A stretch of 64,000 nt of DNA from Verrucomicrobiota bacterium (GTDB lineage: Bacteria > Verrucomicrobiota > Verrucomicrobiia > Limisphaerales > UBA9464). How positions within the stretch are numbered: the first letter of the stretch is position 1; every line of letters starts with the position of its first letter. The position numbers and the translations under genes are program-made. Under the pieces are notes generated by a model. It ran no database searches. It was not told the origin of the DNA and was given only the letters and a program-made list of their open reading frames with translations. The DNA lies in the NCBI GenBank assembly GCA_947454705.1, contig CANGKZ010000002.1:1-64000 (forward strand). Reading direction: 5' to 3'. Positions 1-64,000 of the stretch are shown here, piece after piece.

Positions 1-12
1 CCCCTCGATGCA

Positions 13-56
13 CGATTTGAGCCGCGAACCCCGGGTTCAACGGACGTCTCAAATCG
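13..56. repeat. Nested inverted repeat (hairpin) in intergenic DNA
   Basis: Nine bases at 13-21 are the exact reverse complement of 48-56 (CGATTTGAG / CTCAAATCG). Inside them 26-31 and 33-38 form a second perfect stem (GAACCC / GGGTTC). The structure has no T-run after it, so it is not an obvious intrinsic terminator. It may be the end of a repeat element cut by the window edge. Confidence 0.5.
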
Positions 57-148
57 GCAGTTATCCCAGGCGCCGACCTCCACAATCCTAACCCAGCCTC
101 TCTCCTGACCTACTCGCAAGAGTGTCAAATCCTGACCCGGACTTGACC

Positions 149-227
149 TGCTGGATGCTGGATTTTCGGATCCTGCTTTCATGCGTTCCAAATTAGATCC
201 CTCCTCTGCGCCTCCGCGTCTCCGCGG
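149..227. repeat. Intergenic repeat phrases shared with other gaps in the window
   Basis: The stretch 149-163 (TGCTGGATGCTGGAT) recurs exactly at 47825-47839. The stretch 204-227 recurs in inverted orientation at 59136-59159 with two mismatches in 24. Both sit in gene-free DNA before the first operon. I see no promoter that I would defend in 1-293 and no coding sequence there. Confidence 0.6.
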
Positions 228-293
228 ATAGGCTTTGGGTTTTGGATAGAAGCTCGGATTGCGAGGATCCCGCTTGTTGCCTAGCGTGGGTCT

Positions 294-1127
294 GTGGCCT
301 CCGCGTCTGATTCCGTTCCGATCGTTGCTCCGCCGCCCGGCTGGAGCTCGGTGATGGCCCGGCGCATCACGGATCTCTGGCACACGGTTCTCCGCCTGAT
401 CGCGTTTACCTTGATCACCTTGGGGACGGTGGTGACCAAGGCCGGACACGCCCGCAGCCTCATTCATCCGCTGATTGCCCAGCAATTGTTCCGCTCCGGC
501 GCGCGGATGGTGCCGATCGTGTGCTTTCTCGGCCTGTTGCTCGGTGTGGTGGTGGTGGGTCAGGCGGTGGCCAAGCTTCAGGAGGTGGGGGCCGAGAAAT
601 TGATCGGCGTGCTCCTGGTGACGGTGGTGGTGCGCGAGTTGTCTCCGCTGATCGCGGTGTTTGTGGTGCTCGCACGGGTGGGAACCGCAACGGTGGTCGA
701 GCTGGGAACCGCGCGTTCCCAGGGCGAAGTCGAGGCGCTCGAGGCGCTGGGGGTGGATCCCATTCATTATCTCGTGGTGCCGCGGGTGATCGGGTTCACG
801 GCGTCGGTGATGGCGCTCTCGGTGTACCTGCTCGTGACCACGCTGCTGGGCGGATACGTGTTCGCCTTTGCCCGCGGGCTTCCGCTGACGCTTCCCCAGT
901 ACTTGAGCCACATCGCTGCGGCGTTGGATTGGCTGGATTTTCCCCTGCTGGTCCTGAAGACAGGATTGTTCGGCGGGTTGACCGGTCTGGTGATTTGCTA
1001 TCAGGGCTTGGCGCATCCGGTGCGACTGGAGGAGGTCGGATCCGCGACGTCGCGCACGGTGGCGTTGTGCGGGATCGGGTGTTTGCTGATCGATGCGCTG
1101 CTGGTGCCGCTTTACCTGCTGCTTTGA
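294..1127 (+). CDS. mlaE: MlaE-type ABC transporter permease
   Basis: This is the membrane subunit of an MCE-type (Mla) ABC system, which moves phospholipids between inner and outer membranes in didermal bacteria. The 277-residue protein has five to six hydrophobic segments and the MlaE family core: a GLLLGVVVVGQ helix, then VVRELSPLIAVFVVLARVGT and an ELGTARSQGEVEALEALGVDP stretch that matches the family's conserved EIGTM..EQIDALRVMGIDP block. The chosen GTG start gives about 20 residues before the first amphipathic helix; an ATG at 354 (MARRITDL) is an alternative. It leads a three-gene operon with the ATPase 4 bases downstream. Family assignment is secure; the lipid cargo is inferred from the family. 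Confidence 0.88.
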   Translation: MASASDSVPIVAPPPGWSSVMARRITDLWHTVLRLIAFTLITLGTVVTKAGHARSLIHPLIAQQLFRSGARMVPIVCFLGLLLGVVVVGQAVAKLQEVGAEKLIGVLLVTVVVRELSPLIAVFVVLARVGTATVVELGTARSQGEVEALEALGVDPIHYLVVPRVIGFTASVMALSVYLLVTTLLGGYVFAFARGLPLTLPQYLSHIAAALDWLDFPLLVLKTGLFGGLTGLVICYQGLAHPVRLEEVGSATSRTVALCGIGCLLIDALLVPLYLLL

Positions 1128-1131
1128 CGCG

Positions 1132-1902
1132 ATGTCGTTCCCCAAGGTCATTGAACTGGATGGAGTACAGGTGACGGATTCGCGCCGGATGGAGGCGCCA
1201 TCGGTAGGCGCGGTGAATTGGTCGGTGGCCCAGGGCGAGTGCTGGGTGGTGGGGGGATTGCAGGGTTCGGGGGTAACGGCGTTTTTGGAGACGGCTGCCG
1301 GGCTGCGTCCTCCGGAGTCAGGCGAGGTGAGGCTTTTCGGCGAGGCTTTGTCGGCGCTTCGCGGGGATTCGGTGGCTGCGATCCGGCGTCGGGTGGGCTA
1401 TTTGTTCTCCGGGAGCGGCCGGTTGATGACTCCGCTGACGGTGGTGGAAAACATCACCTTGCCGCTGCGCTACCATGCGGGGATTTCCTTTGCCGATGCG
1501 GTGGCGGAGGTCGCTCCGTTGGTGGAGTGGCTTGGGTTGGAACCGGTGGCGGGATTGCTGCCTATCCGGCTCGCGCGGAGCATGCGCCTGCGGGTGGCGC
1601 TGGCACGGGCGCTCGCGGTGCGGCCGGAGTTGCTGATTCTCGATGATCCAATCGCGGGCCTGGATTCGGGCCAGATCCGCTGGTGGCGGCAACTGGTGGA
1701 ATCGGTACTCAAGGGGCACCCTTGGTTCCACGGCCGGCCGGCCACGGTGGTGGTGGGGACCGAGGTGCTGCGTCCCTTTTTGCCGGTGGGGAATTGTTTT
1801 GCGATGATCCATCAGGGTTCGATGCATTGCCTCGGGGATCGGGAGGCGGTGTTGTCCTCGGAAGATCCCGGTGTTCGTGAAGTGCTCGGTGAACCTCTTT
1901 GA
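1132..1902 (+). CDS. ABC transporter ATPase subunit of the Mla/MCE system, catalytically degenerate
   Basis: By position, length (256 residues) and overall fold this is the MlaF-like ATPase partner of the MlaE permease, starting 4 bases after its stop. The ABC landmarks can be aligned but nearly all catalytic residues are gone. The Walker A reads GLQGSGVT, with valine (codon gta) where lysine is required. The Q-loop reads YLFSGSG, with Ser for Gln. The LSGGQ signature has become LARSMRLR. Walker B is LLILDDP, with Asp in place of the catalytic Glu. The H-loop reads VVVGTEV, with no His. Flanking structural positions (ALARALAVRPELLILDDPIAGLD) are well kept and the frame is open, so it looks like a maintained pseudoATPase rather than a dying gene. 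It may be structural, or pair with an active ATPase encoded elsewhere. The start at 1132 is preferred over an upstream in-frame ATG at 1093 inside mlaE. Confidence 0.8.
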   Translation: MSFPKVIELDGVQVTDSRRMEAPSVGAVNWSVAQGECWVVGGLQGSGVTAFLETAAGLRPPESGEVRLFGEALSALRGDSVAAIRRRVGYLFSGSGRLMTPLTVVENITLPLRYHAGISFADAVAEVAPLVEWLGLEPVAGLLPIRLARSMRLRVALARALAVRPELLILDDPIAGLDSGQIRWWRQLVESVLKGHPWFHGRPATVVVGTEVLRPFLPVGNCFAMIHQGSMHCLGDREAVLSSEDPGVREVLGEPL

Positions 1903-1918
1903 CTGACTCTCAACTGCC

Positions 1919-3085
1919 ATGGCCCTTCAAGATCTCACCCCGCAGCTCCGCACCCGCCTTCACAAGGTGGAGTGGATGGTCATGTCGTTCCTGGTCGGCG
2001 CCCTGCTGTTGATCGCTGGTTCGGTCACGTGGTTCATCCGGGCCACCGGCGAGGCGCGCGGGTGGTGGATCACCCAGGTGCCGTACTACACCTATGTGGC
2101 GCAGGGCACGGGGATCAAAGTCGGTACACCGGTGCAGTTGATGGGATTCAAGGTGGGGCAGGTGACGCAGGTGGAGCCGGTGAATCTGGATCTCCGCCGG
2201 AGCTGGGATTATTACGCGACCAACAATTTCAACGTGTACGTGGCCTTCACGGTGCATGAGCCGTATCCGGGCTACATCGGTACGGATTCGCGGGTGACGA
2301 TTGGCGGGTTTCCCATCGAGATCGCGGGTGGATTGACGCTGGATATTTCAGTGGGCTCACCAAATGCGGTGGTGACGGTGACGAACCTGCCTGGAGGGAA
2401 GATGGGGGTGCTCTGGGACAAGTTTGCCTACGCGCCGGATTCGCTGGACCGGACGAACAAGCTGCTCAAATACGGGCCCATCACGAACGGCAACAAGGGC
2501 TACTACCTGGCGCCGGACCAGTCGGAGACGCTGGTGGCGCAGGCGGGTCGGATCATGGCCAAGGTGGACCGGGTGAGCGGCGTGATCGACCTGGCGCTTC
2601 CGCGGATGACGAATCGGATCGAGAACCTGCTGGCGCGGGTGGACAGCATCGCGCAGAAGGTGGAGCCGGTGATCGGGCAGCCGGGAGGAATCGGGTCGCT
2701 GCTGGTGCCGACGAACCTGAACGCACGGCTCGACACGGTGCTGCTGGACTTGCACGAGCAGTCGGAGCGATTGGTGCCGACGATTGCCAAGGTGAACCGG
2801 ACCCTGGACACCGCGCAGCAGACGTCGGCCGAGGTGAAACCGTTGCTGCAGCAGATTCAATCGACGGTGGTGCAGGTGCACGAGACGGTGAAGGTCCTGC
2901 AGGCGAAGGTCGGTGAGACGAACCTGCTCTACAACGTGAGCCGGTTGGCAAACAACGCGGCGCAACTTTCGGAGACCACGGATTACCTGTTCCGGCATCA
3001 CTGGCTGTTCCGGTCGGCCTTCAGGACGAACAGCCCGTCGCGTCCGGTGCCGTTGCGAAGCGAATCGGTCCGGGATCGTCGCTGA
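1919..3085 (+). CDS. mlaD: MCE-domain (MlaD-like) substrate-binding protein
   Basis: This 388-residue protein is the periplasmic, membrane-anchored lipid-binding subunit of the Mla-type transporter. It has one N-terminal membrane helix at about residues 18-42 and then an MCE domain at roughly 55-145 (YVAQGTGIKVGTPVQLMGFKVG followed by IGTDSRVTIGG). A long helical and coiled region of about 200 residues follows (LARVDSIAQKVEPVIG, then TIAKVNRTLDTAQQTSAEVKPLL), typical of the longer MCE proteins that build a needle or tunnel rather than the short E. coli MlaD. It starts 16 bases after the ATPase and closes the operon. MlaB and MlaC homologues are absent here, as in many non-proteobacterial systems. 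Confidence 0.87.
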   Translation: MALQDLTPQLRTRLHKVEWMVMSFLVGALLLIAGSVTWFIRATGEARGWWITQVPYYTYVAQGTGIKVGTPVQLMGFKVGQVTQVEPVNLDLRRSWDYYATNNFNVYVAFTVHEPYPGYIGTDSRVTIGGFPIEIAGGLTLDISVGSPNAVVTVTNLPGGKMGVLWDKFAYAPDSLDRTNKLLKYGPITNGNKGYYLAPDQSETLVAQAGRIMAKVDRVSGVIDLALPRMTNRIENLLARVDSIAQKVEPVIGQPGGIGSLLVPTNLNARLDTVLLDLHEQSERLVPTIAKVNRTLDTAQQTSAEVKPLLQQIQSTVVQVHETVKVLQAKVGETNLLYNVSRLANNAAQLSETTDYLFRHHWLFRSAFRTNSPSRPVPLRSESVRDRR

Positions 3086-3212
3086 GAAGTAGGGGGGCGC
3101 CGGATTGGCCCCCAAAGGTGACCGTTTTCTTTCACCGATTTTTCAACACTTCGTCCGGATTTCCCACTAAGCTCGGTCGGTCCGTGAACTGGAATCCGCA
3201 ACGTTGTTGACT

Positions 3213-4082
3213 ATGAAAGGCATTATTCTCGCCGGGGGCTCTGGAACCCGTCTTCACCCCTTGACCCAGGTGGTCAGCAAGCAGCTGCTGCCGGTGTACG
3301 ACAAGCCGATGATTTATTATCCGCTGTCGGTCCTGCTGCTGGCCAACATCCGCGAGATCCTGATCATCTCGACCCCCAAGGATTTGCCGCGTTTTCGCGA
3401 CATCCTGGGCGACGGTTCTCGGCTCGGATGCAAGTTCACCTACGAGGAGCAGGCGCAGCCCAACGGACTGGCGCAGGCGTTCGTCATCGGTGAGAAGTTC
3501 ATTGGGAACGACGAGGTTTGCCTCATTCTGGGCGACAACATTTTCTACGCCGCCGGTTTTGGTCAGTTGCTGCGGTCGTGCCACAACCTCAACGGCGGGG
3601 TGGTGTTCGCGTATCCGGTGAAGGATCCGGAGCGTTTTGGCGTGGTGGAGTTCGGGGACGACGGGAAGGCGGTTTCGATCGAGGAAAAGCCGGCCAAGCC
3701 CAAGTCGATCTATGCCGTGCCGGGGTTGTATTTCTACGACAACAGTGTGGTGGAGCTCGCCAAGGCGCTGAAGCCGTCGGCGCGCGGGGAGTACGAGATC
3801 ACGGATCTGAACCGGGAGTTCCTGAAACAGGGGCGCCTGTCGGTGCGCGAATTGCCGCGTGGAACGGCCTGGATCGATACCGGCACGTTTGACTCCCTGT
3901 TGCAGGCGTCGTTGTTTGTCCAGGTGATCGAGGCCCGTCAGGGGTTCAAGATCGGTTGCGTGGAGGAGATCGCCTGGCGTCGCGGGTTCATCGACGACGC
4001 ACAGCTCCTTGCGTTGGCCGAGTCGATTTCCAAGTCCGGCTACGGCGAATACATCCGGTCGCTGGCCGGAACCAAACGCTAG
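3213..4082 (+). CDS. rfbA: Glucose-1-phosphate thymidylyltransferase
   Basis: RfbA joins dTTP and glucose-1-phosphate to make dTDP-glucose, the first step of the dTDP-L-rhamnose pathway. The 289-residue protein begins [18 protein letters not shown], the family nucleotide-binding signature, and retains [25 protein letters not shown] and the EEKPAKPKS segment; length is normal for the family. The ATG at 3213 fits this N-terminus; a TTG at 3204 would add three residues. No rfbB, rfbC or rfbD is nearby, so the rest of the pathway must be elsewhere. It heads a polysaccharide region with two glycosyltransferase-type genes downstream. Confidence 0.95.
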
Positions 4083-4161
4083 GTGGTCCTTCGGTGGATC
4101 CCTCGGCGCGGGGTCATGAATCTTGACGTTGCGCTGCATTCCTCCTCCAATCGCCGCTTTG

Positions 4162-4180
4162 GCGGGCCTTTCCGGCCCGC
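4162..4180 (+). terminator. Hairpin after rfbA
   Basis: A perfect 7-bp GC stem (GCGGGCC / GGCCCGC) with a 5-base loop lies 80 bases after the rfbA stop. There is no T-run, so termination is possible but weakly supported. Confidence 0.35.
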
Positions 4181-4245
4181 GTGCAGCGACTCGACGACTG
4201 AACGGCTAGACGCCACTGGCACACGCGCGCGGGTTGTTAGGAACT

Positions 4246-4992
4246 ATGACGTTTCGCAAGATCCTAGGAATACGCTACTTCGATGGAACCCTTCAGGAGC
4301 TCCTCCGGGAAATCCAGAAGGGGGGATTGATTGTGGTTCCTTCGGGTCCCAACCTTGCCGACTTGGCCGTACTTCATGCGTACCGTCGAGCGGTGGAGAA
4401 TGCCCGGTTCGCCATCAGCGACAGCAGTTATCTCGTACTCCTTTGGAAATTGCGCACCGGGGAATGGTTGCAGCGGATCTCGGGGTTGCAGTTTCTGCGG
4501 GGTCTGGTGGATGACCCACCGTTCCGCGAAAAGGACGCGACCTTTTGGGTCATGCCCTCGCAATCGGATCTGGAGTGCAACATCGCCTGGCTCAACCGCG
4601 AGGGCATTCCGGTGAAGTCGGAGCACTGTTACATCGCCCCGAAGTACCCCTCGGGGGATATCGTCGACGAACCACTGCTGGCGGCGATCGAAGCCCAGAA
4701 GCCCCGGTATGTGGTGATCAATATTGGGGGTGGGATTCAGGAGATTCTTGGGAATTTCCTTCAGACCCGACTCTCGTATCAGCCCACGATCATCTGCACG
4801 GGAGCCGCGATCGCGTTCCTCTCCGGACGGCAGGCGAACATCAAACCGTGGGTGGACCGCATGATGCTTGGCTGGTTTGCCCGATGCCTGGATGATCCCA
4901 AGCGATTCATTCCCCGATACCTGCGTGCAATCCGGCTTTGCTGGGTCCTGATGCGGTATGCCGATCGTTCCGTCCCAGCCGCCCGAACCTGA
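4246..4992 (+). CDS. WecG/TagA/CpsF-family glycosyltransferase
   Basis: This 248-residue protein belongs to the GT26 family, which transfers N-acetylmannosamine(uronate) or related sugars onto an undecaprenyl-linked acceptor on the cytoplasmic membrane face. Family hallmarks are VVPSGPNLADL near the start, a DSSYLVLL stretch in the position of the family's D(G)xG..., and a C-terminal GGGIQEILGNF... TIICTGAAIAFLSG segment replacing the usual G.P.QE.W and GVGA.FD.. blocks. A short AGGA precedes the ATG at 4246. It sits between rfbA and the sugar transferase, consistent with assembly of a lipid-linked glycan. The acceptor and sugar cannot be told from sequence. Confidence 0.8.
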   Translation: MTFRKILGIRYFDGTLQELLREIQKGGLIVVPSGPNLADLAVLHAYRRAVENARFAISDSSYLVLLWKLRTGEWLQRISGLQFLRGLVDDPPFREKDATFWVMPSQSDLECNIAWLNREGIPVKSEHCYIAPKYPSGDIVDEPLLAAIEAQKPRYVVINIGGGIQEILGNFLQTRLSYQPTIICTGAAIAFLSGRQANIKPWVDRMMLGWFARCLDDPKRFIPRYLRAIRLCWVLMRYADRSVPAART

Positions 4993-5010
4993 CCCCAAGC
5001 CACCTTTAGG

Positions 5011-5922
5011 ATGTCCAGACTTTACCGACTTCTTGGGATCGTAATCGCCGTGTTTTGCGCCGTGTACGGGGGGCAGATCGTGCGCCAAATCATGGCGACC
5101 GAGCTCACCTACCAGAGCTTCTGGCACTACCTGGTTCGCGTGTTCCTAATCCTCGGCATGGGAATTGTCGGCGTCCTGATTCTCAGCAATTTCTCGGTCT
5201 ATAACCCGTCCGAAGTGATCGGCACGCCCCCGACTCCGGAAGTGGGTTTCAAGTTGTCGAACCAGCTCAAGCGAATCACGGATGTGGGGGTGGCCATCGT
5301 GCTCCTGTTCGTGCTTTCTCCCATCCTGATTCTGATTCCGGTCCTGATTTTCATCATCGAGGGCTATCCGGTGTTCTACATCTCGAAGCGCTACATCTCC
5401 CTGAGCAACTGCGTGTCGGTCCTGAAATATCGGACGATGGTTCGCGATGCGACTTCCCCCAAGTACCGGTTGCGTGAGCGGTTCATGCGGAGTGGTTACC
5501 TCGACATCCCGCTGAGCTGTGAAGTGTACACCCCGTTGGGGCGGATTCTGGAGCGGACCCAGCTGGTGGAGATCCTCCAGCTTTTCAATGTGCTGCTCCA
5601 CGGCATGAGCCTCATCGGCAACCGTCCGCTGCCGCTGGACAACATCAAACTGCTCCAGAATTTCAAGGGCTGGGAGCATCGCTTCGACAGCCCGGCCGGC
5701 CTCACCGGAATCACGCAGGTGGTGGGCAAACACAACCAGTCCCCGGAGCAGCGGCTCGAGCTCGAGTGCATGTATTCGAAGCTCTACAAATCGGAGACCG
5801 CGAATATCTTCCGCTGCGACATCTGGATTGCCTACTACACGGTGCGAATGCTTCTCACGGGCAAGACCCTTTCCATTGAAGGGGCGAAGGAGTTGATCCG
5901 TTCGGTGTCCGGAGAGGAGTAG
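5011..5922 (+). CDS. Initiating sugar transferase (WcaJ/WbaP-type polyprenyl phosphate sugar-1-P transferase)
   Basis: The 303-residue protein has two hydrophobic N-terminal segments (about 5-25 and 42-64), then the bacterial sugar transferase domain from about residue 85 with its membrane helix (DVGVAIVLLFVLSPILILIP). The catalytic half keeps VLKYRTM and HGMSLIGNRPLPLDN, equivalent to the family's KFRTM and RGEMSLVGPRPE blocks, and GLTGITQVVGK. Such enzymes load the first sugar-phosphate onto undecaprenyl phosphate to start exopolysaccharide, capsule or O-antigen synthesis. Two differences from the family stand out: Asn for Gly/Pro in the LIGNRP motif, and no CoA-binding-type N-terminal domain. 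It follows the WecG-like gene by 18 bases. Confidence 0.82.
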   Translation: MSRLYRLLGIVIAVFCAVYGGQIVRQIMATELTYQSFWHYLVRVFLILGMGIVGVLILSNFSVYNPSEVIGTPPTPEVGFKLSNQLKRITDVGVAIVLLFVLSPILILIPVLIFIIEGYPVFYISKRYISLSNCVSVLKYRTMVRDATSPKYRLRERFMRSGYLDIPLSCEVYTPLGRILERTQLVEILQLFNVLLHGMSLIGNRPLPLDNIKLLQNFKGWEHRFDSPAGLTGITQVVGKHNQSPEQRLELECMYSKLYKSETANIFRCDIWIAYYTVRMLLTGKTLSIEGAKELIRSVSGEE

Positions 5923-6030
5923 CTCCCAGCCGAATCCGTTGAAGGGATTGAACCCCGTCCTCCCCGCCGGCAGGGAGTTCCGTTCCGGGATGGTTCCCAC
6001 GTGTCGAATCCGGGCCATAAACCCGGGCCA

Positions 6031-6762
6031 ATGACCTCGATGAAAATTCTGATTCTCGGCGCCTCCTCACAGGTGGGCATTGCACTGGCCAGGGCGTTTG
6101 CTCCGGGTCATGAACTGTTGCTCGTCGGCCGTCAGGCGTCGCGACTGAACGAGGCGGTCGAGGCGTGCAGGACCGCGGGGGCCGCATCGGCCACGCCGGT
6201 GGCGCTCGACCTCACCTCTGATTTACTGGCCCTGCATCCACATCTGCAGGGCGGGGCGGTGGACCTGATTGTCGATGCCGCATCGGCCAGTTCCGCGCTG
6301 CGGGATTCCGAGATTTCTGCCGATGCATTTTCCGGCCTCGTGGTGGCGGATGTGCTGTCGCGTCCGCGCCTGATGGATCTAATCCTGTCGATGCAGCAGT
6401 CGGCCCCCGCGGTGATCCTCATTTCGTCGGTGCTTGCCCGGATTCGGAGTCAGGACCGCGCGGTTTATTCCTCCCTCAAGCAGCTGCAGGAAGCGCATCT
6501 GAATTCACTGCGACGCGCGATTCCCTCCCTTCGGTTGATGGTGGTGTACGTGGGCATGGTGATCGACACGCAGCGTCCCACGGACAAACCGGTTCAATTG
6601 GCCGCAGCGGTTCTGCGGGGATTCCAGGAGGGTCGATCCGTCGTGGCCCACGGGACGATGGGGCATCTCTACTATTTGTTGTACCATCTCCAACCGGTGG
6701 TCTTCGGCTGGGTCACGCGTCTGCAGCGGGCCTTGCGTGGACGACGACCCAAGCAGGGCTAG
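6031..6762 (+). CDS. Short-chain dehydrogenase/reductase (SDR)
   Basis: A Rossmann-fold SDR of 243 residues. The dinucleotide-binding loop is LGASSQVGIALARAF, a Ser lies in VILISSVLARI, and the catalytic pair is YSSLK at about residue 148, matching the family YxxxK. The C-terminus carries a hydrophobic and basic tail (LYYLLYHLQPVVFGWVTRLQRALRGRR) that may hold it at the membrane. That arrangement recalls DprE2-like SDRs that act on decaprenyl-linked sugars, which would fit this polysaccharide region, but this is inference. GTG at 6001 or ATG at 6040 are alternative starts. Confidence 0.75.
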   Translation: MTSMKILILGASSQVGIALARAFAPGHELLLVGRQASRLNEAVEACRTAGAASATPVALDLTSDLLALHPHLQGGAVDLIVDAASASSALRDSEISADAFSGLVVADVLSRPRLMDLILSMQQSAPAVILISSVLARIRSQDRAVYSSLKQLQEAHLNSLRRAIPSLRLMVVYVGMVIDTQRPTDKPVQLAAAVLRGFQEGRSVVAHGTMGHLYYLLYHLQPVVFGWVTRLQRALRGRRPKQG

Positions 6763-6813
6763 CCGGTCCGGATCCGAGCGGCGTGCCTCCGTCGATCGGC
6801 AACGCCGCCTACG

Positions 6814-8331
6814 TCACGTCTTGGTTCCACTGTCCCGCTGCACCAGCGTGGTGAATGCCGCGAGGACGAGCAGGAATTCCACCTGAAGCGAGGCCATCTG
6901 GAACGGGAAGTCGAACAGCCCGTGGATCAGCATGCCCGCCAGACCAAGATAGAAATACATCCCGAGGTTGGTCTTGCCGCCACCGTATCGAAGTTGGTGT
7001 TTCGGGAGGATCAGCGCGATGGCCAGGATACCCACCAGCATAGCGGTTCCCACGGCTCCGAGGGTGATTACGGCCTCCATCCAATCGTTGTGGGCGTAGG
7101 CGGTCCAGGTTTCCTTCAGGGTCTCCTTGTAGAAGGGCTGGATGGTGGCGAAGGTATCGGCGCCGGAACCCAGCCATTTGAAGTCCTGCATCATGCGCAC
7201 GGACTCGCGGAAGACCACCAGCCGGTTGGAGTAGGGATCAGGCTCGGGGTTCCGGAGGCGTCCCAGGATAACGGAGCCGCCGATCCCGATCGCCGCAGCG
7301 AGCAGCGCGATGAATCCGCCGAAGATGAGCAGGCGTCGGGTGAGGCTGAGTCGAGAGGGGGCCATGGAGTAGGCAAGACCCACGGCCAGGGTGAGCAACG
7401 CGGTGATCAGCGCGCCGCCGCGGCTTCCTGAAATGATCGGTGCGGCGCCGATGACCAAGGTCCAGGGCAGAAGCAGGATGTGGGGGCCCTGTCCGACGCG
7501 GACGTCCACGCCGCGGCGACGGCGTTCGGTTTCGCGCGAGAAACTCCACAGGCCGAGCACCAGGGGCCAGACCAGGTTGAAGTACTCGGCCGCGTTTCCG
7601 CGATAATTGTAGGGACCGAAGTGGAAATTGGTGGGGTAGCTCCAGATTGAATTCGGATCGGGATGACGCGGAGTCAGCAGCCACAGGAGCTTGTCCGTGC
7701 CGTCGAGACGTTGAATTACACACACCGCCGCCAGAAGGAAGGAGCTGCCGGAGAGGGTCCACAGCCACCACTGGAGCCGCTGGCCCGGGAAGACCACGGC
7801 GTCCACTTCGGTCTCGCGCCGCTCGGTGCGGGTTTTCCCCAGAAACCAATCGCGCGCCGCCCAGAAGACCCAGGAGAACCCAAACCAGCGCCAGAAGGCA
7901 TTCCACGAAACCGGCGCATCGTAGCTCGCCGGCAGCCATACGATCGGGGTGCGCTCGACGTAGTTCAGATTTACCCCCTGGTTTTCACCTGCCGGGATGT
8001 ATTCGCCCACCGCGCGGGCATTGAACACGCCGATCACCACGTACAGAAGGAATGCAATGTTCAGCCCGGCGAGGATGCGGATCAACCGGGTGCCGGCCGG
8101 CGTGGGTTCGGACCACCGACTGGGGCGATACCCGGTCTGCTTGCGAACGACCCATTTGCCGATGAGCAACGCTCCGGAGAGGTAGGCGGCGGTGCAGAGG
8201 ATCTGCAGCGTCCGCGGGGTGGCGGATCCGAACGCCCACGGGGCCCAGAGGGTCATGAAGATCAACACCGTGGCGCTGGCGCGATCGAGGTGCTTGTAGG
8301 CCTCGGGGGTCCGATTCGAGGAGCGTTCCAT
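6814..8331 (-). CDS. O-antigen ligase / polymerase-like membrane protein (WaaL/Wzy superfamily)
   Basis: The 505-residue protein has about 11-12 transmembrane helices and a large periplasmic loop near residues 110-215. The late region (GRLRNPEPDPYSNRLVVFRESVRMMQDFKWLGSGADTF... TAYAHNDWMEAV) matches the O-antigen ligase family segment with the invariant Arg and the H-N-D/E motif. These enzymes join or polymerise undecaprenyl-linked glycans on the outer face of the inner membrane. It converges with the SDR gene and is divergent from larE. I cannot separate ligase from polymerase function by reading alone. Confidence 0.8.
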   Translation of the reverse strand: MERSSNRTPEAYKHLDRASATVLIFMTLWAPWAFGSATPRTLQILCTAAYLSGALLIGKWVVRKQTGYRPSRWSEPTPAGTRLIRILAGLNIAFLLYVVIGVFNARAVGEYIPAGENQGVNLNYVERTPIVWLPASYDAPVSWNAFWRWFGFSWVFWAARDWFLGKTRTERRETEVDAVVFPGQRLQWWLWTLSGSSFLLAAVCVIQRLDGTDKLLWLLTPRHPDPNSIWSYPTNFHFGPYNYRGNAAEYFNLVWPLVLGLWSFSRETERRRRGVDVRVGQGPHILLLPWTLVIGAAPIISGSRGGALITALLTLAVGLAYSMAPSRLSLTRRLLIFGGFIALLAAAIGIGGSVILGRLRNPEPDPYSNRLVVFRESVRMMQDFKWLGSGADTFATIQPFYKETLKETWTAYAHNDWMEAVITLGAVGTAMLVGILAIALILPKHQLRYGGGKTNLGMYFYLGLAGMLIHGLFDFPFQMASLQVEFLLVLAAFTTLVQRDSGTKT

Positions 8332-8455
8332 TTGACCCGATGAGCATTACCGGGTTGCCGGAGTGAACCCAAGCCACAAAACCAAAGGATGTGAGATCCT
8401 ACCGCAGAATGGCCCGCCGGCTGGACAAGGGATTGGTCCCAGCCATTCTGTCCGA

Positions 8456-9325
8456 GTGATCGACACCAAATATCAACGCCTCCAGCAAATCCTTCGGGAG
8501 CTTGGTTCCTGCGTGGTTGCCTATTCGGGCGGTGTCGATTCCGTGTTTCTCGCCGCAGTGGCCCACCGGGTGCTCGGCGCCCAGTCCCTGGCGGTGATTG
8601 CCGATTCTCCCAGCCTCCCGCGACGCGAGCTCGCCGAAGCGCTGGCCATCGCGGCCCAATTCCAGATCCCGGTCGAAGTAGTCAACACGGCCGAATTCGC
8701 CGATGACCGCTATCTCGCGAACCCAGGGAACCGCTGCTACTTCTGCAAACACGCCCTGTTCACCGAGCTCGTGCCCCGCGCGCGGGCCGGTGGATTCGCC
8801 TGCATCGTGTACGGGGAGAACGCCTCCGATGTGGGCGATCATCGCCCCGGGGCACAGGCCGCCACCGAGTTCAAGGTCCGGGCCCCGCTCAAGGAAGCCG
8901 GCCTCACCAAGGCCGAGATCCGCGAGTTGAGCGCATCGCTCGGGCTTCCCACCGCCGACAAGCCCCAGATGGCCTGCCTGAGCTCCCGCATTCCCACCGG
9001 GGAACGCGTGACGCCCGAGAAGCTTAAGATGATCGAGGACGCCGAGTACCTCCTGCGCGACCTCGGCTTCTACGATGTCCGCGTCCGCCACCACGAACTC
9101 ACGACCGGACACCTCGCTCGCATCGAAGTGGGTCCGTCCGAACTCGGCCGGTTTTTCTCCGAGAATCACCACGCCACGGTTGCCGATCGTTTCCGCACCT
9201 TCGGATACCTGCACACAACGATCGATCTCGCCGGGTACCGCCGGGGCAGCACCAACGGCCAGCCGACGCCGCCCGCCTCGATTCCCTTTCGCCGCACCGC
9301 GGTGGCGACCGGGCCGGTTGGTTGA
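8456..9325 (+). CDS. larE: ATP-dependent sacrificial sulfur transferase LarE
   Basis: LarE adenylates the pyridinium dicarboxylate intermediate and inserts sulfur during synthesis of the nickel-pincer cofactor of lactate racemase and related enzymes. The PP-loop SGGVDS lies about 24 residues from the GTG start chosen here, as in the family; an earlier GTG at 8363 would add 31 poorly conserved residues. The protein keeps YGENASD, RAPL.EAGLTKAEIR and MACLSSRIPTGE. Three cysteines (in NRCYFCK and MACLSSR) are the pattern I associate with the iron-sulfur class of LarE, in contrast to the single-cysteine sacrificial class. No larB, larC or larA is adjacent. The gene is divergent from the O-antigen ligase. 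Confidence 0.9.
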   Translation: MIDTKYQRLQQILRELGSCVVAYSGGVDSVFLAAVAHRVLGAQSLAVIADSPSLPRRELAEALAIAAQFQIPVEVVNTAEFADDRYLANPGNRCYFCKHALFTELVPRARAGGFACIVYGENASDVGDHRPGAQAATEFKVRAPLKEAGLTKAEIRELSASLGLPTADKPQMACLSSRIPTGERVTPEKLKMIEDAEYLLRDLGFYDVRVRHHELTTGHLARIEVGPSELGRFFSENHHATVADRFRTFGYLHTTIDLAGYRRGSTNGQPTPPASIPFRRTAVATGPVG

Positions 9326-9441
9326 GCGGTTGAGCGTTAGAGTGATTTCAGCGGTGGAGCCGCATTAATCCGGAATTCCGCCTTGTCCCTCGATGAGGCC
9401 CGCGCCTAGCGTCATCGGATCTTCCCCTCCCGGGTTCCGAC

Positions 9442-11991
9442 GTGATTGCGACCGCCATGCACCAGGCTCATCGACCCACCGTAGTTCGTTCGACCCTCGC
9501 CCTCAGTGTGGCGATCGGTGCGATGTGGAGTGCCTTCGCCGAGAAGGCGCCGGACCACGTCATCCCGCCCAAACCGCCGCTCCCGGCGATCAAGCGCCTC
9601 ATCCTCGAGCCCGCGTCGCTCACCCTTACCGATGCCCGCGATTCCCGCGGCGTGCTGGTCTCCGGCGAACGCGCCGATGGCACACGCATCGACCTCACCG
9701 CCGAGGCCCGCTTCCAGGTGTCGGGCAATACCGTGAAACTCGATGAAGAGCATCGGTTTCATCCCCTCGCCGCCGGCACCACCACCCTCACCGTCTCCGC
9801 CGGAGGAGCCAGTGCGAAGCTTCCGGTGACTGTATCAGGAATGGTCCAGCACCCCGTGGGCTTTGTGCGGGACATCGAACCCATTCTGGCGCGAACCGGG
9901 TGCAACCAGGGCACCTGCCACGGATCGGCGAAGGGGAAGAACGGCTTCAAGCTTTCGCTCCGCGGCTACGACCCCGAGTACGACTATCAGGCGTTGGTGA
10001 ACGACCTCAGCGGACGCCGCCTCAACCGGGTGCAGGTGGAGGAATCGCTCATGCTGCTCAAGCCGCTGGGCGAAGTACCGCACGAGGGACGCCAGGCCAT
10101 CCGCCCGGGCTCCGCCTACCACGAGATGCTTCGCCAGTGGATCGCCGAGGGCGCGCAGTACCAGGAGCCGGGTCCGGCGCGGGCGAAGGAAATTCGAATC
10201 CTGCCGGAGAAGGTCGAGATGGACCTGCCCGGTCGTCAGCAGCAATTCCTCATCCTCGCCACCTATCCTGACGGCTCCACGCGCGACGTCACCCGCGAGG
10301 CCATCCTGTCGAGCAACAACGAGGAAGTGGCGCTGGTGAAGGACTCCACGCTGACCGCGCTGCGACGCGGCGAAATGGCGGTGCTGGTCCGCTACGAAGG
10401 GCTCTATGCGGCGCGTGAAGTGATGATCATGGGCGATCGCACCGGGTATCAATTTGCGGGAATGACCGAGCGCGGCGAGATCGACCATCACGTCAACGCC
10501 AAGCTCCAGCGGATGAAGATCAATCCCTCCGCCCCGTGCACCGATGCGGAGTTTGTCCGACGCGTGTTCCTGGATCTCACCGGTCAGCCCCCCACCTCTG
10601 ACCGGGTTCGCGCCTTTCTCGCCGATGCCGCGCCGTCGCAGGCCAAGCGCGATGCGTTGATCGACGAGCTGATTGGCTCCAGCGCCTTCACCGGATTCTG
10701 GGCCAACAAGTTTGCCGATCTGCTCCAGTGCAATTCCGAGAACCTCGGGAAAAAGGGCGTCTGGGTGTTTCGCCGATGGATCCAGGAACAGCTCATCGCC
10801 AACCGTCCGTACGATCAGATGGTGCGCGATCTCGTGCTTGCGCAGGGCAGCACCTTTGAGAATCCCGCCGGCAACTACCTCCGGGCACTGCGCGATTCCG
10901 GCAAGATGACCGAAGATATCTCGCAGACCTTCCTCGGCGTGCGCTTCAACTGCAACAAGTGCCACGACCATCCCTTCGAGCGTTGGACCCAAAATCAGTA
11001 CTACTCCTTCGGCGCGTACTTCGCGCAGGTGGCGTTCAAGCGTGGGACACTGGGACGCGACACCTTGATCCGGGGCAACGAGACCTACGCCTCCGAGCAG
11101 GTGTCGGAGGACATTGTTTATCGCAACTACAACGGCGGCGAGGTGAAGCATCCCAAGACCGATCTGCCGGTCGCGCCGCAGGTGCCCTACGGAAAAGCCC
11201 GCGCCATCGCCGACGGCGAGGATCGTCGCGAAGCATTCGCCGAATGGCTCACCTCGACCAACAATCCGTACTTCGCCAAGTCCACGGTGAACCGTTTTTG
11301 GAGCTACTTCTTTGGACGCGGCATCATCGATCCGGTGGACGACATCCGCGCCGGCAATCCCCCGAGCAATCCCGAGCTGCTGGATTCACTCACCGCCGAA
11401 TTTGTTCGCAGCGGACATGACCTGCGCCAGCTCATGCGAACCATCTGCCGTTCGCAGACCTACCAGTTGAGCATCGTGCCGAACCGGTGGAACGAGGACG
11501 ACACACAGAACTTTTCCCACGCGAGTCCGCGTCGGCTGAGTGCGGAGCAAATGCTGGATGCCGTGGCGGTGGCCACCGGGCATCGTCCGCAATTCAAAGA
11601 CCTGCCCGCCGGTCTGCGCGCGGTGGAAGTCCCCGATGGCATGGTGGGAGGGAACGATTTCCTCACCCTGTTCGGACGCCCGAAGCGGCAAAGCGCGTGC
11701 GAGTGCGAACGTTCGAGCAACGTGACGCTTTCCCATGCCTTGAACCTGATCAACGGCCCGACGCTGGGAGACAGCGTCACGCATGCGGACAACCGGTTTG
11801 CCAAGCTGATCGCGTCGGAGAAGGACGACCGCAAGGTGGTGGAGGAAGTTTATCTGAGCTGTCTGAACCGTCCTCCGACCGCGAAGGAATTGTCCGAGAT
11901 CAAACTGGGCGACGGCCCGCAGCGGCTCGAATCCGCCCAGGACCTCGCGTGGGCCCTGCTCAACAGCCCGGCCTTCCTCTTCAACCGATAA
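9442..11991 (+). CDS. DUF1549/DUF1553 secreted cytochrome-like protein with N-terminal Big-like domain
   Basis: An 849-residue exported protein of the planctomycete/verrucomicrobial DUF1549-DUF1553 family, usually genetically coupled to a DUF1501 partner; biochemical role unknown. In order: signal peptide, a bacterial-Ig (Big_2-like) domain at about 45-130 (LEPASLTLTDARDSRGVLVSG), a CNQGTCHG motif near 155 (CX4CH, not a canonical CX2CH haem site), DUF1549 around 350-560 with VRRVFLDLTGQPPT and a true CX2CH (CNKCHDHPFERW), then DUF1553 to the end (NRFWSYFFGRGI, LLNSPAFLFNR). GTG at 9442 and ATG at 9457 are both possible starts. The expected DUF1501 partner is downstream but separated by a toxin-antitoxin pair. 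Confidence 0.88.
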   Translation: MIATAMHQAHRPTVVRSTLALSVAIGAMWSAFAEKAPDHVIPPKPPLPAIKRLILEPASLTLTDARDSRGVLVSGERADGTRIDLTAEARFQVSGNTVKLDEEHRFHPLAAGTTTLTVSAGGASAKLPVTVSGMVQHPVGFVRDIEPILARTGCNQGTCHGSAKGKNGFKLSLRGYDPEYDYQALVNDLSGRRLNRVQVEESLMLLKPLGEVPHEGRQAIRPGSAYHEMLRQWIAEGAQYQEPGPARAKEIRILPEKVEMDLPGRQQQFLILATYPDGSTRDVTREAILSSNNEEVALVKDSTLTALRRGEMAVLVRYEGLYAAREVMIMGDRTGYQFAGMTERGEIDHHVNAKLQRMKINPSAPCTDAEFVRRVFLDLTGQPPTSDRVRAFLADAAPSQAKRDALIDELIGSSAFTGFWANKFADLLQCNSENLGKKGVWVFRRWIQEQLIANRPYDQMVRDLVLAQGSTFENPAGNYLRALRDSGKMTEDISQTFLGVRFNCNKCHDHPFERWTQNQYYSFGAYFAQVAFKRGTLGRDTLIRGNETYASEQVSEDIVYRNYNGGEVKHPKTDLPVAPQVPYGKARAIADGEDRREAFAEWLTSTNNPYFAKSTVNRFWSYFFGRGIIDPVDDIRAGNPPSNPELLDSLTAEFVRSGHDLRQLMRTICRSQTYQLSIVPNRWNEDDTQNFSHASPRRLSAEQMLDAVAVATGHRPQFKDLPAGLRAVEVPDGMVGGNDFLTLFGRPKRQSACECERSSNVTLSHALNLINGPTLGDSVTHADNRFAKLIASEKDDRKVVEEVYLSCLNRPPTAKELSEIKLGDGPQRLESAQDLAWALLNSPAFLFNR

Positions 11992-12031
11992 GCCAATTGG
12001 AGCCGCACCATCGGTTTGATAGATTCCGAAC

Positions 12032-12301
12032 ATGACGACAAAATTGTCAGTGCCGATTGAGGTTCCGGATGGCTTTGCCCAACAGAACGGTCTCAGCACC
12101 GATGAGCAGCTCGCCACGGAGTTCCGCGTCACGCTGGCGGTCCGGCTGTTTGAGGAAGGGCGTCTGTCGATGGGACGTGCGGCCGGGATGTGCGGCATGC
12201 ACAAAGCGGATTTCATGGACGAGCTGAGCCGGCGCAAAGTCTCGGCGATCAACTGGGACGATCAGGAGATCGCCCGCGAATTCGGGTTGGGCAATGCATG
12301 A
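12032..12301 (+). CDS. UPF0175-family antitoxin
   Basis: An 89-residue protein of the UPF0175 family, small helix-turn-helix-like proteins that typically precede a DUF3368 PIN-domain toxin. The C-terminal half holds the family pattern RVTLAVRLFEEGRLSMGRAAGMCGM...DFMDELSRRKVSAINWD. It would neutralise the nuclease encoded just downstream and probably repress the pair's own promoter (family knowledge). Its stop overlaps the toxin gene start by 8 bases. The pair lies between a DUF1549/1553 gene and its DUF1501 partner. Confidence 0.85.
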   Translation: MTTKLSVPIEVPDGFAQQNGLSTDEQLATEFRVTLAVRLFEEGRLSMGRAAGMCGMHKADFMDELSRRKVSAINWDDQEIAREFGLGNA

Positions 12302-12785
12302 AACCCTGCTCATCGCCGACAGCAGCCCGCTCATCGTCCTTACCAAGATTGGGCGCGTTGAGCTGCTGCCCAAGCTGGCGGCTCGGGTTGTGGTGCCCGA
12401 TGCGGTGTGGCGGGAGGTTGTCGTGAACAAGCCTGAGAGATTCGATTCGCAGGAACTTGCCGGCGCGGCTTGGTTGAATGTCCTTCCCGTGCAGGGTGCG
12501 GAAGCAGATGCACTGAGAGCTGAACTTGATCCTGGCGAAGCGGAAGCCATCGCCCTCGCTAATCAGTACCCGGGATGCGTGCTTCTCATGGATGACCGTA
12601 TGGGCCGGCGTGAGGCTGCGCGGCGCGGAGTTCGAGTGATTGGAACGCTGGGGCTTCTTCGCGACGCACGGCGTTGTGGGTTGATTCCCTCGCTCAGAAC
12701 GGAGATCGACCGGTTGCTTGAAGCGGGCCATTTTCTTTCACCTTCCCTGGTGGATGCAGCCCTTTGCAGCGTTGGTGAGGCGTAA
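12294..12785 (+). CDS. DUF3368 PIN-like toxin
   Basis: A 163-residue PIN-fold protein of the DUF3368 family, expected to act as a Mg-dependent RNase toxin. Visible acidic residues match a PIN active site: IADSSPLI at the N-terminus (Asp), an internal [12 protein letters not shown] (the conserved Glu in GE.EAI.LA) and [12 protein letters not shown] (Asp pair before the usual LDDR..R). The gene overlaps the antitoxin by 8 bases, implying coupled translation, and ends 20 bases before the DUF1501 gene. This is a standard type II toxin-antitoxin layout. Confidence 0.85.
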
Positions 12786-12805
12786 GTGATTTAAGAGCAA
12801 ATCCC

Positions 12806-14260
12806 ATGATTTCCATTCCTGGCGAATACGGGGCCACCTGTGATGGCTTCAGTCGGCGTGAGTTTTTGCGGCTCGGTGGCGCGGGGCTCGCAGGGCTGAG
12901 CCTCGGCGACATCCTGCGGCTGCAGGCCGGTCAGGCCCCGTCGGCGGGTCCTGCGGCCGGTGCCCCCAAGAACGGCTGGGGCAAGGCCAAGTCGGTGATC
13001 ATTCTTTACCTTCAGGGCGGACCGAGTCACATCGACATCTGGGACCCCAAGCCGGAGGCACCTTCAAACGTTCGCGGGGATTTCAAACCGATCCGCACCA
13101 AGGTTCCCGGAATCCAGCTCAGCGAGGTGATGCCCAAGCTCGCGCAGCAGATGGACAAGGCCACGCTCATCCGCTCCATGAGCTACACGCCGGTGGGCCT
13201 GTTCAATCACACTGCGGCGATCTACCAGATCATGACCGGCTACACGCCTGATCGCGTGTCGCCCTCCGGCCAGTTGGAGCCGCCGGCGCCGAATGACTTT
13301 CCGCACCTCGGATCGCAGATCTCGCGCCTGCGTCCGCCCGAGGTCCCCATGCTCCCGTTCGTCATGCTGCCGCGTCCGCTGCAGGAATCGAACGTGATCG
13401 GCAAGGGCGGCACGGCCGGGTTCCTCGGGGCCGCGTTTGATCCGTACTATTTTTATCAGGACCCGGCGAAGGACATCAACCTGGCCGACCTCACGCTGCG
13501 CAAGGAAGTGTCGAAGGAACGCCTCGGCCGTCGCGCCACGCTGCTCAAGCAGGTCGATGCCGCAATGCCCGACATGGAAAAGGCGGTGGGGAAGTACGCG
13601 CTCGACGCCTATTATCAGAAGGCCTTCGACCTCGTGAGCAGCGGACGCGCCCGCGATGCGTTTGATCTTTCGAAGGAGCCGGATGCGCTGCGCGATCGCT
13701 ACGGCCGCCACACCTTTGGCCAGGGATGTCTGCTGGCGCGCCGGTTGATCGAAGCGGGCACGCGTGTGGTGCAGATGAACTGGCCCGCGGTGGCGAACGG
13801 CGATCCCACCGTCGATGCGTGGGACACCCACGCCGCCAATTTTGGTCCGCTGCGAAATCTCCACTGCCCGAAGCTGGACTCCGGACTCAGTGCGTTGATC
13901 GAAGACATGGATCAACGCGGCCTGCTCAAGGAAACGCTGGTGGTGGCGCTCGGTGAATTCGGCCGGAGCCCGCGTCTGGGCGTGAGCACCAGCGGCAACA
14001 CCAATTCGCCCGATGGACGGGATCACTGGCCGTATTGCTACACCGCCTTCATCGCCGGTGCCGGGGTCAGCCGCGGCGCGTTGTACGGACGCTCCGATGC
14101 CACGGCGAGCAGCCCGGCGGAGAACGCCGTTCATCCAACGCAGATCGTGGCCACCATCTATCACGCGATGGGTATCGATCCCCACACCATGGTGATGAAC
14201 CACCTCAATCAACCGCGCGAATTGGTCCAGGCCGAACCGGTGCTGGGGTTGTTTTCCTGA
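12806..14260 (+). CDS. DUF1501 family protein, Tat-exported
   Basis: A 484-residue protein of the DUF1501 family, distant relatives of the alkaline phosphatase/sulfatase fold that accompany DUF1549/1553 proteins in this phylum. The N-terminus carries a twin-arginine signal ([15 protein letters not shown]). Family blocks are [80 protein letters not shown] and [12 protein letters not shown]. It follows the toxin gene by 20 bases and precedes the PPC-domain gene by 69. The partner cytochrome-like protein is at 9442. Confidence 0.9.
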
Positions 14261-14329
14261 TTCAGTTCTCGAGGTTTGTTTCGATTCGGATTCCGACCCG
14301 GTCCACCGGTTTATCGACGCGCCGCACCC

Positions 14330-16747
14330 ATGTCCGTACTTCGCACTTCACTTGTCGCCGTGCTCGCCCTGGGCGTTGCGGGATCGATCGTCACGCGGGC
14401 ACAGGCGGTTCCCCGTCTGGATGCGCCTCCGATGGTCTGGTTCCAGCGCGGCACCACCCAGCAACTCACCTTCACCGGCGATGCGCTGGGCGGCGCCACC
14501 GCGGTGTTGGTCACCGGTTCTGGTGCCAGCGGCGTGCTCGGTGCTGCAGCCCCCAAGGCGGCGGGGACCACGGTGCTCGAATCGTCTCGCGGGGGATTGT
14601 CCGTGGGATCCGCTGCAACCAGCGATGCGAAGACCGTCACGCTCCAATGGATGCTCGCCGCGGATGCTCCGCTGGGTTCGCGCGAGGTTCGCATTGCCAC
14701 CACGAATGGGGTGTCGAATCCGGTCACACTTCAGGTCAGCGATCTGCCTGAATTGATGGAGACGGATCGCAATCATTCGCTCGCCGATGCCCAGCGGGTC
14801 TCGCTGCCGACGGGAATCTCCGGAGTCATCCGCGCCTCCACGGAAAATGACTGGTACCGGTTCACGGCGAAGGCGGGTGAGCGGTTGATCTTCGACGTTC
14901 AGGCCAACCGCACCGGATCGCCGCTCGACGCCACCCTCGTGTTGCTCGATGCCTCGGGGAAGGAACTCGCCCGAAGCGAAGATGCGCACGGGCTCGATCC
15001 GTTCATCGATTTCACTCCGAAAGCGGATGGAGAGTTCGCGCTCCAGATTTTTGACGTCCGTTTCCAGGGCGGCGGGAACTACTCGTATCATCTCGTCGCC
15101 GGCGCATTGCCTTATCTGGAGCGGCGGTTTCCTTTCGGCGGCAAGCGCGGCACGTCGGTGGATGTCGCGCTCACCGGGATTCATCTCGATGGACGCGATC
15201 GACTGACCATCGCCATCGATCCCAACGCCCCGCCGGGCGTGCAGGACATCCGACTTCGCACGCCGCGCGGGTCGTCGAATCCGCTGCCCTTCGAGGCGGG
15301 AGACCTTCCGGAATTTTCCGAGACCGAACCGAATCAGGGCATCACCAACGCCAACCCGGTGTCCGCTCCTGTGGTGATCAACGGCGTGATCGGTGCCCCG
15401 CGCGACGCCGACACCTTCCGCATCAAGGCCACGGCGGATGGAAAACTTGTGGCCGAAGTTCGGGCGCGTCGGTTGGGGTCTCCGCTCGATGCGTTGCTCA
15501 CCCTGAGCGATGCCAAGGGCGCGGTGCTTCAGCGCAACGACGATGCCAGCGGGCCCGATGCGCGAATCGAGTGGGATGCCAAAAAAGATACGGAGTACTT
15601 GCTCTCGCTTCGTGATCTCACCGACCGCGGTGGTGCCGCATTCGGGTATCGATTGTCGGTCCAACCTCCCGATACCACGCCGGATTTTGCAGTGCGGTTC
15701 GCGCAGGATCGCGTTCGCGTTCATGCGGGGGGACACGTGGCGGTTCGCTGCGAAGTGGATCGCATCAACGGATTCAACGGCGCGGTGCGCATCACCGGAG
15801 GGAACCTTCCCGCCGGGGTGAGTGCGGGCACGTTGGTGATCGGACCCGAGGGCCCGCAGTCCGGCTGGCTGGAATTCTCCGCGGCGGTCAACACGCCCGT
15901 GTGGCATCACGCGTTGATGCCGCAGGCCGAGGCGGTGGTGGCTGGGACACGACGCATCACGCATCCGGTGGTGTTGCCCTCCGCTGGATTTCTCAGCGTG
16001 ATCGCACCGGCCCCGTTCAACGTGGAGGCGATCACGCCCACGGTTTCGATTGCCCAGGATGGAACCGCCACGGTCGCCGTGCAGGTGCTGCGTCAGGCCG
16101 GGTTCACCGGTGAAGTGCGTGTGGCGGTGGACGATCTGCCAGGGGTTTCAATTCCCGCCGTTGCGGTTCCGGCCGACAGCGCGCAGGCGGTGTTGAAACT
16201 CTCCGCGGCGTACACGGCGGAGGCGTCGATTCGCTCTCTCCAGATCCGCGGCGAAGCCACGATCGATGGACAAACCGTGACCTCCCATGCCGGCTCGCCG
16301 GTCCCCGTGGTGGTGACGCCGATTCCGGTGTTCCTCACGGCGATGCTTCCCGGGTCTCCGTTTTTTCGAACCGATGCCGTGAAGCTCTCGGTGATCGCGC
16401 TGCCGGCCGCGACGGGATCTCCCGCGCGGCTGACCGAGTTTGTGGTGAAGGCGGATCGACGCGCCTTCAACGGCGTGATTCCGCTGAAGTTGGAGAATCT
16501 TCCGGAAGGCGTGACCGCCACGGTGGAGCCGCTGGGTGAAGGCGGAAAGCTGGCCACGATCCGCCTCGCGGCATCGGAGAAAACTCCGCCCAAGGATTAC
16601 ACCATGACCGTGGTGGGCACCTTCACGGCCGGGGACCGAATTTGGAACCTCCGGACCCAGAAGATCACGCTGCAGGTCACGGCTCCCGAGAAAGAGGCGC
16701 CGGCGCCGGCGACTGCACCTGCCCCGGCCCCGACAGCGGCGAAGTAG
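14330..16747 (+). CDS. Secreted protein with two PPC-type beta domains
   Basis: An 805-residue exported protein with a signal peptide (LVAVLALGVAGSIVTRAQA). Two bacterial pre-peptidase C-terminal (PPC) domains are visible at about 150-250 and 335-440; each has a D-W/T-F/Y-F-A-G-pattern and an LGSPLDA / TGSPLDA turn. The C-terminal half has repeating beta-sandwich segments (QAGFTGEVRVAVDDLPG) and ends in a Pro-Ala-rich tail. No catalytic domain is seen. Genes like this regularly follow DUF1549/1553-DUF1501 couples in the phylum, so it is probably part of the same extracytoplasmic complex. The preferred start is the ATG at 14330, directly before the signal peptide. Its last 71 bases overlap the convergent acetyltransferase gene. 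Confidence 0.82.
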   Translation: MSVLRTSLVAVLALGVAGSIVTRAQAVPRLDAPPMVWFQRGTTQQLTFTGDALGGATAVLVTGSGASGVLGAAAPKAAGTTVLESSRGGLSVGSAATSDAKTVTLQWMLAADAPLGSREVRIATTNGVSNPVTLQVSDLPELMETDRNHSLADAQRVSLPTGISGVIRASTENDWYRFTAKAGERLIFDVQANRTGSPLDATLVLLDASGKELARSEDAHGLDPFIDFTPKADGEFALQIFDVRFQGGGNYSYHLVAGALPYLERRFPFGGKRGTSVDVALTGIHLDGRDRLTIAIDPNAPPGVQDIRLRTPRGSSNPLPFEAGDLPEFSETEPNQGITNANPVSAPVVINGVIGAPRDADTFRIKATADGKLVAEVRARRLGSPLDALLTLSDAKGAVLQRNDDASGPDARIEWDAKKDTEYLLSLRDLTDRGGAAFGYRLSVQPPDTTPDFAVRFAQDRVRVHAGGHVAVRCEVDRINGFNGAVRITGGNLPAGVSAGTLVIGPEGPQSGWLEFSAAVNTPVWHHALMPQAEAVVAGTRRITHPVVLPSAGFLSVIAPAPFNVEAITPTVSIAQDGTATVAVQVLRQAGFTGEVRVAVDDLPGVSIPAVAVPADSAQAVLKLSAAYTAEASIRSLQIRGEATIDGQTVTSHAGSPVPVVVTPIPVFLTAMLPGSPFFRTDAVKLSVIALPAATGSPARLTEFVVKADRRAFNGVIPLKLENLPEGVTATVEPLGEGGKLATIRLAASEKTPPKDYTMTVVGTFTAGDRIWNLRTQKITLQVTAPEKEAPAPATAPAPAPTAAK

Positions 16748-17339
16748 TCGGGGAAAGATCCGAGGGGATCAACGAGTAGAGCAGCGCGGTTTTCGGACCG
16801 CCGAGATTCAGGATCCGGTTCCTCAAGATTCCTTCGCGTTGGGCACCGGATTTTTCCGCCACACGTCGGCTGGCAGTGTTTTCGGGCTCCATGAGAATCT
16901 CGATGCGGAGAAGCCCGAGTTGCTCGAATCCGAATCGCGACACGGCCCGTGTGATGGTGGGACCGATGCCGCGTCCGCGTGCGGAGGTGCGGACCCAATA
17001 CGCCAGGTTGCAGAAGCGATTCTTGGCGTTGAACTGACCGAGGCTGCCCCCGCCGATCATCGCGCCCGAATCCGTATCCCAGGCTGCGAATGCGTAGCCT
17101 TGCTGCCGATTCCACTCACTGAGCCATTCCGCAATTCTGGCAGCGGCACCGTCAAGGGAATGAAACCCGTCGGTCCAGCGCATCCAGGGATAGATGTCGT
17201 CCCTGGATTCGCGGGCGAGATCCAACAGGGCCGGCGCATCGGCCTCGCGAAGGGGCGTCAATACGACGCTCCCTTCGACGAGGCGAAGGGCGGAGCGATC
17301 CACCATCGGCGGCCACGCGGGTGGAACGACGGGGTGCAT
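16677..17339 (-). CDS. GNAT-family N-acetyltransferase (RimJ/RimL-like)
   Basis: A 220-residue acetyltransferase resembling the ribosomal-protein N-terminal acetylases RimJ/RimL. The acetyl-CoA signature is ARGRGIGPTITRAVSRFGFEQLGLLRIEI, followed by EPENTASRRVAEKSGAQREGILRN, both diagnostic for this subfamily. Substrate cannot be read. The last 24 codons overlap the convergent PPC gene and encode a Pro/Ser/Ala-rich tail not needed by the domain. An ATG at 17306 (MVDRSALR) is an alternative start that fits the family better. The transaldolase gene is upstream and divergent only in spacing: both run on the minus strand, 13 bases apart. Confidence 0.85.
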   Translation of the reverse strand: MHPVVPPAWPPMVDRSALRLVEGSVVLTPLREADAPALLDLARESRDDIYPWMRWTDGFHSLDGAAARIAEWLSEWNRQQGYAFAAWDTDSGAMIGGGSLGQFNAKNRFCNLAYWVRTSARGRGIGPTITRAVSRFGFEQLGLLRIEILMEPENTASRRVAEKSGAQREGILRNRILNLGGPKTALLYSLIPSDLSPTTSPLSGPGQVQSPAPAPLSREP

Positions 17340-17352
17340 CGCGCCGGCGGGC

Positions 17353-18318
17353 TCAGGCCGCGAGTTTCGTGGCGAGGAACTTCTCGAGCTTCAACGAATC
17401 GGCCGCGAACAGGCGGATGCCTTCGCTGAGCTTCTCGGTCGCCATGGCGTCCTCGTTGTGCAGCCAGCGGAATGCGGATTCGTTGAGCGAGATTTTCTCC
17501 AATGTCGCCGAAGCGGCAGTCGCGGGAGTCAGCTTGGCTTCGAGTGTGCCCTGGGTGGATTGGAGTTCTTCGAGCAGTGCCGGGGCGATGGTGAGGAGGT
17601 CGCATCCTGCGAGTTCGAGGATCTCCTCCTTGTTGCGGAACGAGGCGCCCATGACTTCGGTCGAGTAGCCGAATTTCTTGTAGTAGGCGTAAATGCGGGT
17701 GACCGACTTCACACCGGGATCCTCGGCCGGGGCGTACGAAGCGACACCGGTGGCCTTCTTGTGCCAGTCGAGGATGCGTCCGACGAACGGCGAGATGAGT
17801 TGCACGCCGGCTTCGGCGCAGGCGACCGCCTGGGCGAAGGAGAAGAGCAGGGTGAGATTGCAGTGAATGCCATCGGCCTTGAGCGCGGCGGCTGCCTGGA
17901 TGCCTTCCCAGGTGGAGGCGAGCTTGATGAGGATGCGCTCGCGGGGGATGCCGGCGGCCTCGTAGCGGGCGATCAACTCGCGGGCCTTGGCCACACTGGC
18001 GGCGGTGTTGAAGGAGAGCCGGGCATCCACTTCGGTGGACACGCGGTTCGGCACGATCTTGAGAATCTCAAGCCCGAACGCGACCGCCAGTTTGTCCATG
18101 GCGAGGCTCAACGCCGCTGCGCCGCCGGCGGATTCCGACTTCGCCTCGCGCACCACGCGGTCCACGAGCTCGCCGTATTCCGGCATGGTGGCCGCCTTGA
18201 GGATCAGGCTTGGATTGGTGGTCGCATCGCGGGGCTGGTACTTGCGGATGGAACCAAAGTCACCGGTGTCGGCGACCACGATGCTGTGCTGCTTGAGCTG
18301 GGAAAGAAGATCGGCCAT
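17353..18318 (-). CDS. tal: Transaldolase
   Basis: Transaldolase of the pentose phosphate pathway, moving a dihydroxyacetone unit between sedoheptulose-7-phosphate and glyceraldehyde-3-phosphate. The 321-residue length matches the TalB class. Signatures are [12 protein letters not shown] near the N-terminus and [15 protein letters not shown], which holds the Schiff-base lysine, followed by [15 protein letters not shown] and [10 protein letters not shown]. It probably shares a transcript with the acetyltransferase gene 13 bases downstream. Confidence 0.96.
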
Positions 18319-18498
18319 GGCGGGAAGACGTTAGTGGAGAATCGGCGTTTGCCAATTGCGGGAGCGAGAGTGCGCCGCCCCGGGGCATCTTCAACGCCGA
18401 AACAAGCCACGATCCGGCAGCCTGACTGCGCACTTGCCAGCGAAGCGAAACGGAGTCATTGGCGGGTCGTGCCAGGGAAGCCGACCTCCTCCGATTCG

Positions 18499-19776
18499 AT
18501 GCCGCCTGATCCGAAGCGGCGCACGATTCTGGGCGTTAGCGTCGGGATCAATTTGCTGTTCCTCGTCGTCCTCGCTGGAGCGTGGATCCACCGATCCGGG
18601 CTTGGCGGTTTTGGCGACTGGAAGGCTCGCGGTACCAAAAAAGATTCACCCCTCGCCGGGGCCGATGGCGGAGCCCCGGGCGCGCCGGCGGGTGGTACGC
18701 GTGTTCCCGCGCGGGGGACGCCGTGGTCGCGGTTGCAATCGGAGGATCCACGCATCTTCGCCGCCAATCTGCGCAACGCGGGCTGTCCGGAGCAGACGGT
18801 GTGTGACCTCGTGCGTCCGGTGGTGGACCGATGGTTTGATCGGAAGCGGGGCGAGATCGGTCGGCAGGATCCCTTTTGGGTCACGGGTCGGGTCCGGACC
18901 GCGCTGAGGGAGAAGAATGAGGAAGCGCTCCGGGCTCTTGCCGAGGAGAAGGTGAAGATGATTCGCGAGCTTCCGTGCGCCTTCGACTTCAAGGAGAGCG
19001 ATCGCAATCTGGAGGTTTTCACGCTCGTAGATTTCTTCTCCGGGTTTCTCGGCCCGGCCAAGCAGGAGGCTTTGGTCCAGTTTGTCCTGGAACAGGAGCT
19101 TCGCAGGAACCTCGCCGGAGGGAGCGAAAGTTCCGGGGTGGGGCTGCCCGAGGACCTGCAGGCGGAGAAGGCTGCGGCCGATGCGATCCGGGCGCGTTTG
19201 GATCACATCCTGACCCGCAATGAGAAAGCCGAACTGGAACTCCGCCTGTCCCTGGTCCCGATATCCCTGTTTCGCGATGACACGGAGATTCTCGAGCCGC
19301 TGCATTTAACCCTGGCCGAGGTTAAAGAATTTGTCCGGATCGTGGCTCGAATCGAAGGCAGTCTGTTGGAGGAGCTTTATCGTCTCGATCATCGTCTTGA
19401 TCCGCCGCGGTCGGACGAGGATGCGGTGGAGCCCGCGTTGAAATCCCTGCTGGGGCCCGAGCGGTTCGCTCTGTACCAGAAAAAGACCGATTCGGTTTAT
19501 CAGCGTGTGGAAGCGGGGGCGAAGAATGCGAAGCTTCCGGTCGAACTCGCGGACCAGACCTATCGAATTGTGGCCGGGTTTTCCTCAGATCTGGAGCCCA
19601 TTCGTGTTGCTTGGGAGGCCAGCCCCGATGAGGCGCGTCCGATCCTGATGACCTGGCGTGCGGAGCAGCGCAGCCGGTTGAACGGCCTGCTCTCCGGTCT
19701 TCCGGAAGCGGATCGGAAGGCGATCCTGCAAATGGCCGTCGATGAGGCCATCCAACGTGCGTGGAGGAAGCGATGA
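18499..19776 (+). CDS. Membrane-anchored protein of unknown function, first of an overlapping paralogue pair
   Basis: A 425-residue protein with one N-terminal membrane helix (about 12-30, ILGVSVGINLLFLVVLAGAW), a Gly/Pro/Ala-rich linker, and a charged mostly helical domain. Landmarks shared with the next gene, in the same order, are LRNAGCPEQTVCDLVRPVVD (its GCP motif), a LTLAEVKEFVRIV helix, and LKSLLGPERFALYQKKTDSVYQ. From recall, proteins of this layout recur in Verrucomicrobiota with no assigned function. The ATG at 18499 sits directly before the membrane segment; the open frame upstream runs antisense to the transaldolase gene and is not believed. The stop overlaps the next start (ATGA). 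Confidence 0.75.
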   Translation: MPPDPKRRTILGVSVGINLLFLVVLAGAWIHRSGLGGFGDWKARGTKKDSPLAGADGGAPGAPAGGTRVPARGTPWSRLQSEDPRIFAANLRNAGCPEQTVCDLVRPVVDRWFDRKRGEIGRQDPFWVTGRVRTALREKNEEALRALAEEKVKMIRELPCAFDFKESDRNLEVFTLVDFFSGFLGPAKQEALVQFVLEQELRRNLAGGSESSGVGLPEDLQAEKAAADAIRARLDHILTRNEKAELELRLSLVPISLFRDDTEILEPLHLTLAEVKEFVRIVARIEGSLLEELYRLDHRLDPPRSDEDAVEPALKSLLGPERFALYQKKTDSVYQRVEAGAKNAKLPVELADQTYRIVAGFSSDLEPIRVAWEASPDEARPILMTWRAEQRSRLNGLLSGLPEADRKAILQMAVDEAIQRAWRKR

Positions 19777-20981
19777 AGATGCGATCCTTTCTCCGGGAGT
19801 CGCTGGTTTTGAATCTGGTCCTCTTTGTGGCCCTTGCCATGACGTTCCGTTCGAGGCCCCAAGGACTCGGCGCAGGCTCGGAAGGCATGGCGGGCGCTGA
19901 GGTGGGGCCCAATAACCGTGGGGATGCGGAGGCTTCAGAGGCAGGAGCCCGGTCCGGTCCGGTCGAACCTGGCGCATGGAGCTGGAGCCAGCTCACGATG
20001 GATCCGCTTCCCGCCTATCGCGATGGGTTGAGGGCGATTGGATGTCCCGATGCCTCCATTCGGGAGATTTTGGAACCGATCGTATTCCGGCAATTTCGGG
20101 AGCGGTGTCGCCGTGAAGTGACTCCGCTTTCCGTGTCCTTCTGGGAGCGCCTGGCTGGGGGGATCAACAAAACAACCAAAGAAGTTCAGTCGACTGCCGA
20201 ACGCTTGAAACAGGACCATGAGCGAGCGCTTGGCGACCTCCTGGGAGCCTTGTCCGCCGGATCCAGCGTCGAGGCGTTGAATGGGGATCCGGTCACCCAG
20301 TTTCTCCCTGCGGAGACTCGGTCGGCCCTGCAGGCTGCCGGAGATCGACATCAAGTTAGGCTCCGGGCGTTGTACGATTCATCCGAGATCAAGGGAACGA
20401 ACCAGGCTGCCCGATTGGCCTCGTTGGAGGCGGAGTACAAGGACGAGCTGGCGAACCTGCTCTCCTCCGAGCAATCGGCCGAGTACCGGCGTCGGAGCTC
20501 GAACCATGCCTCGTTGCGCATGCTGGAGGGGATCGAATTGAGCGAATCCGACGTGAAGTCGGTGGTGGAACTGTTGGATCGAACCGAAAATGGGTCGGAC
20601 GACGGGCGGGAAACGGAGTTGAAGGCGCTGCTCGGGGAGGATCGTGCCAAGGAGCTCGAACGGGCGCAGGATGCCAACTACCAGATGCTTCATGAGCTGG
20701 GCCGTCGCGCGGGGATCCCGTATGAAAACACGGCGGCACTTTGGGAAGCGCAGCAATCGGCGGAAATCGCGGCACGCGAGCTCGCATCGAACACCGCCCA
20801 GCCGACGGCAGACCGTGAGGCGGCGATGTCCGCGCTGAGGGAATCGATCGAAGCATCGGCAGAAAAACTTTTGGGGGCGCGCGGGGTGTCAGCGTGGCGT
20901 CAGATGCGTTCGAACTGGCTGAAGGGAGTCTTTCAGGTTCCGCCGATCGACCCCCTGGCTGGCCTTCCCCCCGCCCCGTGA
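19773..20981 (+). CDS. Membrane-anchored protein of unknown function, second of the paralogue pair
   Basis: A 402-residue protein with an N-terminal membrane helix (about 8-24, LVLNLVLFVALAMTF), a variable linker, and a helical charged domain. It shares with the preceding protein LRAIGCPDASIREILEPIVF, LSESDVKSVVELL and LKALLGEDRAKELERAQDANYQ at matching positions, so the two arose by duplication. Its ATG overlaps the previous stop in an ATGA, implying coupled translation and perhaps a hetero-oligomer. No catalytic motif is visible. The domain would face the periplasm if the helix is an uncleaved N-in anchor. Confidence 0.75.
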   Translation: MKMRSFLRESLVLNLVLFVALAMTFRSRPQGLGAGSEGMAGAEVGPNNRGDAEASEAGARSGPVEPGAWSWSQLTMDPLPAYRDGLRAIGCPDASIREILEPIVFRQFRERCRREVTPLSVSFWERLAGGINKTTKEVQSTAERLKQDHERALGDLLGALSAGSSVEALNGDPVTQFLPAETRSALQAAGDRHQVRLRALYDSSEIKGTNQAARLASLEAEYKDELANLLSSEQSAEYRRRSSNHASLRMLEGIELSESDVKSVVELLDRTENGSDDGRETELKALLGEDRAKELERAQDANYQMLHELGRRAGIPYENTAALWEAQQSAEIAARELASNTAQPTADREAAMSALRESIEASAEKLLGARGVSAWRQMRSNWLKGVFQVPPIDPLAGLPPAP

Positions 20982-21073
20982 GTTTGGCGGAGTTGAGCGA
21001 AGGGTGTGTCGGAGCGGTGCGTCGCAAGGTCGTGGTTTGACGTCCCGGGTCGCCCACGCTACGGGTACGTTCG

Positions 21074-21916
21074 ATGTCCTACGTTTCCCGCAGGTTTCTG
21101 GGTGCCGGGCTTTGGTTGGCCGCCATCGCGACCGCCCTGGCTGTGGAGCCGCCCTCGCTCGATTCCGAGCAGATCCTGGAGCGATTTCTGGAGCGCAGCC
21201 GTGGCACCCCGGATCGGATCGCCGCCCAGCATCACGCCTGCGTTCGGAAATCCATCAACGAAGAGCTCGGTTCGGATGGAAAGGTGAAGGAGAGCAAAGT
21301 CCGTGAGTTCGAGGTCGAATTCTTGGGTGCGAAACAAAAGCTGCATCTGCTCCGCGTGGACGGCCGGTTGCCCAACGATCGGGAGGCCAAGCGTGAAACC
21401 ACAAAGGAGTCCGAGCTGAAGAAGAAGTACGGGGAACGTCAGGAGAAGGCTCGCCCCAGTGGGCCCGACTTCATCGATGAGCGGATCGTTCAACGGTATC
21501 ACTTCGTCACCAATGGCGTGGAAACGATCAACGGACGAAAGACCTACGTGCTCCGCTTTCATGCGAAGCCCGGGCTTGAAGTGAAGGAGATGGCGGACCG
21601 CGCGCTGAACCGTCTGGTGGGGAAAATTTGGATCGATGCGGAGGAGTTCGAGCTGGTGAAGCTCGATGCGCATCTGGATCAGCCGTTGTCGATGCTCGGT
21701 GGGATCGTCGCCAGCGTGGAGAAAATGGAATTCGAGGTGGAACGCTTCCGGAACTCCGACGGGTTTTGGTTCAACACCCACTTCGGCAGCTTCGCCGAGG
21801 GGCGGAAGTTGTTCTCCAACTTCCGGGTCCGCACACGGATCGATCAGGACCGCTTCCGAGTGCTACCGATCACTGAGCGGGATGGCTTTCGCGAGAACCG
21901 GGCGAAGAGGGAGTAG
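21074..21916 (+). CDS. Secreted LolA-fold-like protein, function unknown
   Basis: A 280-residue protein with a signal peptide (FLGAGLWLAAIATALAVE). The mature part alternates charged beta strands, with NGRKTYVLRFHAKPG, LVGKIWIDAEEFELVKLDAHL and DGFWFNTHFGSFAEGRKLFSNFRVRTR. That succession resembles the outer-membrane-lipoprotein-sorting (LolA/MucB-like) fold used in periplasmic lipid or lipoprotein handling. The assignment is by pattern only. It follows the paralogue pair by 92 bases on the same strand and may be cotranscribed. An inverted-repeat element begins 6 bases after the stop. Confidence 0.6.
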   Translation: MSYVSRRFLGAGLWLAAIATALAVEPPSLDSEQILERFLERSRGTPDRIAAQHHACVRKSINEELGSDGKVKESKVREFEVEFLGAKQKLHLLRVDGRLPNDREAKRETTKESELKKKYGERQEKARPSGPDFIDERIVQRYHFVTNGVETINGRKTYVLRFHAKPGLEVKEMADRALNRLVGKIWIDAEEFELVKLDAHLDQPLSMLGGIVASVEKMEFEVERFRNSDGFWFNTHFGSFAEGRKLFSNFRVRTRIDQDRFRVLPITERDGFRENRAKRE

Positions 21917-21995
21917 GCCGCACGGCGGCGGTTGAAGAGTTAAAAAGTTGAAGTGTTGAAGGGGATTCCGGTCCTGGCACGAAGGGGTTCTCAGT

Positions 21996-22023
21996 CGTTT
22001 GGAGTCCCGTCTTCAGACGGTTC
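21996..22023 (+). repeat. 28-base hairpin unit, type B
   Basis: Consists of CGTTTGGAGT, then C, stem CCGTC, loop TTCA, stem GACGG and TTC. It matches 22093-22120 on the other strand, where both stem halves differ (CCGCG / CGCGG) but loop and flank are the same. Confidence 0.65.
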
Positions 22024-22092
22024 GGGGAGGCGTGTTTCGAGGGATGCAGCCGGTTGATTTCCAACCGTTCGATAACCCCTCGTCCAACATCA

Positions 22093-22120
22093 GAGCCGCG
22101 TGAACGCGGTACTCCAAACG
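22093..22120 (-). repeat. 28-base hairpin unit, type B, inverted copy
   Basis: On the minus strand it reads CGTTTGGAGT, A, CCGCG, loop TTCA, CGCGG, CTC. The stem bases have changed on both sides compared with 21996-22023, so pairing is kept. Confidence 0.65.
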
Positions 22121-22186
22121 TGTGAGCAGAACGCTGGCCGCCCCTTCAACGCTTCAACTTTTTAACTCTTCAACCGCCGCCGTCCC

Positions 22187-22633
22187 TCAGGCCTCGGCAA
22201 CGGTCCCACTGGTGTCCGCGTCCTTATCCTTATCCTTGTCGAGGGCGCGAATTCGCGCGCGGATCTTCCGGTAGCCTGGATGCTTTCGCAGGGCGTCAAG
22301 ATCGGGATCTTCCTGGAGCCAGCGCACGTCGCGGTACCCGAGGTTGAACGCGGTCTCCAATTCGAGGCAGGACTGATCCAAGGCTCCGGTGAGCGCAAGG
22401 CTGCAGGCGTAGTTGAACCGGATGTTTGCATCCAGGGGGCGCAACGCCACCAGACGTTCATCCACCTTCAATCCGTCGGCATATCGCGCAGCGTCGGAGA
22501 GATCGTCCCCGAGCAGCTGGAGCAGCTCCACATTTTCCGGGTCGCGATGCGACAGGGCTTCGAAAAACGAGATTTCAATTTCGAGGTCGCGTGTCTGACG
22601 GCGTCCGAGTTTCCGCTGGATGGTCTTGCCCAT
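22187..22633 (-). CDS. Small TPR-like helical-repeat protein
   Basis: A 148-residue cytoplasmic protein. Helical repeat units resembling tetratricopeptide repeats are visible (LLQLLGDDLSDAARYADGLKVDERLVALRPLDANIRFNYACSLALTGALDQSCLELETAFNLGYRDVRWLQEDPDLDALRKHPGYRKI), followed by an acidic-basic DKDKDKDAD tail. The end pattern WLQEDPDLDALR.HP.Y is common in TPR proteins. Function unknown; probably a protein-binding adaptor. The ATG at 22633 (MGKTIQRK) gives a natural start; upstream in-frame sequence looks non-coding. It is divergent from the P-II gene. Confidence 0.7.
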   Translation of the reverse strand: MGKTIQRKLGRRQTRDLEIEISFFEALSHRDPENVELLQLLGDDLSDAARYADGLKVDERLVALRPLDANIRFNYACSLALTGALDQSCLELETAFNLGYRDVRWLQEDPDLDALRKHPGYRKIRARIRALDKDKDKDADTSGTVAEA

Positions 22634-22732
22634 TTCTTGAAGCCCAAACTCGTTCGGTGCGGCCGCGTCGTCAAGCGACGTCGGGCAACGGATTGCAATC
22701 CAATTCCACCTCAATCCGGAAGGTGTAGGGCG

Positions 22733-22770
22733 CCGGATCTTTTATCCGGAACCGCGTTTACTTCGCGGAG
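22733..22770 (+). promoter_or_regulatory. Adjacent hairpins upstream of the P-II gene
   Basis: Two small stems lie back to back in the gap before glnB: CCGGAT / ATCCGG at 22733-22749 and CCGCG / CGCGG just after it. They could be leader structures of the P-II transcript. No sigma-54-type promoter (GG-N10-GC) that I would defend was found. Confidence 0.3.
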
Positions 22771-22782
22771 GGGTGCGACTAG

Positions 22783-23148
<366 letters not shown>

Positions 23149-23605
23149 GCCTTCGCCGCCCGCGCCGGGACGGTCTGTCCTTTTGACCACCCCCGGCCGG
23201 GAGCTTGGCGGTCCGGCGTGGGACCGTGCGATCGACGGGAAAAACAGCGAAAAACGGCCGTTTCCCGCGATGTGAACAACTTGGGAACAAGACTTAATAG
23301 TTTCGCCTAGTTTGCCACGCCGCGGTTGCCTAAAACCCCCGCCGTCGTCACGCCTCACCCGGTTCTTGGTTTCGGATGGCTCGTCGGCAGAAGTGGTGGT
23401 CGGTTGTTTTGCAACAAACTAAATATCAACACATTATGAAGATTTCGATGATTCCTGCTGGGTTTTGCGTGTTGATCGGAAAACCGCTGATTTCCGGAAG
23501 TTTTGATGCGCAACTTGCTCCATTATGCCACGTTACGGCTGTGTGATATCGCGGGGGTGAATAAACCTAATCTTTCCTGATCTTTTCGCTGTTACTGCCT
23601 TCGCC
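23149..23605 (+). promoter_or_regulatory. Gene-free region upstream of dnaA, possible origin or dnaA control region
   Basis: This 457-base gap is clearly richer in A+T from about 23400 to 23580 than the rest of the window. It holds short dyads such as CTTG-GGAA-CAAG near 23280 and GTTG-TTTTG-CAAC near 23404. One 7-of-9 match to the DnaA box occurs (TGTGAACAA near 23273), but I found no cluster of TTATCCACA-type boxes. It therefore supports a dnaA promoter region and is only a weak candidate for the replication origin. Confidence 0.4.
23409..23437 (+). promoter_or_regulatory. Candidate sigma-70-type promoter for dnaA
   Basis: TTGCAA and CATTAT, each 4 of 6 to consensus, are separated by exactly 17 bases within the A+T-rich stretch. 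The predicted leader would be about 165 bases before the dnaA ATG. Confidence 0.3.
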
Positions 23606-25018
23606 ATGTCCGCTGCTGCTCAAGCCCTTTGGTCGCTCGCCCAAGAATCCCTCCGTGGGATGCTCAAGAATGAGATTTTCTCGCTTTGGTTTTCCCCCAT
23701 TCGCCCCGTCGCGCTGAAGGGCGAGACGCTGGTGTTGGAGGTGTCCGATGAGTTCAGTGAGATGTGGCTCAAGGATAACTACCTCGACCTGCTCCGTTCG
23801 GTGGTGAGCCGCGCGGCGGTGAAGCCGATCCTGATTGAGTTCACCGTGGCGGCTGCCGGAAGCCGCGCCACACCGGAGCCCACCGAGGCCCAGGCGCAGG
23901 AAGCCCAGGAGGCGGCTGATACTCTCGCCTTGGCGGAAGCTTCCCCCGAATCCGCATCGACCCCCGCAGCGTCCAACGCCCGCAACGGCAACGGCGAACT
24001 GCTGCTCAATCCGAACTACACCTTCTCCACGTTCGTCGTGGGCAACAACAACGAGTTCGCCCACAGCGCCTCGGTCGCCGTTGCTCAGAATCCCGGCAAG
24101 GCCTTCAACCCGCTGTTCCTGTTCGGCGGGGTCGGCTTGGGCAAGACGCACCTGCTGCACGCCATCGGCCACCACATTCTGGGTGCGAAGCGTCAGGCCA
24201 AGATTTCCTACCTGAGCTGCGAGAAGTTCACCAACGAGTTCATCGACGCGTTGCAGAACAACTCGCTCGCCAAATTCCGGAAGAAGTACCGGCAGGGCGA
24301 CGTGCTGCTGGTGGACGACATTCAGTTCCTCGCCGGCAAGGAGCGCATCCAGGAGGAATTCTTCCACACCTTCAACGCGCTGCACGAAAACCGCCGACAG
24401 ATCGTGCTCACCTGCGATCGTCCGGCGAACGAAATCCAGGGCTTGGAACAGCGCCTCGTGTCCCGCTTCGAGTGGGGACAGACTGCGGATCTCCAGCCGC
24501 CCGACGTCGAGACGCGCCTCGCCATTCTCCGCAAGAAGGAGAAGGCCTTCGGCTACGCGCTCCCGCCCGAGATCACCAACTTCCTCGCCGAGCACATCCG
24601 CACCAACATCCGCCGTTTGGAAGGCGCGTTTACCCGCGTGGCGGCGTATGCGCAGCTCACCGGCCGGCCGTTGAAGCTGGAGACCGTCGAAACCCTGCTC
24701 CGCGAAATCCTGCAGGAAGAGGGACGCCAGTCGGTCACCATCGATTTCATTCAGAAGAAGGTCGCTGAGCACTACGACATTCGTCTGGCCGACATGACCT
24801 CGAAGCGCCGTCCGGAGAACATCGCGTTCCCACGTCAGGTGGCAATGTTCCTGTCGCGCCAGCTCACTGAATCGAGCCTCAGTGCCATCGGCGATGCCTT
24901 CGGTGGACGCGACCACGGCACGGTGTTGCACGCCTGCCGCGCGGTGAAGGATCGCATGGAAGTCGATGCCACGGTCCGTCAGGCCGTCGGCTATCTCGAG
25001 AAGCAGCTCATCCGTTAG
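23606..25018 (+). CDS. dnaA: Chromosomal replication initiator protein DnaA
   Basis: DnaA binds DnaA boxes at the origin and, as an ATP-bound filament, opens the duplex and recruits the helicase. The 470-residue protein shows domain I (ALWSLAQESLRGMLKNEIFSLWFSPI), a variable Ala/Glu-rich domain II (about 90-130), the AAA+ domain III with Walker A GGVGLGKTHLL and Walker B LLVDDIQFLAGKE, and the DNA-binding domain IV with the signature AFGGRDHGTVLHACRAV. Neighbours are glnB and a repeat-filled gap; dnaN and recF are not present, so this is not the classical dnaA-dnaN locus. Confidence 0.97.
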   Translation: MSAAAQALWSLAQESLRGMLKNEIFSLWFSPIRPVALKGETLVLEVSDEFSEMWLKDNYLDLLRSVVSRAAVKPILIEFTVAAAGSRATPEPTEAQAQEAQEAADTLALAEASPESASTPAASNARNGNGELLLNPNYTFSTFVVGNNNEFAHSASVAVAQNPGKAFNPLFLFGGVGLGKTHLLHAIGHHILGAKRQAKISYLSCEKFTNEFIDALQNNSLAKFRKKYRQGDVLLVDDIQFLAGKERIQEEFFHTFNALHENRRQIVLTCDRPANEIQGLEQRLVSRFEWGQTADLQPPDVETRLAILRKKEKAFGYALPPEITNFLAEHIRTNIRRLEGAFTRVAAYAQLTGRPLKLETVETLLREILQEEGRQSVTIDFIQKKVAEHYDIRLADMTSKRRPENIAFPRQVAMFLSRQLTESSLSAIGDAFGGRDHGTVLHACRAVKDRMEVDATVRQAVGYLEKQLIR

Positions 25019-25195
25019 GCGAAGCCCGCCGAAAGGTGGGTGAGCGGGACGCGGAGGAGATGGCAGCTGGGAGCTCGAAGTTGGGCGAGCCATTGCTGGA
25101 TCTCTGTGGTGCACGCGGTCCCGCATTCTCTTTGGATTCCGCGTCGCTCTTCGGTTTCTCCCGTGGTTTTCAGGTTGGCGGCAGTCGCTCCGTTT

Positions 25196-25226
25196 AAAGC
25201 GGTAGAGGACTACCGCAGTCCAAGAC
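25196..25226 (-). repeat. 31-base hairpin repeat, type A
   Basis: Minus strand reads GTCTTGGACT, stem GCGGTAG, loop TCCT, stem CTACCGC, TTT. It matches 59237-59267 except for one flank base and a G-C to T-A swap that occurs on both sides of the stem. Confidence 0.75.
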
Positions 25227-25266
25227 CTGGCGGATTTTGCCGCGCAGTTGAACGAGTCGCGACAGC

Positions 25267-25297
25267 GTCGTGCAGTGCGCCTGTCCTCTGGCGCTTT
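25267..25297 (+). repeat. 31-base hairpin repeat, type A
   Basis: Reads GTCGTGCAGT, stem GCGCCTG, loop TCCT, stem CTGGCGC, TTT, with one unpaired T-T in the stem. Upstream CGCGACAGC is shared with the copy at 59327-59357. Confidence 0.65.
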
Positions 25298-25401
25298 CGG
25301 ATGCGGGACCGGGTCTTAACTGCACCTCCGCACCACCGCGGTTTTCATCCGCTTTCCCCCTTCAACTCTTCAACTTTTCAACCCTTCAACGGGTTTCCCG
25401 C

Positions 25402-26394
25402 TCACCTCGCCCGCGGATGGTGACGCCGGTGCAGATCCTGGAGCCGCTCCTGCGCGACGTGGGTGTAGATCTCGGTGGTGCTGATGCTCGCGTGTCCGAG
25501 CAATTCCTGGATTACGCGCAGATCCGCACCGTGCTCCATGAGATGCGTGGCAAAGCTGTGCCGCAGCATGTGGGGCGTGACCTTGCGTTCGATTCCACGC
25601 TGACGCACCCAGTTCCGGATTCGCAGCCACAGGGTCACCGGGGCAAACGAAGTTCCGCGCCGTGTCAGAAACACCGTGCCGGGCGACCTGGGTCGCACGA
25701 GCTGGGAACGCACCGCCAAGTAACGCTCGAGCGCCGCGATGGCGCGTCGGCCGACGGGCACCACGCGCTCCTTGTTGCCCTTGCCGATCACCGACAGAAA
25801 CCCGGACTCCAGGTGGAGCTGTTCCAACCGGATGCCCCGCAGTTCGGCCAGACGCAGTCCGCTGGCGTAGGCGAGTTCGAGCACCGCGTGATCGCAGAGC
25901 ACATCGGCCGTGGGTTCGGTCGCCGGATCCGGCGGCACGAGCAGTCGGTCGATTTCCTCCTCGCTCAGTGCCTTGGGGAGGGTTTTCCAGCGTCGGGGAA
26001 GGGAAAGGTTTTCCGCGGGATTCTCCGTCACCCACCCCTCTTCCGCGGCATAGCGGAAGAACGCCCGAAGCGCCGCCACCTGCAGGTACAAACTCGCGGT
26101 GCTGAGTTTCCCCGCTGGTCGTCCGGGGCGTCCGCGCGGTTTTGCGCCGTCGACGGGCACAGGCACTGAATCTTTTTCGGTACGTTTCAATTCCCCGGGA
26201 ACCTCGGCGCGCTGGCGGTTGCGGCAGTGGTCGAGGTAGTCGGCCAGATTCTTGAAGGTGATCTCGCGCCAGGAGGCGATGCCGTGCGCAGCGGCCCAGT
26301 CGATGAATTGTCCGAGCTGATGCGCGTAGGTGCGGCGCGTGTGTTCCGCCTGTCCGCGCTCCAGACGGAGGTGCGTGAGAAACTCCTCCAGCAT
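25402..26394 (-). CDS. Tyrosine recombinase (XerC/XerD-like)
   Basis: A 330-residue tyrosine recombinase. The N-terminal core-binding domain starts MLEEFLTHLRLERGQAEHTRRTYAHQLGQF; the catalytic domain has Arg in ASGLRLAEL, Lys in GKGNKERVVPV, HMLRHSFATH, LGHASISTTEIYTHV with the nucleophile Tyr. It is close in length to XerC/D, which resolve chromosome dimers at dif, and its position beside dnaA does not argue otherwise. A Lys/Pro/Gly-rich insert of about 35 residues (KRTEKDSVPVPVDGAKPRGRPG) separates the two domains. The ATG at 26394 fits family N-termini better than an upstream TTG at 26457. No dif site was recognised. Confidence 0.88.
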   Translation of the reverse strand: MLEEFLTHLRLERGQAEHTRRTYAHQLGQFIDWAAAHGIASWREITFKNLADYLDHCRNRQRAEVPGELKRTEKDSVPVPVDGAKPRGRPGRPAGKLSTASLYLQVAALRAFFRYAAEEGWVTENPAENLSLPRRWKTLPKALSEEEIDRLLVPPDPATEPTADVLCDHAVLELAYASGLRLAELRGIRLEQLHLESGFLSVIGKGNKERVVPVGRRAIAALERYLAVRSQLVRPRSPGTVFLTRRGTSFAPVTLWLRIRNWVRQRGIERKVTPHMLRHSFATHLMEHGADLRVIQELLGHASISTTEIYTHVAQERLQDLHRRHHPRAR

Positions 26395-26535
26395 GGCTTG
26401 GAGTTTCGAAGCGTTGGGAGTGGGCACCGCGCTCAAGGCGTGTCCATGGAGCCGCAACCCGCGCCGGATGGGGAGTGCATTCTTCCCCGATCCACTGTTT
26501 CGATCTTCGATCTCCGAACCGCGATCTCCGAAACC

Positions 26536-27747
26536 TCACCGGTCGCCGGCGAGGATCCATGCTTCGTTGAAGTGCGCGTGCCGGATCGAGGAGCCGCCGG
26601 GCATTCCCTGCGAGCTGTAGGTGGCGTGCAGCGTGCCGTCGCGGGCCTGCATCAAACTTGGGTAGCTGAAGGAGCCCTTCCCCGGAGCGGCGAGTTCCAG
26701 GTGGCGCTTCACGGGCCAGGTGCGGCCTTCGTCGGTGCTCAGCCACAGGGCGAGGGAATGACGGCCGTTCTCGGTGTCGTTGCCGATGAACACCCAGGAT
26801 CCGCTCCGCAGCACGATGGCCTCCACGCCCGAGCCGGGATTGGGCAGCGCGGTGTCCACCACCGGGGACCACGTTTCGCCGCGGTCGCGGGATTCCGAGG
26901 CCAGCACGCGCTTCGGCGGCGGACCGTTGTCGCGCATCCAGGCCACGATCGTGCCGTCGCGTCGCACGGTGAGACTGGGCTGGATGTTGCCTCCGCCGAT
27001 CATCGGCTGACTGCAGCGCCAGGTGTCTCCTCCGTCGTCGGAGATGCCGATCAACGAGAACGAAAATCCATCGTGGTACAGCGGCAGCAGGATCCGTTTT
27101 CCGAGCAGGGTGGCGTGCGCTCGCGGCATCCAGCCGAGCCGGTTGTACAATTGATTGGTGGCATGACGCTGCATGGCCACGAGGTACTCATCCACTTCAC
27201 GACGAGTCTCGGTCGACCAATTCGCGGCCGCTGCGGAGGCGGCGAGAACCGGCAGGGTGTTGGAGATGGTGTTGGCAAACGAGGCGCCGGGTGAGAGGTG
27301 CACGACGCCTTCCTTGGTCCATCGGGGAGCCCCGGATCCTTCCCACGATTCGCTTCGATGAAACTTCAACAACGCGCTCTCCCAGGTGTGGGCGAGGATG
27401 GTGGTATGGAAGAGCCAGAGGCGATTGCGGTCATCGATGAGAAAGCACGGGTTGCAATCGGGGTACTCGGGCGTGTCGGCGAGCAGGAATCGGGGCGACC
27501 ACTTGGAGCTCCCGCGGGCGAGGCGCGCGCCCTCCACGCGCACGTCGTCGGCCTTGCGTTCCCCGGATCCGTGAAACCAGCAGACCAGCAAATCGCCCCG
27601 TCGTGTTTCCACCACGCACGAGGCGTGATTGTGCCATGGCTCCGGCGGGAAGATGAGTTCGGCGCTGTGAAAGGGAGTGTTGGCACCGGCGAGCGGTCGC
27701 ATCAGTCCGGCGAGCAGGCCGAGCGCAAACAGGAGGCGGATCATCAT
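26536..27747 (-). CDS. Secreted sialidase-like BNR-repeat protein
   Basis: A 403-residue exported protein with a signal peptide (LLFALGLLAGLMRPLAGA) and a six-bladed propeller of the sialidase superfamily. Asp-box motifs are visible as SDDGGDTW, SRDRGETWS and STDEGRTWP. The family N-terminal region HNHASCVVETRRGDLLVCWFHGSGE and the later GSFSYPSLMQARDGTLHATYS fit the exo-alpha-sialidase-like BNR_2 group. Members are often not true sialidases but act on rhamnose- or uronate-type sugars, so the substrate is open. It lies between the recombinase and the NatAB operon, with intergenic repeats upstream. Confidence 0.82.
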   Translation of the reverse strand: MMIRLLFALGLLAGLMRPLAGANTPFHSAELIFPPEPWHNHASCVVETRRGDLLVCWFHGSGERKADDVRVEGARLARGSSKWSPRFLLADTPEYPDCNPCFLIDDRNRLWLFHTTILAHTWESALLKFHRSESWEGSGAPRWTKEGVVHLSPGASFANTISNTLPVLAASAAAANWSTETRREVDEYLVAMQRHATNQLYNRLGWMPRAHATLLGKRILLPLYHDGFSFSLIGISDDGGDTWRCSQPMIGGGNIQPSLTVRRDGTIVAWMRDNGPPPKRVLASESRDRGETWSPVVDTALPNPGSGVEAIVLRSGSWVFIGNDTENGRHSLALWLSTDEGRTWPVKRHLELAAPGKGSFSYPSLMQARDGTLHATYSSQGMPGGSSIRHAHFNEAWILAGDR

Positions 27748-27792
27748 GGCGTGGGAGAAACGGGGTGCGATGCCGACCTTGCCCGGACGGAG

Positions 27793-27923
27793 CGAAATTC
27801 AAAATGCGGAATTAAAAATGAAAAATGGAAGATGCGGCCCCGGGTGTTGCCGCGAGACGATTGAGGCCATCAACAAATCGGATGCTTCCGATATCTGCGT
27901 TCATCCGTGTCCATCTGCGGTTC
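27793..27923. repeat. Low-GC intergenic phrases upstream of the sialidase-like gene
   Basis: 27793-27832 is an A-rich stretch of AATTCAAAATG / AAAAATG phrases, and 27893-27923 is a tandem-like ATCTGCGTTCATCCGTGTCC phrase with three related 'ATC(T/C)G(C/T)G' units. Phrases like these recur between genes in several bacterial phyla (recall only). Neither is coding. Confidence 0.45.
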
Positions 27924-27941
27924 GAACGCCCGCCGTTGTGG

Positions 27942-29498
27942 TCAGCGATTTCGCAGCCACTTGATCAGTTCAAGGAAGCGCGGGGGCTGGCCGGTGCGGA
28001 GGATGCCGGCGCGGAAGATGCGGCCCGCGCCCCAGAGGACGAGCCCCGTGTAGCCCAGCAGCATGATGAAGGTGCCGATGACATCACGCAGGGGCGGATC
28101 TGCGGTGACGCGGTTCATCATGACGAACGGCGTGTAGAGCGGGATCCACGAGAGAATCACCGCGAGCGGACCGTTGGGATCGCGCGGGATGTAGGTGAGG
28201 GTGAACATCGGCACCATCAGGAAGAGCACGATCACGCCCATGAAGTTCTGGGCTTCCTTGAGTGTGTTGCAGGTGCTGCCCAGGGCGAGGATGAGTCCCG
28301 CGTACTGGAGATAGCCGAGAATGAAATACAGGGCGAAGGCCGGCAGGAGCCAGGTGGATTGCAGGATCGACGCGAGATCGGCCGGCACCTGCGCGATGCC
28401 ACCGCCGGCGGAACTGGCCGCAGCCGCGGCTTCGGCCGGGGAGATTCCGGAGGCCTTCCACACAATGATGCCGACGAATGCAGCGATCCATGCGGAGAGC
28501 ATGGTCAACCCCACGGCGGCGATGCCGAAGAGCTTGCCGGTCATCAGCTCGCCCGGGGTGACAGACGAGAGCAGCACTTCGATGATTCGGTTGGATTTCT
28601 CCTCGATGACGCTGGTGAGGAGCATTTGGGACACCGCGAAGATCGCGACCCAAAGCAGGTACACGAAGAGGCTTGGCAGCCATTGCCGGATGCGATCGGA
28701 GAGGCCGACCTGTTCGGTGCCGCTGGCCTTCTTCGGATTGAGGCTGGTGAGCGTGGCGCGGGTTTTCTCGATCGCCTGCACGGTCTGACGGTCGAGTCCG
28801 CGCGCGGCGTATTCGCGCCGGCGGAGTTCGCCGTTCACGGTGGATTCCACCAGGTCGGGCAGCGCGGTGTCGGCGAGGTTGCCGGACCAGTACTGGATGC
28901 CGGTGGGCTTCGGAGCGGATGAAGTGTCGCCGGGCCCGCGCTTGGACTGCGTGGCGATGTCGGCCGGAATCAGGATCGCCGCAAAGAGGTCCCGCTTGGC
29001 GCCGTCCACGAGGAGCTTTTGTTCTTCCCGCAGCCACGGACGCAGCAATTGCGCGAGGGAATCCACCGGGAAGCTGGGTTCGACGCCTTCGGGAAGCGGG
29101 ACGCGCCGCAGCTTCGCCGTCGGTGCCTTGAATCCCGGGATGTTGAGGTAGTTCGTGCCCCGCTCGCGCTTCAAGGCGGCGAGGTCGAGCTCCCGATTGG
29201 TCTGAACGAACGGAGCGAGCAAATCGGGAGCGCGGTTGTTGCGGACCCAGTCGCGCAGGGCGGAGTCGGCGCGCTTGGTTTCCTGGTCGGCGATGGCCTG
29301 CAGGATCAGCGGCTCGAATTCCCCGCTCGCATCCACGAGTACGAAGTGCCGCGTGGGCGTGCCTTTTTTCTCCAACAGAATGGGCACCTGAATGCTGAGC
29401 ACCAGGATGGTGGGGAACAAAAACAGGCTCACCCAGAATCCCTTGGTCCGGGCGTTCTCGGCGAATTCGCGCCAGGCAATGAGCAGGGCAATTCTCAT
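27942..29498 (-). CDS. NatB-type ABC transporter permease
   Basis: A 518-residue ABC-2 type permease: one N-terminal helix (GFWVSLFLFPTILVLSIQVPI), a long extracytoplasmic domain of about 270 residues, then five to six helices toward the C-terminus (LFVYLLWVAIFAVSQMLLTSVIEEKSNRIIEVLLSSV is the diagnostic segment). It resembles NatB, the sodium-exporting partner of NatA, but ABC-2 exporters with this layout carry many substrates. Its ATG overlaps the ATPase stop in an ATGA, so the two are translationally coupled. Confidence 0.85.
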   Translation of the reverse strand: MRIALLIAWREFAENARTKGFWVSLFLFPTILVLSIQVPILLEKKGTPTRHFVLVDASGEFEPLILQAIADQETKRADSALRDWVRNNRAPDLLAPFVQTNRELDLAALKRERGTNYLNIPGFKAPTAKLRRVPLPEGVEPSFPVDSLAQLLRPWLREEQKLLVDGAKRDLFAAILIPADIATQSKRGPGDTSSAPKPTGIQYWSGNLADTALPDLVESTVNGELRRREYAARGLDRQTVQAIEKTRATLTSLNPKKASGTEQVGLSDRIRQWLPSLFVYLLWVAIFAVSQMLLTSVIEEKSNRIIEVLLSSVTPGELMTGKLFGIAAVGLTMLSAWIAAFVGIIVWKASGISPAEAAAAASSAGGGIAQVPADLASILQSTWLLPAFALYFILGYLQYAGLILALGSTCNTLKEAQNFMGVIVLFLMVPMFTLTYIPRDPNGPLAVILSWIPLYTPFVMMNRVTADPPLRDVIGTFIMLLGYTGLVLWGAGRIFRAGILRTGQPPRFLELIKWLRNR

Positions 29499-30457
29499 CG
29501 GAACGAGGCCTCCCGGGCATCGGGTCCCACGAGCTTCAGGAACACATCGTGAAGCGTGGGCTCGGTGAATTGAAAACTGCGCAGGCGGATCCCGCCGGTG
29601 AAGCAGGCTTCGAGCACGGCCTGCGGATTCGCGTTGCCGCTCAGTTCAATTTCCCACCGTCCGTCGGGACCCGGTGTGATGGAGGCGACTTCGCGGAGGG
29701 CGCGGAGGGATTCGATCGAACCGGAATCGGAGGTCTGGAGTTTGACGCGTCCCGGAATGGATCGGCGCGCCTCCTCCGGGGTGCCGTCGAAGAGCTTGCG
29801 TCCGCGCGCGATGATGGCGAGGCGATCGCACATCCGCTCCGCGTGGGCCATGACGTGGGTGGAGAAGATGACCGTGCGTCCGCGCGACCGGAGATCGGTG
29901 ATGATGTCCTCCATCACGGTTTGGTTGACCGGATCGAGGCCCGAAAACGGTTCATCAAGAATGACGAATTCGGGATCGTGCGCGACGGCGGCCAGCACCT
30001 GGACCTTTTGTCCCATGCCCTTGGACAGCGCCTCGGTCTTGGATTCGGCGAAATCCTTGAGCCCGTAGCGTTCGAGCAATTCAAAGGCGCGACGTTTCGC
30101 CGCGGCTCGGCTGAGTCCCTTGAGCGTGGCGAAGTAGGCGATCACCGACCACGCGCGCATCTTTTTGTAGAGTCCCTTTTCCTCGGGGAGGTAGCCGATG
30201 CGGTTGCGCAGCGAGAGCGCGGAATTGGAGCCGAGCAGGGTGATCGTGCCTTCGGTGGGTTGGATGATGTCGAGGATCATCCGGAGCGTGGTCGTCTTGC
30301 CCGCGCCGTTCGGGCCGAGAAACCCAAAAATGGAACCCGCCGGGACGGTGAGCGAGATGCGATCGACCGCGGTAAAGTCGCCGTAGCGTTTGGAGACTTC
30401 ACGCAGCTCCAGCGCGGGAGCTGCGATCAAGGGTGGTGGCGCGGCGGTGGGAGTCAT
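29495..30457 (-). CDS. NatA-type ABC transporter ATPase
   Basis: A 320-residue ABC ATPase with intact motifs: Walker A GPNGAGKTTTLRMI, signature LSKGMGQKVQ (the NatA-class variant of LSGGQ), Walker B FVILDEPFSGLD and H-loop STHVM. The C-terminal 80 residues form the DUF4162-like domain typical of this class (ELSGNANPQAVLEACF... LHDVFLKLVG). It energises export by the NatB-like permease encoded directly downstream. Confidence 0.92.
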   Translation of the reverse strand: MTPTAAPPPLIAAPALELREVSKRYGDFTAVDRISLTVPAGSIFGFLGPNGAGKTTTLRMILDIIQPTEGTITLLGSNSALSLRNRIGYLPEEKGLYKKMRAWSVIAYFATLKGLSRAAAKRRAFELLERYGLKDFAESKTEALSKGMGQKVQVLAAVAHDPEFVILDEPFSGLDPVNQTVMEDIITDLRSRGRTVIFSTHVMAHAERMCDRLAIIARGRKLFDGTPEEARRSIPGRVKLQTSDSGSIESLRALREVASITPGPDGRWEIELSGNANPQAVLEACFTGGIRLRSFQFTEPTLHDVFLKLVGPDAREASFR

Positions 30458-30476
30458 GGCCGGGCCTTCACCGGCA

Positions 30477-30842
30477 TCAAGCGGCCTTGGCGTTCTTGCC
30501 GCGGGCCTGCTCGATCAATTCCCAGAACTTGGGGTTGCCCTGGAGATTCTCATCCTCGCCCAATTTGGAGCGGAAGAGGAAATCCTTGAGCGTGTGCTTG
30601 CTGAGAATGCGGTGCACCACGACGCCGAGCGGATGGCGTTCGAAATACACCCGGTATTCGCCCAAGCGATAACGGGTGAGGGTGCGGCCGTGACGATTGA
30701 GCTGACCGAATTCGCCCTCCTCCTCCATCAGGTCCTTGGGAAGCCCGCGGAACTGGCCGAGGATGTGGAGCTGCAAATCCTTGGGCATCCGCGCGAGTTC
30801 GGCGGCGCTGGTCGGATTGAAGATGATCTGGAAGAGCGGCAT
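30477..30842 (-). CDS. RelE/ParE-fold toxin-like protein without an adjacent antitoxin
   Basis: A 121-residue protein with the RelE-superfamily order: FQIIFNPTSAAELARMPKDLQLHILGQFRGL, then LTRYRLGEYRVYFERH and VVVHRILSKHTLKDFLFR. YR-G-YRV-F/Y is the family core. Toxins of this fold cleave ribosome-bound mRNA or poison gyrase. No gene for an antitoxin is next to it: the NatA gene lies 19 bases downstream and a PVC-type dehydrogenase ends upstream. A C-terminal extension (GNPKFWELIEQARGKN) goes beyond the usual 90-100 residues. It could be a domesticated, non-toxic relative. The start at 30842 (MPLFQ) is preferred. Confidence 0.7.
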   Translation of the reverse strand: MPLFQIIFNPTSAAELARMPKDLQLHILGQFRGLPKDLMEEEGEFGQLNRHGRTLTRYRLGEYRVYFERHPLGVVVHRILSKHTLKDFLFRSKLGEDENLQGNPKFWELIEQARGKNAKAA

Positions 30843-30922
30843 CGTCGGGCACGAACGTACCCGGAAGCCCGCGCGGTTCAAGCGCGAGACTTCCGGGATT
30901 CCACGTCGTCGCCGCGGGCCGG

Positions 30923-32992
30923 TTACTTCAGCGCGCCCAGCAGTTCCAGCAGCGCGGCGTCCTTTTCCGGTCCGGTGAGGAAGTCAAAGGCCCGCAGATA
31001 CCGGGGCTTGGCCGATTCCGGAGTGGCGGGATCGTTGATCAATTTCACCAGCAATTCCGGGGTCTTCTTGGCGCGGGAACGCCAGACGATGTCGCGTCCC
31101 GCCGGGGTGTTCCACGCGGTGCCGACCGATCCGAGGTAGGCGCCGAGGAAGGCATCCCACTGACGATCGGCGCCGAGCCCGAGGGCTTCGAGATACCAGC
31201 GGTCGTGACCGTCGTGCTGTTTTGCGAGCTCGGTCCAGAGGGCGGGGGCTTCGGCCGACTTGTTGTGGCGCAGGGCGAGGATGGCTTCGCGGCGGACCTG
31301 CACGCTGGGGTCCTTGCTCAGTGCCTTGATCAGCGGGATGACGTCGAGCTCGTGCTGCTGCGCGATGCGGAGTCCGGTGATGCGGAGATCTGAATCCGAA
31401 TCCTTCAACGCGGCGGCGACATAGAAGGCGGTTCTTCCTTCGATCTGCGCCAGCAGGTGCAGCGCCCGGGCGCGCATGCGGGAGGAGGCCGTCTTGGATC
31501 CCCAGAGCTTGCCGAGTTCGGGCTCGGCTTTGCGTCCGAGGGTGCGAAGCGCGGTCCAGGCGAGATAGCGCGTTTCGTGGTTGGGCGATTGAAGCGCGAG
31601 GACGGCGCCGCGGGCAGTCTTCAGGTCGAGCGCGGGGACGGTCGGACGATTTCCCTTCGGTGCCACGCGATACACGCGCCCGGTCATGGTCTCGAGCTGC
31701 TGGTCGGCCATGTAATGACCGCCCACGCCGGAGTCGTTCCAATCGGCCACAAACACCGCGCCGTCCGGGGCGACCGCGAGGTCGGAGGGACGGAACCAGG
31801 CGTCGTCGCTGGAGATCAGATTGGTGATGGTGGCGGCGTAGCCTGCGCCGTCGCGCGTGACCGGGTACGCGCGGGCGACCCGCTGGCCCGGATCACAGTG
31901 GAGAATCTGGTTCCGGAACGCGGCGGGCAGCAGCGAACCTTCGTACACCGCGATGCCGGTGGGGGCACCGGCACCGGTTTGGATCAAATTCGGTACAACT
32001 CCCGGATCGTTCAAGTGCCAGTGGCGGCGGGGTACGTCTTCCTCCCAGCCAGTGCGTTTTTGTCCCCAGCCGGCTCCGGTCATTTCATCGGAATAGCCGT
32101 AGTTGCCGCCCTGCATCACGTAGTTGATGCGCACGCCGCGGTTGCCGTCGTCGTCGTTGTCGGACTGCCACACGGTGCCGAAGGAATCGACGGCCACCTC
32201 GTAGTTGTTGCGGAAGTTGTGTCCGAGCACCTCGACGTCGGATCCATCGAGATTGCAGCGGAAGGCCATGCCCTGTCGGTAGGGACGTCCGGTGTCGGCG
32301 ATTTCGTTGCCGGAGGCGTCGCGGATGATTTCGCCGCCGGTGATTTCATCGGCCGACAGCTTTCCATGAAGCGGCACTTCGTGGGTCCCGCCCTTGGGCC
32401 GGCGCAGCACGCGACCCGCGTTGCCGAAGTTGAAGTAGAGCTTGCCGTCGGGGCCGAACACAAACGCGTGGACGGCGTGGTCGTGATCGGCCTGTCCGGG
32501 GTCGGTGGTGAACAGGAGCTCGCGCTTGTCGGCAATGCCGTCGCCGTCGGTGTCCGACAGGATGAACACGTACGGGGCGCTCGACACGATCACCCGGTTC
32601 CCCAGCACGCAGATGCCGAGGGCCGTGTTGATGGACAAATCCTGATAAAAGACAGTGGCCTTGTCGGCGACGCCGGTGCCGTGGGTGTCCTCAAGGATCA
32701 TGATGCGGTCGCCTTCCTTCCGCTGGATGCCCCATTTTTGGAACGTCGAGCGGTAGTTGGCGCCTTCGGTGACCCAGACGCGTCCGCGGTGGTCCACGTC
32801 CATGTCGGCCGGGTTCACGACCATCGGTTCGAGCGCGAAGAGCCCGGCCTCCAGCCCGTCGGCGACGTGGAGTTGTTTCATCTGGCTGGCGGCAGCGGCG
32901 GCGCCGGCGCGTGAGGCGTCGGCGTGGAGCGCGGACTGAAGCGCCGGCGTGGAGACCGCGAGGGCGGCGAGGAGAATTTTGGGAAGCGTCAT
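30923..32992 (-). CDS. PVC-type membrane-bound dehydrogenase-like protein lacking a cytochrome domain
   Basis: A 689-residue exported protein with a signal peptide (LPKILLAALAVSTPALQSALHA), then a six-bladed glucose/sorbosone-dehydrogenase-like propeller (MVVNPADMDVDHRGRVWVTEG, YVFILSDTDGDGIADKRELL, HAVHAFVFGPDGKLYFNFGN, YEVAVDSFGTVWQSDNDDDGNRG) and helical HEAT-type repeats (VQVRREAILALRHNKS). Homologues usually end in a CxxCH haem domain; none is present and the protein stops after the repeats. It follows the ThuA-like gene by 23 bases and probably acts with it on a sugar or other small substrate in the periplasm. The start is the ATG just before the signal peptide. Confidence 0.85.
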   Translation of the reverse strand: MTLPKILLAALAVSTPALQSALHADASRAGAAAAASQMKQLHVADGLEAGLFALEPMVVNPADMDVDHRGRVWVTEGANYRSTFQKWGIQRKEGDRIMILEDTHGTGVADKATVFYQDLSINTALGICVLGNRVIVSSAPYVFILSDTDGDGIADKRELLFTTDPGQADHDHAVHAFVFGPDGKLYFNFGNAGRVLRRPKGGTHEVPLHGKLSADEITGGEIIRDASGNEIADTGRPYRQGMAFRCNLDGSDVEVLGHNFRNNYEVAVDSFGTVWQSDNDDDGNRGVRINYVMQGGNYGYSDEMTGAGWGQKRTGWEEDVPRRHWHLNDPGVVPNLIQTGAGAPTGIAVYEGSLLPAAFRNQILHCDPGQRVARAYPVTRDGAGYAATITNLISSDDAWFRPSDLAVAPDGAVFVADWNDSGVGGHYMADQQLETMTGRVYRVAPKGNRPTVPALDLKTARGAVLALQSPNHETRYLAWTALRTLGRKAEPELGKLWGSKTASSRMRARALHLLAQIEGRTAFYVAAALKDSDSDLRITGLRIAQQHELDVIPLIKALSKDPSVQVRREAILALRHNKSAEAPALWTELAKQHDGHDRWYLEALGLGADRQWDAFLGAYLGSVGTAWNTPAGRDIVWRSRAKKTPELLVKLINDPATPESAKPRYLRAFDFLTGPEKDAALLELLGALK

Positions 32993-33015
32993 GGGGTGAG
33001 GCGGCAAGCGTTGGC

Positions 33016-33888
33016 TCACTTCTTCGGGTCGAGGTTCAACTTGAGCTGGTCCTCGGTGACGGTGGATTCGATGCCGCCGGCGGGGACTTCCATTCCGGCG
33101 ATCCAGACGATGGCGTTGAGGGTGATCTTGCGGAAATCGGGGTTGGCCCAGTTTTTGTGGTAGTGCCCGCCGGTGAAACCGAAGCCGCGGCCGCCGCCGG
33201 GGCGGTTGAGGACCCACATCAGGTGCTGGGGTTCGCCGCGTTCGACTTCGGCGCGGACGTGCGGGTTGCCGCTGTGTGGGCCGTTGGGGCCAACGGTGTT
33301 CTTCGGGGCGACGGCGCTCAGGATCGGGGTGACGCCCTTGAGGTCGGGTGTGAAGCGCATGTGGTAATACCATTCATCGTGAATCCGAAACGGCTTCACG
33401 CCCTGGGTGACGGGATGCTTGGGAAGATCCTTGAGATCGGCGGTCCAGGTGGGGTTGATGCTCCAGAACTTTTCAAAGTAACCACCGGTCCAGCGCAGCA
33501 TAGCGAATCCGGGATCGCCGGCGGGAACTTCAACGCCGTAGTGCGCGGCGCCGATGCCGACGCCCTTGGCGGCGAGTTCGTCGAGGAGCTTGAGGCGGTC
33601 GGGCCGGATGGCGGGGTGTCCGTCGCCACCGTCGCAGTAGATCACAATCGCATCGGCGCTGCGGAGCACCGAGACATCGGCGGGCCAGCCGTTGCTGACC
33701 ACGGTGATTTGCACGCCGGGGACCTTGCGGAGGCAGTCGGCAAGCAGGAGGCAGCCGGCGCGGAATTCGTGTTCGGCCGGGGCGTGGCTCGGAGTGCCGG
33801 CGATGAGCACGATCGACTTGTCGGCGGCGCGTCCGACCAGGGCACCGAGCATCAGCCCGGCGAGCAAAAGAAGACGGAGGGATTTCAT
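33016..33888 (-). CDS. Secreted ThuA-like (trehalose utilisation) protein
   Basis: A 290-residue protein with a signal peptide (LRLLLLAGLMLGALVGRAAD) and a ThuA domain of the class I glutamine amidotransferase-like fold. Typical stretches are IVLIAGTPSHAPAEHEFRAG at the N-terminus, ADAIVIYCDGGDGHP, GVGIGAAHYGVEVP and GGRGFGFTGGHYHKNW near the end, the last being diagnostic of the family. ThuA-like proteins frequently neighbour PVC-type dehydrogenases in this phylum. The activity is not established; rhizobial ThuA is implicated in 3-keto-trehalose metabolism. Confidence 0.88.
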   Translation of the reverse strand: MKSLRLLLLAGLMLGALVGRAADKSIVLIAGTPSHAPAEHEFRAGCLLLADCLRKVPGVQITVVSNGWPADVSVLRSADAIVIYCDGGDGHPAIRPDRLKLLDELAAKGVGIGAAHYGVEVPAGDPGFAMLRWTGGYFEKFWSINPTWTADLKDLPKHPVTQGVKPFRIHDEWYYHMRFTPDLKGVTPILSAVAPKNTVGPNGPHSGNPHVRAEVERGEPQHLMWVLNRPGGGRGFGFTGGHYHKNWANPDFRKITLNAIVWIAGMEVPAGGIESTVTEDQLKLNLDPKK

Positions 33889-34069
33889 GGAATGGCCGAG
33901 CTTGAACCCGCAGGCCCGCGGCGGCCAATGCGATTTTTCGGGGTCGCTGCGTTGGAGGGTGTTTCGGCGGAATCCCCGGTGCGCGGACGACCTGCGGTTG
34001 AGACTTTCTTGAATTGCGCTATGGATCGCGCGGGCGTTCCCCGAACCCAAGAATGCCCGTCCCCATCCC

Positions 34070-36022
34070 ATGCGACACTTCGCCTGCCTCCTGATTCTTC
34101 TGGCCTCGGCCGTTTCCTCCCTGGCTGCGCCTCCGCCGCGCATTCCGGTGGAAACCCTGCTCCGCCCCCTCGACTTCAGCGAGCCGCGCCTTTCCCCCGA
34201 TGGCCGCCACGTGGCGGTGATTGTTCACGAGGGATGGGAACGGCAGTTCGTGGTGATGAACCTGGCCACCCGCGCGGTGCAGCGGTTCAAGTATGAGTCC
34301 GACCGACAGGTGGGATGGTTCGAGTGGAAGGATTCCGACCGGCTGATCTTTGGATTGACCGAGGATGGCCAGGACTTGGGCGGCATCTTCACCCAGAAGC
34401 GCGATGGCACCGAGTTGCGCAACCTGGTGTCCACGCTCGAAGCTCAGGTGCGTCAGGAAGGCCGGATGCGCGTGCGTCTCCCGCGGTTGCTGTCCCGCTT
34501 GGAACGGGAGCCGGACCACATTCTGGTTTCGGTGACCACGCTTGGTTCCGATGAAACCAAGAACGAGGAGCCCGAGGTTTATCGCATCAATGTGAAAACG
34601 GGCCGCGGCACCAAGATTCAGAGCCGCACCACCGGCGTGTACGAGTGGATGGTGGATTATCAGGATCAGATTCGCCTCGGGGCGCGTCTCGACAAGGATC
34701 GCATCACGTGGATTCACCGGCCGAATCCGAAGGCTGCGTGGGAACCACTGTTCGAAGAGCCCCTGGACGGTCCGACCTTCCGTCCGCTCCGGTTTGATCC
34801 GGACGGCAAGACGCTGTACGTGGCGTCGAATCGCGGGCGTTCAACGGATGCGGTCTGGGCGTTCGACACCACCACGCGTCAGTTTGGGAAGGAGTTGTTT
34901 GCACCGAAGACCGTGGATGCCGACGACCTGATGGTGAGCCGCAAGACCGGCGCGCCGGTGGCGGTGCTCTACCACGATGACATTCCGCGCGCGCAGTACC
35001 TCGACCCCGATTGGGCCTCGACCCATACCGCGCTTTCCCAGGCTCTGCCCGGACCGGTGGTGCAGATCGTGACGCGATCGGCCGACGACCGGCTCGCGGT
35101 GGTGCGGAGTTTCAGCGATCGCGATCCCGGGGCGTTGTACATCGTGGATCTGAATTCCCTGAAGGCGGGTCAGTGGGTGAAGCTCGCCTCGTGGCTCAAA
35201 CCGGAGCAGATGGCGGAGATGCGTCCCATCCAGTACAAGGCGCGGGATGGCCGCGTGATTCATGGCTATTTGTCCCTTCCTGCGGGAGTTCCGGCAAAAA
35301 ATCTTCCGCTGGTGGTCAATCCGCACGGAGGTCCGCAGGCCCGTGATTATTGGGGTTTTAATCCCGAGGTGCAGTTTCTCTGCAATCGCGGTTATGCGGT
35401 GCTGCAGGTGAATTTCCGCGGATCCACGGGGTACGGTCATGAGTTCGAGGCCGCAGGATTTGGCGAATGGGGACGCGCCATGCAGGACGACCTCACCGAT
35501 GGCGTGGCGTGGTGCGTCGCGGAGGGATATGCGGATCCGAAGCGCGTGGCGATCTACGGTGCGAGCTACGGGGGTTATGCGACGATGGCGGGCCTTTGCT
35601 TTACGCCGGATTTGTACCGGTGCGGGGTGAATTATGTCGGCGTCACGGACCTCGGATTGCTGATCGAAAAATACCGCACCGGCGAGGCGTTGATCCGTCG
35701 CATGGTGGAACGGTTGGTGGGTCCGAAGTCGAATCGCGAGGCCACCATTCGCGAACGTTCGCCGGTCTACCACGCGTCGAAGATCAAAGTTCCGGTGCTG
35801 ATGTACTACGGCATTGATGATCCCCGGGTTCCGATCGAGCACGGGGACCGGATGGCGGCTGCGTTGAAGTCCGCTGGGAAGAAATACCAGTACATGACCA
35901 AGGCCCGCGAAGGGCACGGGTTCGTTGGCAAGAAGAGCCAGGTGGAATTCTACAACGCGCTGGAAACGTTCCTCGAGGCCAACCTGGGTCAGGATCGTTC
36001 CGGAGCGGTTCCGGCGCCCTGA
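34070..36022 (+). CDS. Secreted S9-family peptidase (prolyl oligopeptidase-like)
   Basis: A 650-residue serine peptidase with a signal peptide (FACLLILLASAVSSLAA), an N-terminal beta-propeller (FSEPRLSPDGRHVAV and later blades) and a C-terminal alpha/beta-hydrolase domain from about residue 390. The catalytic triad is Ser in YGASYGGYATM, Asp in GIDDPRVP and His in EGHGF. NPHGGPQARDYWGFNPEVQFL is the oxyanion-hole region. Such enzymes trim proline-containing or acylated peptides in the periplasm. It is divergent from the ThuA operon and converges on the DUF3106 gene with 12 bases between stops. Confidence 0.92.
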   Translation: MRHFACLLILLASAVSSLAAPPPRIPVETLLRPLDFSEPRLSPDGRHVAVIVHEGWERQFVVMNLATRAVQRFKYESDRQVGWFEWKDSDRLIFGLTEDGQDLGGIFTQKRDGTELRNLVSTLEAQVRQEGRMRVRLPRLLSRLEREPDHILVSVTTLGSDETKNEEPEVYRINVKTGRGTKIQSRTTGVYEWMVDYQDQIRLGARLDKDRITWIHRPNPKAAWEPLFEEPLDGPTFRPLRFDPDGKTLYVASNRGRSTDAVWAFDTTTRQFGKELFAPKTVDADDLMVSRKTGAPVAVLYHDDIPRAQYLDPDWASTHTALSQALPGPVVQIVTRSADDRLAVVRSFSDRDPGALYIVDLNSLKAGQWVKLASWLKPEQMAEMRPIQYKARDGRVIHGYLSLPAGVPAKNLPLVVNPHGGPQARDYWGFNPEVQFLCNRGYAVLQVNFRGSTGYGHEFEAAGFGEWGRAMQDDLTDGVAWCVAEGYADPKRVAIYGASYGGYATMAGLCFTPDLYRCGVNYVGVTDLGLLIEKYRTGEALIRRMVERLVGPKSNREATIRERSPVYHASKIKVPVLMYYGIDDPRVPIEHGDRMAAALKSAGKKYQYMTKAREGHGFVGKKSQVEFYNALETFLEANLGQDRSGAVPAP

Positions 36023-36034
36023 AGCGGGGCGGAT

Positions 36035-37003
36035 TCAGCGCGAACCCGGCAGGTCGGGCGTGGTGGCCACGGCCGAGCCGCCGCTGCGCGGGGTGGGCAC
36101 GGGCAGGCGGGGCGGAGGCAGGGGAGGTCCGGACACTTTCTGGACTACCTTGCGCCACGCCTCGCGTTCCGGGGCCGACATGGCCTGCCACTTGGCCGCG
36201 TTGTTGAGGAATTCCGTGCGCTCGGTCTCGGACAATTCGGACAACTTCCGAAACGCACGGAGGCATTGCTCGCGTTGCTCCGGGGGCAGCGACGAAAAGC
36301 GCGCCAACGAACGTTCCATCTGTTGACGCTCGGAATCGGGAAGGCGTCGCAGGGTGAGCAACCGTTCGTTCTCGCTCAGACCAAAGAAGCGTTGAAACTG
36401 CGCGGTCCTGCGGGCCCGTTCCTCGGGTGAGAGAGCGCGCCACCGGGCAAACTGGGCTTCGATCTCGGGTCGGGACGGCGCGGGGGCCCGTTCCAGCGCG
36501 GTGGTCAGTTGTTTGGGATCGGCCGTTTCCTGGCGAACAAAGTACTGCAGCGAGCGCTCGCTCTCGAGGATCTCGCGTCGGGTGTCGGCCGAAAGCGCGT
36601 CCCACGATTTAAGCCGCTCGCGCAGCATGTCGCGATCCTCGGCCGGGGCGCGTTCAAGCAGGGCGGCGCGTTGTTCCGCCGTTGCACGCAGCAGCGGGGA
36701 CAGGAAGAACTGCAATTGCGCGAGCCGAAGCCGGATCTCGGCCTCGCCACCAAACGTCTCGAATTCCTTGAGCTTGGCTTCGATCAAGGCGCGGGCGGCC
36801 GGGGGGCGGCCGGCCAGGAGTTCCGCGCGTCGCTCGGGCGTGGCGGCCAGCAGTTCGCGAAACAGATCCACCGGGGATCGGGCCGGAACGGGAACCGGCG
36901 GCGTCTCCGCGCCGGCGGTCAACATCACCCCCGCCAAAAGGCCTCCGAGCACGCATCGCCACCCGGTCCGGGTGCGGGAGTGCAGGTGGAGGTTGGGTTT
37001 CAT
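36035..37003 (-). CDS. DUF3106-like exported protein
   Basis: A 322-residue protein with a signal peptide (CVLGGLLAGVMLTAGAE) and repeated helical units built on the DUF3106 theme: a tryptophan or phenylalanine, then LSPEERAR, LPPEQREQ, MSAPEREA and similar. At least six (L/M)(S/P)..(E/Q)R motifs are spaced about 30-35 residues apart. Proteins of this sort follow an ECF sigma factor and anti-sigma in Verrucomicrobiota and Planctomycetota, as here; the periplasmic DUF3106 protein may sense a signal or bind the anti-sigma factor (inference). It is the last gene of a three-gene operon. Confidence 0.8.
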   Translation of the reverse strand: MKPNLHLHSRTRTGWRCVLGGLLAGVMLTAGAETPPVPVPARSPVDLFRELLAATPERRAELLAGRPPAARALIEAKLKEFETFGGEAEIRLRLAQLQFFLSPLLRATAEQRAALLERAPAEDRDMLRERLKSWDALSADTRREILESERSLQYFVRQETADPKQLTTALERAPAPSRPEIEAQFARWRALSPEERARRTAQFQRFFGLSENERLLTLRRLPDSERQQMERSLARFSSLPPEQREQCLRAFRKLSELSETERTEFLNNAAKWQAMSAPEREAWRKVVQKVSGPPLPPPRLPVPTPRSGGSAVATTPDLPGSR

Positions 37004-37023
37004 CGGAGGCTGAAAACGACCGG

Positions 37024-37602
37024 TCAGTGGGTCGCCGTCGTGGCTTCGAGCGCGGCAATCAGCGCCAGATCGCCGGGTTCCGGCTTCACCGCCATCGCGC
37101 GGATCGATTCAAAATCGCGGAGCACATCGACATCCGGTGTGGTGCGGGTGATCTCCGACACATTCGACGCCAGCTGAGTGCGCCGATGCGTGGTGAACTG
37201 GCTCCATCCGAGCCCGCTCGCCACCAGAACCGTCGCCAATGCCACCGCAGGCCCAGCCCGGAACGCCGACAGCCACCGCCAAACGAAGGTGAATGCGAAG
37301 GATACCTCAAATTTGGTACGTCCCTGGTGGGTGGCCTGGTTGGCCCGCGCGTCGGCCTGTTCGAGGCGGTCGATTTCCGCCCAGAGGCGTGCGTTGAAAT
37401 TGCTGGAAGGTTTGGGAAGAGGGCGGGAGCCGAGCGCGGCGTTCAGGGCGAGTTCGGATTCGAACTCGGCGAGCTCGCCCGGGGTGCACGACTGCTGCAG
37501 GCGTTGGCGCAGGGCGCTGATTTCCGCGTCACTCAGGCGGCCGGCCTGAACCAGGTCGACCCAATCGTTTGAATGATCCGGAGCGTTCATCGGTGCGTTC
37601 AT
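37024..37602 (-). CDS. Probable membrane anti-sigma factor
   Basis: A 192-residue protein with an N-terminal cytoplasmic domain (about 1-95), one membrane helix (LSAFRAGPAVALATVLVASGLGW) and a small extracytoplasmic end. The QQSCTPGELAEFESELALNAALG stretch resembles the helical sigma-binding domain of anti-sigma factors, but the zinc-binding HxxxCxxC motif of the ZAS type is missing. Its position between an ECF sigma gene and the DUF3106 gene supports the role. Two near-identical MNAP starts (37602 and 37590) are possible. Confidence 0.7.
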   Translation of the reverse strand: MNAPMNAPDHSNDWVDLVQAGRLSDAEISALRQRLQQSCTPGELAEFESELALNAALGSRPLPKPSSNFNARLWAEIDRLEQADARANQATHQGRTKFEVSFAFTFVWRWLSAFRAGPAVALATVLVASGLGWSQFTTHRRTQLASNVSEITRTTPDVDVLRDFESIRAMAVKPEPGDLALIAALEATTATH

Positions 37603-37637
37603 GAAAAACCGGGGTGTGCGAAAAGTTTCGGCAACGA

Positions 37638-38270
37638 TCAGTCGGGGGCACCAGGGTCAGAATTCCCCCACTGGCCGGTCTGGAGGTAGGGTTTAAGACG
37701 GGACTTCAGCGTTTCGCGGGCCCGGTGGATGAGCGATTTGGTCGCCTGAAGCGATGTGCCGAGCACATCCGCGATTTCCTCGTAGCTGAGCTCCCCTTCG
37801 CGGCACAGCGCGAGTGCCGTGCGCTGCTTTTCCGGGAGATCGGCGAGGGCTTCATCCACTTTTTCGACCAATTCCGACTGCTGAAGGGTGACGTCGGCCG
37901 ACACCTGTCGCGCGTCCGGGTACTGGCGCTGACGTTCGCCTTCGCCTTCGTCGTTCCCGGAGACGGGTTGATCAATCGGCTGGGTGGGGTGGCGGGATCG
38001 GCGCCGAACCTCGTTCAGACAGAGGTTGCGGGCGATGGTGAACAGGAAGGTGCTGAATCGCGCGGTGGCCTGATAACGCGGTGCGGTGCGCCAGAGCTGC
38101 ACAAAGACGGCCTGGGCGAGATCCTCCGCCTCGTCGGCATCGGGCAGGGTGCGAAAGACGAAGTGCAGCACCGGCTGCTGCCACCGCTGCACCAAAAGAT
38201 CGAATGCCGACCGATCCCCGCGCTGGGCGCGCAGCATCAGTTCCGCATCGGCATCCGGAGATTCGGACAT
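37638..38270 (-). CDS. ECF-type RNA polymerase sigma factor
   Basis: A 210-residue sigma-70 family ECF factor. Region 2 is AFDLLVQRWQQPVLHFVFRTLPDADEAEDLAQAVFVQLWR followed by FSTFLFTIARNLCLNEVRRR (2.4); region 4 is LPEKQRTALALCREGELSYEEIADVLGTSLQATKSLIHRARETLK, a standard helix-turn-helix for -35 recognition. It is first in an operon with the putative anti-sigma and DUF3106 genes, so it is probably held inactive at the membrane until an envelope signal releases it. The ATG at 38270 is chosen. It is divergent from glnD. Confidence 0.92.
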   Translation of the reverse strand: MSESPDADAELMLRAQRGDRSAFDLLVQRWQQPVLHFVFRTLPDADEAEDLAQAVFVQLWRTAPRYQATARFSTFLFTIARNLCLNEVRRRSRHPTQPIDQPVSGNDEGEGERQRQYPDARQVSADVTLQQSELVEKVDEALADLPEKQRTALALCREGELSYEEIADVLGTSLQATKSLIHRARETLKSRLKPYLQTGQWGNSDPGAPD

Positions 38271-38370
38271 GTCTCCCAATGCTCATCGAAAACCGTTGCG
38301 GCAACAAGGTTGCGTCGAATCGCAAATTTGCCTTTGAACGTGGCCCCCCGCACCTCAGGTTTCGAACCGC

Positions 38371-41145
38371 GTGAAAGCATTGTTGGCGAAGATTGAGGCG
38401 AACGCAGCAAAGCGGCTTCCGATTCCCGAGGGACGCAAGCCCGCCGAGGAGCTCGCCCGATATAAGGCGTTTCTCAAGGAAGAGTCGCTTCGACTGAAGA
38501 TCCTCCATCGCGGTGGCGGTGGCGGACTCGCCGTCGCCCGTGCCCGCGCGGAGGTGATGGACGTGATGATCCGTCACATCTACGACGCCGTCCGCGCCGC
38601 CTTTCCCACCAAGGTCAAGGTGCCGCGCATCGCCCTGGTCGCGTTCGGCGGATACGGCCGCGGCGAATTGAACCCGTGCAGCGACGTCGATCTCATGTTC
38701 CTCCACGGAGGCGGCATGCAGACCAAGGGACCCGGCCAGACCGTTCTCGCGGAGTGGACCAGCGGGTTGCTCTACACGCTTTGGGACATTGGGCTGAAGG
38801 TGGGTCATGCGGTGCGTTCGGTGGATGATTGCATCGCGGTGGCGAACACCGACATGCAGTCGAAAACCTCGCTGCTCGAAGCGCGGTTCATCACCGGGGA
38901 CGAGGCGCTGTTCACCCAGATGGAAACGCGCTTCAAAACCAAGTGCATCCGCGGGCACGAGGACGAATACATCCAGCAGCGACTGGCCGACCAGGCTGCC
39001 CGCCGCGCCAAGCATGGCAATTCCGCCGCCATGCAGGAGCCGAACATCAAGAACGGCTGCGGCGGCATGCGCGATTATCAGAATCTCCTCTGGATGACCG
39101 CATTTCGCCCGGGCCTGCGAACCTTGGGAGAGCTCCAGGCCGCCGACGTAATCAGCTCCTCCGAACGCAAGCAGATGGCGGAGGCGTACGACTTTCTTCT
39201 CCGGACCCGCAACGAGCTGCATTATTCCACACAACGGCCGGTGGACGTGCTGACCGCGATTGTGAAGCCGGCCGTGGCAACGGGCCTGGGCTACAACGAG
39301 GGCTCCGCGCGGCGTCGGGTGGAGCTCTTCATGCGGGATTACTACACACACACCCGCAATCTGTACCTCATCACCCGCACGCTGGAGCAGCGGCTTGCGT
39401 TGGTGGAGCCGAAGCCGGTCGGACTGCAGCGATTCCTCGGGCGTCGCAAGCCCCGCGTGGAGGCGGCGGATGAAGTGGATGGCTTTCGAATCGAGGGCAC
39501 CCAGCTGGTCGCCCCGAGCCGTGCGCTCCTGCGCGAGGATCCGCACCGGATTCTGCGCGCCTTCCTCCATGCCCAGCAGCGCGGACTCACGCTGCATCCC
39601 GACCTCGCGCAGCAGATGCGCCAGGAAGTGGCGTCGGGCGTGGTCAACCGCGGGTTCCTCACCAACGGCCAGCTCCGCGACACCTTTCTCGAAATCCTCA
39701 ACGCCCGCGGCAATGTCGCTTCGACGCTCCGGGCCATGCACGACGTCGGATTCCTGGGCCGCTACCTGCCCGAATTCGGCAAGCTGACCAACTTGGTTCA
39801 ACACGAGTTCTACCACCAATACGCGGTGGATGAACACACGCTGGTCTGCGTGGAGAAGCTCGATAAAATCTGGGACGCCTCAACCCCGCCGTTCGAGCAC
39901 TACGCCGATCTGTTCCGCGCTGTGGAGCTTCCCTACGTGCTTTACCTCGCACTGCTGCTGCACGACTCCGGCAAGGCCTTCCCGGGCGGAAAGCATGAGA
40001 TCATCGGCGGCGACCTCGCGCTGCGCGCCGCCAAACGTCTGCGGCTCGATCCGGCCAACACCGAGGTGCTCAAGCTTCTGATCGAACAGCATCTGGCCAT
40101 GGTGCAGATCAGTCAGCGACGCGATCTCGAGGATCCAGAAGTGATCCACCAGTTTGCCGAGATCGTGAAGACGCCAGCCACGCTCGACCTGCTCACGCTG
40201 CACACGTTCGCCGATTCGATGGGCACGAGCGACAGCCTGTGGAACGGCTTCAAGGATTCCTTGCTCTGGCAGCTTTGGCGCAAGACCCGCGAGGCGCTCA
40301 AGGGCGACGAAGAATTCATCCAGGCGCAGCGTCAACAACTGGAGCAGCTCCGGTCGGAAGTCCGCGAGATCCTGCCCAAGACCTTCAGCGACGACGAAGT
40401 GGACGCCCATTTCCAGGGGCTTCCCGCGCGGTATTTCCAGATTCACACGCCCAAGGCCATCGCGCGGGACCTCACCCTCGCGCACCGGTTCATGCACCTC
40501 CAGCTCACCGAGCAGGACCGCGCACTGGATCCGGTGCTCATCTGGACCGATCAACCGGCCCGCGGCTACACCGGGCTGCACGTATGCACGTGGGATCGCA
40601 TCGGCCTCTTCTCGAAACTCACCGGTGCCCTGGCCGCCGCGGGGTTGAACATTCTCGCGGCGCAGATCTACACCCGGAAGGACGGCATCGTGCTCGACGA
40701 CTTTTTTGTCGTGGATGCGCGGACCGGCACGCTGCCCGAGCCCGCGGTCCGGGAGCGGTTCGAGAAGCTCGCGGCCGACGTGCTGGTGCGCGATGCCGAC
40801 CCGTCCAAGTTCCTGCGACGGTCCTCGGGCTATGTGCCGCTCTACCGGTCGGTTGGCGGGGAATCCCTCGCCACCACCATCCGGTTCGACAACACAACCT
40901 CCAGCGACCGCACGGTCATCGACGTCGAGACGGAGGATCGCGTGGGCCTGCTCTTCGCCCTGTCCTCCACGCTGCACGAGCTCGGGCTGGATCTGGCGCT
41001 GGCCAAGATCGTGACCGAGAAGGGCGCGGCGATTGACAGCTTCTACGTCACCGATGCCGACCGGAAGAAGATCGTGGATCCGGTCCGGCAGAAGGAAATC
41101 GAGAAGCGGATGATCGCGGCGGTCTCGGAACTGAGCCCCGGCTGA
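38371..41145 (+). CDS. glnD: Bifunctional uridylyltransferase/uridylyl-removing enzyme GlnD
   Basis: GlnD adds UMP to P-II when glutamine is low and removes it when glutamine is high. The 924-residue protein shows the nucleotidyltransferase motif FGGYGRGELNPCSDVDLMF near residue 90, the GlnD linker domain, an HD hydrolase domain (HTLVCVEKL... LLLHDSGKAFPGGKHEIIGG) near 490-560, and two C-terminal ACT domains that bind glutamine (GLFSKLTGALAAAGLNILAAQIYTRKDG and VGLLFALSSTLHELGLDLALAKIVTEKG). It begins with GTG. Its substrate P-II is at 22810. Downstream genes follow on the same strand. Confidence 0.96.
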   Translation: MKALLAKIEANAAKRLPIPEGRKPAEELARYKAFLKEESLRLKILHRGGGGGLAVARARAEVMDVMIRHIYDAVRAAFPTKVKVPRIALVAFGGYGRGELNPCSDVDLMFLHGGGMQTKGPGQTVLAEWTSGLLYTLWDIGLKVGHAVRSVDDCIAVANTDMQSKTSLLEARFITGDEALFTQMETRFKTKCIRGHEDEYIQQRLADQAARRAKHGNSAAMQEPNIKNGCGGMRDYQNLLWMTAFRPGLRTLGELQAADVISSSERKQMAEAYDFLLRTRNELHYSTQRPVDVLTAIVKPAVATGLGYNEGSARRRVELFMRDYYTHTRNLYLITRTLEQRLALVEPKPVGLQRFLGRRKPRVEAADEVDGFRIEGTQLVAPSRALLREDPHRILRAFLHAQQRGLTLHPDLAQQMRQEVASGVVNRGFLTNGQLRDTFLEILNARGNVASTLRAMHDVGFLGRYLPEFGKLTNLVQHEFYHQYAVDEHTLVCVEKLDKIWDASTPPFEHYADLFRAVELPYVLYLALLLHDSGKAFPGGKHEIIGGDLALRAAKRLRLDPANTEVLKLLIEQHLAMVQISQRRDLEDPEVIHQFAEIVKTPATLDLLTLHTFADSMGTSDSLWNGFKDSLLWQLWRKTREALKGDEEFIQAQRQQLEQLRSEVREILPKTFSDDEVDAHFQGLPARYFQIHTPKAIARDLTLAHRFMHLQLTEQDRALDPVLIWTDQPARGYTGLHVCTWDRIGLFSKLTGALAAAGLNILAAQIYTRKDGIVLDDFFVVDARTGTLPEPAVRERFEKLAADVLVRDADPSKFLRRSSGYVPLYRSVGGESLATTIRFDNTTSSDRTVIDVETEDRVGLLFALSSTLHELGLDLALAKIVTEKGAAIDSFYVTDADRKKIVDPVRQKEIEKRMIAAVSELSPG

Positions 41146-41247
41146 GTGGGGGGATCCGGAACGGCGGCCTCGTTTACGCTCGTCATTCCCCGGGAAACCC
41201 CAATACTTCAGGCTCTCCCCGGCTTCGGGAAATCTTGGACTTGGATC

Positions 41248-42954
41248 ATGATGTTCATGCGCCCACTGCGTTCCTTGCTGGCGGTCTCGCTGCTGACCGC
41301 CGTGTTGTCGTTTACGGCGCGGGCTGGGGCGGACGATGACTTCATCGCCATCTACAACCTGATCCAGCAGGCCGACAACTTCCGCGAGGCCGGCCAGGTG
41401 GCCACCGCCCGCGAGGCCTACGGCAATGCGCAGAAACGCCTCCGGGACCTGCAACGCGCGTATCCCTCCTGGAACGAGCGGGTGGTCAACTACCGCCTCC
41501 GCTACGTGTCGGAAAAACTCTCGGCCCTGCCCGACGCCGGTCCACAACCTGCTCAAACTCCTGCCGGCACGATCACCAACAGCCCCGCAGGCACCGCGCC
41601 GGCTCCGGACACTTCGGCGCTCGCTCCGGCGGGGGAAGTGATTGAGCAGTTCAACGCCTTGAACGCGGAGATCGGAAAGCTGAACAACGAGAAGAAGCTC
41701 CTCGAAGCCAAGCTCCGCGAGGCGCTCACCGCGCAGCCGGCTCCGGTGGATCCGAAGGAATTCCAGCAGGCGATTGATCGCATCACGTCGCTGCAATCCA
41801 CCAACAAGGTGTTGATCGCGAATCTGGAAAAGCAGCAGGAGGAGCGGAAGAACCTGGTGGAACGCGTGGTGGCCGACGAGGCGCGGGCCGCGTTGAACGA
41901 GGCGAATCGACAGCTCATGGCTCAAAAGACCGCGGCCGCGTCGTTGCAGAAGGAACGGGCCGAGCTTGAGAAGGAGTTGAAGAAGGTCCGCGACGGCGAC
42001 CTCAAGCAGCTCAAGAACGAGAACGCCACCCTTAAGACGCAAGTGGTGGAGTTGAAGAGTGAAACCGAGCGTGGCAAGCAGGTGGCCGACCTCACCGCCC
42101 GGCTCGGCAAACTTCAGGCCAAGCTCGACGAAACCTCCCACGCCAACGAACTGCTCCTCGCCGACAAGGCCCGACTGGAGAAGCAAATCGATGACTTCCG
42201 TTCCCGCCAGAGCGAGGAGTCGATCGTGCGCATCAACAAGCTCCAGACCGACCTCGCCGTGGCAAAGGCCGACGCCGGACGCCACGCCGCCCGCGCGGAG
42301 GAAATCGCCGGGTTGCTGACCCGCGAAAAGACCGTTCGGCTTCGTCTGGAGCAGGACAACCAAAGCCTGACCAACCGGGTGGTGCAGCTCACCAGCCAGT
42401 TGGAGGCCGCCAAGGCGCTCGAGGCCACGCTGGTGAGCGAACGCGCCGAACGCGCCGAGGTGGAAGCCCAGCTCAAGGCCGCCGAACGCCGGCTCGCCGC
42501 CGCCACCGAGGCAAAGGCCGCCGCGCCCGCGGGGGCACCGGCCGGAGGGGGTACCAAAATTGATCCAGCCGCCGCGGCGCAGCTGAAGGTGGTGGAGGGG
42601 GAGGTCGCCCGGTTGCGCGATTCCCTGCGCGACAGCCGGGCGCGCGAGGCGGAGATCCGCACCTTGTTGAGCGAGGCCGAGACGCAGCGGAAGCAGGCCC
42701 AGATGGAGCGTGCGGAACTGGCCAAACGGCTGGCCCAGGCCGAGCAGATGGCGCTGGAATCCCCGCGCGGCCAGGATGCCCGGGCCATCCGATCGCTGGA
42801 GCAACGGGTCAAGGCCCTGGAGCGTCAGCGCGATGAACTTTCCAAGCGTATCCAGGTGGCGACCCAGCGCGTCACCACCCAGCAGGCTGCCGCCCGAAAG
42901 CAGCGCTCCATCGCTCCGCGGGAACGGGCCTTGGAGTTCCGCGAATCCCGATAG
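41248..42954 (+). CDS. Exported coiled-coil protein, function unknown
   Basis: A 568-residue protein with a signal peptide (LRSLLAVSLLTAVLSFTARAGA), a short TPR-like helical stretch (FIAIYNLIQQADNFREAGQVATAREAYGNAQKRLRDL), an Ala/Pro/Thr linker and then about 380 residues of heptad coiled coil rich in Glu, Lys, Arg and Gln (LNAEIGKLNNEKKLLEAKLREAL and similar). A Gly-Ala-rich break lies near residue 430. Nothing catalytic is visible. The composition suits a periplasmic structural or tethering protein. The first methionine of the signal peptide is 41248, not the earlier open-frame start. Confidence 0.7.
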   Translation: MMFMRPLRSLLAVSLLTAVLSFTARAGADDDFIAIYNLIQQADNFREAGQVATAREAYGNAQKRLRDLQRAYPSWNERVVNYRLRYVSEKLSALPDAGPQPAQTPAGTITNSPAGTAPAPDTSALAPAGEVIEQFNALNAEIGKLNNEKKLLEAKLREALTAQPAPVDPKEFQQAIDRITSLQSTNKVLIANLEKQQEERKNLVERVVADEARAALNEANRQLMAQKTAAASLQKERAELEKELKKVRDGDLKQLKNENATLKTQVVELKSETERGKQVADLTARLGKLQAKLDETSHANELLLADKARLEKQIDDFRSRQSEESIVRINKLQTDLAVAKADAGRHAARAEEIAGLLTREKTVRLRLEQDNQSLTNRVVQLTSQLEAAKALEATLVSERAERAEVEAQLKAAERRLAAATEAKAAAPAGAPAGGGTKIDPAAAAQLKVVEGEVARLRDSLRDSRAREAEIRTLLSEAETQRKQAQMERAELAKRLAQAEQMALESPRGQDARAIRSLEQRVKALERQRDELSKRIQVATQRVTTQQAAARKQRSIAPRERALEFRESR

Positions 42955-43038
42955 GATTTCGACGGGATTGGAGAGTTCCCTACTACCTCGGTTTCACCTC
43001 CCCATTGCGTCGCCGTTTTGTCAAAGTCCCCCTCGCGT

Positions 43039-46000
43039 ATGCCGCAACGCCCTTCTCCCCCGACTTCGAATCCGCCCTCTGCCGTGCGTCCGTTTCGCAA
43101 GCTGATGGCGGCCAATCGCTCGGAAATCGCCGTCCGCATCTTCCGTGCGGCCACCGAGCTGGGTCTCCGCACGGTCGCGGTGTATGCGCAGGAGGACCGC
43201 TTCGGGGTGCATCGATTCAAGGCCGATGAATCGTACAGCGTCGGCGCCGGCAAGGGGCCGGTCGCGGCGTACCTCGACATCGAGAGCATCGTGGCCATCG
43301 CCAAGGAAAAGGGCGTGGACGCGATTCATCCGGGCTACGGATTCCTGTCCGAAAATCCCGCGTTTGCCCGCGCCTGCGCCCGCGAGGGGATCACCTTTGT
43401 CGGTCCGCGGCCGGAGCTGCTCGACATGATGGGCGACAAGACCGCGGCCCGCGCCGTGGCCATGCGCATCAATGTCCCGGTGCTTCCCGGAACCGACGAA
43501 CCGGTGTCGGACCGCGCCCAGGCGCTGAAGCTGGCGAAGGAAATCGGATTCCCGCTCATCATCAAGGCGGCCTTCGGTGGAGGCGGACGCGGCATGCGCG
43601 TGGTGAAGCGCGAGGGCGAGTTGTCCGGCCTGCTCGATGAAGCCCAGGGCGAGGCGGAACGCGCCTTTGGCAACCCGGCCGTCTTCCTCGAAAAATACAT
43701 TCCCCGCGCCAAGCACATCGAAGTGCAGGTGCTCGGCGACAAGCACGGCAACGTGATCCACCTGCACGAGCGCGACTGCTCGGTGCAGCGGCGGCATCAA
43801 AAGGTGGTGGAGGTCGCACCATCCTTCGGCCTCCCCGAGCACGTCATCCGCGAACTCTGCGAAGCCGCCGCCGGCATCGCCCGCGAGATCCGCTACGACA
43901 ACGCCGGGACCATCGAGTTCCTCTACGACCTGGACAACCACCAGTGGTTCTTCATCGAGATGAACCCGCGCATCCAGGTCGAACACACGGTCACCGAGGT
44001 GATCACCGGTCTCGACCTGGTTCGTGCCCAGATCCTCATCGCCCAGGGCCACTCGCTGCATTCGCGCGAAGTCGGCATGCCGGTGCAGAACCAGGTTCCG
44101 CGCAACGGCTACGCCATCCAGTGCCGCGTCACCACCGAGGATCCGGAGAACAAGTTCACCCCGGATTACGGCAAGATCCTGGCGTACCGTTCCCCCGGTG
44201 GATTTGGCATCCGTCTCGACGGCGGCATGGGCTACTCCGGCGCGGTCATCACGCCGTTCTACGACTCCATGCTGGTGAAGGTCATCGCCAGCGGACAGAC
44301 CTACGAGATCGCCATGGACCGCATGGACCGGGCTCTGTCCGAGTTCCGCATCCGCGGCGTGAAGACCAACATTCCCTTCCTGGAGAATGTCATCCGGCAC
44401 GACCAATTCCGCACCGGTCAGGCCACCACCACGCTGATCGACACCACGCCGGAGCTGTTCACCTTCCATGGCCGACGCGACCGCGCCACCAAGCTGCTGA
44501 ACTTCCTCAGCAACGTGATCGTGAACGGCAATCCGCATGCCAAGGGATACAAGCCCAAGGCGGTGCTGCTGCCATCGCGCGCCCCGTCCTTTGACCTCAA
44601 GGCCCCGTTGCCCAAGGGCACACGCGATCTCCTGCTCGAGCTCGGACCGAAGAAATTCGCCGACTGGACCCTCAAGCAGAAGCGCCTGCTGATCACCGAC
44701 ACCACCTTCCGCGATGCGCACCAGTCGCTCATGGCCACGCGCGTTCGCAGCTACGACATGCTGGCCTGCGCGGACGGCATGGCGCGTCGGCTCGGCGATG
44801 CCCGCACCGGCCTGTATTCCTTGGAAATGTGGGGCGGCGCGACCTTCGACACCGCCATGCGGTTCCTCAACGAGGACCCTTGGGACCGCCTCCGCAGCCT
44901 GCGCGCGAAGGTGCCAAACATCTGCTTCCAGATGCTCTTCCGCGGATCGAACGCGGTGGGCTACTCGAACTATCCCGACAACGTTGTGGCTGGATTCGTC
45001 CGCCATGCCGCGGAGTCGGGCATGGATATTTTCCGCATCTTCGATTCGCTGAATTACCTGCCGAACCTGACCGTGGCGATGGACGCGGTGCAGGACACCC
45101 ACGCGCTGTGCGAAGCGGCGCTGTGCTACACCGGCGACATCCTCGACGACCGGCGCGACAAATTCTCCCTTAAGTACTACGTCAAGCTCGCCAAGGAGCT
45201 GGAGAAAATGGGCGCGCACCTGCTGGCGATCAAGGACATGGCCGGCCTCTGCCGTCCCTATGCCGCGCAAAAGCTGGTGAAGGCGTTGAAGGAAGAGATC
45301 GGGATTCCGGTGCACTTCCACACCCACGATACCAGCGGCATCAACGCAGCCAGCATCCTGCGCGCAAGCGATGCCGGTGTGGACATCGTGGACCTCGCGA
45401 TGGCCTCGATGTCCGGCAGCACCTCGCAGCCGAACCTGAATTCCGTGGTCGCCGCGCTTCAGCACACGCCGCGCGACACCAAGCTCGATCTCGAAGCGCT
45501 CAACGAATATTCCGACTACTGGGAGCGGGTCCGTGAATTCTACGCCCCGTTCGACACCGCCCCGCGCACCGGGTCGGCCGAGGTGTATCTGCACGAAATG
45601 CCCGGCGGCCAGTACACCAACCTCAAGGAACAGGCCGCGAGCATGGGTGTGTCCCATCGCTGGCCGGAAATCGCGCGGACCTATGCCGAGGTCAACGCGC
45701 TGTTTGGCGACATCGTCAAGGTCACCCCGTCCAGCAAAGTGGTTGGCGACATGGCGCTCTTCCTCTTCAGCCGCGGTATCAAGCCGGCCGATGTGGTGAA
45801 TCTCGAACCCGGCAGCGGCGGGTTCCCGGAAAGTGTCATCGACATGCTCTCCGGTGGTCTTGGCTGGCCGGATTCCGGATTTCCTCCCGAGGTTCAACGG
45901 GTGGTGCTGGGCGAAAAACGCTTCAAGGAAGCCCAAGCCGCGTTCAAGGAAGGCCGCGCGGGCAATCGCGCCACGCCGGTTTCCCTCGAGAAGCTCCGCA

Positions 46001-46569
46001 AGGAACTCACCGAGAAGCTCAAGCGCGAGGCCGGGGACAATGACCTGTACTCACACCTGATGTATCCGCAGGTCTTTGCCGACCTGGCCAAGCAGCAGCG
46101 TGAATTCGGCGATGTGAGCGTCCTGCCCACGCCGGCGTTTTTCTACGGTCTGCGTCCGGGCGAGGAAATCAGCGTCAGCATCGAGGCCGGCAAGACCCTC
46201 ATCATCCGCCTCATCAACGTGGGCGAACCGGACAAGGACGGACGCCGCACCGTGACCTACGAATTGAACGGCATGACCCGCGAGGCGACGGTCAGCGACC
46301 GCAAGGTGGCTCCGCAGACCAAGGCCCGCGTGAAGGCTGATCTGGCCGATCCGCTCCAGGTGGGTGCGCCGATTCCGGGTTTGGTGGCCAGCATCGCGGT
46401 GACCGTCGGGCACAAGGTCGCGAAGGGCGACAAACTGCTGATGATGGAAGCCATGAAAATGCAGACCACCGTGTACGCCGCCGCAGATGGCGTGGTGTCC
46501 GAACTGCACTGCGCAGTGGGCGACACCGTGGAGAGCAAGGACCTGCTGGTTCGGCTTCGAAGCGCATAA
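43039..46569 (+). CDS. pyc: Pyruvate carboxylase
   Basis: Pyruvate carboxylase makes oxaloacetate from pyruvate, bicarbonate and ATP, replenishing the TCA cycle and feeding gluconeogenesis. The 1176-residue single-chain enzyme has an N-terminal biotin carboxylase (RKLMAANRSEIAVRIFRA, HPGYGFLSENPAFARAC, ATP-grasp KAAFGGGGRGMRVV), a central carboxyltransferase (ITDTTFRDAHQSLMATRVR, IPVHFHTHDTSG), and a C-terminal biotinyl domain with the biotin lysine in EAMKMQT. An Ala/Pro-rich N-terminal tail of about 20 residues precedes the biotin carboxylase. ATG at 43039 is preferred over TTG at 43018. Confidence 0.96.
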   Translation: MPQRPSPPTSNPPSAVRPFRKLMAANRSEIAVRIFRAATELGLRTVAVYAQEDRFGVHRFKADESYSVGAGKGPVAAYLDIESIVAIAKEKGVDAIHPGYGFLSENPAFARACAREGITFVGPRPELLDMMGDKTAARAVAMRINVPVLPGTDEPVSDRAQALKLAKEIGFPLIIKAAFGGGGRGMRVVKREGELSGLLDEAQGEAERAFGNPAVFLEKYIPRAKHIEVQVLGDKHGNVIHLHERDCSVQRRHQKVVEVAPSFGLPEHVIRELCEAAAGIAREIRYDNAGTIEFLYDLDNHQWFFIEMNPRIQVEHTVTEVITGLDLVRAQILIAQGHSLHSREVGMPVQNQVPRNGYAIQCRVTTEDPENKFTPDYGKILAYRSPGGFGIRLDGGMGYSGAVITPFYDSMLVKVIASGQTYEIAMDRMDRALSEFRIRGVKTNIPFLENVIRHDQFRTGQATTTLIDTTPELFTFHGRRDRATKLLNFLSNVIVNGNPHAKGYKPKAVLLPSRAPSFDLKAPLPKGTRDLLLELGPKKFADWTLKQKRLLITDTTFRDAHQSLMATRVRSYDMLACADGMARRLGDARTGLYSLEMWGGATFDTAMRFLNEDPWDRLRSLRAKVPNICFQMLFRGSNAVGYSNYPDNVVAGFVRHAAESGMDIFRIFDSLNYLPNLTVAMDAVQDTHALCEAALCYTGDILDDRRDKFSLKYYVKLAKELEKMGAHLLAIKDMAGLCRPYAAQKLVKALKEEIGIPVHFHTHDTSGINAASILRASDAGVDIVDLAMASMSGSTSQPNLNSVVAALQHTPRDTKLDLEALNEYSDYWERVREFYAPFDTAPRTGSAEVYLHEMPGGQYTNLKEQAASMGVSHRWPEIARTYAEVNALFGDIVKVTPSSKVVGDMALFLFSRGIKPADVVNLEPGSGGFPESVIDMLSGGLGWPDSGFPPEVQRVVLGEKRFKEAQAAFKEGRAGNRATPVSLEKLRKELTEKLKREAGDNDLYSHLMYPQVFADLAKQQREFGDVSVLPTPAFFYGLRPGEEISVSIEAGKTLIIRLINVGEPDKDGRRTVTYELNGMTREATVSDRKVAPQTKARVKADLADPLQVGAPIPGLVASIAVTVGHKVAKGDKLLMMEAMKMQTTVYAAADGVVSELHCAVGDTVESKDLLVRLRSA

Positions 46570-46855
46570 CCTGGATTCCGCAAGGGTTCAAACGGGCTAA
46601 AAATCTCGCATCATTCCTGATTTCCGAGCCGGTTCTTCTTGCTCTAGCCGCGCAGAACCGCTCCGATCGCCGGGCCCCGAGAACTGCGGGAGGTCGGCCT
46701 AACCCGTGCCGACTTCCATGGCCTCATCACAAGAGGCGTTGGTTTTGTCCGTGGGTCACCAAGGCGGTTGGCGCCCGTGGCTCGCGAGCCATCCTTCCGG
46801 CCCCGGCGCACTACGCATCAAGACCAGCGCACCCACTCCCGCGACGGTCTCGGAC

Positions 46856-47749
46856 ATGGAACGTTCCGAGCGCCGTGCCGCCGTGCTTACCGTCCTCACG
46901 CCGGTTGTCGCGGTGTTGTTTGCCGGCTGGCACTTCTGGGGGCACGGATTGTCGATGCTCGACGTCATCCTCGGCGTGATCATGTACAGCATCACCATGC
47001 TGGGCATCACGGTCGGGTACCACCGCCTCTTCACCCACCGCAGCTTCCAGTGCGTGACTCCGATCCGCATGGCCCTCTGCATCGCCGGCAGCATGGCCGC
47101 CCAGGGTCCCGTGCTCTTCTGGACCGCCTGCCATCGCCGGCATCATCAGTGCAGCGACGCTGTTGGCGATCCGCATTCCCCCCACCTTCACGGCGCCGGA
47201 GCCAAGGGCGTCTTCGTGGGATGCCTCCACGCGCACGTCGGCTGGATGTTCTACCACAAGCCTGAGAACTACATCCGTCGCGTACCGGATTTGATCCGCG
47301 ATCGAAAGCTCATGGCGCTCAACCGCTATTATCCGTGGCTCGTGGCCGCGGGTGTGGTTCTGCCCGGTCTCGTCGCGCTGGCCATCACGCGCCAGTGGTA
47401 CGCAGCGGGCACCGCAATGCTGTGGGCCGGCGGCGTGCGCCTGTTCCTCGCGCATCACACCACCTGGAGCATCAATTCGATCTGCCACCTGTTTGGTGAT
47501 TCGCCCTACGCCACGGGCGACCAGAGCCGCAACAACGGCGTCTGCGCCGTTCTGACCTTCGGCGAAGGCTGGCACAACAACCACCACGCCTTCCCGACCT
47601 CCGCACGCCACGGTCTGCAATGGTGGCAGGTGGACGCCAGCTACTGGCTCATCCGCGCGATGTCGGCCGTGGGACTGGCCTGGGATGTTCGCCTGCCGAG
47701 CGCGGCGCAGTTGGAATCCCGCACGGTGGTCGGCTCGGCCGAGGCTTGA
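46856..47749 (+). CDS. Acyl-CoA/acyl-lipid delta-9-type fatty acid desaturase
   Basis: An integral-membrane di-iron desaturase of the stearoyl-CoA desaturase class. The three histidine boxes are HRLFTH, HRRHH and HNNHH, with spacing typical of the class, and four membrane helices surround them. It introduces a cis double bond into a long-chain acyl chain, a membrane-fluidity function. No cytochrome b5 domain is fused. The start is uncertain: the ATG at 46856 puts the first helix near residue 8, while GTG at 46706 or ATG at 46718 would add about 50 residues that look non-coding in composition. Confidence 0.85.
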   Translation: MERSERRAAVLTVLTPVVAVLFAGWHFWGHGLSMLDVILGVIMYSITMLGITVGYHRLFTHRSFQCVTPIRMALCIAGSMAAQGPVLFWTACHRRHHQCSDAVGDPHSPHLHGAGAKGVFVGCLHAHVGWMFYHKPENYIRRVPDLIRDRKLMALNRYYPWLVAAGVVLPGLVALAITRQWYAAGTAMLWAGGVRLFLAHHTTWSINSICHLFGDSPYATGDQSRNNGVCAVLTFGEGWHNNHHAFPTSARHGLQWWQVDASYWLIRAMSAVGLAWDVRLPSAAQLESRTVVGSAEA

Positions 47750-47769
47750 TCGAAGATCAGGCAGCCGGC

Positions 47770-47839
47770 GGAGATGGCAGATGGAAGCTGGGCGATGGGG
47801 AAGACGATCAGATCGTGGTGATGATGCTGGATGCTGGAT
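47770..47839. repeat. Intergenic repeat phrases
   Basis: Contains GGAGATGGCAG at 47770-47780, also present at 25056-25066, and TGCTGGATGCTGGAT at 47825-47839, also present at 149-163. The stretch lies between the desaturase stop and the terminator. Confidence 0.5.
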
Positions 47840-47865
47840 CGAGTCGGCGGAGGTGCCGAGGAATG

Positions 47866-47902
47866 AAAAAGAGCCGACCGGAATTGCCGGTCGGCTCTTT
47901 TC
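47866..47902. terminator. Bidirectional intrinsic terminator
   Basis: A perfect 15-bp stem (47867-47881 with 47887-47901) closes on a 5-base loop. It has A's before and T's after (AAAAGAGCCGACCGG ... CTCTTTT), so it can terminate the convergent desaturase and AsmA-like transcripts. Confidence 0.85.
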
Positions 47903-47943
47903 GTTAAGACTTAGGATGCCGGACTTGCGGATCCGTTGTTTCC

Positions 47944-48693
47944 TTACTTCTTCTTGAACAGCTCGCCGAGGCCCTTGGTGGCCTTGTCCACGGTGCCCTT
48001 GGCCCCGTCCACAGCTCCCTTGCCGAGGTTTCCGAGGTTGCCCAGCTGGCTCGTCACGGCCGGAATGACCTGCTCAAACACCGCGCCGAAGACCTTCTTG
48101 GTCAGGTCGCCCGCGGTGATGCCGTCGCCACCCGTACCCAAATTGGTCAGATGAATCTCGGGCAGGGGCACCGAGAGTCCCTTGCCGCCGAGGATGGCGA
48201 ACTTCACGTCCACCTTGGCTCCGGTGAGGACGAAATCATCCACCTGCAGCTTCTTCTGGGAACCGCCGCCGGTGTCGCCCGACTTCTTTTCCGACGCGGT
48301 GAAGGCATCGATGTTGGCCAGGATCTTCTTGAGATTGTTGTCGCCCAGTCCGCCTTCGATGGTGATCTGGGGATTGCTGACGGCCACGCGCTTGATGTGG
48401 ATCTTGTCGCTCAGCACCGACTTGGGATCGACCTCCAGCGTGGCCTCACCGATGCGGATGGCGTACGCGCTCTGGTAGCCTTCCGGATTGCCCAGAACGA
48501 AGTCCTTGATGGTGCCCGATCCGCTGCTGGGAGAGAGCTCAACGCCACCGAGGGTGAGGGGAGTCCCGGTGATCTTCGGGCCGACGGTTTCGACGCCCTT
48601 CTTCACGATTCCGCCCAGGTTGGAACCAACGAGCACCACGGCCACCACGATGCCCACCACGAGGGCACCACCGAACACAGCGAATTTCTTCAT
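47944..48693 (-). CDS. AsmA-like membrane-anchored protein
   Basis: A 249-residue protein with an N-terminal membrane helix (FAVFGGALVVGIVVAVVLVGS) and a beta-rich domain in which GTPLTLGGVELSPSSGSGTIKDFVLGNPEGYQSAYAIRIGEATLEVDPKSVLSDKIHIKRVAVSNPQITIEGGL follows the start of the AsmA family. Full-length AsmA proteins are much longer; this is a minimal N-terminal type found in several phyla. Proteins of this group are linked to phospholipid transfer to the outer membrane. The C-terminus is helical and basic (GLGELFKKK). It faces the desaturase gene across the terminator. Confidence 0.72.
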   Translation of the reverse strand: MKKFAVFGGALVVGIVVAVVLVGSNLGGIVKKGVETVGPKITGTPLTLGGVELSPSSGSGTIKDFVLGNPEGYQSAYAIRIGEATLEVDPKSVLSDKIHIKRVAVSNPQITIEGGLGDNNLKKILANIDAFTASEKKSGDTGGGSQKKLQVDDFVLTGAKVDVKFAILGGKGLSVPLPEIHLTNLGTGGDGITAGDLTKKVFGAVFEQVIPAVTSQLGNLGNLGKGAVDGAKGTVDKATKGLGELFKKK

Positions 48694-48828
48694 GGGGGAA
48701 AGTCTCCACCGCGCCGCCAAGACTGGCAAGAAACGGTGAGACGAAGAGCGTAGGGATGGGGTTTCATTTCCCGCACCCAATCCATTTGAAGGTTGGCGGT
48801 CCGCGGGCCGTCGGCCAACACTACATCC

Positions 48829-51800
48829 ATGACTCCGTCCCCCATCCTTCACCGGCTCGCGATCGCATGCCTGGGACTGGGCGCCTTCACCGGCGGCCTG
48901 GGAGTCGGCCTTTCCCGGGCCAGCGCCGCCGCTGCGGAGTTTTGCCGCGACATCCGTCCCATCCTCGAATCCCGCTGCATCCAGTGCCACGGGACGACCC
49001 GCGCCGAGAACGGCCTGCGGCTCGATTCCAGAGCCGGGGCGCTCAAGGGCGGAGACCACGGACCGGCCTGGATCGCCGGCAAACCGGCTGAATCACTTTT
49101 GGTACAACTCGTGACCGGCGGCCACTCCGAGCTGCCGCGCATGCCGAAGAAGGGGGATCCGCTTTCTCCCGATGCGATTGCGGCGTTGAAGGACTGGATC
49201 CAACAGGGGGCGGTGTGGCCGGATTCGGTGGCCTCGCTCGGGGCTTCGGCGAAGCACTGGGCCTTCCAGCCGGTGGGCAAGCCGGCTGCGCCGAAGCCGG
49301 AATCGCGCGACCGCCGGTGGGTGCGCAATCCGATCGATACCTTTGTCGCCGCCCGGCTGCGGAAGGAAAACCTCCAGCCCTCGCCCGAGGCTGACCGCGT
49401 CACCCTCATCCGGCGCGTGAGCCTGGATCTCACCGGGCTGCCGCCGACGCCGGAGGAAGTGGACGCGTTCGTGTCCGACAAATCCGCCGACGCCTGGAAG
49501 AACGTGGTGGAGCGACTGCTGCGTTCCCCGCACTACGGTGAGAAGTGGGGACGCCACTGGCTCGATGCCGCGCGGTATGCCGATTCCAACGGATTCGAGA
49601 AGGACCGCACCCGCTCCATCTGGCCGTACCGGGATTGGGTCATCGGCGCGCTGAACAAAGATCTGCCCTTCGACCAGTTCACCATCGAACAACTCGCGGG
49701 CGACCTGCTCCCGAACGCCACGCTCGATCAGCACGTAGCCACCGGATTCCTGCGCAATTCCATGGTCAACATGGAAGGCGGCATTGAACCGGAGAAGTTT
49801 CGCGTCGAGACCATCATTGACCGCGTCGATGCCGTCGGACGCACCTGGCTCGGGCTCACCGTCGCCTGCGCGCAGTGCCACAGCCACAAGTACGACCCCA
49901 TTTCGCATACTGAGTACTACCAGTTCTACGATTTCCTGAACCAGGACTGCGAACCGTTGATCGACGTTCCCTCCGCGGACCAACGCACGCGTCGTGCCGC
50001 GATCCAGTCCAACGCCCGTTCCGCGATGGACACGTTGTGGGCCGATGCCGCGGTCAAGAATCGGTTCGAGACCTGGATCAGCGGCGTGCGCGAGCTGCCT
50101 CAAATTTGGAAACCGATCGATGCCAAGGAATGGCATTCGCAGCCGATGAAGTTTGAGAAGCAGGAGGATCTTTCCCTGCTCGGCGGCGGCGACGTGTACA
50201 ACAGCGCCGTGTTGCGCGTTTGGGTGGATGTGCCGGAAGCAGGCATCACTGGATTCCGTTTGGAAACGCTGAACGACGCGAACCTGCCCTTCAACGGCCC
50301 CGGTCTCACCGGCAAGGGCGACTTCCTGATCACGGAGTTCACCGTCGAATCCACGCCACTCAAGGAATTGTCCTCGCCCGATGCCGGTTCCACCAAGTTT
50401 GTCGGAACGACCAACAAGGTGCAGTTCCGCCGCGCGGTGGCGGATATCGAGGCCGCGGGGTTGACGGCATCGTCGATGATCGACGGCGTCACGACCAACG
50501 GCGGATGGGGATCGGCCTTCACCAAGGGACGACGGAATCAGGAGCGTCGCGCGGTGTTCGAGGCGGAGAAGCCGGTGGGATTCGAGGGCGGATCGCGTCT
50601 GTTGCTCACCATTCATTCCAAGCCGCAGGGCGGGCTCAATGCCACGAGCGACAAAGTGTCGAACTTCATCCCCGGCCGCCTGCGTCTGAGCCTCACGCGC
50701 ACTGCGGGCACGCTGGCGGCGGATCCGCTGAGCGACCGTCAACGCGCTTGGCTGTCGCGTCCGCGCGACCAATGGAGCCCGGCGCAGGAGCGCGAACTGT
50801 TTGAGACCTTTGTCTTCCAGGATGCCGCGCTGGCCGATGCCGTGAAGTCGTGGGATGCGCTGTGGAAGGATTGGCCCGATGCCGAGAATTCCACGCTCGC
50901 GCTCGAGCAGCGACCGGTTCGCCGGGCCACGCGGATTTTCAAGCGCGGCGATTGGCAGAAGCCCACCACCGAGGTTTCCGCCGCCGTGCCCGCCGTGCTG
51001 AATCCCCTTCCCGCTGGTGCCCCGCGCAGTCGTCTCGGCCTCGCGCAGTGGCTGGTGAGCCGCGACAATCCGCTCACCGCCCGCGTGATCGTGAACCGCA
51101 TCTGGCTGCAATACTTCGGCCAGGGGTTGGTGGTGACGCCGGAGGATTTCGGAACGCGCGCCGAGAAGCCGTCGCATCCCGAACTGCTCGATTGGCTCGC
51201 CGGCGAATTCATGGACCACGGCTGGAGCCAAAAGGAGCTGCACCGGTGGATCGTGAATTCCGCCACCTATCGTCAGTCGTCCCGCATTCCGCCCGCGCTG
51301 CTGGAAAAAGATCCGTACAACCGCCTCCTCGCCCGCGGCCCGCGCGTACGTGTGGACGGCGAAGGCGTGCAGGACATCGCCCTCAAGGCGAGCGGACTTC
51401 TGTCGTCGAAGATCGGCGGACCCAGCGTGTTCCCGCCGCTGCCCGATGGCGTGATGTCGCTCGCCTACGGCCCCATCGCCTGGAACGTCAGCGAGGGCGA
51501 CGACCGATATCGTCGCGCGATGTACACCTTCTGGAAACGCAGCGTCCCGCATCCGGTGTTGCTCACCTTTGATGCACCCCCGGCGGAGCAGAGCTGCACG
51601 CGACGCCTTCGGTCGAACACGCCGTTGCAGGCGCTCACCACGCTGAACGAGCCGACCTTCAACCAGGCCGCCCGCTGGCTGGCCTGGCGTGCGTTGCAGA
51701 CGCCCGCGAAGTCGGAGGCGGAACGTGCCGCCTGGGTCTTCCGCCAGTGCGTCAGCCGCAAGCCCGAACCTGCCGAGACCGCCGTGCTGCTGAAGCTGCT

Positions 51801-51975
51801 GGGCGAGGCACGGACCGAGTTCACCAGCCGTCCGCGCGATGCCGCGCAGTTTGCCTTTTCCGATCCCAAGAATCCCGCCCCGCTTCCCGCGGGCAGCGGC
51901 ATTCCGGATCTTGCCGCATGGAGCGCGGTCGCGCGCGCCGTGCTCAACCTCGACGAGACCATTACGAAGGAGTGA
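48829..51975 (+). CDS. DUF1549/DUF1553 protein with N-terminal planctomycete cytochrome C domain
   Basis: A 1048-residue exported protein. After the signal peptide comes a PSC1-type cytochrome domain with CIQCH near residue 52 ([32 protein letters not shown]), then DUF1549 with [19 protein letters not shown] and a second CX2CH in [18 protein letters not shown] near 345, a middle discoidin-like region, and DUF1553 toward the C-terminus ([39 protein letters not shown]). A DUF1501 gene starts 8 bases after the stop, so they act together, probably in periplasmic breakdown or oxidation of polymers (inference). A very similar couple follows directly. Confidence 0.9.
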
Positions 51976-51983
51976 TTGATCCG

Positions 51984-53459
51984 ATGAACCTGCCTCTCGA
52001 ACTTGATCTCGAACGCAAACGGTTTCTCAGCCGCCGCTGGTTCTTCCGCGAGTGCGGCATGGGCCTGGGCTCGATGGCGCTCGCCTCGATGCTCGGGGAA
52101 GGAACCGCTTCGGCCGCCACCGCCGCCAAGGCTGCAGCTGCGCCGCGCCCCACGGGGAGCAATCCTCTCGCGCCGAAAAACCCGCACTACGCGGGACGCG
52201 CCAAGTCGGTGATCTACCTTTTCATGGCCGGCGCGCCGAGCCAGTTGGAGCTCTTCGACTACAAGCCGTCGCTCGCCAAGTACAATGGCAAGCCCGTGCC
52301 CAAGGACATCCTGGGCGGCCAGACCTACGCCTTCATCAAACCGGATTCCGCGATCTACGCGCCGGAGTTCAAGTTCGCCCAGCATGGCAAGTCGGGCACG
52401 TGGATGAGCGAAGCCCTGCCGCATCTCGCCGGGGTCGCGGACGACATCACGGTGATCCGGTCGATGACCACCGACGCCTTCAATCACGCGCCGGGACAGA
52501 TCTTCATGAACACCGGGTCCCAACAGTTCGGCCGTCCGAGCATGGGCGCCTGGGTGACCTACGGACTCGGAAGCGTGTCGCAGGATCTGCCGGGATTCGT
52601 GGTGATGAATTCCGCCGGTGGACTCAGCGGTGGCGCGGGCAACTACGGATCCGGATTTCTCCCCACGGTGTTTCAGGGCGTGCAGTTCCGCAAAGGCGCC
52701 GACCCGGTCCTCTACCTGTCGAATCCCGCCGGACTCAGTCCCTCGCTGCAGCGCAAGACGCTCGATGCCGTGAAGGAGCTGAACGAGCGCCGGCTGGGAA
52801 CGATTGGCGATCCGGAAATCGCCACCCGCATCAACGCCTTTGAAATGGCCTACCGGATGCAAAGCAGCGCACCGGAGTTGATGGACCTTTCCAAGGAATC
52901 GCCCGAAACGCTCGCCATGTACGGGGCCGAACCCGGCAAGGCGTCGTTCGCCAACAACTGCCTCCTCGCCCGCCGACTGGTGGAGCGCGGGGTGCGGTAC
53001 ATTCAGTTGTTTCACGAAGCCTGGGATCATCACAGCGATGTGAAAGCAGGCGTGAAGGGACAGGCGGGCATCACTGACAAGGCCTGCGCCGCCTTGATCC
53101 GAGATCTCAAGCAGCGCGGCCTTCTCGACTCCACGCTCGTCGTGTGGGGCGGCGAATTCGGTCGGACCCCGCAGGTCGAGGCCAGCATGGAGCTCGGACG
53201 CTCGCTCGGACGCGATCATCACCCGCAGGCCTTCACCATGTGGATGGCCGGCGGCGGGACCAAGGCGGGCGTCACGGTGGGCGAAACCGATGAGTTCGGA
53301 TTCAACGTGGTGCGCGACCGCGTTCACGTCCACGACCTGCACGCCACCATCATGCATCTCCTCGGATTTGATCACGAGAAGCTCACCTTCCGATTCCAGG
53401 GCCGCGATTACCGGCTCACCGATGTCCACGGACGCGTGGTCGAATCGCTGGTCGCCTAG
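51984..53459 (+). CDS. DUF1501 family protein, Tat-exported
   Basis: A 491-residue DUF1501 protein, partner of the preceding cytochrome-like gene, 8 bases away. A twin-arginine signal is visible ([20 protein letters not shown]). Family stretches include [76 protein letters not shown] and [28 protein letters not shown], then [33 protein letters not shown] at the end. The His/Asp-rich blocks are in the positions of the alkaline-phosphatase-fold metal sites. Confidence 0.92.
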
Positions 53460-53497
53460 TTCTGAAGTTTAAGCATCGCACCGCATTGCTCTTCGCC

Positions 53498-56400
53498 ATG
53501 TCCCCCATCGTTCCCTCCGCCTCCACGGCGATTCGCTGGATCGGCTCCAACCTGCGTCGCACCACCGTCGCGCTCTTCGCCATCACGGCCACCTCCGCCG
53601 TTGCAGCGGATGCAAAGGCCGTCGATTTCCGTCGCGACGTTGAGCCGTTGCTCATCAAGCGCTGCTCCGAGTGCCACGGCCCGGACAAGCAGAAGGGCGA
53701 TCTGCGGCTCGATCTCCACGATGCAGCTTTGAAGGGCGGCAAGTCCGGCAAGGCGGCCGTGAAGCCCGGCCACGCGGCCGACAGCACGCTCATCCAGCGC
53801 ATTCTCTCCACCGATCCCGATGAGGTCATGCCCTCCAAGGGCGAGCGTCTGACCCCGGATCAAGTGGCCATGCTCACGGCGTGGATCAACCAGGGGGCTG
53901 ACTGGCCCGCGACCGATGTTCGCAAGCACTGGGCCTTCGTGAAGCCGGAGCGCGCCGCGCTTCCTGCGGTGAAGGATTCGTCGTGGGTGCGGAATGAGAT
54001 CGATCGCTTCATCCTCGCCCGACTCGAGCAGGAAGGCCTGCACCCGCAGAAGGAAGCCGATCGCGCCACCTTGCTGCGTCGACTGAGCCTCGACCTGACC
54101 GGCCTGCCGCCGACCTGGAGCGAGGTGGAGGCCTTTGTGAAGGATTCCTCGCCGAACGCCTACGAGGCCGCGGTCGATCGTTTGCTCGCGTCCCCGCACT
54201 ACGGCGAAAACATGGCGCGCGGCTGGCTCGACCTCGCGCGCTATGCCGATTCCAACGGCTACCAGGTGGATCTCGCGCGTTCCATCTGGCCGTACCGGGA
54301 TTGGGTCATTCGTTCGTTCAACGAGAACAAGCGCTTCGACCAGTTCACCATCGAGCAGCTCGCCGGTGATCTGCTGCCGAATCCGACCGTGGATCAACGC
54401 ATCGCCACCGGCTTCAACCGCAACACCAAGATCAACGACGAGGGCGGCGGCGACGCCGAGGAGTATCGGGTCAAGGCGGTGAAGGATCGTCTGGCCACGT
54501 TCGGGACTGCCTGGCTTGGCCTGACCATCAACTGCGCCGAGTGCCACACCCACAAGTACGACCCGATCTCGCACGAGGAGTACTACCGGCTCTACGCGTT
54601 CTTCAACAACTCCACCGATGGCGGCAATTACAGCTCCGCGCCGAATCTCGAAGTGCCGCAGCCGGACCGCAGCCGAATCCTGGCCCATCTCGATGCCCTC
54701 GGAAAAACCGCGCGTGCCAAGCTCGCCGCCGCCGAGACCGCGCTGCCAGCGCGCCAGTCGGAATGGGAAAAGCGCACGCGCAAGACTGGCGAGGTCTGGC
54801 AGACGCTCAACCTCACCAAGCCCTATTCCGTCGGCGGATCCAGCTACACGAATCTTCCCGACGGATCCCTCCTCGCAACCGGGGTGAATCCGATTTACGA
54901 CACCATCACGGTGGAATCGGAGACCGACCTCACCGGCATCACGGCCGTGATGCTCGAAGTGCTTCCCGACCCGAGCCTGCCCAAAAATGGTCCGGGTCGC
55001 TGGGGACAGACCGGCAATTTCATCCTCGATGAATTTGGCGTCGCCGCCGCCCCGCGCGTGGGCGCGCCGCCCGCGGAGACGAATCTCGTGATGGTCCGCG
55101 CCCGCGCCGATTGGGAGCAGCAGTACTATCGCGCGGAGCATGCGGTGGACCGCAATCCCAAGACCGGCTGGGCCATCGGTCCCAAATTTGGGGAACGCCA
55201 TTTCCTCATCGCCGAGTTCAAGGAGCCTACCGGTTTCGCCGGCGGCACGCGGCTTTCGTTTCGGTTCGATCACTACCACGGCAACAGCCATTGCGTGGGA
55301 CGCTTCCGCATTTCGGTGACCCGGGAAAAGGATCCCTCCGCCCTGTGGCCGGTGCCGCGCGAGATCCGTGAGGGCATTGCCCTTTCGGAGTCGAAGCGCG
55401 ATCCCGAGCTCAAGGCGAAGATCGCCGCGTGGTATCGGACCGCCGATCCCGATCTGCGCCAGTGGAGCCGCGAGGTGGCCCGCATCGAGCAGCGTCAAAA
55501 CGAGATTCCGAAGCAAAAGGCCACGACGCTGGTCATGCAGGAGCGCTCCGAGCCGAAGCCCCGGACCACCCAGATTCACAATCGCGGCAACTTCCTCGAC
55601 CCGGGTCGTGAAGTGACCGCCGGCGTTCCCGAAGTATTTCCTCCGCTTCCTGCGGGAGAGAAGCCCAACCGCCTCGCGCTCGCGAAGTGGCTGGTGTCCG
55701 GGGAGAATCCGCTCACTGCCCGCGTGGTGGTGAACCGCCACTGGGAACACACCTTTGGCACCGGGCTGGTGAAGACCAGCGAGGACTTCGGCCGACAGGG
55801 CGAAGCGCCGTCGCACCCCGCGTTGCTCGATTGGCTTTCCACGGAACTCGTTCGCACGGGATGGGATATCAAGGCGCTGCAGAAGAAGCTGGTGATGTCG
55901 GCCACCTACCGTCAGTCCGCCGCTGCGGATGCCGTTCGTTTGGAAAAAGATTTCTACAACCGCCTGCTCTCGCGCGGACCGCGCTTCCGCATGGATGGCG
56001 AAGTGATTCGCGATCACGCGCTCGCGGTGAGTGGATTGCTGAATCCTGATGTGGGTGGGCCGAGTGTTTATCCGGTTCAGATTCCCAACCTGTGGAAGGA
56101 AATCGGATTTCTTCGTCCCGAAATCGGCATGGATGAATGGCCCGTGAGCGAAGGCCCTGAGTTGTACCGTCGAGGCGTGTACACCTTCTGGCGTCGCGTC
56201 TGCACGTATCCGACCTTTGCCACCTTCGATGCCCCGAGCCGCGAAGTCTGCGTGGCGCGTCGTCCCCGCACCAACACGCCGCTCCAGGCGCTCGCGGGAT
56301 TGAACGACCCGACCCTGCTGGAGGCGGCCCGGGCGTTTGCCCAGCGCGTTCTCAGCGAAGGCGGATCAGATCCCAAGCAGCAGATCGAATTCGCCTTCCG

Positions 56401-56623
56401 CACCTGCCTCGGGCGCCTGCCCACGGCCTCGGAGTCCGCACGCCTGCGCTCCTTCCTGGACCAACAGCTCCGCAGCTACCGCGGGGACAAGAAATCCGCC
56501 GAAGCACTCATCGCCGTCGGAAGCGCATCGCGTCCTTCCACGATGGATCCCGCACGACTCGCCGCCTGGATGATGGTGGCCAACGTCCTGTTCAACCTCG
56601 ACGAGACCCTGACCAAGGGCTGA
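53498..56623 (+). CDS. DUF1549/DUF1553 protein with N-terminal planctomycete cytochrome C domain (second tandem copy)
   Basis: A 1041-residue exported protein with the same architecture as the gene at 48829: CSECHG haem motif near residue 53 (FRRDVEPLLIKRCSECHG), DUF1549 with [37 protein letters not shown] near 346, and DUF1553 (RVVVNRHWEHTFGTGLV, TPLQALAGLNDPTL). It lies 38 bases after the first DUF1501 gene, and a second DUF1501 gene follows after 63 bases. The couple looks like a tandem duplicate that has diverged. The ATG at 53498 precedes the signal sequence; a TTG at 53486 is in frame. Confidence 0.9.
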   Translation: MSPIVPSASTAIRWIGSNLRRTTVALFAITATSAVAADAKAVDFRRDVEPLLIKRCSECHGPDKQKGDLRLDLHDAALKGGKSGKAAVKPGHAADSTLIQRILSTDPDEVMPSKGERLTPDQVAMLTAWINQGADWPATDVRKHWAFVKPERAALPAVKDSSWVRNEIDRFILARLEQEGLHPQKEADRATLLRRLSLDLTGLPPTWSEVEAFVKDSSPNAYEAAVDRLLASPHYGENMARGWLDLARYADSNGYQVDLARSIWPYRDWVIRSFNENKRFDQFTIEQLAGDLLPNPTVDQRIATGFNRNTKINDEGGGDAEEYRVKAVKDRLATFGTAWLGLTINCAECHTHKYDPISHEEYYRLYAFFNNSTDGGNYSSAPNLEVPQPDRSRILAHLDALGKTARAKLAAAETALPARQSEWEKRTRKTGEVWQTLNLTKPYSVGGSSYTNLPDGSLLATGVNPIYDTITVESETDLTGITAVMLEVLPDPSLPKNGPGRWGQTGNFILDEFGVAAAPRVGAPPAETNLVMVRARADWEQQYYRAEHAVDRNPKTGWAIGPKFGERHFLIAEFKEPTGFAGGTRLSFRFDHYHGNSHCVGRFRISVTREKDPSALWPVPREIREGIALSESKRDPELKAKIAAWYRTADPDLRQWSREVARIEQRQNEIPKQKATTLVMQERSEPKPRTTQIHNRGNFLDPGREVTAGVPEVFPPLPAGEKPNRLALAKWLVSGENPLTARVVVNRHWEHTFGTGLVKTSEDFGRQGEAPSHPALLDWLSTELVRTGWDIKALQKKLVMSATYRQSAAADAVRLEKDFYNRLLSRGPRFRMDGEVIRDHALAVSGLLNPDVGGPSVYPVQIPNLWKEIGFLRPEIGMDEWPVSEGPELYRRGVYTFWRRVCTYPTFATFDAPSREVCVARRPRTNTPLQALAGLNDPTLLEAARAFAQRVLSEGGSDPKQQIEFAFRTCLGRLPTASESARLRSFLDQQLRSYRGDKKSAEALIAVGSASRPSTMDPARLAAWMMVANVLFNLDETLTKG

Positions 56624-56686
56624 GCCACGACAAGCAACGCCAAGCCAAGTCATCTCGAACCGCTGCCCTCCTCCTTCCTAGCCGCC

Positions 56687-58132
56687 ATGAACTCGCTTCC
56701 TCCTCCGGTCCTGGATTCGATCCGATCCACCACGCGCCGCCGCTTCCTCCAGAACTGCGGCACGGGCATGGGTGCCCTCGCGCTGGGGTCGTTGCTCAAC
56801 GACCGCCTGTTCGCCTCCGATGCCTCGGCGCCTTTGATCGGCAAGCCGCACTTCGCGCCGAAGGCCAAGAACATCATCTACCTGTTCCAATCGGGCGGAC
56901 CGTCGCACCTCGACCTCTTCGACCCGAAGCCCGAGCTGCAAAAGCGCGACGGACAGCAGGTGCCCGAGGAGCTGGTGAAAAACATCCGCCTCGCCCAGAT
57001 CGGCAAACAGGCGAAGCTCCTGGCGTCGCCGTATAAATTCAAACAGCACGGCAAGTCCGGCATGTGGCTCAGCGAGCTGCTGCCAAATCTTTCGACCATC
57101 GTCGATGACGTTTGTTTTGTTCAGGGCTTCTACTCCGAGGCCTTCAACCACGATCCGGCGACGATTTTCATGAACACCGGCGCGCAGCTCGCCGGACGTC
57201 CTGCGATGGGTTCGTGGTTCAGCTACGGACTTGGCAGCGAGAACAAGGATCTGCCGGCGTATGTGGTGCTCATGACCGGAGTGGGACAGCCGCTCACCAA
57301 CGCATCGTGGGGCAGCGGATTCCTTCCCACCGTGCACCAGGGCGTGACGCTGCGGTCGCAGGGCGATCCGGTGCTGTTCGTCGGGAACCCGCCGGGAATG
57401 GGCTCTGCGCGACGCCGTCAATCCCTCGACACCCTCCGCGACCTGAACCAGGCCCGGTACGACGTGTTGCAGGATCCGGAAATCCAGACCCGCATCTCGG
57501 CCTACGAGCTCGCGTATCGGATGCAGACCAGCGTTCCCGAAGTGATGGACATTTCGAAGGAACCGGCGCGGTTGCAGGAATCCTACGGCACCACGCCGGG
57601 ACGCGCTTCGTTTGCGAACAACTGTCTGCTCGCGCGCCGACTGGTGGAGCGCGGAGTGCGGTTTGTGCAGCTGTATCATCGCGGCTGGGACCACCACGGC
57701 GGTCCGGACGGCAACCTGGTGTTCGATCTCAAGAAGCGCTGCCAGGAAACCGACCAGCCTGCGGTCGCTCTGATCAAGGATTTGAAGGAGCGCGGCCTGC
57801 TGGATTCCACGCTGGTGATCTGGGGCGGCGAGTTTGGTCGCACGCCGATGATGCAGGGCGCATTGAAGCCCGATCAAATTGGCCGCGATCATCATCCGCA
57901 CGGGTACACCGTCTGGATGGCGGGTGGCGGCATCAAACCGGGCATGGTGTACGGACGGACCGACGAATTCGGATTCTACGCCGCGGAGAAGAAAGTCCAC
58001 GTGCACGATCTGCACGCGACGATTCTCCACCTCTTCGGCATCGATCACCTGCGTCTCACCTACCGCTTCCAAGGCCGCGACTTCCGTCTCACCGACGTCC
58101 ACGGCGAACTGGTCAAAGACATCCTGGCCTGA
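56687..58132 (+). CDS. DUF1501 family protein, Tat-exported (second tandem copy)
   Basis: A 481-residue DUF1501 protein with a twin-arginine signal (TTRRRFLQNCGTGMGALALG). It shares the family blocks with the protein at 51984: [80 protein letters not shown] and [33 protein letters not shown]. The end of this gene is partly repeated as a broken fragment at 58840-59123. Confidence 0.92.
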   Translation: MNSLPPPVLDSIRSTTRRRFLQNCGTGMGALALGSLLNDRLFASDASAPLIGKPHFAPKAKNIIYLFQSGGPSHLDLFDPKPELQKRDGQQVPEELVKNIRLAQIGKQAKLLASPYKFKQHGKSGMWLSELLPNLSTIVDDVCFVQGFYSEAFNHDPATIFMNTGAQLAGRPAMGSWFSYGLGSENKDLPAYVVLMTGVGQPLTNASWGSGFLPTVHQGVTLRSQGDPVLFVGNPPGMGSARRRQSLDTLRDLNQARYDVLQDPEIQTRISAYELAYRMQTSVPEVMDISKEPARLQESYGTTPGRASFANNCLLARRLVERGVRFVQLYHRGWDHHGGPDGNLVFDLKKRCQETDQPAVALIKDLKERGLLDSTLVIWGGEFGRTPMMQGALKPDQIGRDHHPHGYTVWMAGGGIKPGMVYGRTDEFGFYAAEKKVHVHDLHATILHLFGIDHLRLTYRFQGRDFRLTDVHGELVKDILA

Positions 58133-58255
58133 CCCGCGTAGCCGCCGAGGGAACGAGGCGGATAACCCGCTTGTGGAGGAAGATCGGAATTGGAATGGGC
58201 TGCGTGAATGAAATACCTCCGGATTCAGCACCAAACGGAAATCCAATTTCGCGCC

Positions 58256-58789
58256 ATGACGCGGGCTCAGTGTGAGGCGTATTTGAAGTGGTTTCTTGGG
58301 GTCATTCCGGAGCGAGTTCAGACCCTCGAAAATCTCGTTCGTCTCGATCCGAGGTATGCGCTGTGGGCGGCGAATCGATCTCCAGAATCACTAACGCCCC
58401 TCGGCGAATGGTTTGCGGCCCATGTAACCGCGCGCCCGATGACGGAGGGTGAAATCGCTTTGCGAACGGCCCAGATTCCAGAGGGAGCCTCAGTCTCCCA
58501 TCAGGAACTATCCGGGGAAACGCTTTCTTACTCGATGGATGTTGGAATCTATCTGTCCCAGGTCCTGGTGCAATTCAGCCCACGACTCCGGTGGACATTC
58601 GAAATGGGAAGGAAATCCTATGTGGATTTTGGGAAGCCGGTTTTGAGCAGTTTCGGTGGGCTACCGCTGAATCCTGTTCATGTCGTTACCATCGCAGCGT
58701 ACGGAATTTCGCGCGGGTCCAAGAACGGTCATGCGATTCGAAATCTTTTCGATGTCTGGTCCTCCAAGACGGAGCGCCATCCGGCGTAG
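58256..58789 (+). CDS. Unrecognised protein between the DUF1501 gene and its broken copy
   Basis: A 177-residue protein I do not recognise. It is neither exported nor membrane-spanning. It is rich in aromatic and hydrophobic residues with a conserved-looking end (MGRKSYVDFGKPVLSSFGG, LNPVHVVTIAAYGISRGSKNGH, LFDVWSS). Base and codon use look more balanced and less GC-rich than the genes around it, which suggests transfer. It sits between an intact DUF1501 gene and a fragment of a second one, so it may have come in with, or caused, the rearrangement. The ATG at 58256 starts a coherent helix (MTRAQCEAYLKWFLG); 58208 is an in-frame alternative. Confidence 0.55.
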   Translation: MTRAQCEAYLKWFLGVIPERVQTLENLVRLDPRYALWAANRSPESLTPLGEWFAAHVTARPMTEGEIALRTAQIPEGASVSHQELSGETLSYSMDVGIYLSQVLVQFSPRLRWTFEMGRKSYVDFGKPVLSSFGGLPLNPVHVVTIAAYGISRGSKNGHAIRNLFDVWSSKTERHPA

Positions 58790-58809
58790 ATGATTTCCGT
58801 GAGAAACCG

Positions 58810-58827
58810 CCGCCTAGAGACAGGCGG
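58810..58827 (+). terminator. Hairpin just after the unrecognised gene
   Basis: CCGCCT at 58810-58815 pairs with AGGCGG at 58822-58827 over a 6-base loop, 20 bases after the stop codon. There is no T-run, so terminator activity is uncertain. Confidence 0.35.
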
Positions 58828-58839
58828 TGAGGAGTAAGT

Positions 58840-59123
58840 CTTGATTCTCGGTGGCGAGTTTGGATGCACGCCAATGATGCAGGGCGCATTGAAGCCCGAT
58901 CAAATTGGCCGCGATCATCATCCGCACGGGTACACCGTCTGGATGGCGGACCGATGAATTCGGATTTTACGCCGCTGAGAAGAAAGTCCACGTGCACGAT
59001 CTCCACGCGACGATTCTGCACCTCTTCGGCATCGACCACCTGCGTCTCACCTACCGCTTCCAGGGCCGCGACTTCCGTCTCACCGACGTCCACGGCGAAC
59101 TGGTCAAAGACATCCTGGCCTAG
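58840..59123 (+). pseudogene. Decayed 3' copy of the upstream DUF1501 gene
   Basis: From about 58840 to 59123 the sequence repeats 57812-58132, ending at the equivalent stop codon. A 35-base deletion after the YTVWMA codons shifts the frame and creates an immediate TGA. The rest aligns with about ten base changes. Nearly all of these are synonymous (GAC/GAT, TTC/TTT, GCG/GCT, CTG/CTC, CTC/CTG, GAT/GAC, CAA/CAG); the exception is FGR to FGC. The copy was therefore under selection for protein function before the deletion broke it. The 5' two-thirds of this second gene is absent. Confidence 0.85.
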
Positions 59124-59135
59124 CACTGACTCTCA

Positions 59136-59159
59136 CCGCAGAGGCGCGGAGGCGCAGAG
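59136..59159 (-). repeat. Inverted copy of a 24-base intergenic phrase
   Basis: On the minus strand reads CTCTGCGCCTCCGCGCCTCT..., matching 204-227 with two mismatches in 24. It begins 12 bases after the broken DUF1501 copy. The surrounding 59124-59474 has no gene and is filled with repeats. Confidence 0.6.
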
Positions 59160-59236
59160 AAGAGAAATCTTTGCGATGGTTTGTGGGAATCGGAGAGACT
59201 CCGTCCCCAAGGCGCACGGGGCGAACGAGTCCGCAG

Positions 59237-59267
59237 GTCTTGGAGTGCGGCAGTCCTCTGCCGCTTT
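59237..59267 (+). repeat. 31-base hairpin repeat, type A
   Basis: GTCTTGGAGT, stem GCGGCAG (59247-59253), loop TCCT, stem CTGCCGC (59258-59264), TTT. This is the clearest copy of the family and pairs perfectly. Confidence 0.75.
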
Positions 59268-59326
59268 GGGTGGGGGCGGGATGCGGGGGCGGGTCGGCGT
59301 TTGTTCCACACCCGGTTCGCGATTTG

Positions 59327-59357
59327 AAAGCGCGAGGGGACTCGCGCACTCCAAGAC
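59327..59357 (-). repeat. 31-base hairpin repeat, type A, inverted
   Basis: Minus strand reads GTCTTGGAGT, stem GCGCGAG, loop TCCC, stem CTCGCGC, TTT. Relative to 59237-59267 both arms of the stem have changed in step. Its outside flank CGCGACAGC is shared with 25267-25297. Confidence 0.75.
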
Positions 59358-59474
59358 GCTGTCGCGCGATTCGGGGCGGCGGTGTGTCCAACGTGCAGGA
59401 CCTTCGCGCTCCGATGGTTTCCCTTCCTGCTTTCCTGTGTTCCAAATTCACCCCTCTCTTCGCCTCAATTCCGA

Positions 59475-61487
59475 TCAGGGAACGGAGTCGCCGAGGAGGT
59501 GCTTGCGCCAGAATTCGACGGTGCTGAAGAACTGGTAGTCCACGTTGCGCTTCTTTTGGAACCCGTGGCCTTCGTCCGACGCTTCCATGTACGCGCAGGT
59601 GCCACCCGCATCCCGCACCGCCTTCACCACCTGCTTCGATTCCGTTACCGGCACCCGCGGATCGTTGCGGCCCTGCACCACCATCAGCGGCACACGAATC
59701 CGATCCGCCTGCGCCGACGGCGAGATCGCCAGCAGGTGCTTGCGCATCGCCGGGTCGCGCTCGTCGCCGTATTCCACCCGGCGCAAATCGCGTCGGTATT
59801 CCTGCGTGCTTTCGAGAAAGGTGACGAAGTTGGAAATGCCCACGATGTCCACGCCGCACTTCACGCGGTCGCTGTAGTGGGTGAGCGTGGCCAGGGTCAT
59901 GTAGCCGCCGTAGCTGCCGCCGGTAACGCCGATTCGCGCTCCGTCGAATTCGGGCTGGGACTTGATCCAGTCGAGAACGGCTCCGATGTCCTTCACGGAA
60001 TCTTCGCGCAGGAATCCGTTGTCGAGGGTGAGGAAGGTCTTCCCGTATCCGGCGGATCCGCGCACGTTCGGATACACGAGTGCGACGCCGAGTTCGTCGA
60101 GGTGGTAGTTGTTCCGACCCTGGAACACGGGGCGCGATTGGGATTCAGGTCCGCCGTGGATGATCACCAGCACGGGACGCTTGCCCGGGAAACGCGCCGG
60201 ATCGGGGCGGTACACCAGGGAGCTGATGGAACGTCCATCGAACGACTTGGTGCGCTCCACCGAGGGAGAACGGAACCGTGCGGCATCGAGTCCGCCGGTT
60301 TCGCTGCGGGTCCATCGGGTGAGGGCGCCGCTCTTGCGGTCAAAGCTGTAGGCATCGCTCGGCGCGTTGGCGTGCGCGAGGGAGAAGCCGAGTTCGGTTC
60401 CGGCTTCGTTCCAACGCAATCCGGTGATCACCCCCAGCGGCAGGCGCGGCTGCGGTCCGGTGGGTTTTCCGGTGGTGGAATCGATCAATCGCAGGACGCT
60501 CGAAGCATCCTCGTTGCTCACCACGGCTACGGTTTTGCCATCGGGCGAGAGTTCGAATCCCTCCACGTCCCACGAGGTTTGCGGGGTGAGAAGGGTTTCG
60601 CGGCCCGACGCGAGATCGCGGCGAATGAGCTGCAGGAATTCCGATCCGCGATCGGAGGTGAACAGCAGGCCTGTACAATCCTTGGTAAAGTGGGGTTCGC
60701 CGTACGCGGCCTTGGTGTCGGAGGCGGGATGAACGGGACGAAGGGTTCCGGTGGCGAGGTCGAGCAGGTGGAGGCTGGCCTCGTTGATGGACACCTGATG
60801 AAGCACGGCGAGCCGTGTGCCATCGGGTGACCAATCGCCCACCGACCATCCGCCGCCCTTCACTTCGAGCACGAGTTTTGCGGAGTTGGGGCGCTGGGGA
60901 TCCATCACCCAGAGGTCGCTGTCGCGGCCGTTGCGCCGGGTGGAGCTGAAGGCGATGCGATCGCCGCCGCGCGAGAAAACGGCGCCGGTGTTGCGTGAGC
61001 GTCCGTCGGTGAGAAGGGTGGTCTTGCCGATGTCGGGTCCGGTGAGATCGAGTCGGTGAAGTTGGAAGAATTCCCCGCCGCCGGTGTCCTGGGAGAAGAC
61101 GGCGTATGCGCCCGTGACGGGTTGGATGTGGGCGTTGACGATGGGTTCGACGGTGAAGGTGAGCTGCTGACGGCTGCCGCCGGGGTGATCGACCCAGTGG
61201 AGCTGCGGGGTTTCACCGAAGCGGGTGGAGATGAGCATCTCGCGCTTCTTGGGATGCCATCCGAGGAATCTCGCGGTTCGAAATTCCAGGTAGCGCCCCG
61301 CGACTTTTACGAGTTCCTGCGGCACCGGGGGAGTGCCGTCGAGGGTCAGCGCTGCGGGAGCGGCCAAGTCGGCGGCGTGCACCAATCCGAAGCTCAGAGC
61401 CATGGTGCAGGCAAGAGCGCGTGAGATGGTGCGGCGCGTGGTGGATGCTGCCTGAGCAGCGGCCGATGGGTTCGGGTTCGAGCTCAC
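59475..61487 (-). CDS. Secreted S9-family peptidase (dipeptidyl/acylaminoacyl-peptidase-like)
   Basis: A 670-residue serine peptidase with a signal sequence (ISRALACTMALSFGLVHAAD), an N-terminal beta-propeller with TolB-like blades (AVFSQDTGGGEFFQLHRLDL, HAN, GDRIAFSSTRRNGRDSDLWVMD) and an alpha/beta-hydrolase domain from about residue 420. The triad is Ser in VTGGSYGGYMTL, Asp in GRNDPRVPV and His in DEGHGF; HGGPESQSRPVFQGR is the oxyanion region. It is unlike the S9 protein at 34070 in its longer propeller, so it has a separate origin. It sits downstream of the barrel gene on the minus strand. Confidence 0.92.
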   Translation of the reverse strand: MSSNPNPSAAAQAASTTRRTISRALACTMALSFGLVHAADLAAPAALTLDGTPPVPQELVKVAGRYLEFRTARFLGWHPKKREMLISTRFGETPQLHWVDHPGGSRQQLTFTVEPIVNAHIQPVTGAYAVFSQDTGGGEFFQLHRLDLTGPDIGKTTLLTDGRSRNTGAVFSRGGDRIAFSSTRRNGRDSDLWVMDPQRPNSAKLVLEVKGGGWSVGDWSPDGTRLAVLHQVSINEASLHLLDLATGTLRPVHPASDTKAAYGEPHFTKDCTGLLFTSDRGSEFLQLIRRDLASGRETLLTPQTSWDVEGFELSPDGKTVAVVSNEDASSVLRLIDSTTGKPTGPQPRLPLGVITGLRWNEAGTELGFSLAHANAPSDAYSFDRKSGALTRWTRSETGGLDAARFRSPSVERTKSFDGRSISSLVYRPDPARFPGKRPVLVIIHGGPESQSRPVFQGRNNYHLDELGVALVYPNVRGSAGYGKTFLTLDNGFLREDSVKDIGAVLDWIKSQPEFDGARIGVTGGSYGGYMTLATLTHYSDRVKCGVDIVGISNFVTFLESTQEYRRDLRRVEYGDERDPAMRKHLLAISPSAQADRIRVPLMVVQGRNDPRVPVTESKQVVKAVRDAGGTCAYMEASDEGHGFQKKRNVDYQFFSTVEFWRKHLLGDSVP

Positions 61488-61538
61488 GCCCGGTCTGCTA
61501 CCAGACCTCGCCGCAAAACCAAAACAGAAAGGCCGCGA

Positions 61539-62852
61539 TCAACGGCCGAACAATCGATCAAACCCGCGCCAGGTGTTCGGATTCAGCCAGCGACCGGCGC
61601 GCTTCAACGGCTTGGTGGTGCTCGATTCCAGGTCGTATTGGAGAATGAGTCCGATGGTGTCGGCCCCGCGATGTTCGCCGCGCAGGGCGTCGATTCCGCG
61701 GGCGTATCCGAGGGTCCAGTGCCAGCTGCTGTCGGGGGAGGTGTAGCTGATGCCCAGTCCGATTCCGCGGTGCCAGTGATTCGGTTCCTTGAGCGGTTCG
61801 AAGTAATCGAGGTTGGCCATGCCTCCGAAGAGCGTGGCGTCCCAGCGGCTGGTGCGGCCGAGCGGAACGGAATACTCGCCATTCAGCAGGACAAAGCGTT
61901 CCGCGCTCAGTTCCTGAAAATAATATCCCGGAATCATCAGCGGGAATTCGGCGCTCATGGGAAGCGCTCCGCCCAGACGGAAGGCGCTGAAGCGATCCGG
62001 GTGCGCGGTGACTCCGCCGGTGATCGACACTTCGGCGTGTTGGCGGTTCTCGAATTCCCAGGCCACGAGGGCGCGTCCCCAGAGGAGATGCGTCTGCGCC
62101 CGGATGTCGCGATCGCCCGCATACCCGTATGCCTGGGAATCGGTGCGGAACTGTCCTTCGTACCACGCGGAGAGTTCCACGGCGCGATGGGGCTGAAGGA
62201 GCGGTTCGCGTCCGCCCCAGCGGATTCCGGCGCGAACGTGGTGTTCCAGTTTGTCATCGGGCAGGACAAAGTTCGCGGCCGTCGCCCCGTCGCGCTGATA
62301 GACCGAGTAACGCATCGTGTTCCTCAGCACGAGCTGCAGCGGGACGTCCCCAAGCCCGGTGTAGTCCTTCTGTCCTGCGGGCAGCGGGTTCAATAATTGG
62401 TACACTGAGAAACTGGCTTCGCCTCCGTGGCCGGTGAAGGACTCCTCCTGCCACCACTTACCGCGACGGATCTCCGAGTAGCTGTCGGCAAACCCTCCGC
62501 CGGCGATGCCCAACCCGAAGTCGGTGTGGGTTCCAAAGGGATCGCGGAAGCCCAGTTCGCTGTCGATGTACGTCGGCGCGATCGCGAGCCGGAGCGTGAG
62601 GTTCGTCCGGATGAAGCCCGGGTGATTGTGATAGTAGAAGGCGTAGCCCGAGATCGGGCTGCGGCCTTGAAGGGGCTGGGTGTACCCAAATTGGATCAGC
62701 TCGCGCGCTTCAGGATCAATCTGCGCCGCGAGGCGTGCGGGAGATGCACCGAGGAGCAGCAACACCAGCGCAATGGCCACCGCGGCGGGGCCGTGGAGGA
62801 GGGCTGCGATGCGCGAGGCGCGGGGGCGATCCAGGAGGGTTCCGACGGACAC
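61539..62852 (-). CDS. Outer-membrane beta-barrel protein, function unknown
   Basis: A 437-residue exported protein: signal peptide (AVAIALVLLLLGASPARLAAQ) then alternating amphipathic strands of a transmembrane barrel, many with aromatic girdles (ISGYAFYYHNHPGFIRTNLTLRLAIAPTYIDSELGF, AVELSAWYEGQFRTDSQAYGY, GIGLGISYTSPDSSWHWTLGYARGID). The last strand ends ILQYDLES and is followed by 25 residues of tail, unlike the terminal Phe of porins. The GTG at 62852, preceded by a GAGG, lies 17 bases after the epimerase stop; an ATG at 62909 would overlap that gene. It is in an operon with the epimerase, so it might take part in glycan export. Confidence 0.7.
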   Translation of the reverse strand: MSVGTLLDRPRASRIAALLHGPAAVAIALVLLLLGASPARLAAQIDPEARELIQFGYTQPLQGRSPISGYAFYYHNHPGFIRTNLTLRLAIAPTYIDSELGFRDPFGTHTDFGLGIAGGGFADSYSEIRRGKWWQEESFTGHGGEASFSVYQLLNPLPAGQKDYTGLGDVPLQLVLRNTMRYSVYQRDGATAANFVLPDDKLEHHVRAGIRWGGREPLLQPHRAVELSAWYEGQFRTDSQAYGYAGDRDIRAQTHLLWGRALVAWEFENRQHAEVSITGGVTAHPDRFSAFRLGGALPMSAEFPLMIPGYYFQELSAERFVLLNGEYSVPLGRTSRWDATLFGGMANLDYFEPLKEPNHWHRGIGLGISYTSPDSSWHWTLGYARGIDALRGEHRGADTIGLILQYDLESSTTKPLKRAGRWLNPNTWRGFDRLFGR

Positions 62853-62869
62853 AGCGCGGAACCTCGCGG

Positions 62870-63844
62870 TTAAGCCGTCGGACGCAAGGGCGAGAACTCG
62901 CGGAACCACCGCACGAATCGGGGGATTCCGTCGGCAATCAAGGTGCCGGGCCGGTAGCCGAGACGTTCGCGGGCCTTGGAAATGTCGGCGCAGGTGAGGG
63001 GAACGTCCCCGGGTTGGGGCGGGCGGCGGTCGAGGATCGCCTTGCGTCCGATCGATTCCTCGAGCAGCGAGATCAGGGCGTCGAGGCGGACCGTTTGCGA
63101 TTCGCCGAGATTGAACACCTCGTATCCAAACTCCCGCTGCGTGCAGGCGATCACGCCCTCGACGATGTCATCGGCGTAGGTGTAGTCGCGTCGTGTGGAG
63201 CCATCGCCGAAGACGGGAATCGGTTTTCCCGAGGCGATCAGGCTGGCGAACTTGTGAATCGCGAGATCGGGTCGCTGCCGCGGGCCGTACACGGTGAAGA
63301 AGCGCAGCATGGCCACGTCGAGCCCGTACACATTGTGGTACGTGTGCCCGAGCGCCTCGCAGGCCAGTTTGCTGGCGGCGTACGGGGAGATGGCGGAAGC
63401 CACCGGATCCAGTTCCGAAAAGGGGACCTTCGAATTCACGCCGTACACCGAGGAGGAGCTGGCGAGGATGAACTTGCGGCAGCCGGCGGCGCGGGCGGAT
63501 TCGAGCAGGTTGACGGTGCCCTCGACATTGACGCGCTGATAGAGGGCGGGCTCGAGCAGGCTGGGTCGCACGCCGGCGCGGGCGGCGAGGTGGATCACCT
63601 GGTCGGGACGGCGTCCGGCGAGGGCGCGGTCGAGCTGGGCGCGGTCTGCGATGTCGGCCTCGATGAATTCAAAGCGCGAGCCTCCGAGTGCGGCCAGGGT
63701 GGCGAGATTGGCGCGCTTGAGGGCGGGGTCGTAGAACGCGTTGAGATCGTCGAGCACCGTTACCTGGTGGCCGTCGCGAAGCAGGCGTTCGCCGACGTGG
63801 GACCCGATGAATCCGGCGCCGCCGGTGAGCAAAAACGAAATCAT
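62870..63844 (-). CDS. NAD-dependent nucleotide-sugar epimerase (UDP-glucuronate 4-epimerase-like)
   Basis: A 324-residue extended SDR. The NAD-binding motif is LLTGGAGFIGSHVGERLL and the active-site pair is YAASK, after SSSSVYGVN. RFFTVYGPRQRPD and GDGSTRRDYTYADDIVEG are diagnostic of the UDP-glucuronate/GalE branch. It supplies a 4-epimerised sugar such as UDP-galacturonate for envelope polysaccharides, in line with the genes at 3-8 kb. Its ATG overlaps the stop of the upstream transglutaminase gene in an ATGA. Confidence 0.9.
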   Translation of the reverse strand: MISFLLTGGAGFIGSHVGERLLRDGHQVTVLDDLNAFYDPALKRANLATLAALGGSRFEFIEADIADRAQLDRALAGRRPDQVIHLAARAGVRPSLLEPALYQRVNVEGTVNLLESARAAGCRKFILASSSSVYGVNSKVPFSELDPVASAISPYAASKLACEALGHTYHNVYGLDVAMLRFFTVYGPRQRPDLAIHKFASLIASGKPIPVFGDGSTRRDYTYADDIVEGVIACTQREFGYEVFNLGESQTVRLDALISLLEESIGRKAILDRRPPQPGDVPLTCADISKARERLGYRPGTLIADGIPRFVRWFREFSPLRPTA

Positions 63845-64000
63845 GACCGGGGCGTTTCCGCGGCTTCCGGGGAGGGACGTTCGGTGGATTCGTGCCGGGT
63901 GACCCGCACCTGCACGCTCAGTGTCTGCGCATGGCTGCCTTGGAAGATTCCCTTCAACGGCGGCACGTCCGCGTAGTCGCGTCCGACGCCGATCTGCACG
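63841..64000 (-). CDS. Transglutaminase-like protein, C-terminal end (partial at window edge)
   Basis: Only the last 53 codons are in the window. They read VQIGVGRDYADVPPLKGIFQG then HAQTLSVQVRVTRHE, the conserved C-terminal end of the secondary transglutaminase-like (COG1305) family, whose catalytic Cys-His-Asp triad would be upstream beyond the edge. The stop codon overlaps the epimerase start by 4 bases. It is 5' partial and the N-terminus cannot be described. Confidence 0.8.
   Translation of the reverse strand, partial: VQIGVGRDYADVPPLKGIFQGSHAQTLSVQVRVTRHESTERPSPEAAETPRS

Follow-up and report, generated by a model that had tools for sequence, protein, structure and literature searches.

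Can an ABC ATPase that has lost every catalytic motif remain a conserved part of a lipid transport system? The question is raised by the first operon of the window, the 64,000-nucleotide stretch of Verrucomicrobiota DNA analysed here. Three genes follow one another closely on the plus strand at the start of the window. The first (294-1127, GTG start, 277 aa) encodes an MlaE permease, the second (1132-1902, 256 aa) an MlaF-type ATPase and the third (1919-3085, 388 aa) an MlaD-like MCE-domain protein. The intergenic distances are 4 and 16 bases. The genes adjoining the ATPase gene both score above cut-off for their families (PF02405, 165.9 bits; PF02470, 31.5 bits), and the ATPase gene supplies the ABC component of this MlaE-MlaF-MlaD operon. 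We call this protein and its family F*, and its partners MlaE* and MlaD*. MlaD* has an N-terminal hydrophobic stretch, identified by eye, followed by the MCE domain and a long C-terminal region. Base 1 of the window is the start of the contig, and the genes read lie on the downstream side of the operon; MlaA, MlaB and MlaC are absent from the five genes searched there. These genes (3204-8328) form a polysaccharide cluster encoding a nucleotidyl transferase, a WecG-type glycosyltransferase, a sugar transferase, a short-chain dehydrogenase and, on the opposite strand, an O-antigen ligase-like protein.

All five catalytic motifs of the window's F* are changed. In an alignment with 61 canonical MlaF sequences, this protein has none of the five residues expected of a functional MlaF-type ATPase, and all 61 comparators have all five. 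The Walker A remnant GLQGSGVT (1255-1278, residues 42-49) carries V48 in place of the Lys (codon 1273-1275). At the Q-loop position (1408-1410) the Gln is replaced by S93, and the signature (1570-1584, residues 147-151) reads LARSM instead of LSGGM. Walker B (1642-1647) keeps its Asp, D171, and has D172 in place of the catalytic Glu (codon 1645-1647). The H-loop reads GTE (1756-1764), with E211 (1762-1764), just after T210, at the position of the His. D178 of the D-loop is retained. The changes given in the preliminary description are right at every site, and its statement that frame and length are intact also holds, with an ATG at 1132 and a stop codon at 1900-1902.

The fold itself is predicted to be intact. 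F* scores 66.4 bits against the Pfam ABC_tran model, for which the cut-off is 25; given this easy pass, it would probably be annotated as an ordinary ATP-binding protein. The AlphaFold2 model, calculated from an alignment made up mostly of canonical ABC proteins, has a pLDDT of 93.8 and a pTM of 0.92. When the model was compared with the PDB by Foldseek, the top match was E. coli MlaF (6xbd_I, TM 0.86). VIA-align ranked P. aeruginosa MlaF first (7ch8_J, Z 30.1, rmsd 2.2 Å over 242 aligned residues), with MetN and other ABC ATPases tied with it. The NCBI equivalog model for MlaF, NF008809, does not decide on F* (79.6 bits, cut-off 441), because the canonical MlaF proteins of the same genome (190.8 and 136 bits) miss the cut-off too. 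The protein occupies the place of MlaF, as proposed, and is predicted to keep its fold.

F* is widespread in the order to which the genome belongs. A homologue was found at an E value of 1e-40 or better in 48 of 58 genomes searched, including the window's own, and a profile was built from 36 of these 48. Searched with this profile, 206 of the 293 genomes of the order have a match at 1e-52 or better, a count that includes near-threshold matches which could be canonical (e.g. G349, G352, G398 and G468). F* is present in 128 of 154 good-quality genomes and in 92 of 118 genera; no match was obtained in 87 of the 293 genomes, or in 26 of the 154 good-quality ones. A sample of 288 genomes of the phylum, 287 of them from outside the order, was searched as well, nine candidates per genome being scored in both searches. 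The window's own F* scored 350 bits and the best outside match 175; F* stood out in none of the 287 genomes of other orders. Twenty-nine high-ranking matches from these orders were fetched, and all proved to be canonical with full motifs. F* thus appears to be confined to the window's order within the genomes sampled. Two public Verrucomicrobia metagenome genomes also have F*, and their sequences match those of G002 and G004, which belong to the window's genus.

We then compared 100 F* sequences, one per genome: the 48 from the search of 58 genomes, those of G040 and G046, and 50 better-scoring matches from the order-wide search, weak scorers being under-represented in this set. Loci left out of both the F* and the canonical sets were L178, whose ATPase is eroded, L321, a partial gene, and L307, L310 and L317, which lack an MlaF. 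L307 (G018:C176) and L310 (G024:C77) contain apparent orphan MlaE permeases, with no canonical-type MlaF in the 3.5-3.7 kb fetched; the MlaE of L307 was read as canonical in type.

Four of the five losses are family traits. The first signature Gly is found in 0 of the 100 F*, with Arg in its place in 73. The catalytic Glu persists in 2 and is replaced by Asn in 76 and Asp in 12. At the Q-loop position there are 3 Gln, 46 Glu and 31 Asp; at the H-loop position 5 His, 57 Asp and 20 Glu, compared with His in 61 of 61 canonical proteins. Five F* keep none of the five canonical residues, 85 keep one and 10 keep two. All five residues are present in canonical MlaF from the same order (32 of 32, near-copies included, picked next to high-scoring MlaE) and from other orders (29 of 29). 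Chance and a sequencing error at the five sites were considered and ruled out, the losses being common to other genomes. F* also has features of its own that differ from canonical MlaF: Y114 is invariant, W30 and W184 are found in 97% of sequences, W38, G195 and L161 in 96% and W185 in 94%, and there is an insertion near residues 196-201 that canonical MlaF lacks.

The fifth site behaves differently. At the Walker A Lys position the 100 F* have 95 Lys, 3 Val, 1 Ile and 1 Arg. The substitutions expected to be shared with relatives are therefore shared at four sites by nearly all F*, whereas the Walker A Lys is still there in most. The residue that follows it is Ser or Thr in 99, the Walker B Asp is present in all 100 and the D-loop Asp in 85. 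This retention could mean that F* is a non-hydrolysing nucleotide switch, which binds ATP or ADP through the Walker A/B half and gates the conduit according to the energy state of the cell. We consider such a switch rather unlikely: with no F* keeping the first signature Gly, the usual ATP-driven closure of the dimer is not to be expected. Moreover, the aromatic residue that precedes Walker A (Phe or Tyr in 41 of 61 canonical MlaF) is mostly replaced by small or polar residues in F*, and the window's own clade lacks the Lys. On this reading, the loss of the Lys would have turned the switch into a permanent gate in that subclade.

The order of these events was examined in a tree of 78 sequences, comprising 46 canonical MlaF, 31 F* and L178. 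The canonical MlaF lie on one side of a branch of length 1.51 (support 99/99), and the 31 F* and L178 on the other. A group of the 31 F* that excludes L178 is weakly supported (80/56; 78% of 200 bootstrap trees), and long-branch attraction is possible, long branches having been flagged by the tree program. The four F* in which the Lys is replaced by Val or Ile, those of the window (L001), L111, L112 and L113, form a single clade (100/99). The Lys is retained in the four further F* read from the genus (L114, L116, L117 and L118), and a distant F*, L163, has Arg at this position. As four losses are found in nearly all F* while the Lys is gone from one clade, the sequences place the catalytic losses early and the loss of the Lys late, in a four-genome subclade of the window's genus. 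The genome of L178 (G027:C262, about 1370-2855) carries an ordinary F* (L129) as well, so that L178 is its second MlaE*/F*-like pair. In L178 erosion of the ATPase motifs has gone further still (GAGTS, VPRDKG, LEPRERW and LLDRP), and it sits on a very long branch.

F* is under purifying selection. The Nei-Gojobori dN/dS values of nine F* pairs are 0.094, 0.166, 0.115, 0.208, 0.075, 0.114, 0.157, 0.137 and 0.246, some dS values of the analysis being near saturation and one MlaD* pair and one MlaE* pair covering 17 and 63 codons. A ratio below 1 among relatives, which the preliminary description had named as its check, was thus obtained in every pair (0.075-0.246). The value of 0.137 belongs to L111 and L113, which already lack the Lys. 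For four genome pairs canonical MlaF could be compared directly, giving 0.020 and 0.052 for the first, 0.064 for the second (a third canonical type, resting on a dS of 0.026), 0.085 and 0.040 for the third and 0.042 for the fourth. In these pairs F* ranges from 0.075 to 0.208 and canonical MlaF from 0.020 to 0.085; pair by pair, the ratio of the F* value to the canonical one is 1.8 to 5.2.

This higher dN/dS, together with a Lys loss limited to one subclade, would speak for a gene decaying in the window's genome. We give that explanation hardly any credence. The frame is open, the operon is tight, the motif losses are common to all 100 F* genomes read, and dN/dS is far under 1 even after the Lys had gone; a pseudogene was dropped on the last two grounds.

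Another reading is that F* is a divergent active ATPase in which other residues do the work: Asn or Asp instead of the catalytic Glu, Glu or Asp instead of the Q-loop Gln, Arg within the signature, and Asp or Glu instead of the His. The replacements are indeed conserved (Asn in 76, Arg in 73, Glu plus Asp in 77 at the Q-loop and Asp plus Glu in 77 at the H-loop, of 100 F*). However, the catalytic Glu, the His and the signature are lost together, and the window's clade dispenses with the Lys as well while the pair tested in it is still under purifying selection. This makes an active enzyme improbable. From the motifs, F* probably does not hydrolyse ATP. The suggestion of a conserved non-hydrolysing ATPase in an Mla-type operon is upheld in so far as F* is conserved and probably non-hydrolysing, but the loss of the Lys is limited to one subclade.

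The partners of F* are constant companions. MlaE* adjoins F* in all 21 neighbourhoods compared (20 relatives and the window) and is present at 97 of the 100 F* loci. MlaD* was found by BLAST downstream of F* in 18 of the 21 neighbourhoods and not in the other three (L285, L290 and L296). Apart from these three genes, and with overlapping frames excluded, none recurs in more than 4 of the 21 neighbourhoods; the polysaccharide genes downstream in the window are not among the recurring ones. Both partners had been described as normal, which is true of their reading frames but not of their sequences. MlaE* belongs to a divergent subfamily, scoring 166 bits against PF02405 compared with 255 and 244 for the two canonical MlaE of the same genome, and MlaD* scores 34 bits against PF02470 compared with 67 and 63 for the other two MlaD.

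In the MlaE family a coupling helix docks onto the ATPase. The coupling helix of MlaE*, GEVEALEALGVDPIHYLVVPR (residues 144-164), is nearly invariant across the 97 loci: E145, L149, D155, H158, P163 and R164 are found in all 97 and E150 in 96. Canonical MlaE is variable at positions 150, 155 and 158. Such invariance fits a permease still tied to a fixed partner, presumably F*, and F* probably docks on MlaE*. A charge swap between MlaE* E150 and F* R97 was considered and dropped, Glu also being found at this position in 22 of 29 canonical MlaE of other orders. Because the AlphaFold2 model of MlaD* is poor (pLDDT 41.6, 3 sequences), it is by its length that MlaD* suggests a long tunnel.

Could F* instead be the inactive half of a mixed dimer? 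It had been proposed that a second ATPase, encoded elsewhere, might form a one-sided heterodimer with it, as in TAP or CFTR; F* and a canonical MlaF of another operon would then sit on one permease. Canonical components are certainly at hand. An MlaE with an E value below 1e-69, taken as canonical by its score, is present in 57 of 58 genomes including the window's own, the exception being 54% complete. The window's genome has three MlaE, three MlaD and two canonical MlaF with intact motifs (L002 and L005, on contigs C39 and C45). However, each of these two MlaF already has its own MlaE and MlaD. Searched with NCBI's MlaF model, the genome yielded no unpaired MlaF: the matches are these two proteins, followed by CysA-like and FbpC/PotA-like ATPases identified by reading, which together make up the individually classified part of 54 ABC matches. 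In an ABC dimer, one subunit contributes the Walker half of an ATP site and the other subunit its signature half, and degenerate subunits of the TAP or CFTR kind retain one half of the site. F* has neither half intact. A dimer of F* and canonical MlaF would therefore contain no complete composite site, and we regard such a partnership as very doubtful. Among other MlaF sequences, a third canonical type with intact motifs, sharing about 37-43% identity with the C39 type, was observed in several of the order's genomes (L166, L171, L175, L305 and L308). In an MlaF-like protein from an Archangium metagenome contig (L074), the signature is altered (VGPGI) while the Walker motifs and the His are intact.

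The reading that we prefer, with a probability of about one half, is that F* acts as a dedicated pseudo-ATPase and holds an MCE lipid conduit whose operation requires no ATP hydrolysis. An old MlaF paralogue would have retained the ABC fold and the docking onto its own permease, MlaE*, and ATP hydrolysis would have been lost in the ancestor of the F* family. F* would keep the permease dimer in shape, and the E*-F*-D* complex would form an inter-membrane conduit for lipid, its presumed cargo, with flow driven by a gradient or by partners. In relatives with both the Lys and the Walker B Asp, nucleotide may still be bound and play a structural or regulatory part; in the window's subclade even the Walker A Lys is gone. 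The step from sequence to dead motor is a strong one; from the dead motor we infer an unpowered conduit. Passive flow of lipid, and its direction, are conjecture argued from other systems. Two sets of observations weigh against a dedicated conduit built on F*: it has no match in 87 of the 293 genomes of the order, and its dN/dS is above that of canonical MlaF. In addition, a pure scaffold is difficult to reconcile with the retention of the Lys in 95 and the Walker B Asp in 100 of 100 F*, which indicates that nucleotide still matters in most of the family. More tentatively, and with distinctly less confidence, we propose that this order turned an ABC lipid transporter into an ATP-independent conduit with the dead motor as a structural part. 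A single cell would then run MCE channels of both kinds, powered and unpowered, perhaps in opposite directions. With a dead motor, E*-F*-D* would also be an ABC transporter without any consensus nucleotide site.

The closest known systems are the MlaFEDB complexes of E. coli, P. aeruginosa and A. baumannii (PDB 6xbd, 7ch8 and 7d06), which share with E*-F*-D* the gene trio, the ABC fold, the MlaE permease and the MCE protein. In contrast to them, F* is changed at all five catalytic positions, MlaD* is longer, and there is no MlaA, MlaB or MlaC in the five downstream genes searched. According to PMC10665443, most diderms are argued to use a three-gene MlaEFD with a long MlaD and no MlaABC. E*-F*-D* resembles this minimal system, as found in Veillonella and most diderms, in its three genes, its long MlaD and in needing no MlaABC; it differs in that F* is catalytically stripped and co-occurs with two canonical MlaEFD operons. 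The review PMC10212509 reports lipid transfer from MlaD to MlaC in the absence of ATP, a spontaneous process that is blocked when ATP is hydrolysed; it presents the direction of phospholipid transport by Mla-type systems, and the role of ATP in it, as disputed. In the light of ATP-free transfer from MlaD to MlaC and of the minimal MlaEFD, an MlaEFD whose motor is dead would act as an unpowered conduit next to the two powered ones.

Other systems resemble E*-F*-D* in part. In PqiABC and LetAB (YebST), the MCE conduit has no ABC ATPase and the membrane partners are not MlaE and carry no ABC subunit, whereas E*-F*-D* retains one, though a dead one. Both are MCE systems of E. coli (PMC10897342). 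In the degenerate-site transporters TAP, CFTR, TmrAB and BmrCD, the catalytic Glu and other motif residues are lost as a conserved trait, as in F*. These transporters keep one complete composite site each, whereas a homodimer of F* would lack any. MceG is an active ATPase that different systems share. In Mycobacterium it serves the Mce1 and Mce4 transporters (PMC9947336), and one MCE ATPase serving several permeases indicates that sharing is possible in principle; unlike MceG, F* has lost the catalytic residues, and the search of the window's genome yielded no unpaired MlaF. No report of a catalytically dead MlaF was found among the matches listed in the open-licence literature, judged by title and opening of the abstract. 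A natural dead-motor Mla complex under selection offers a ready-made test of MlaEFD without ATP hydrolysis. Set against these systems, the parts of E*-F*-D* are those known from Mla, and what is new is that the motor has been lost and that this loss is fixed in a large part of an order.
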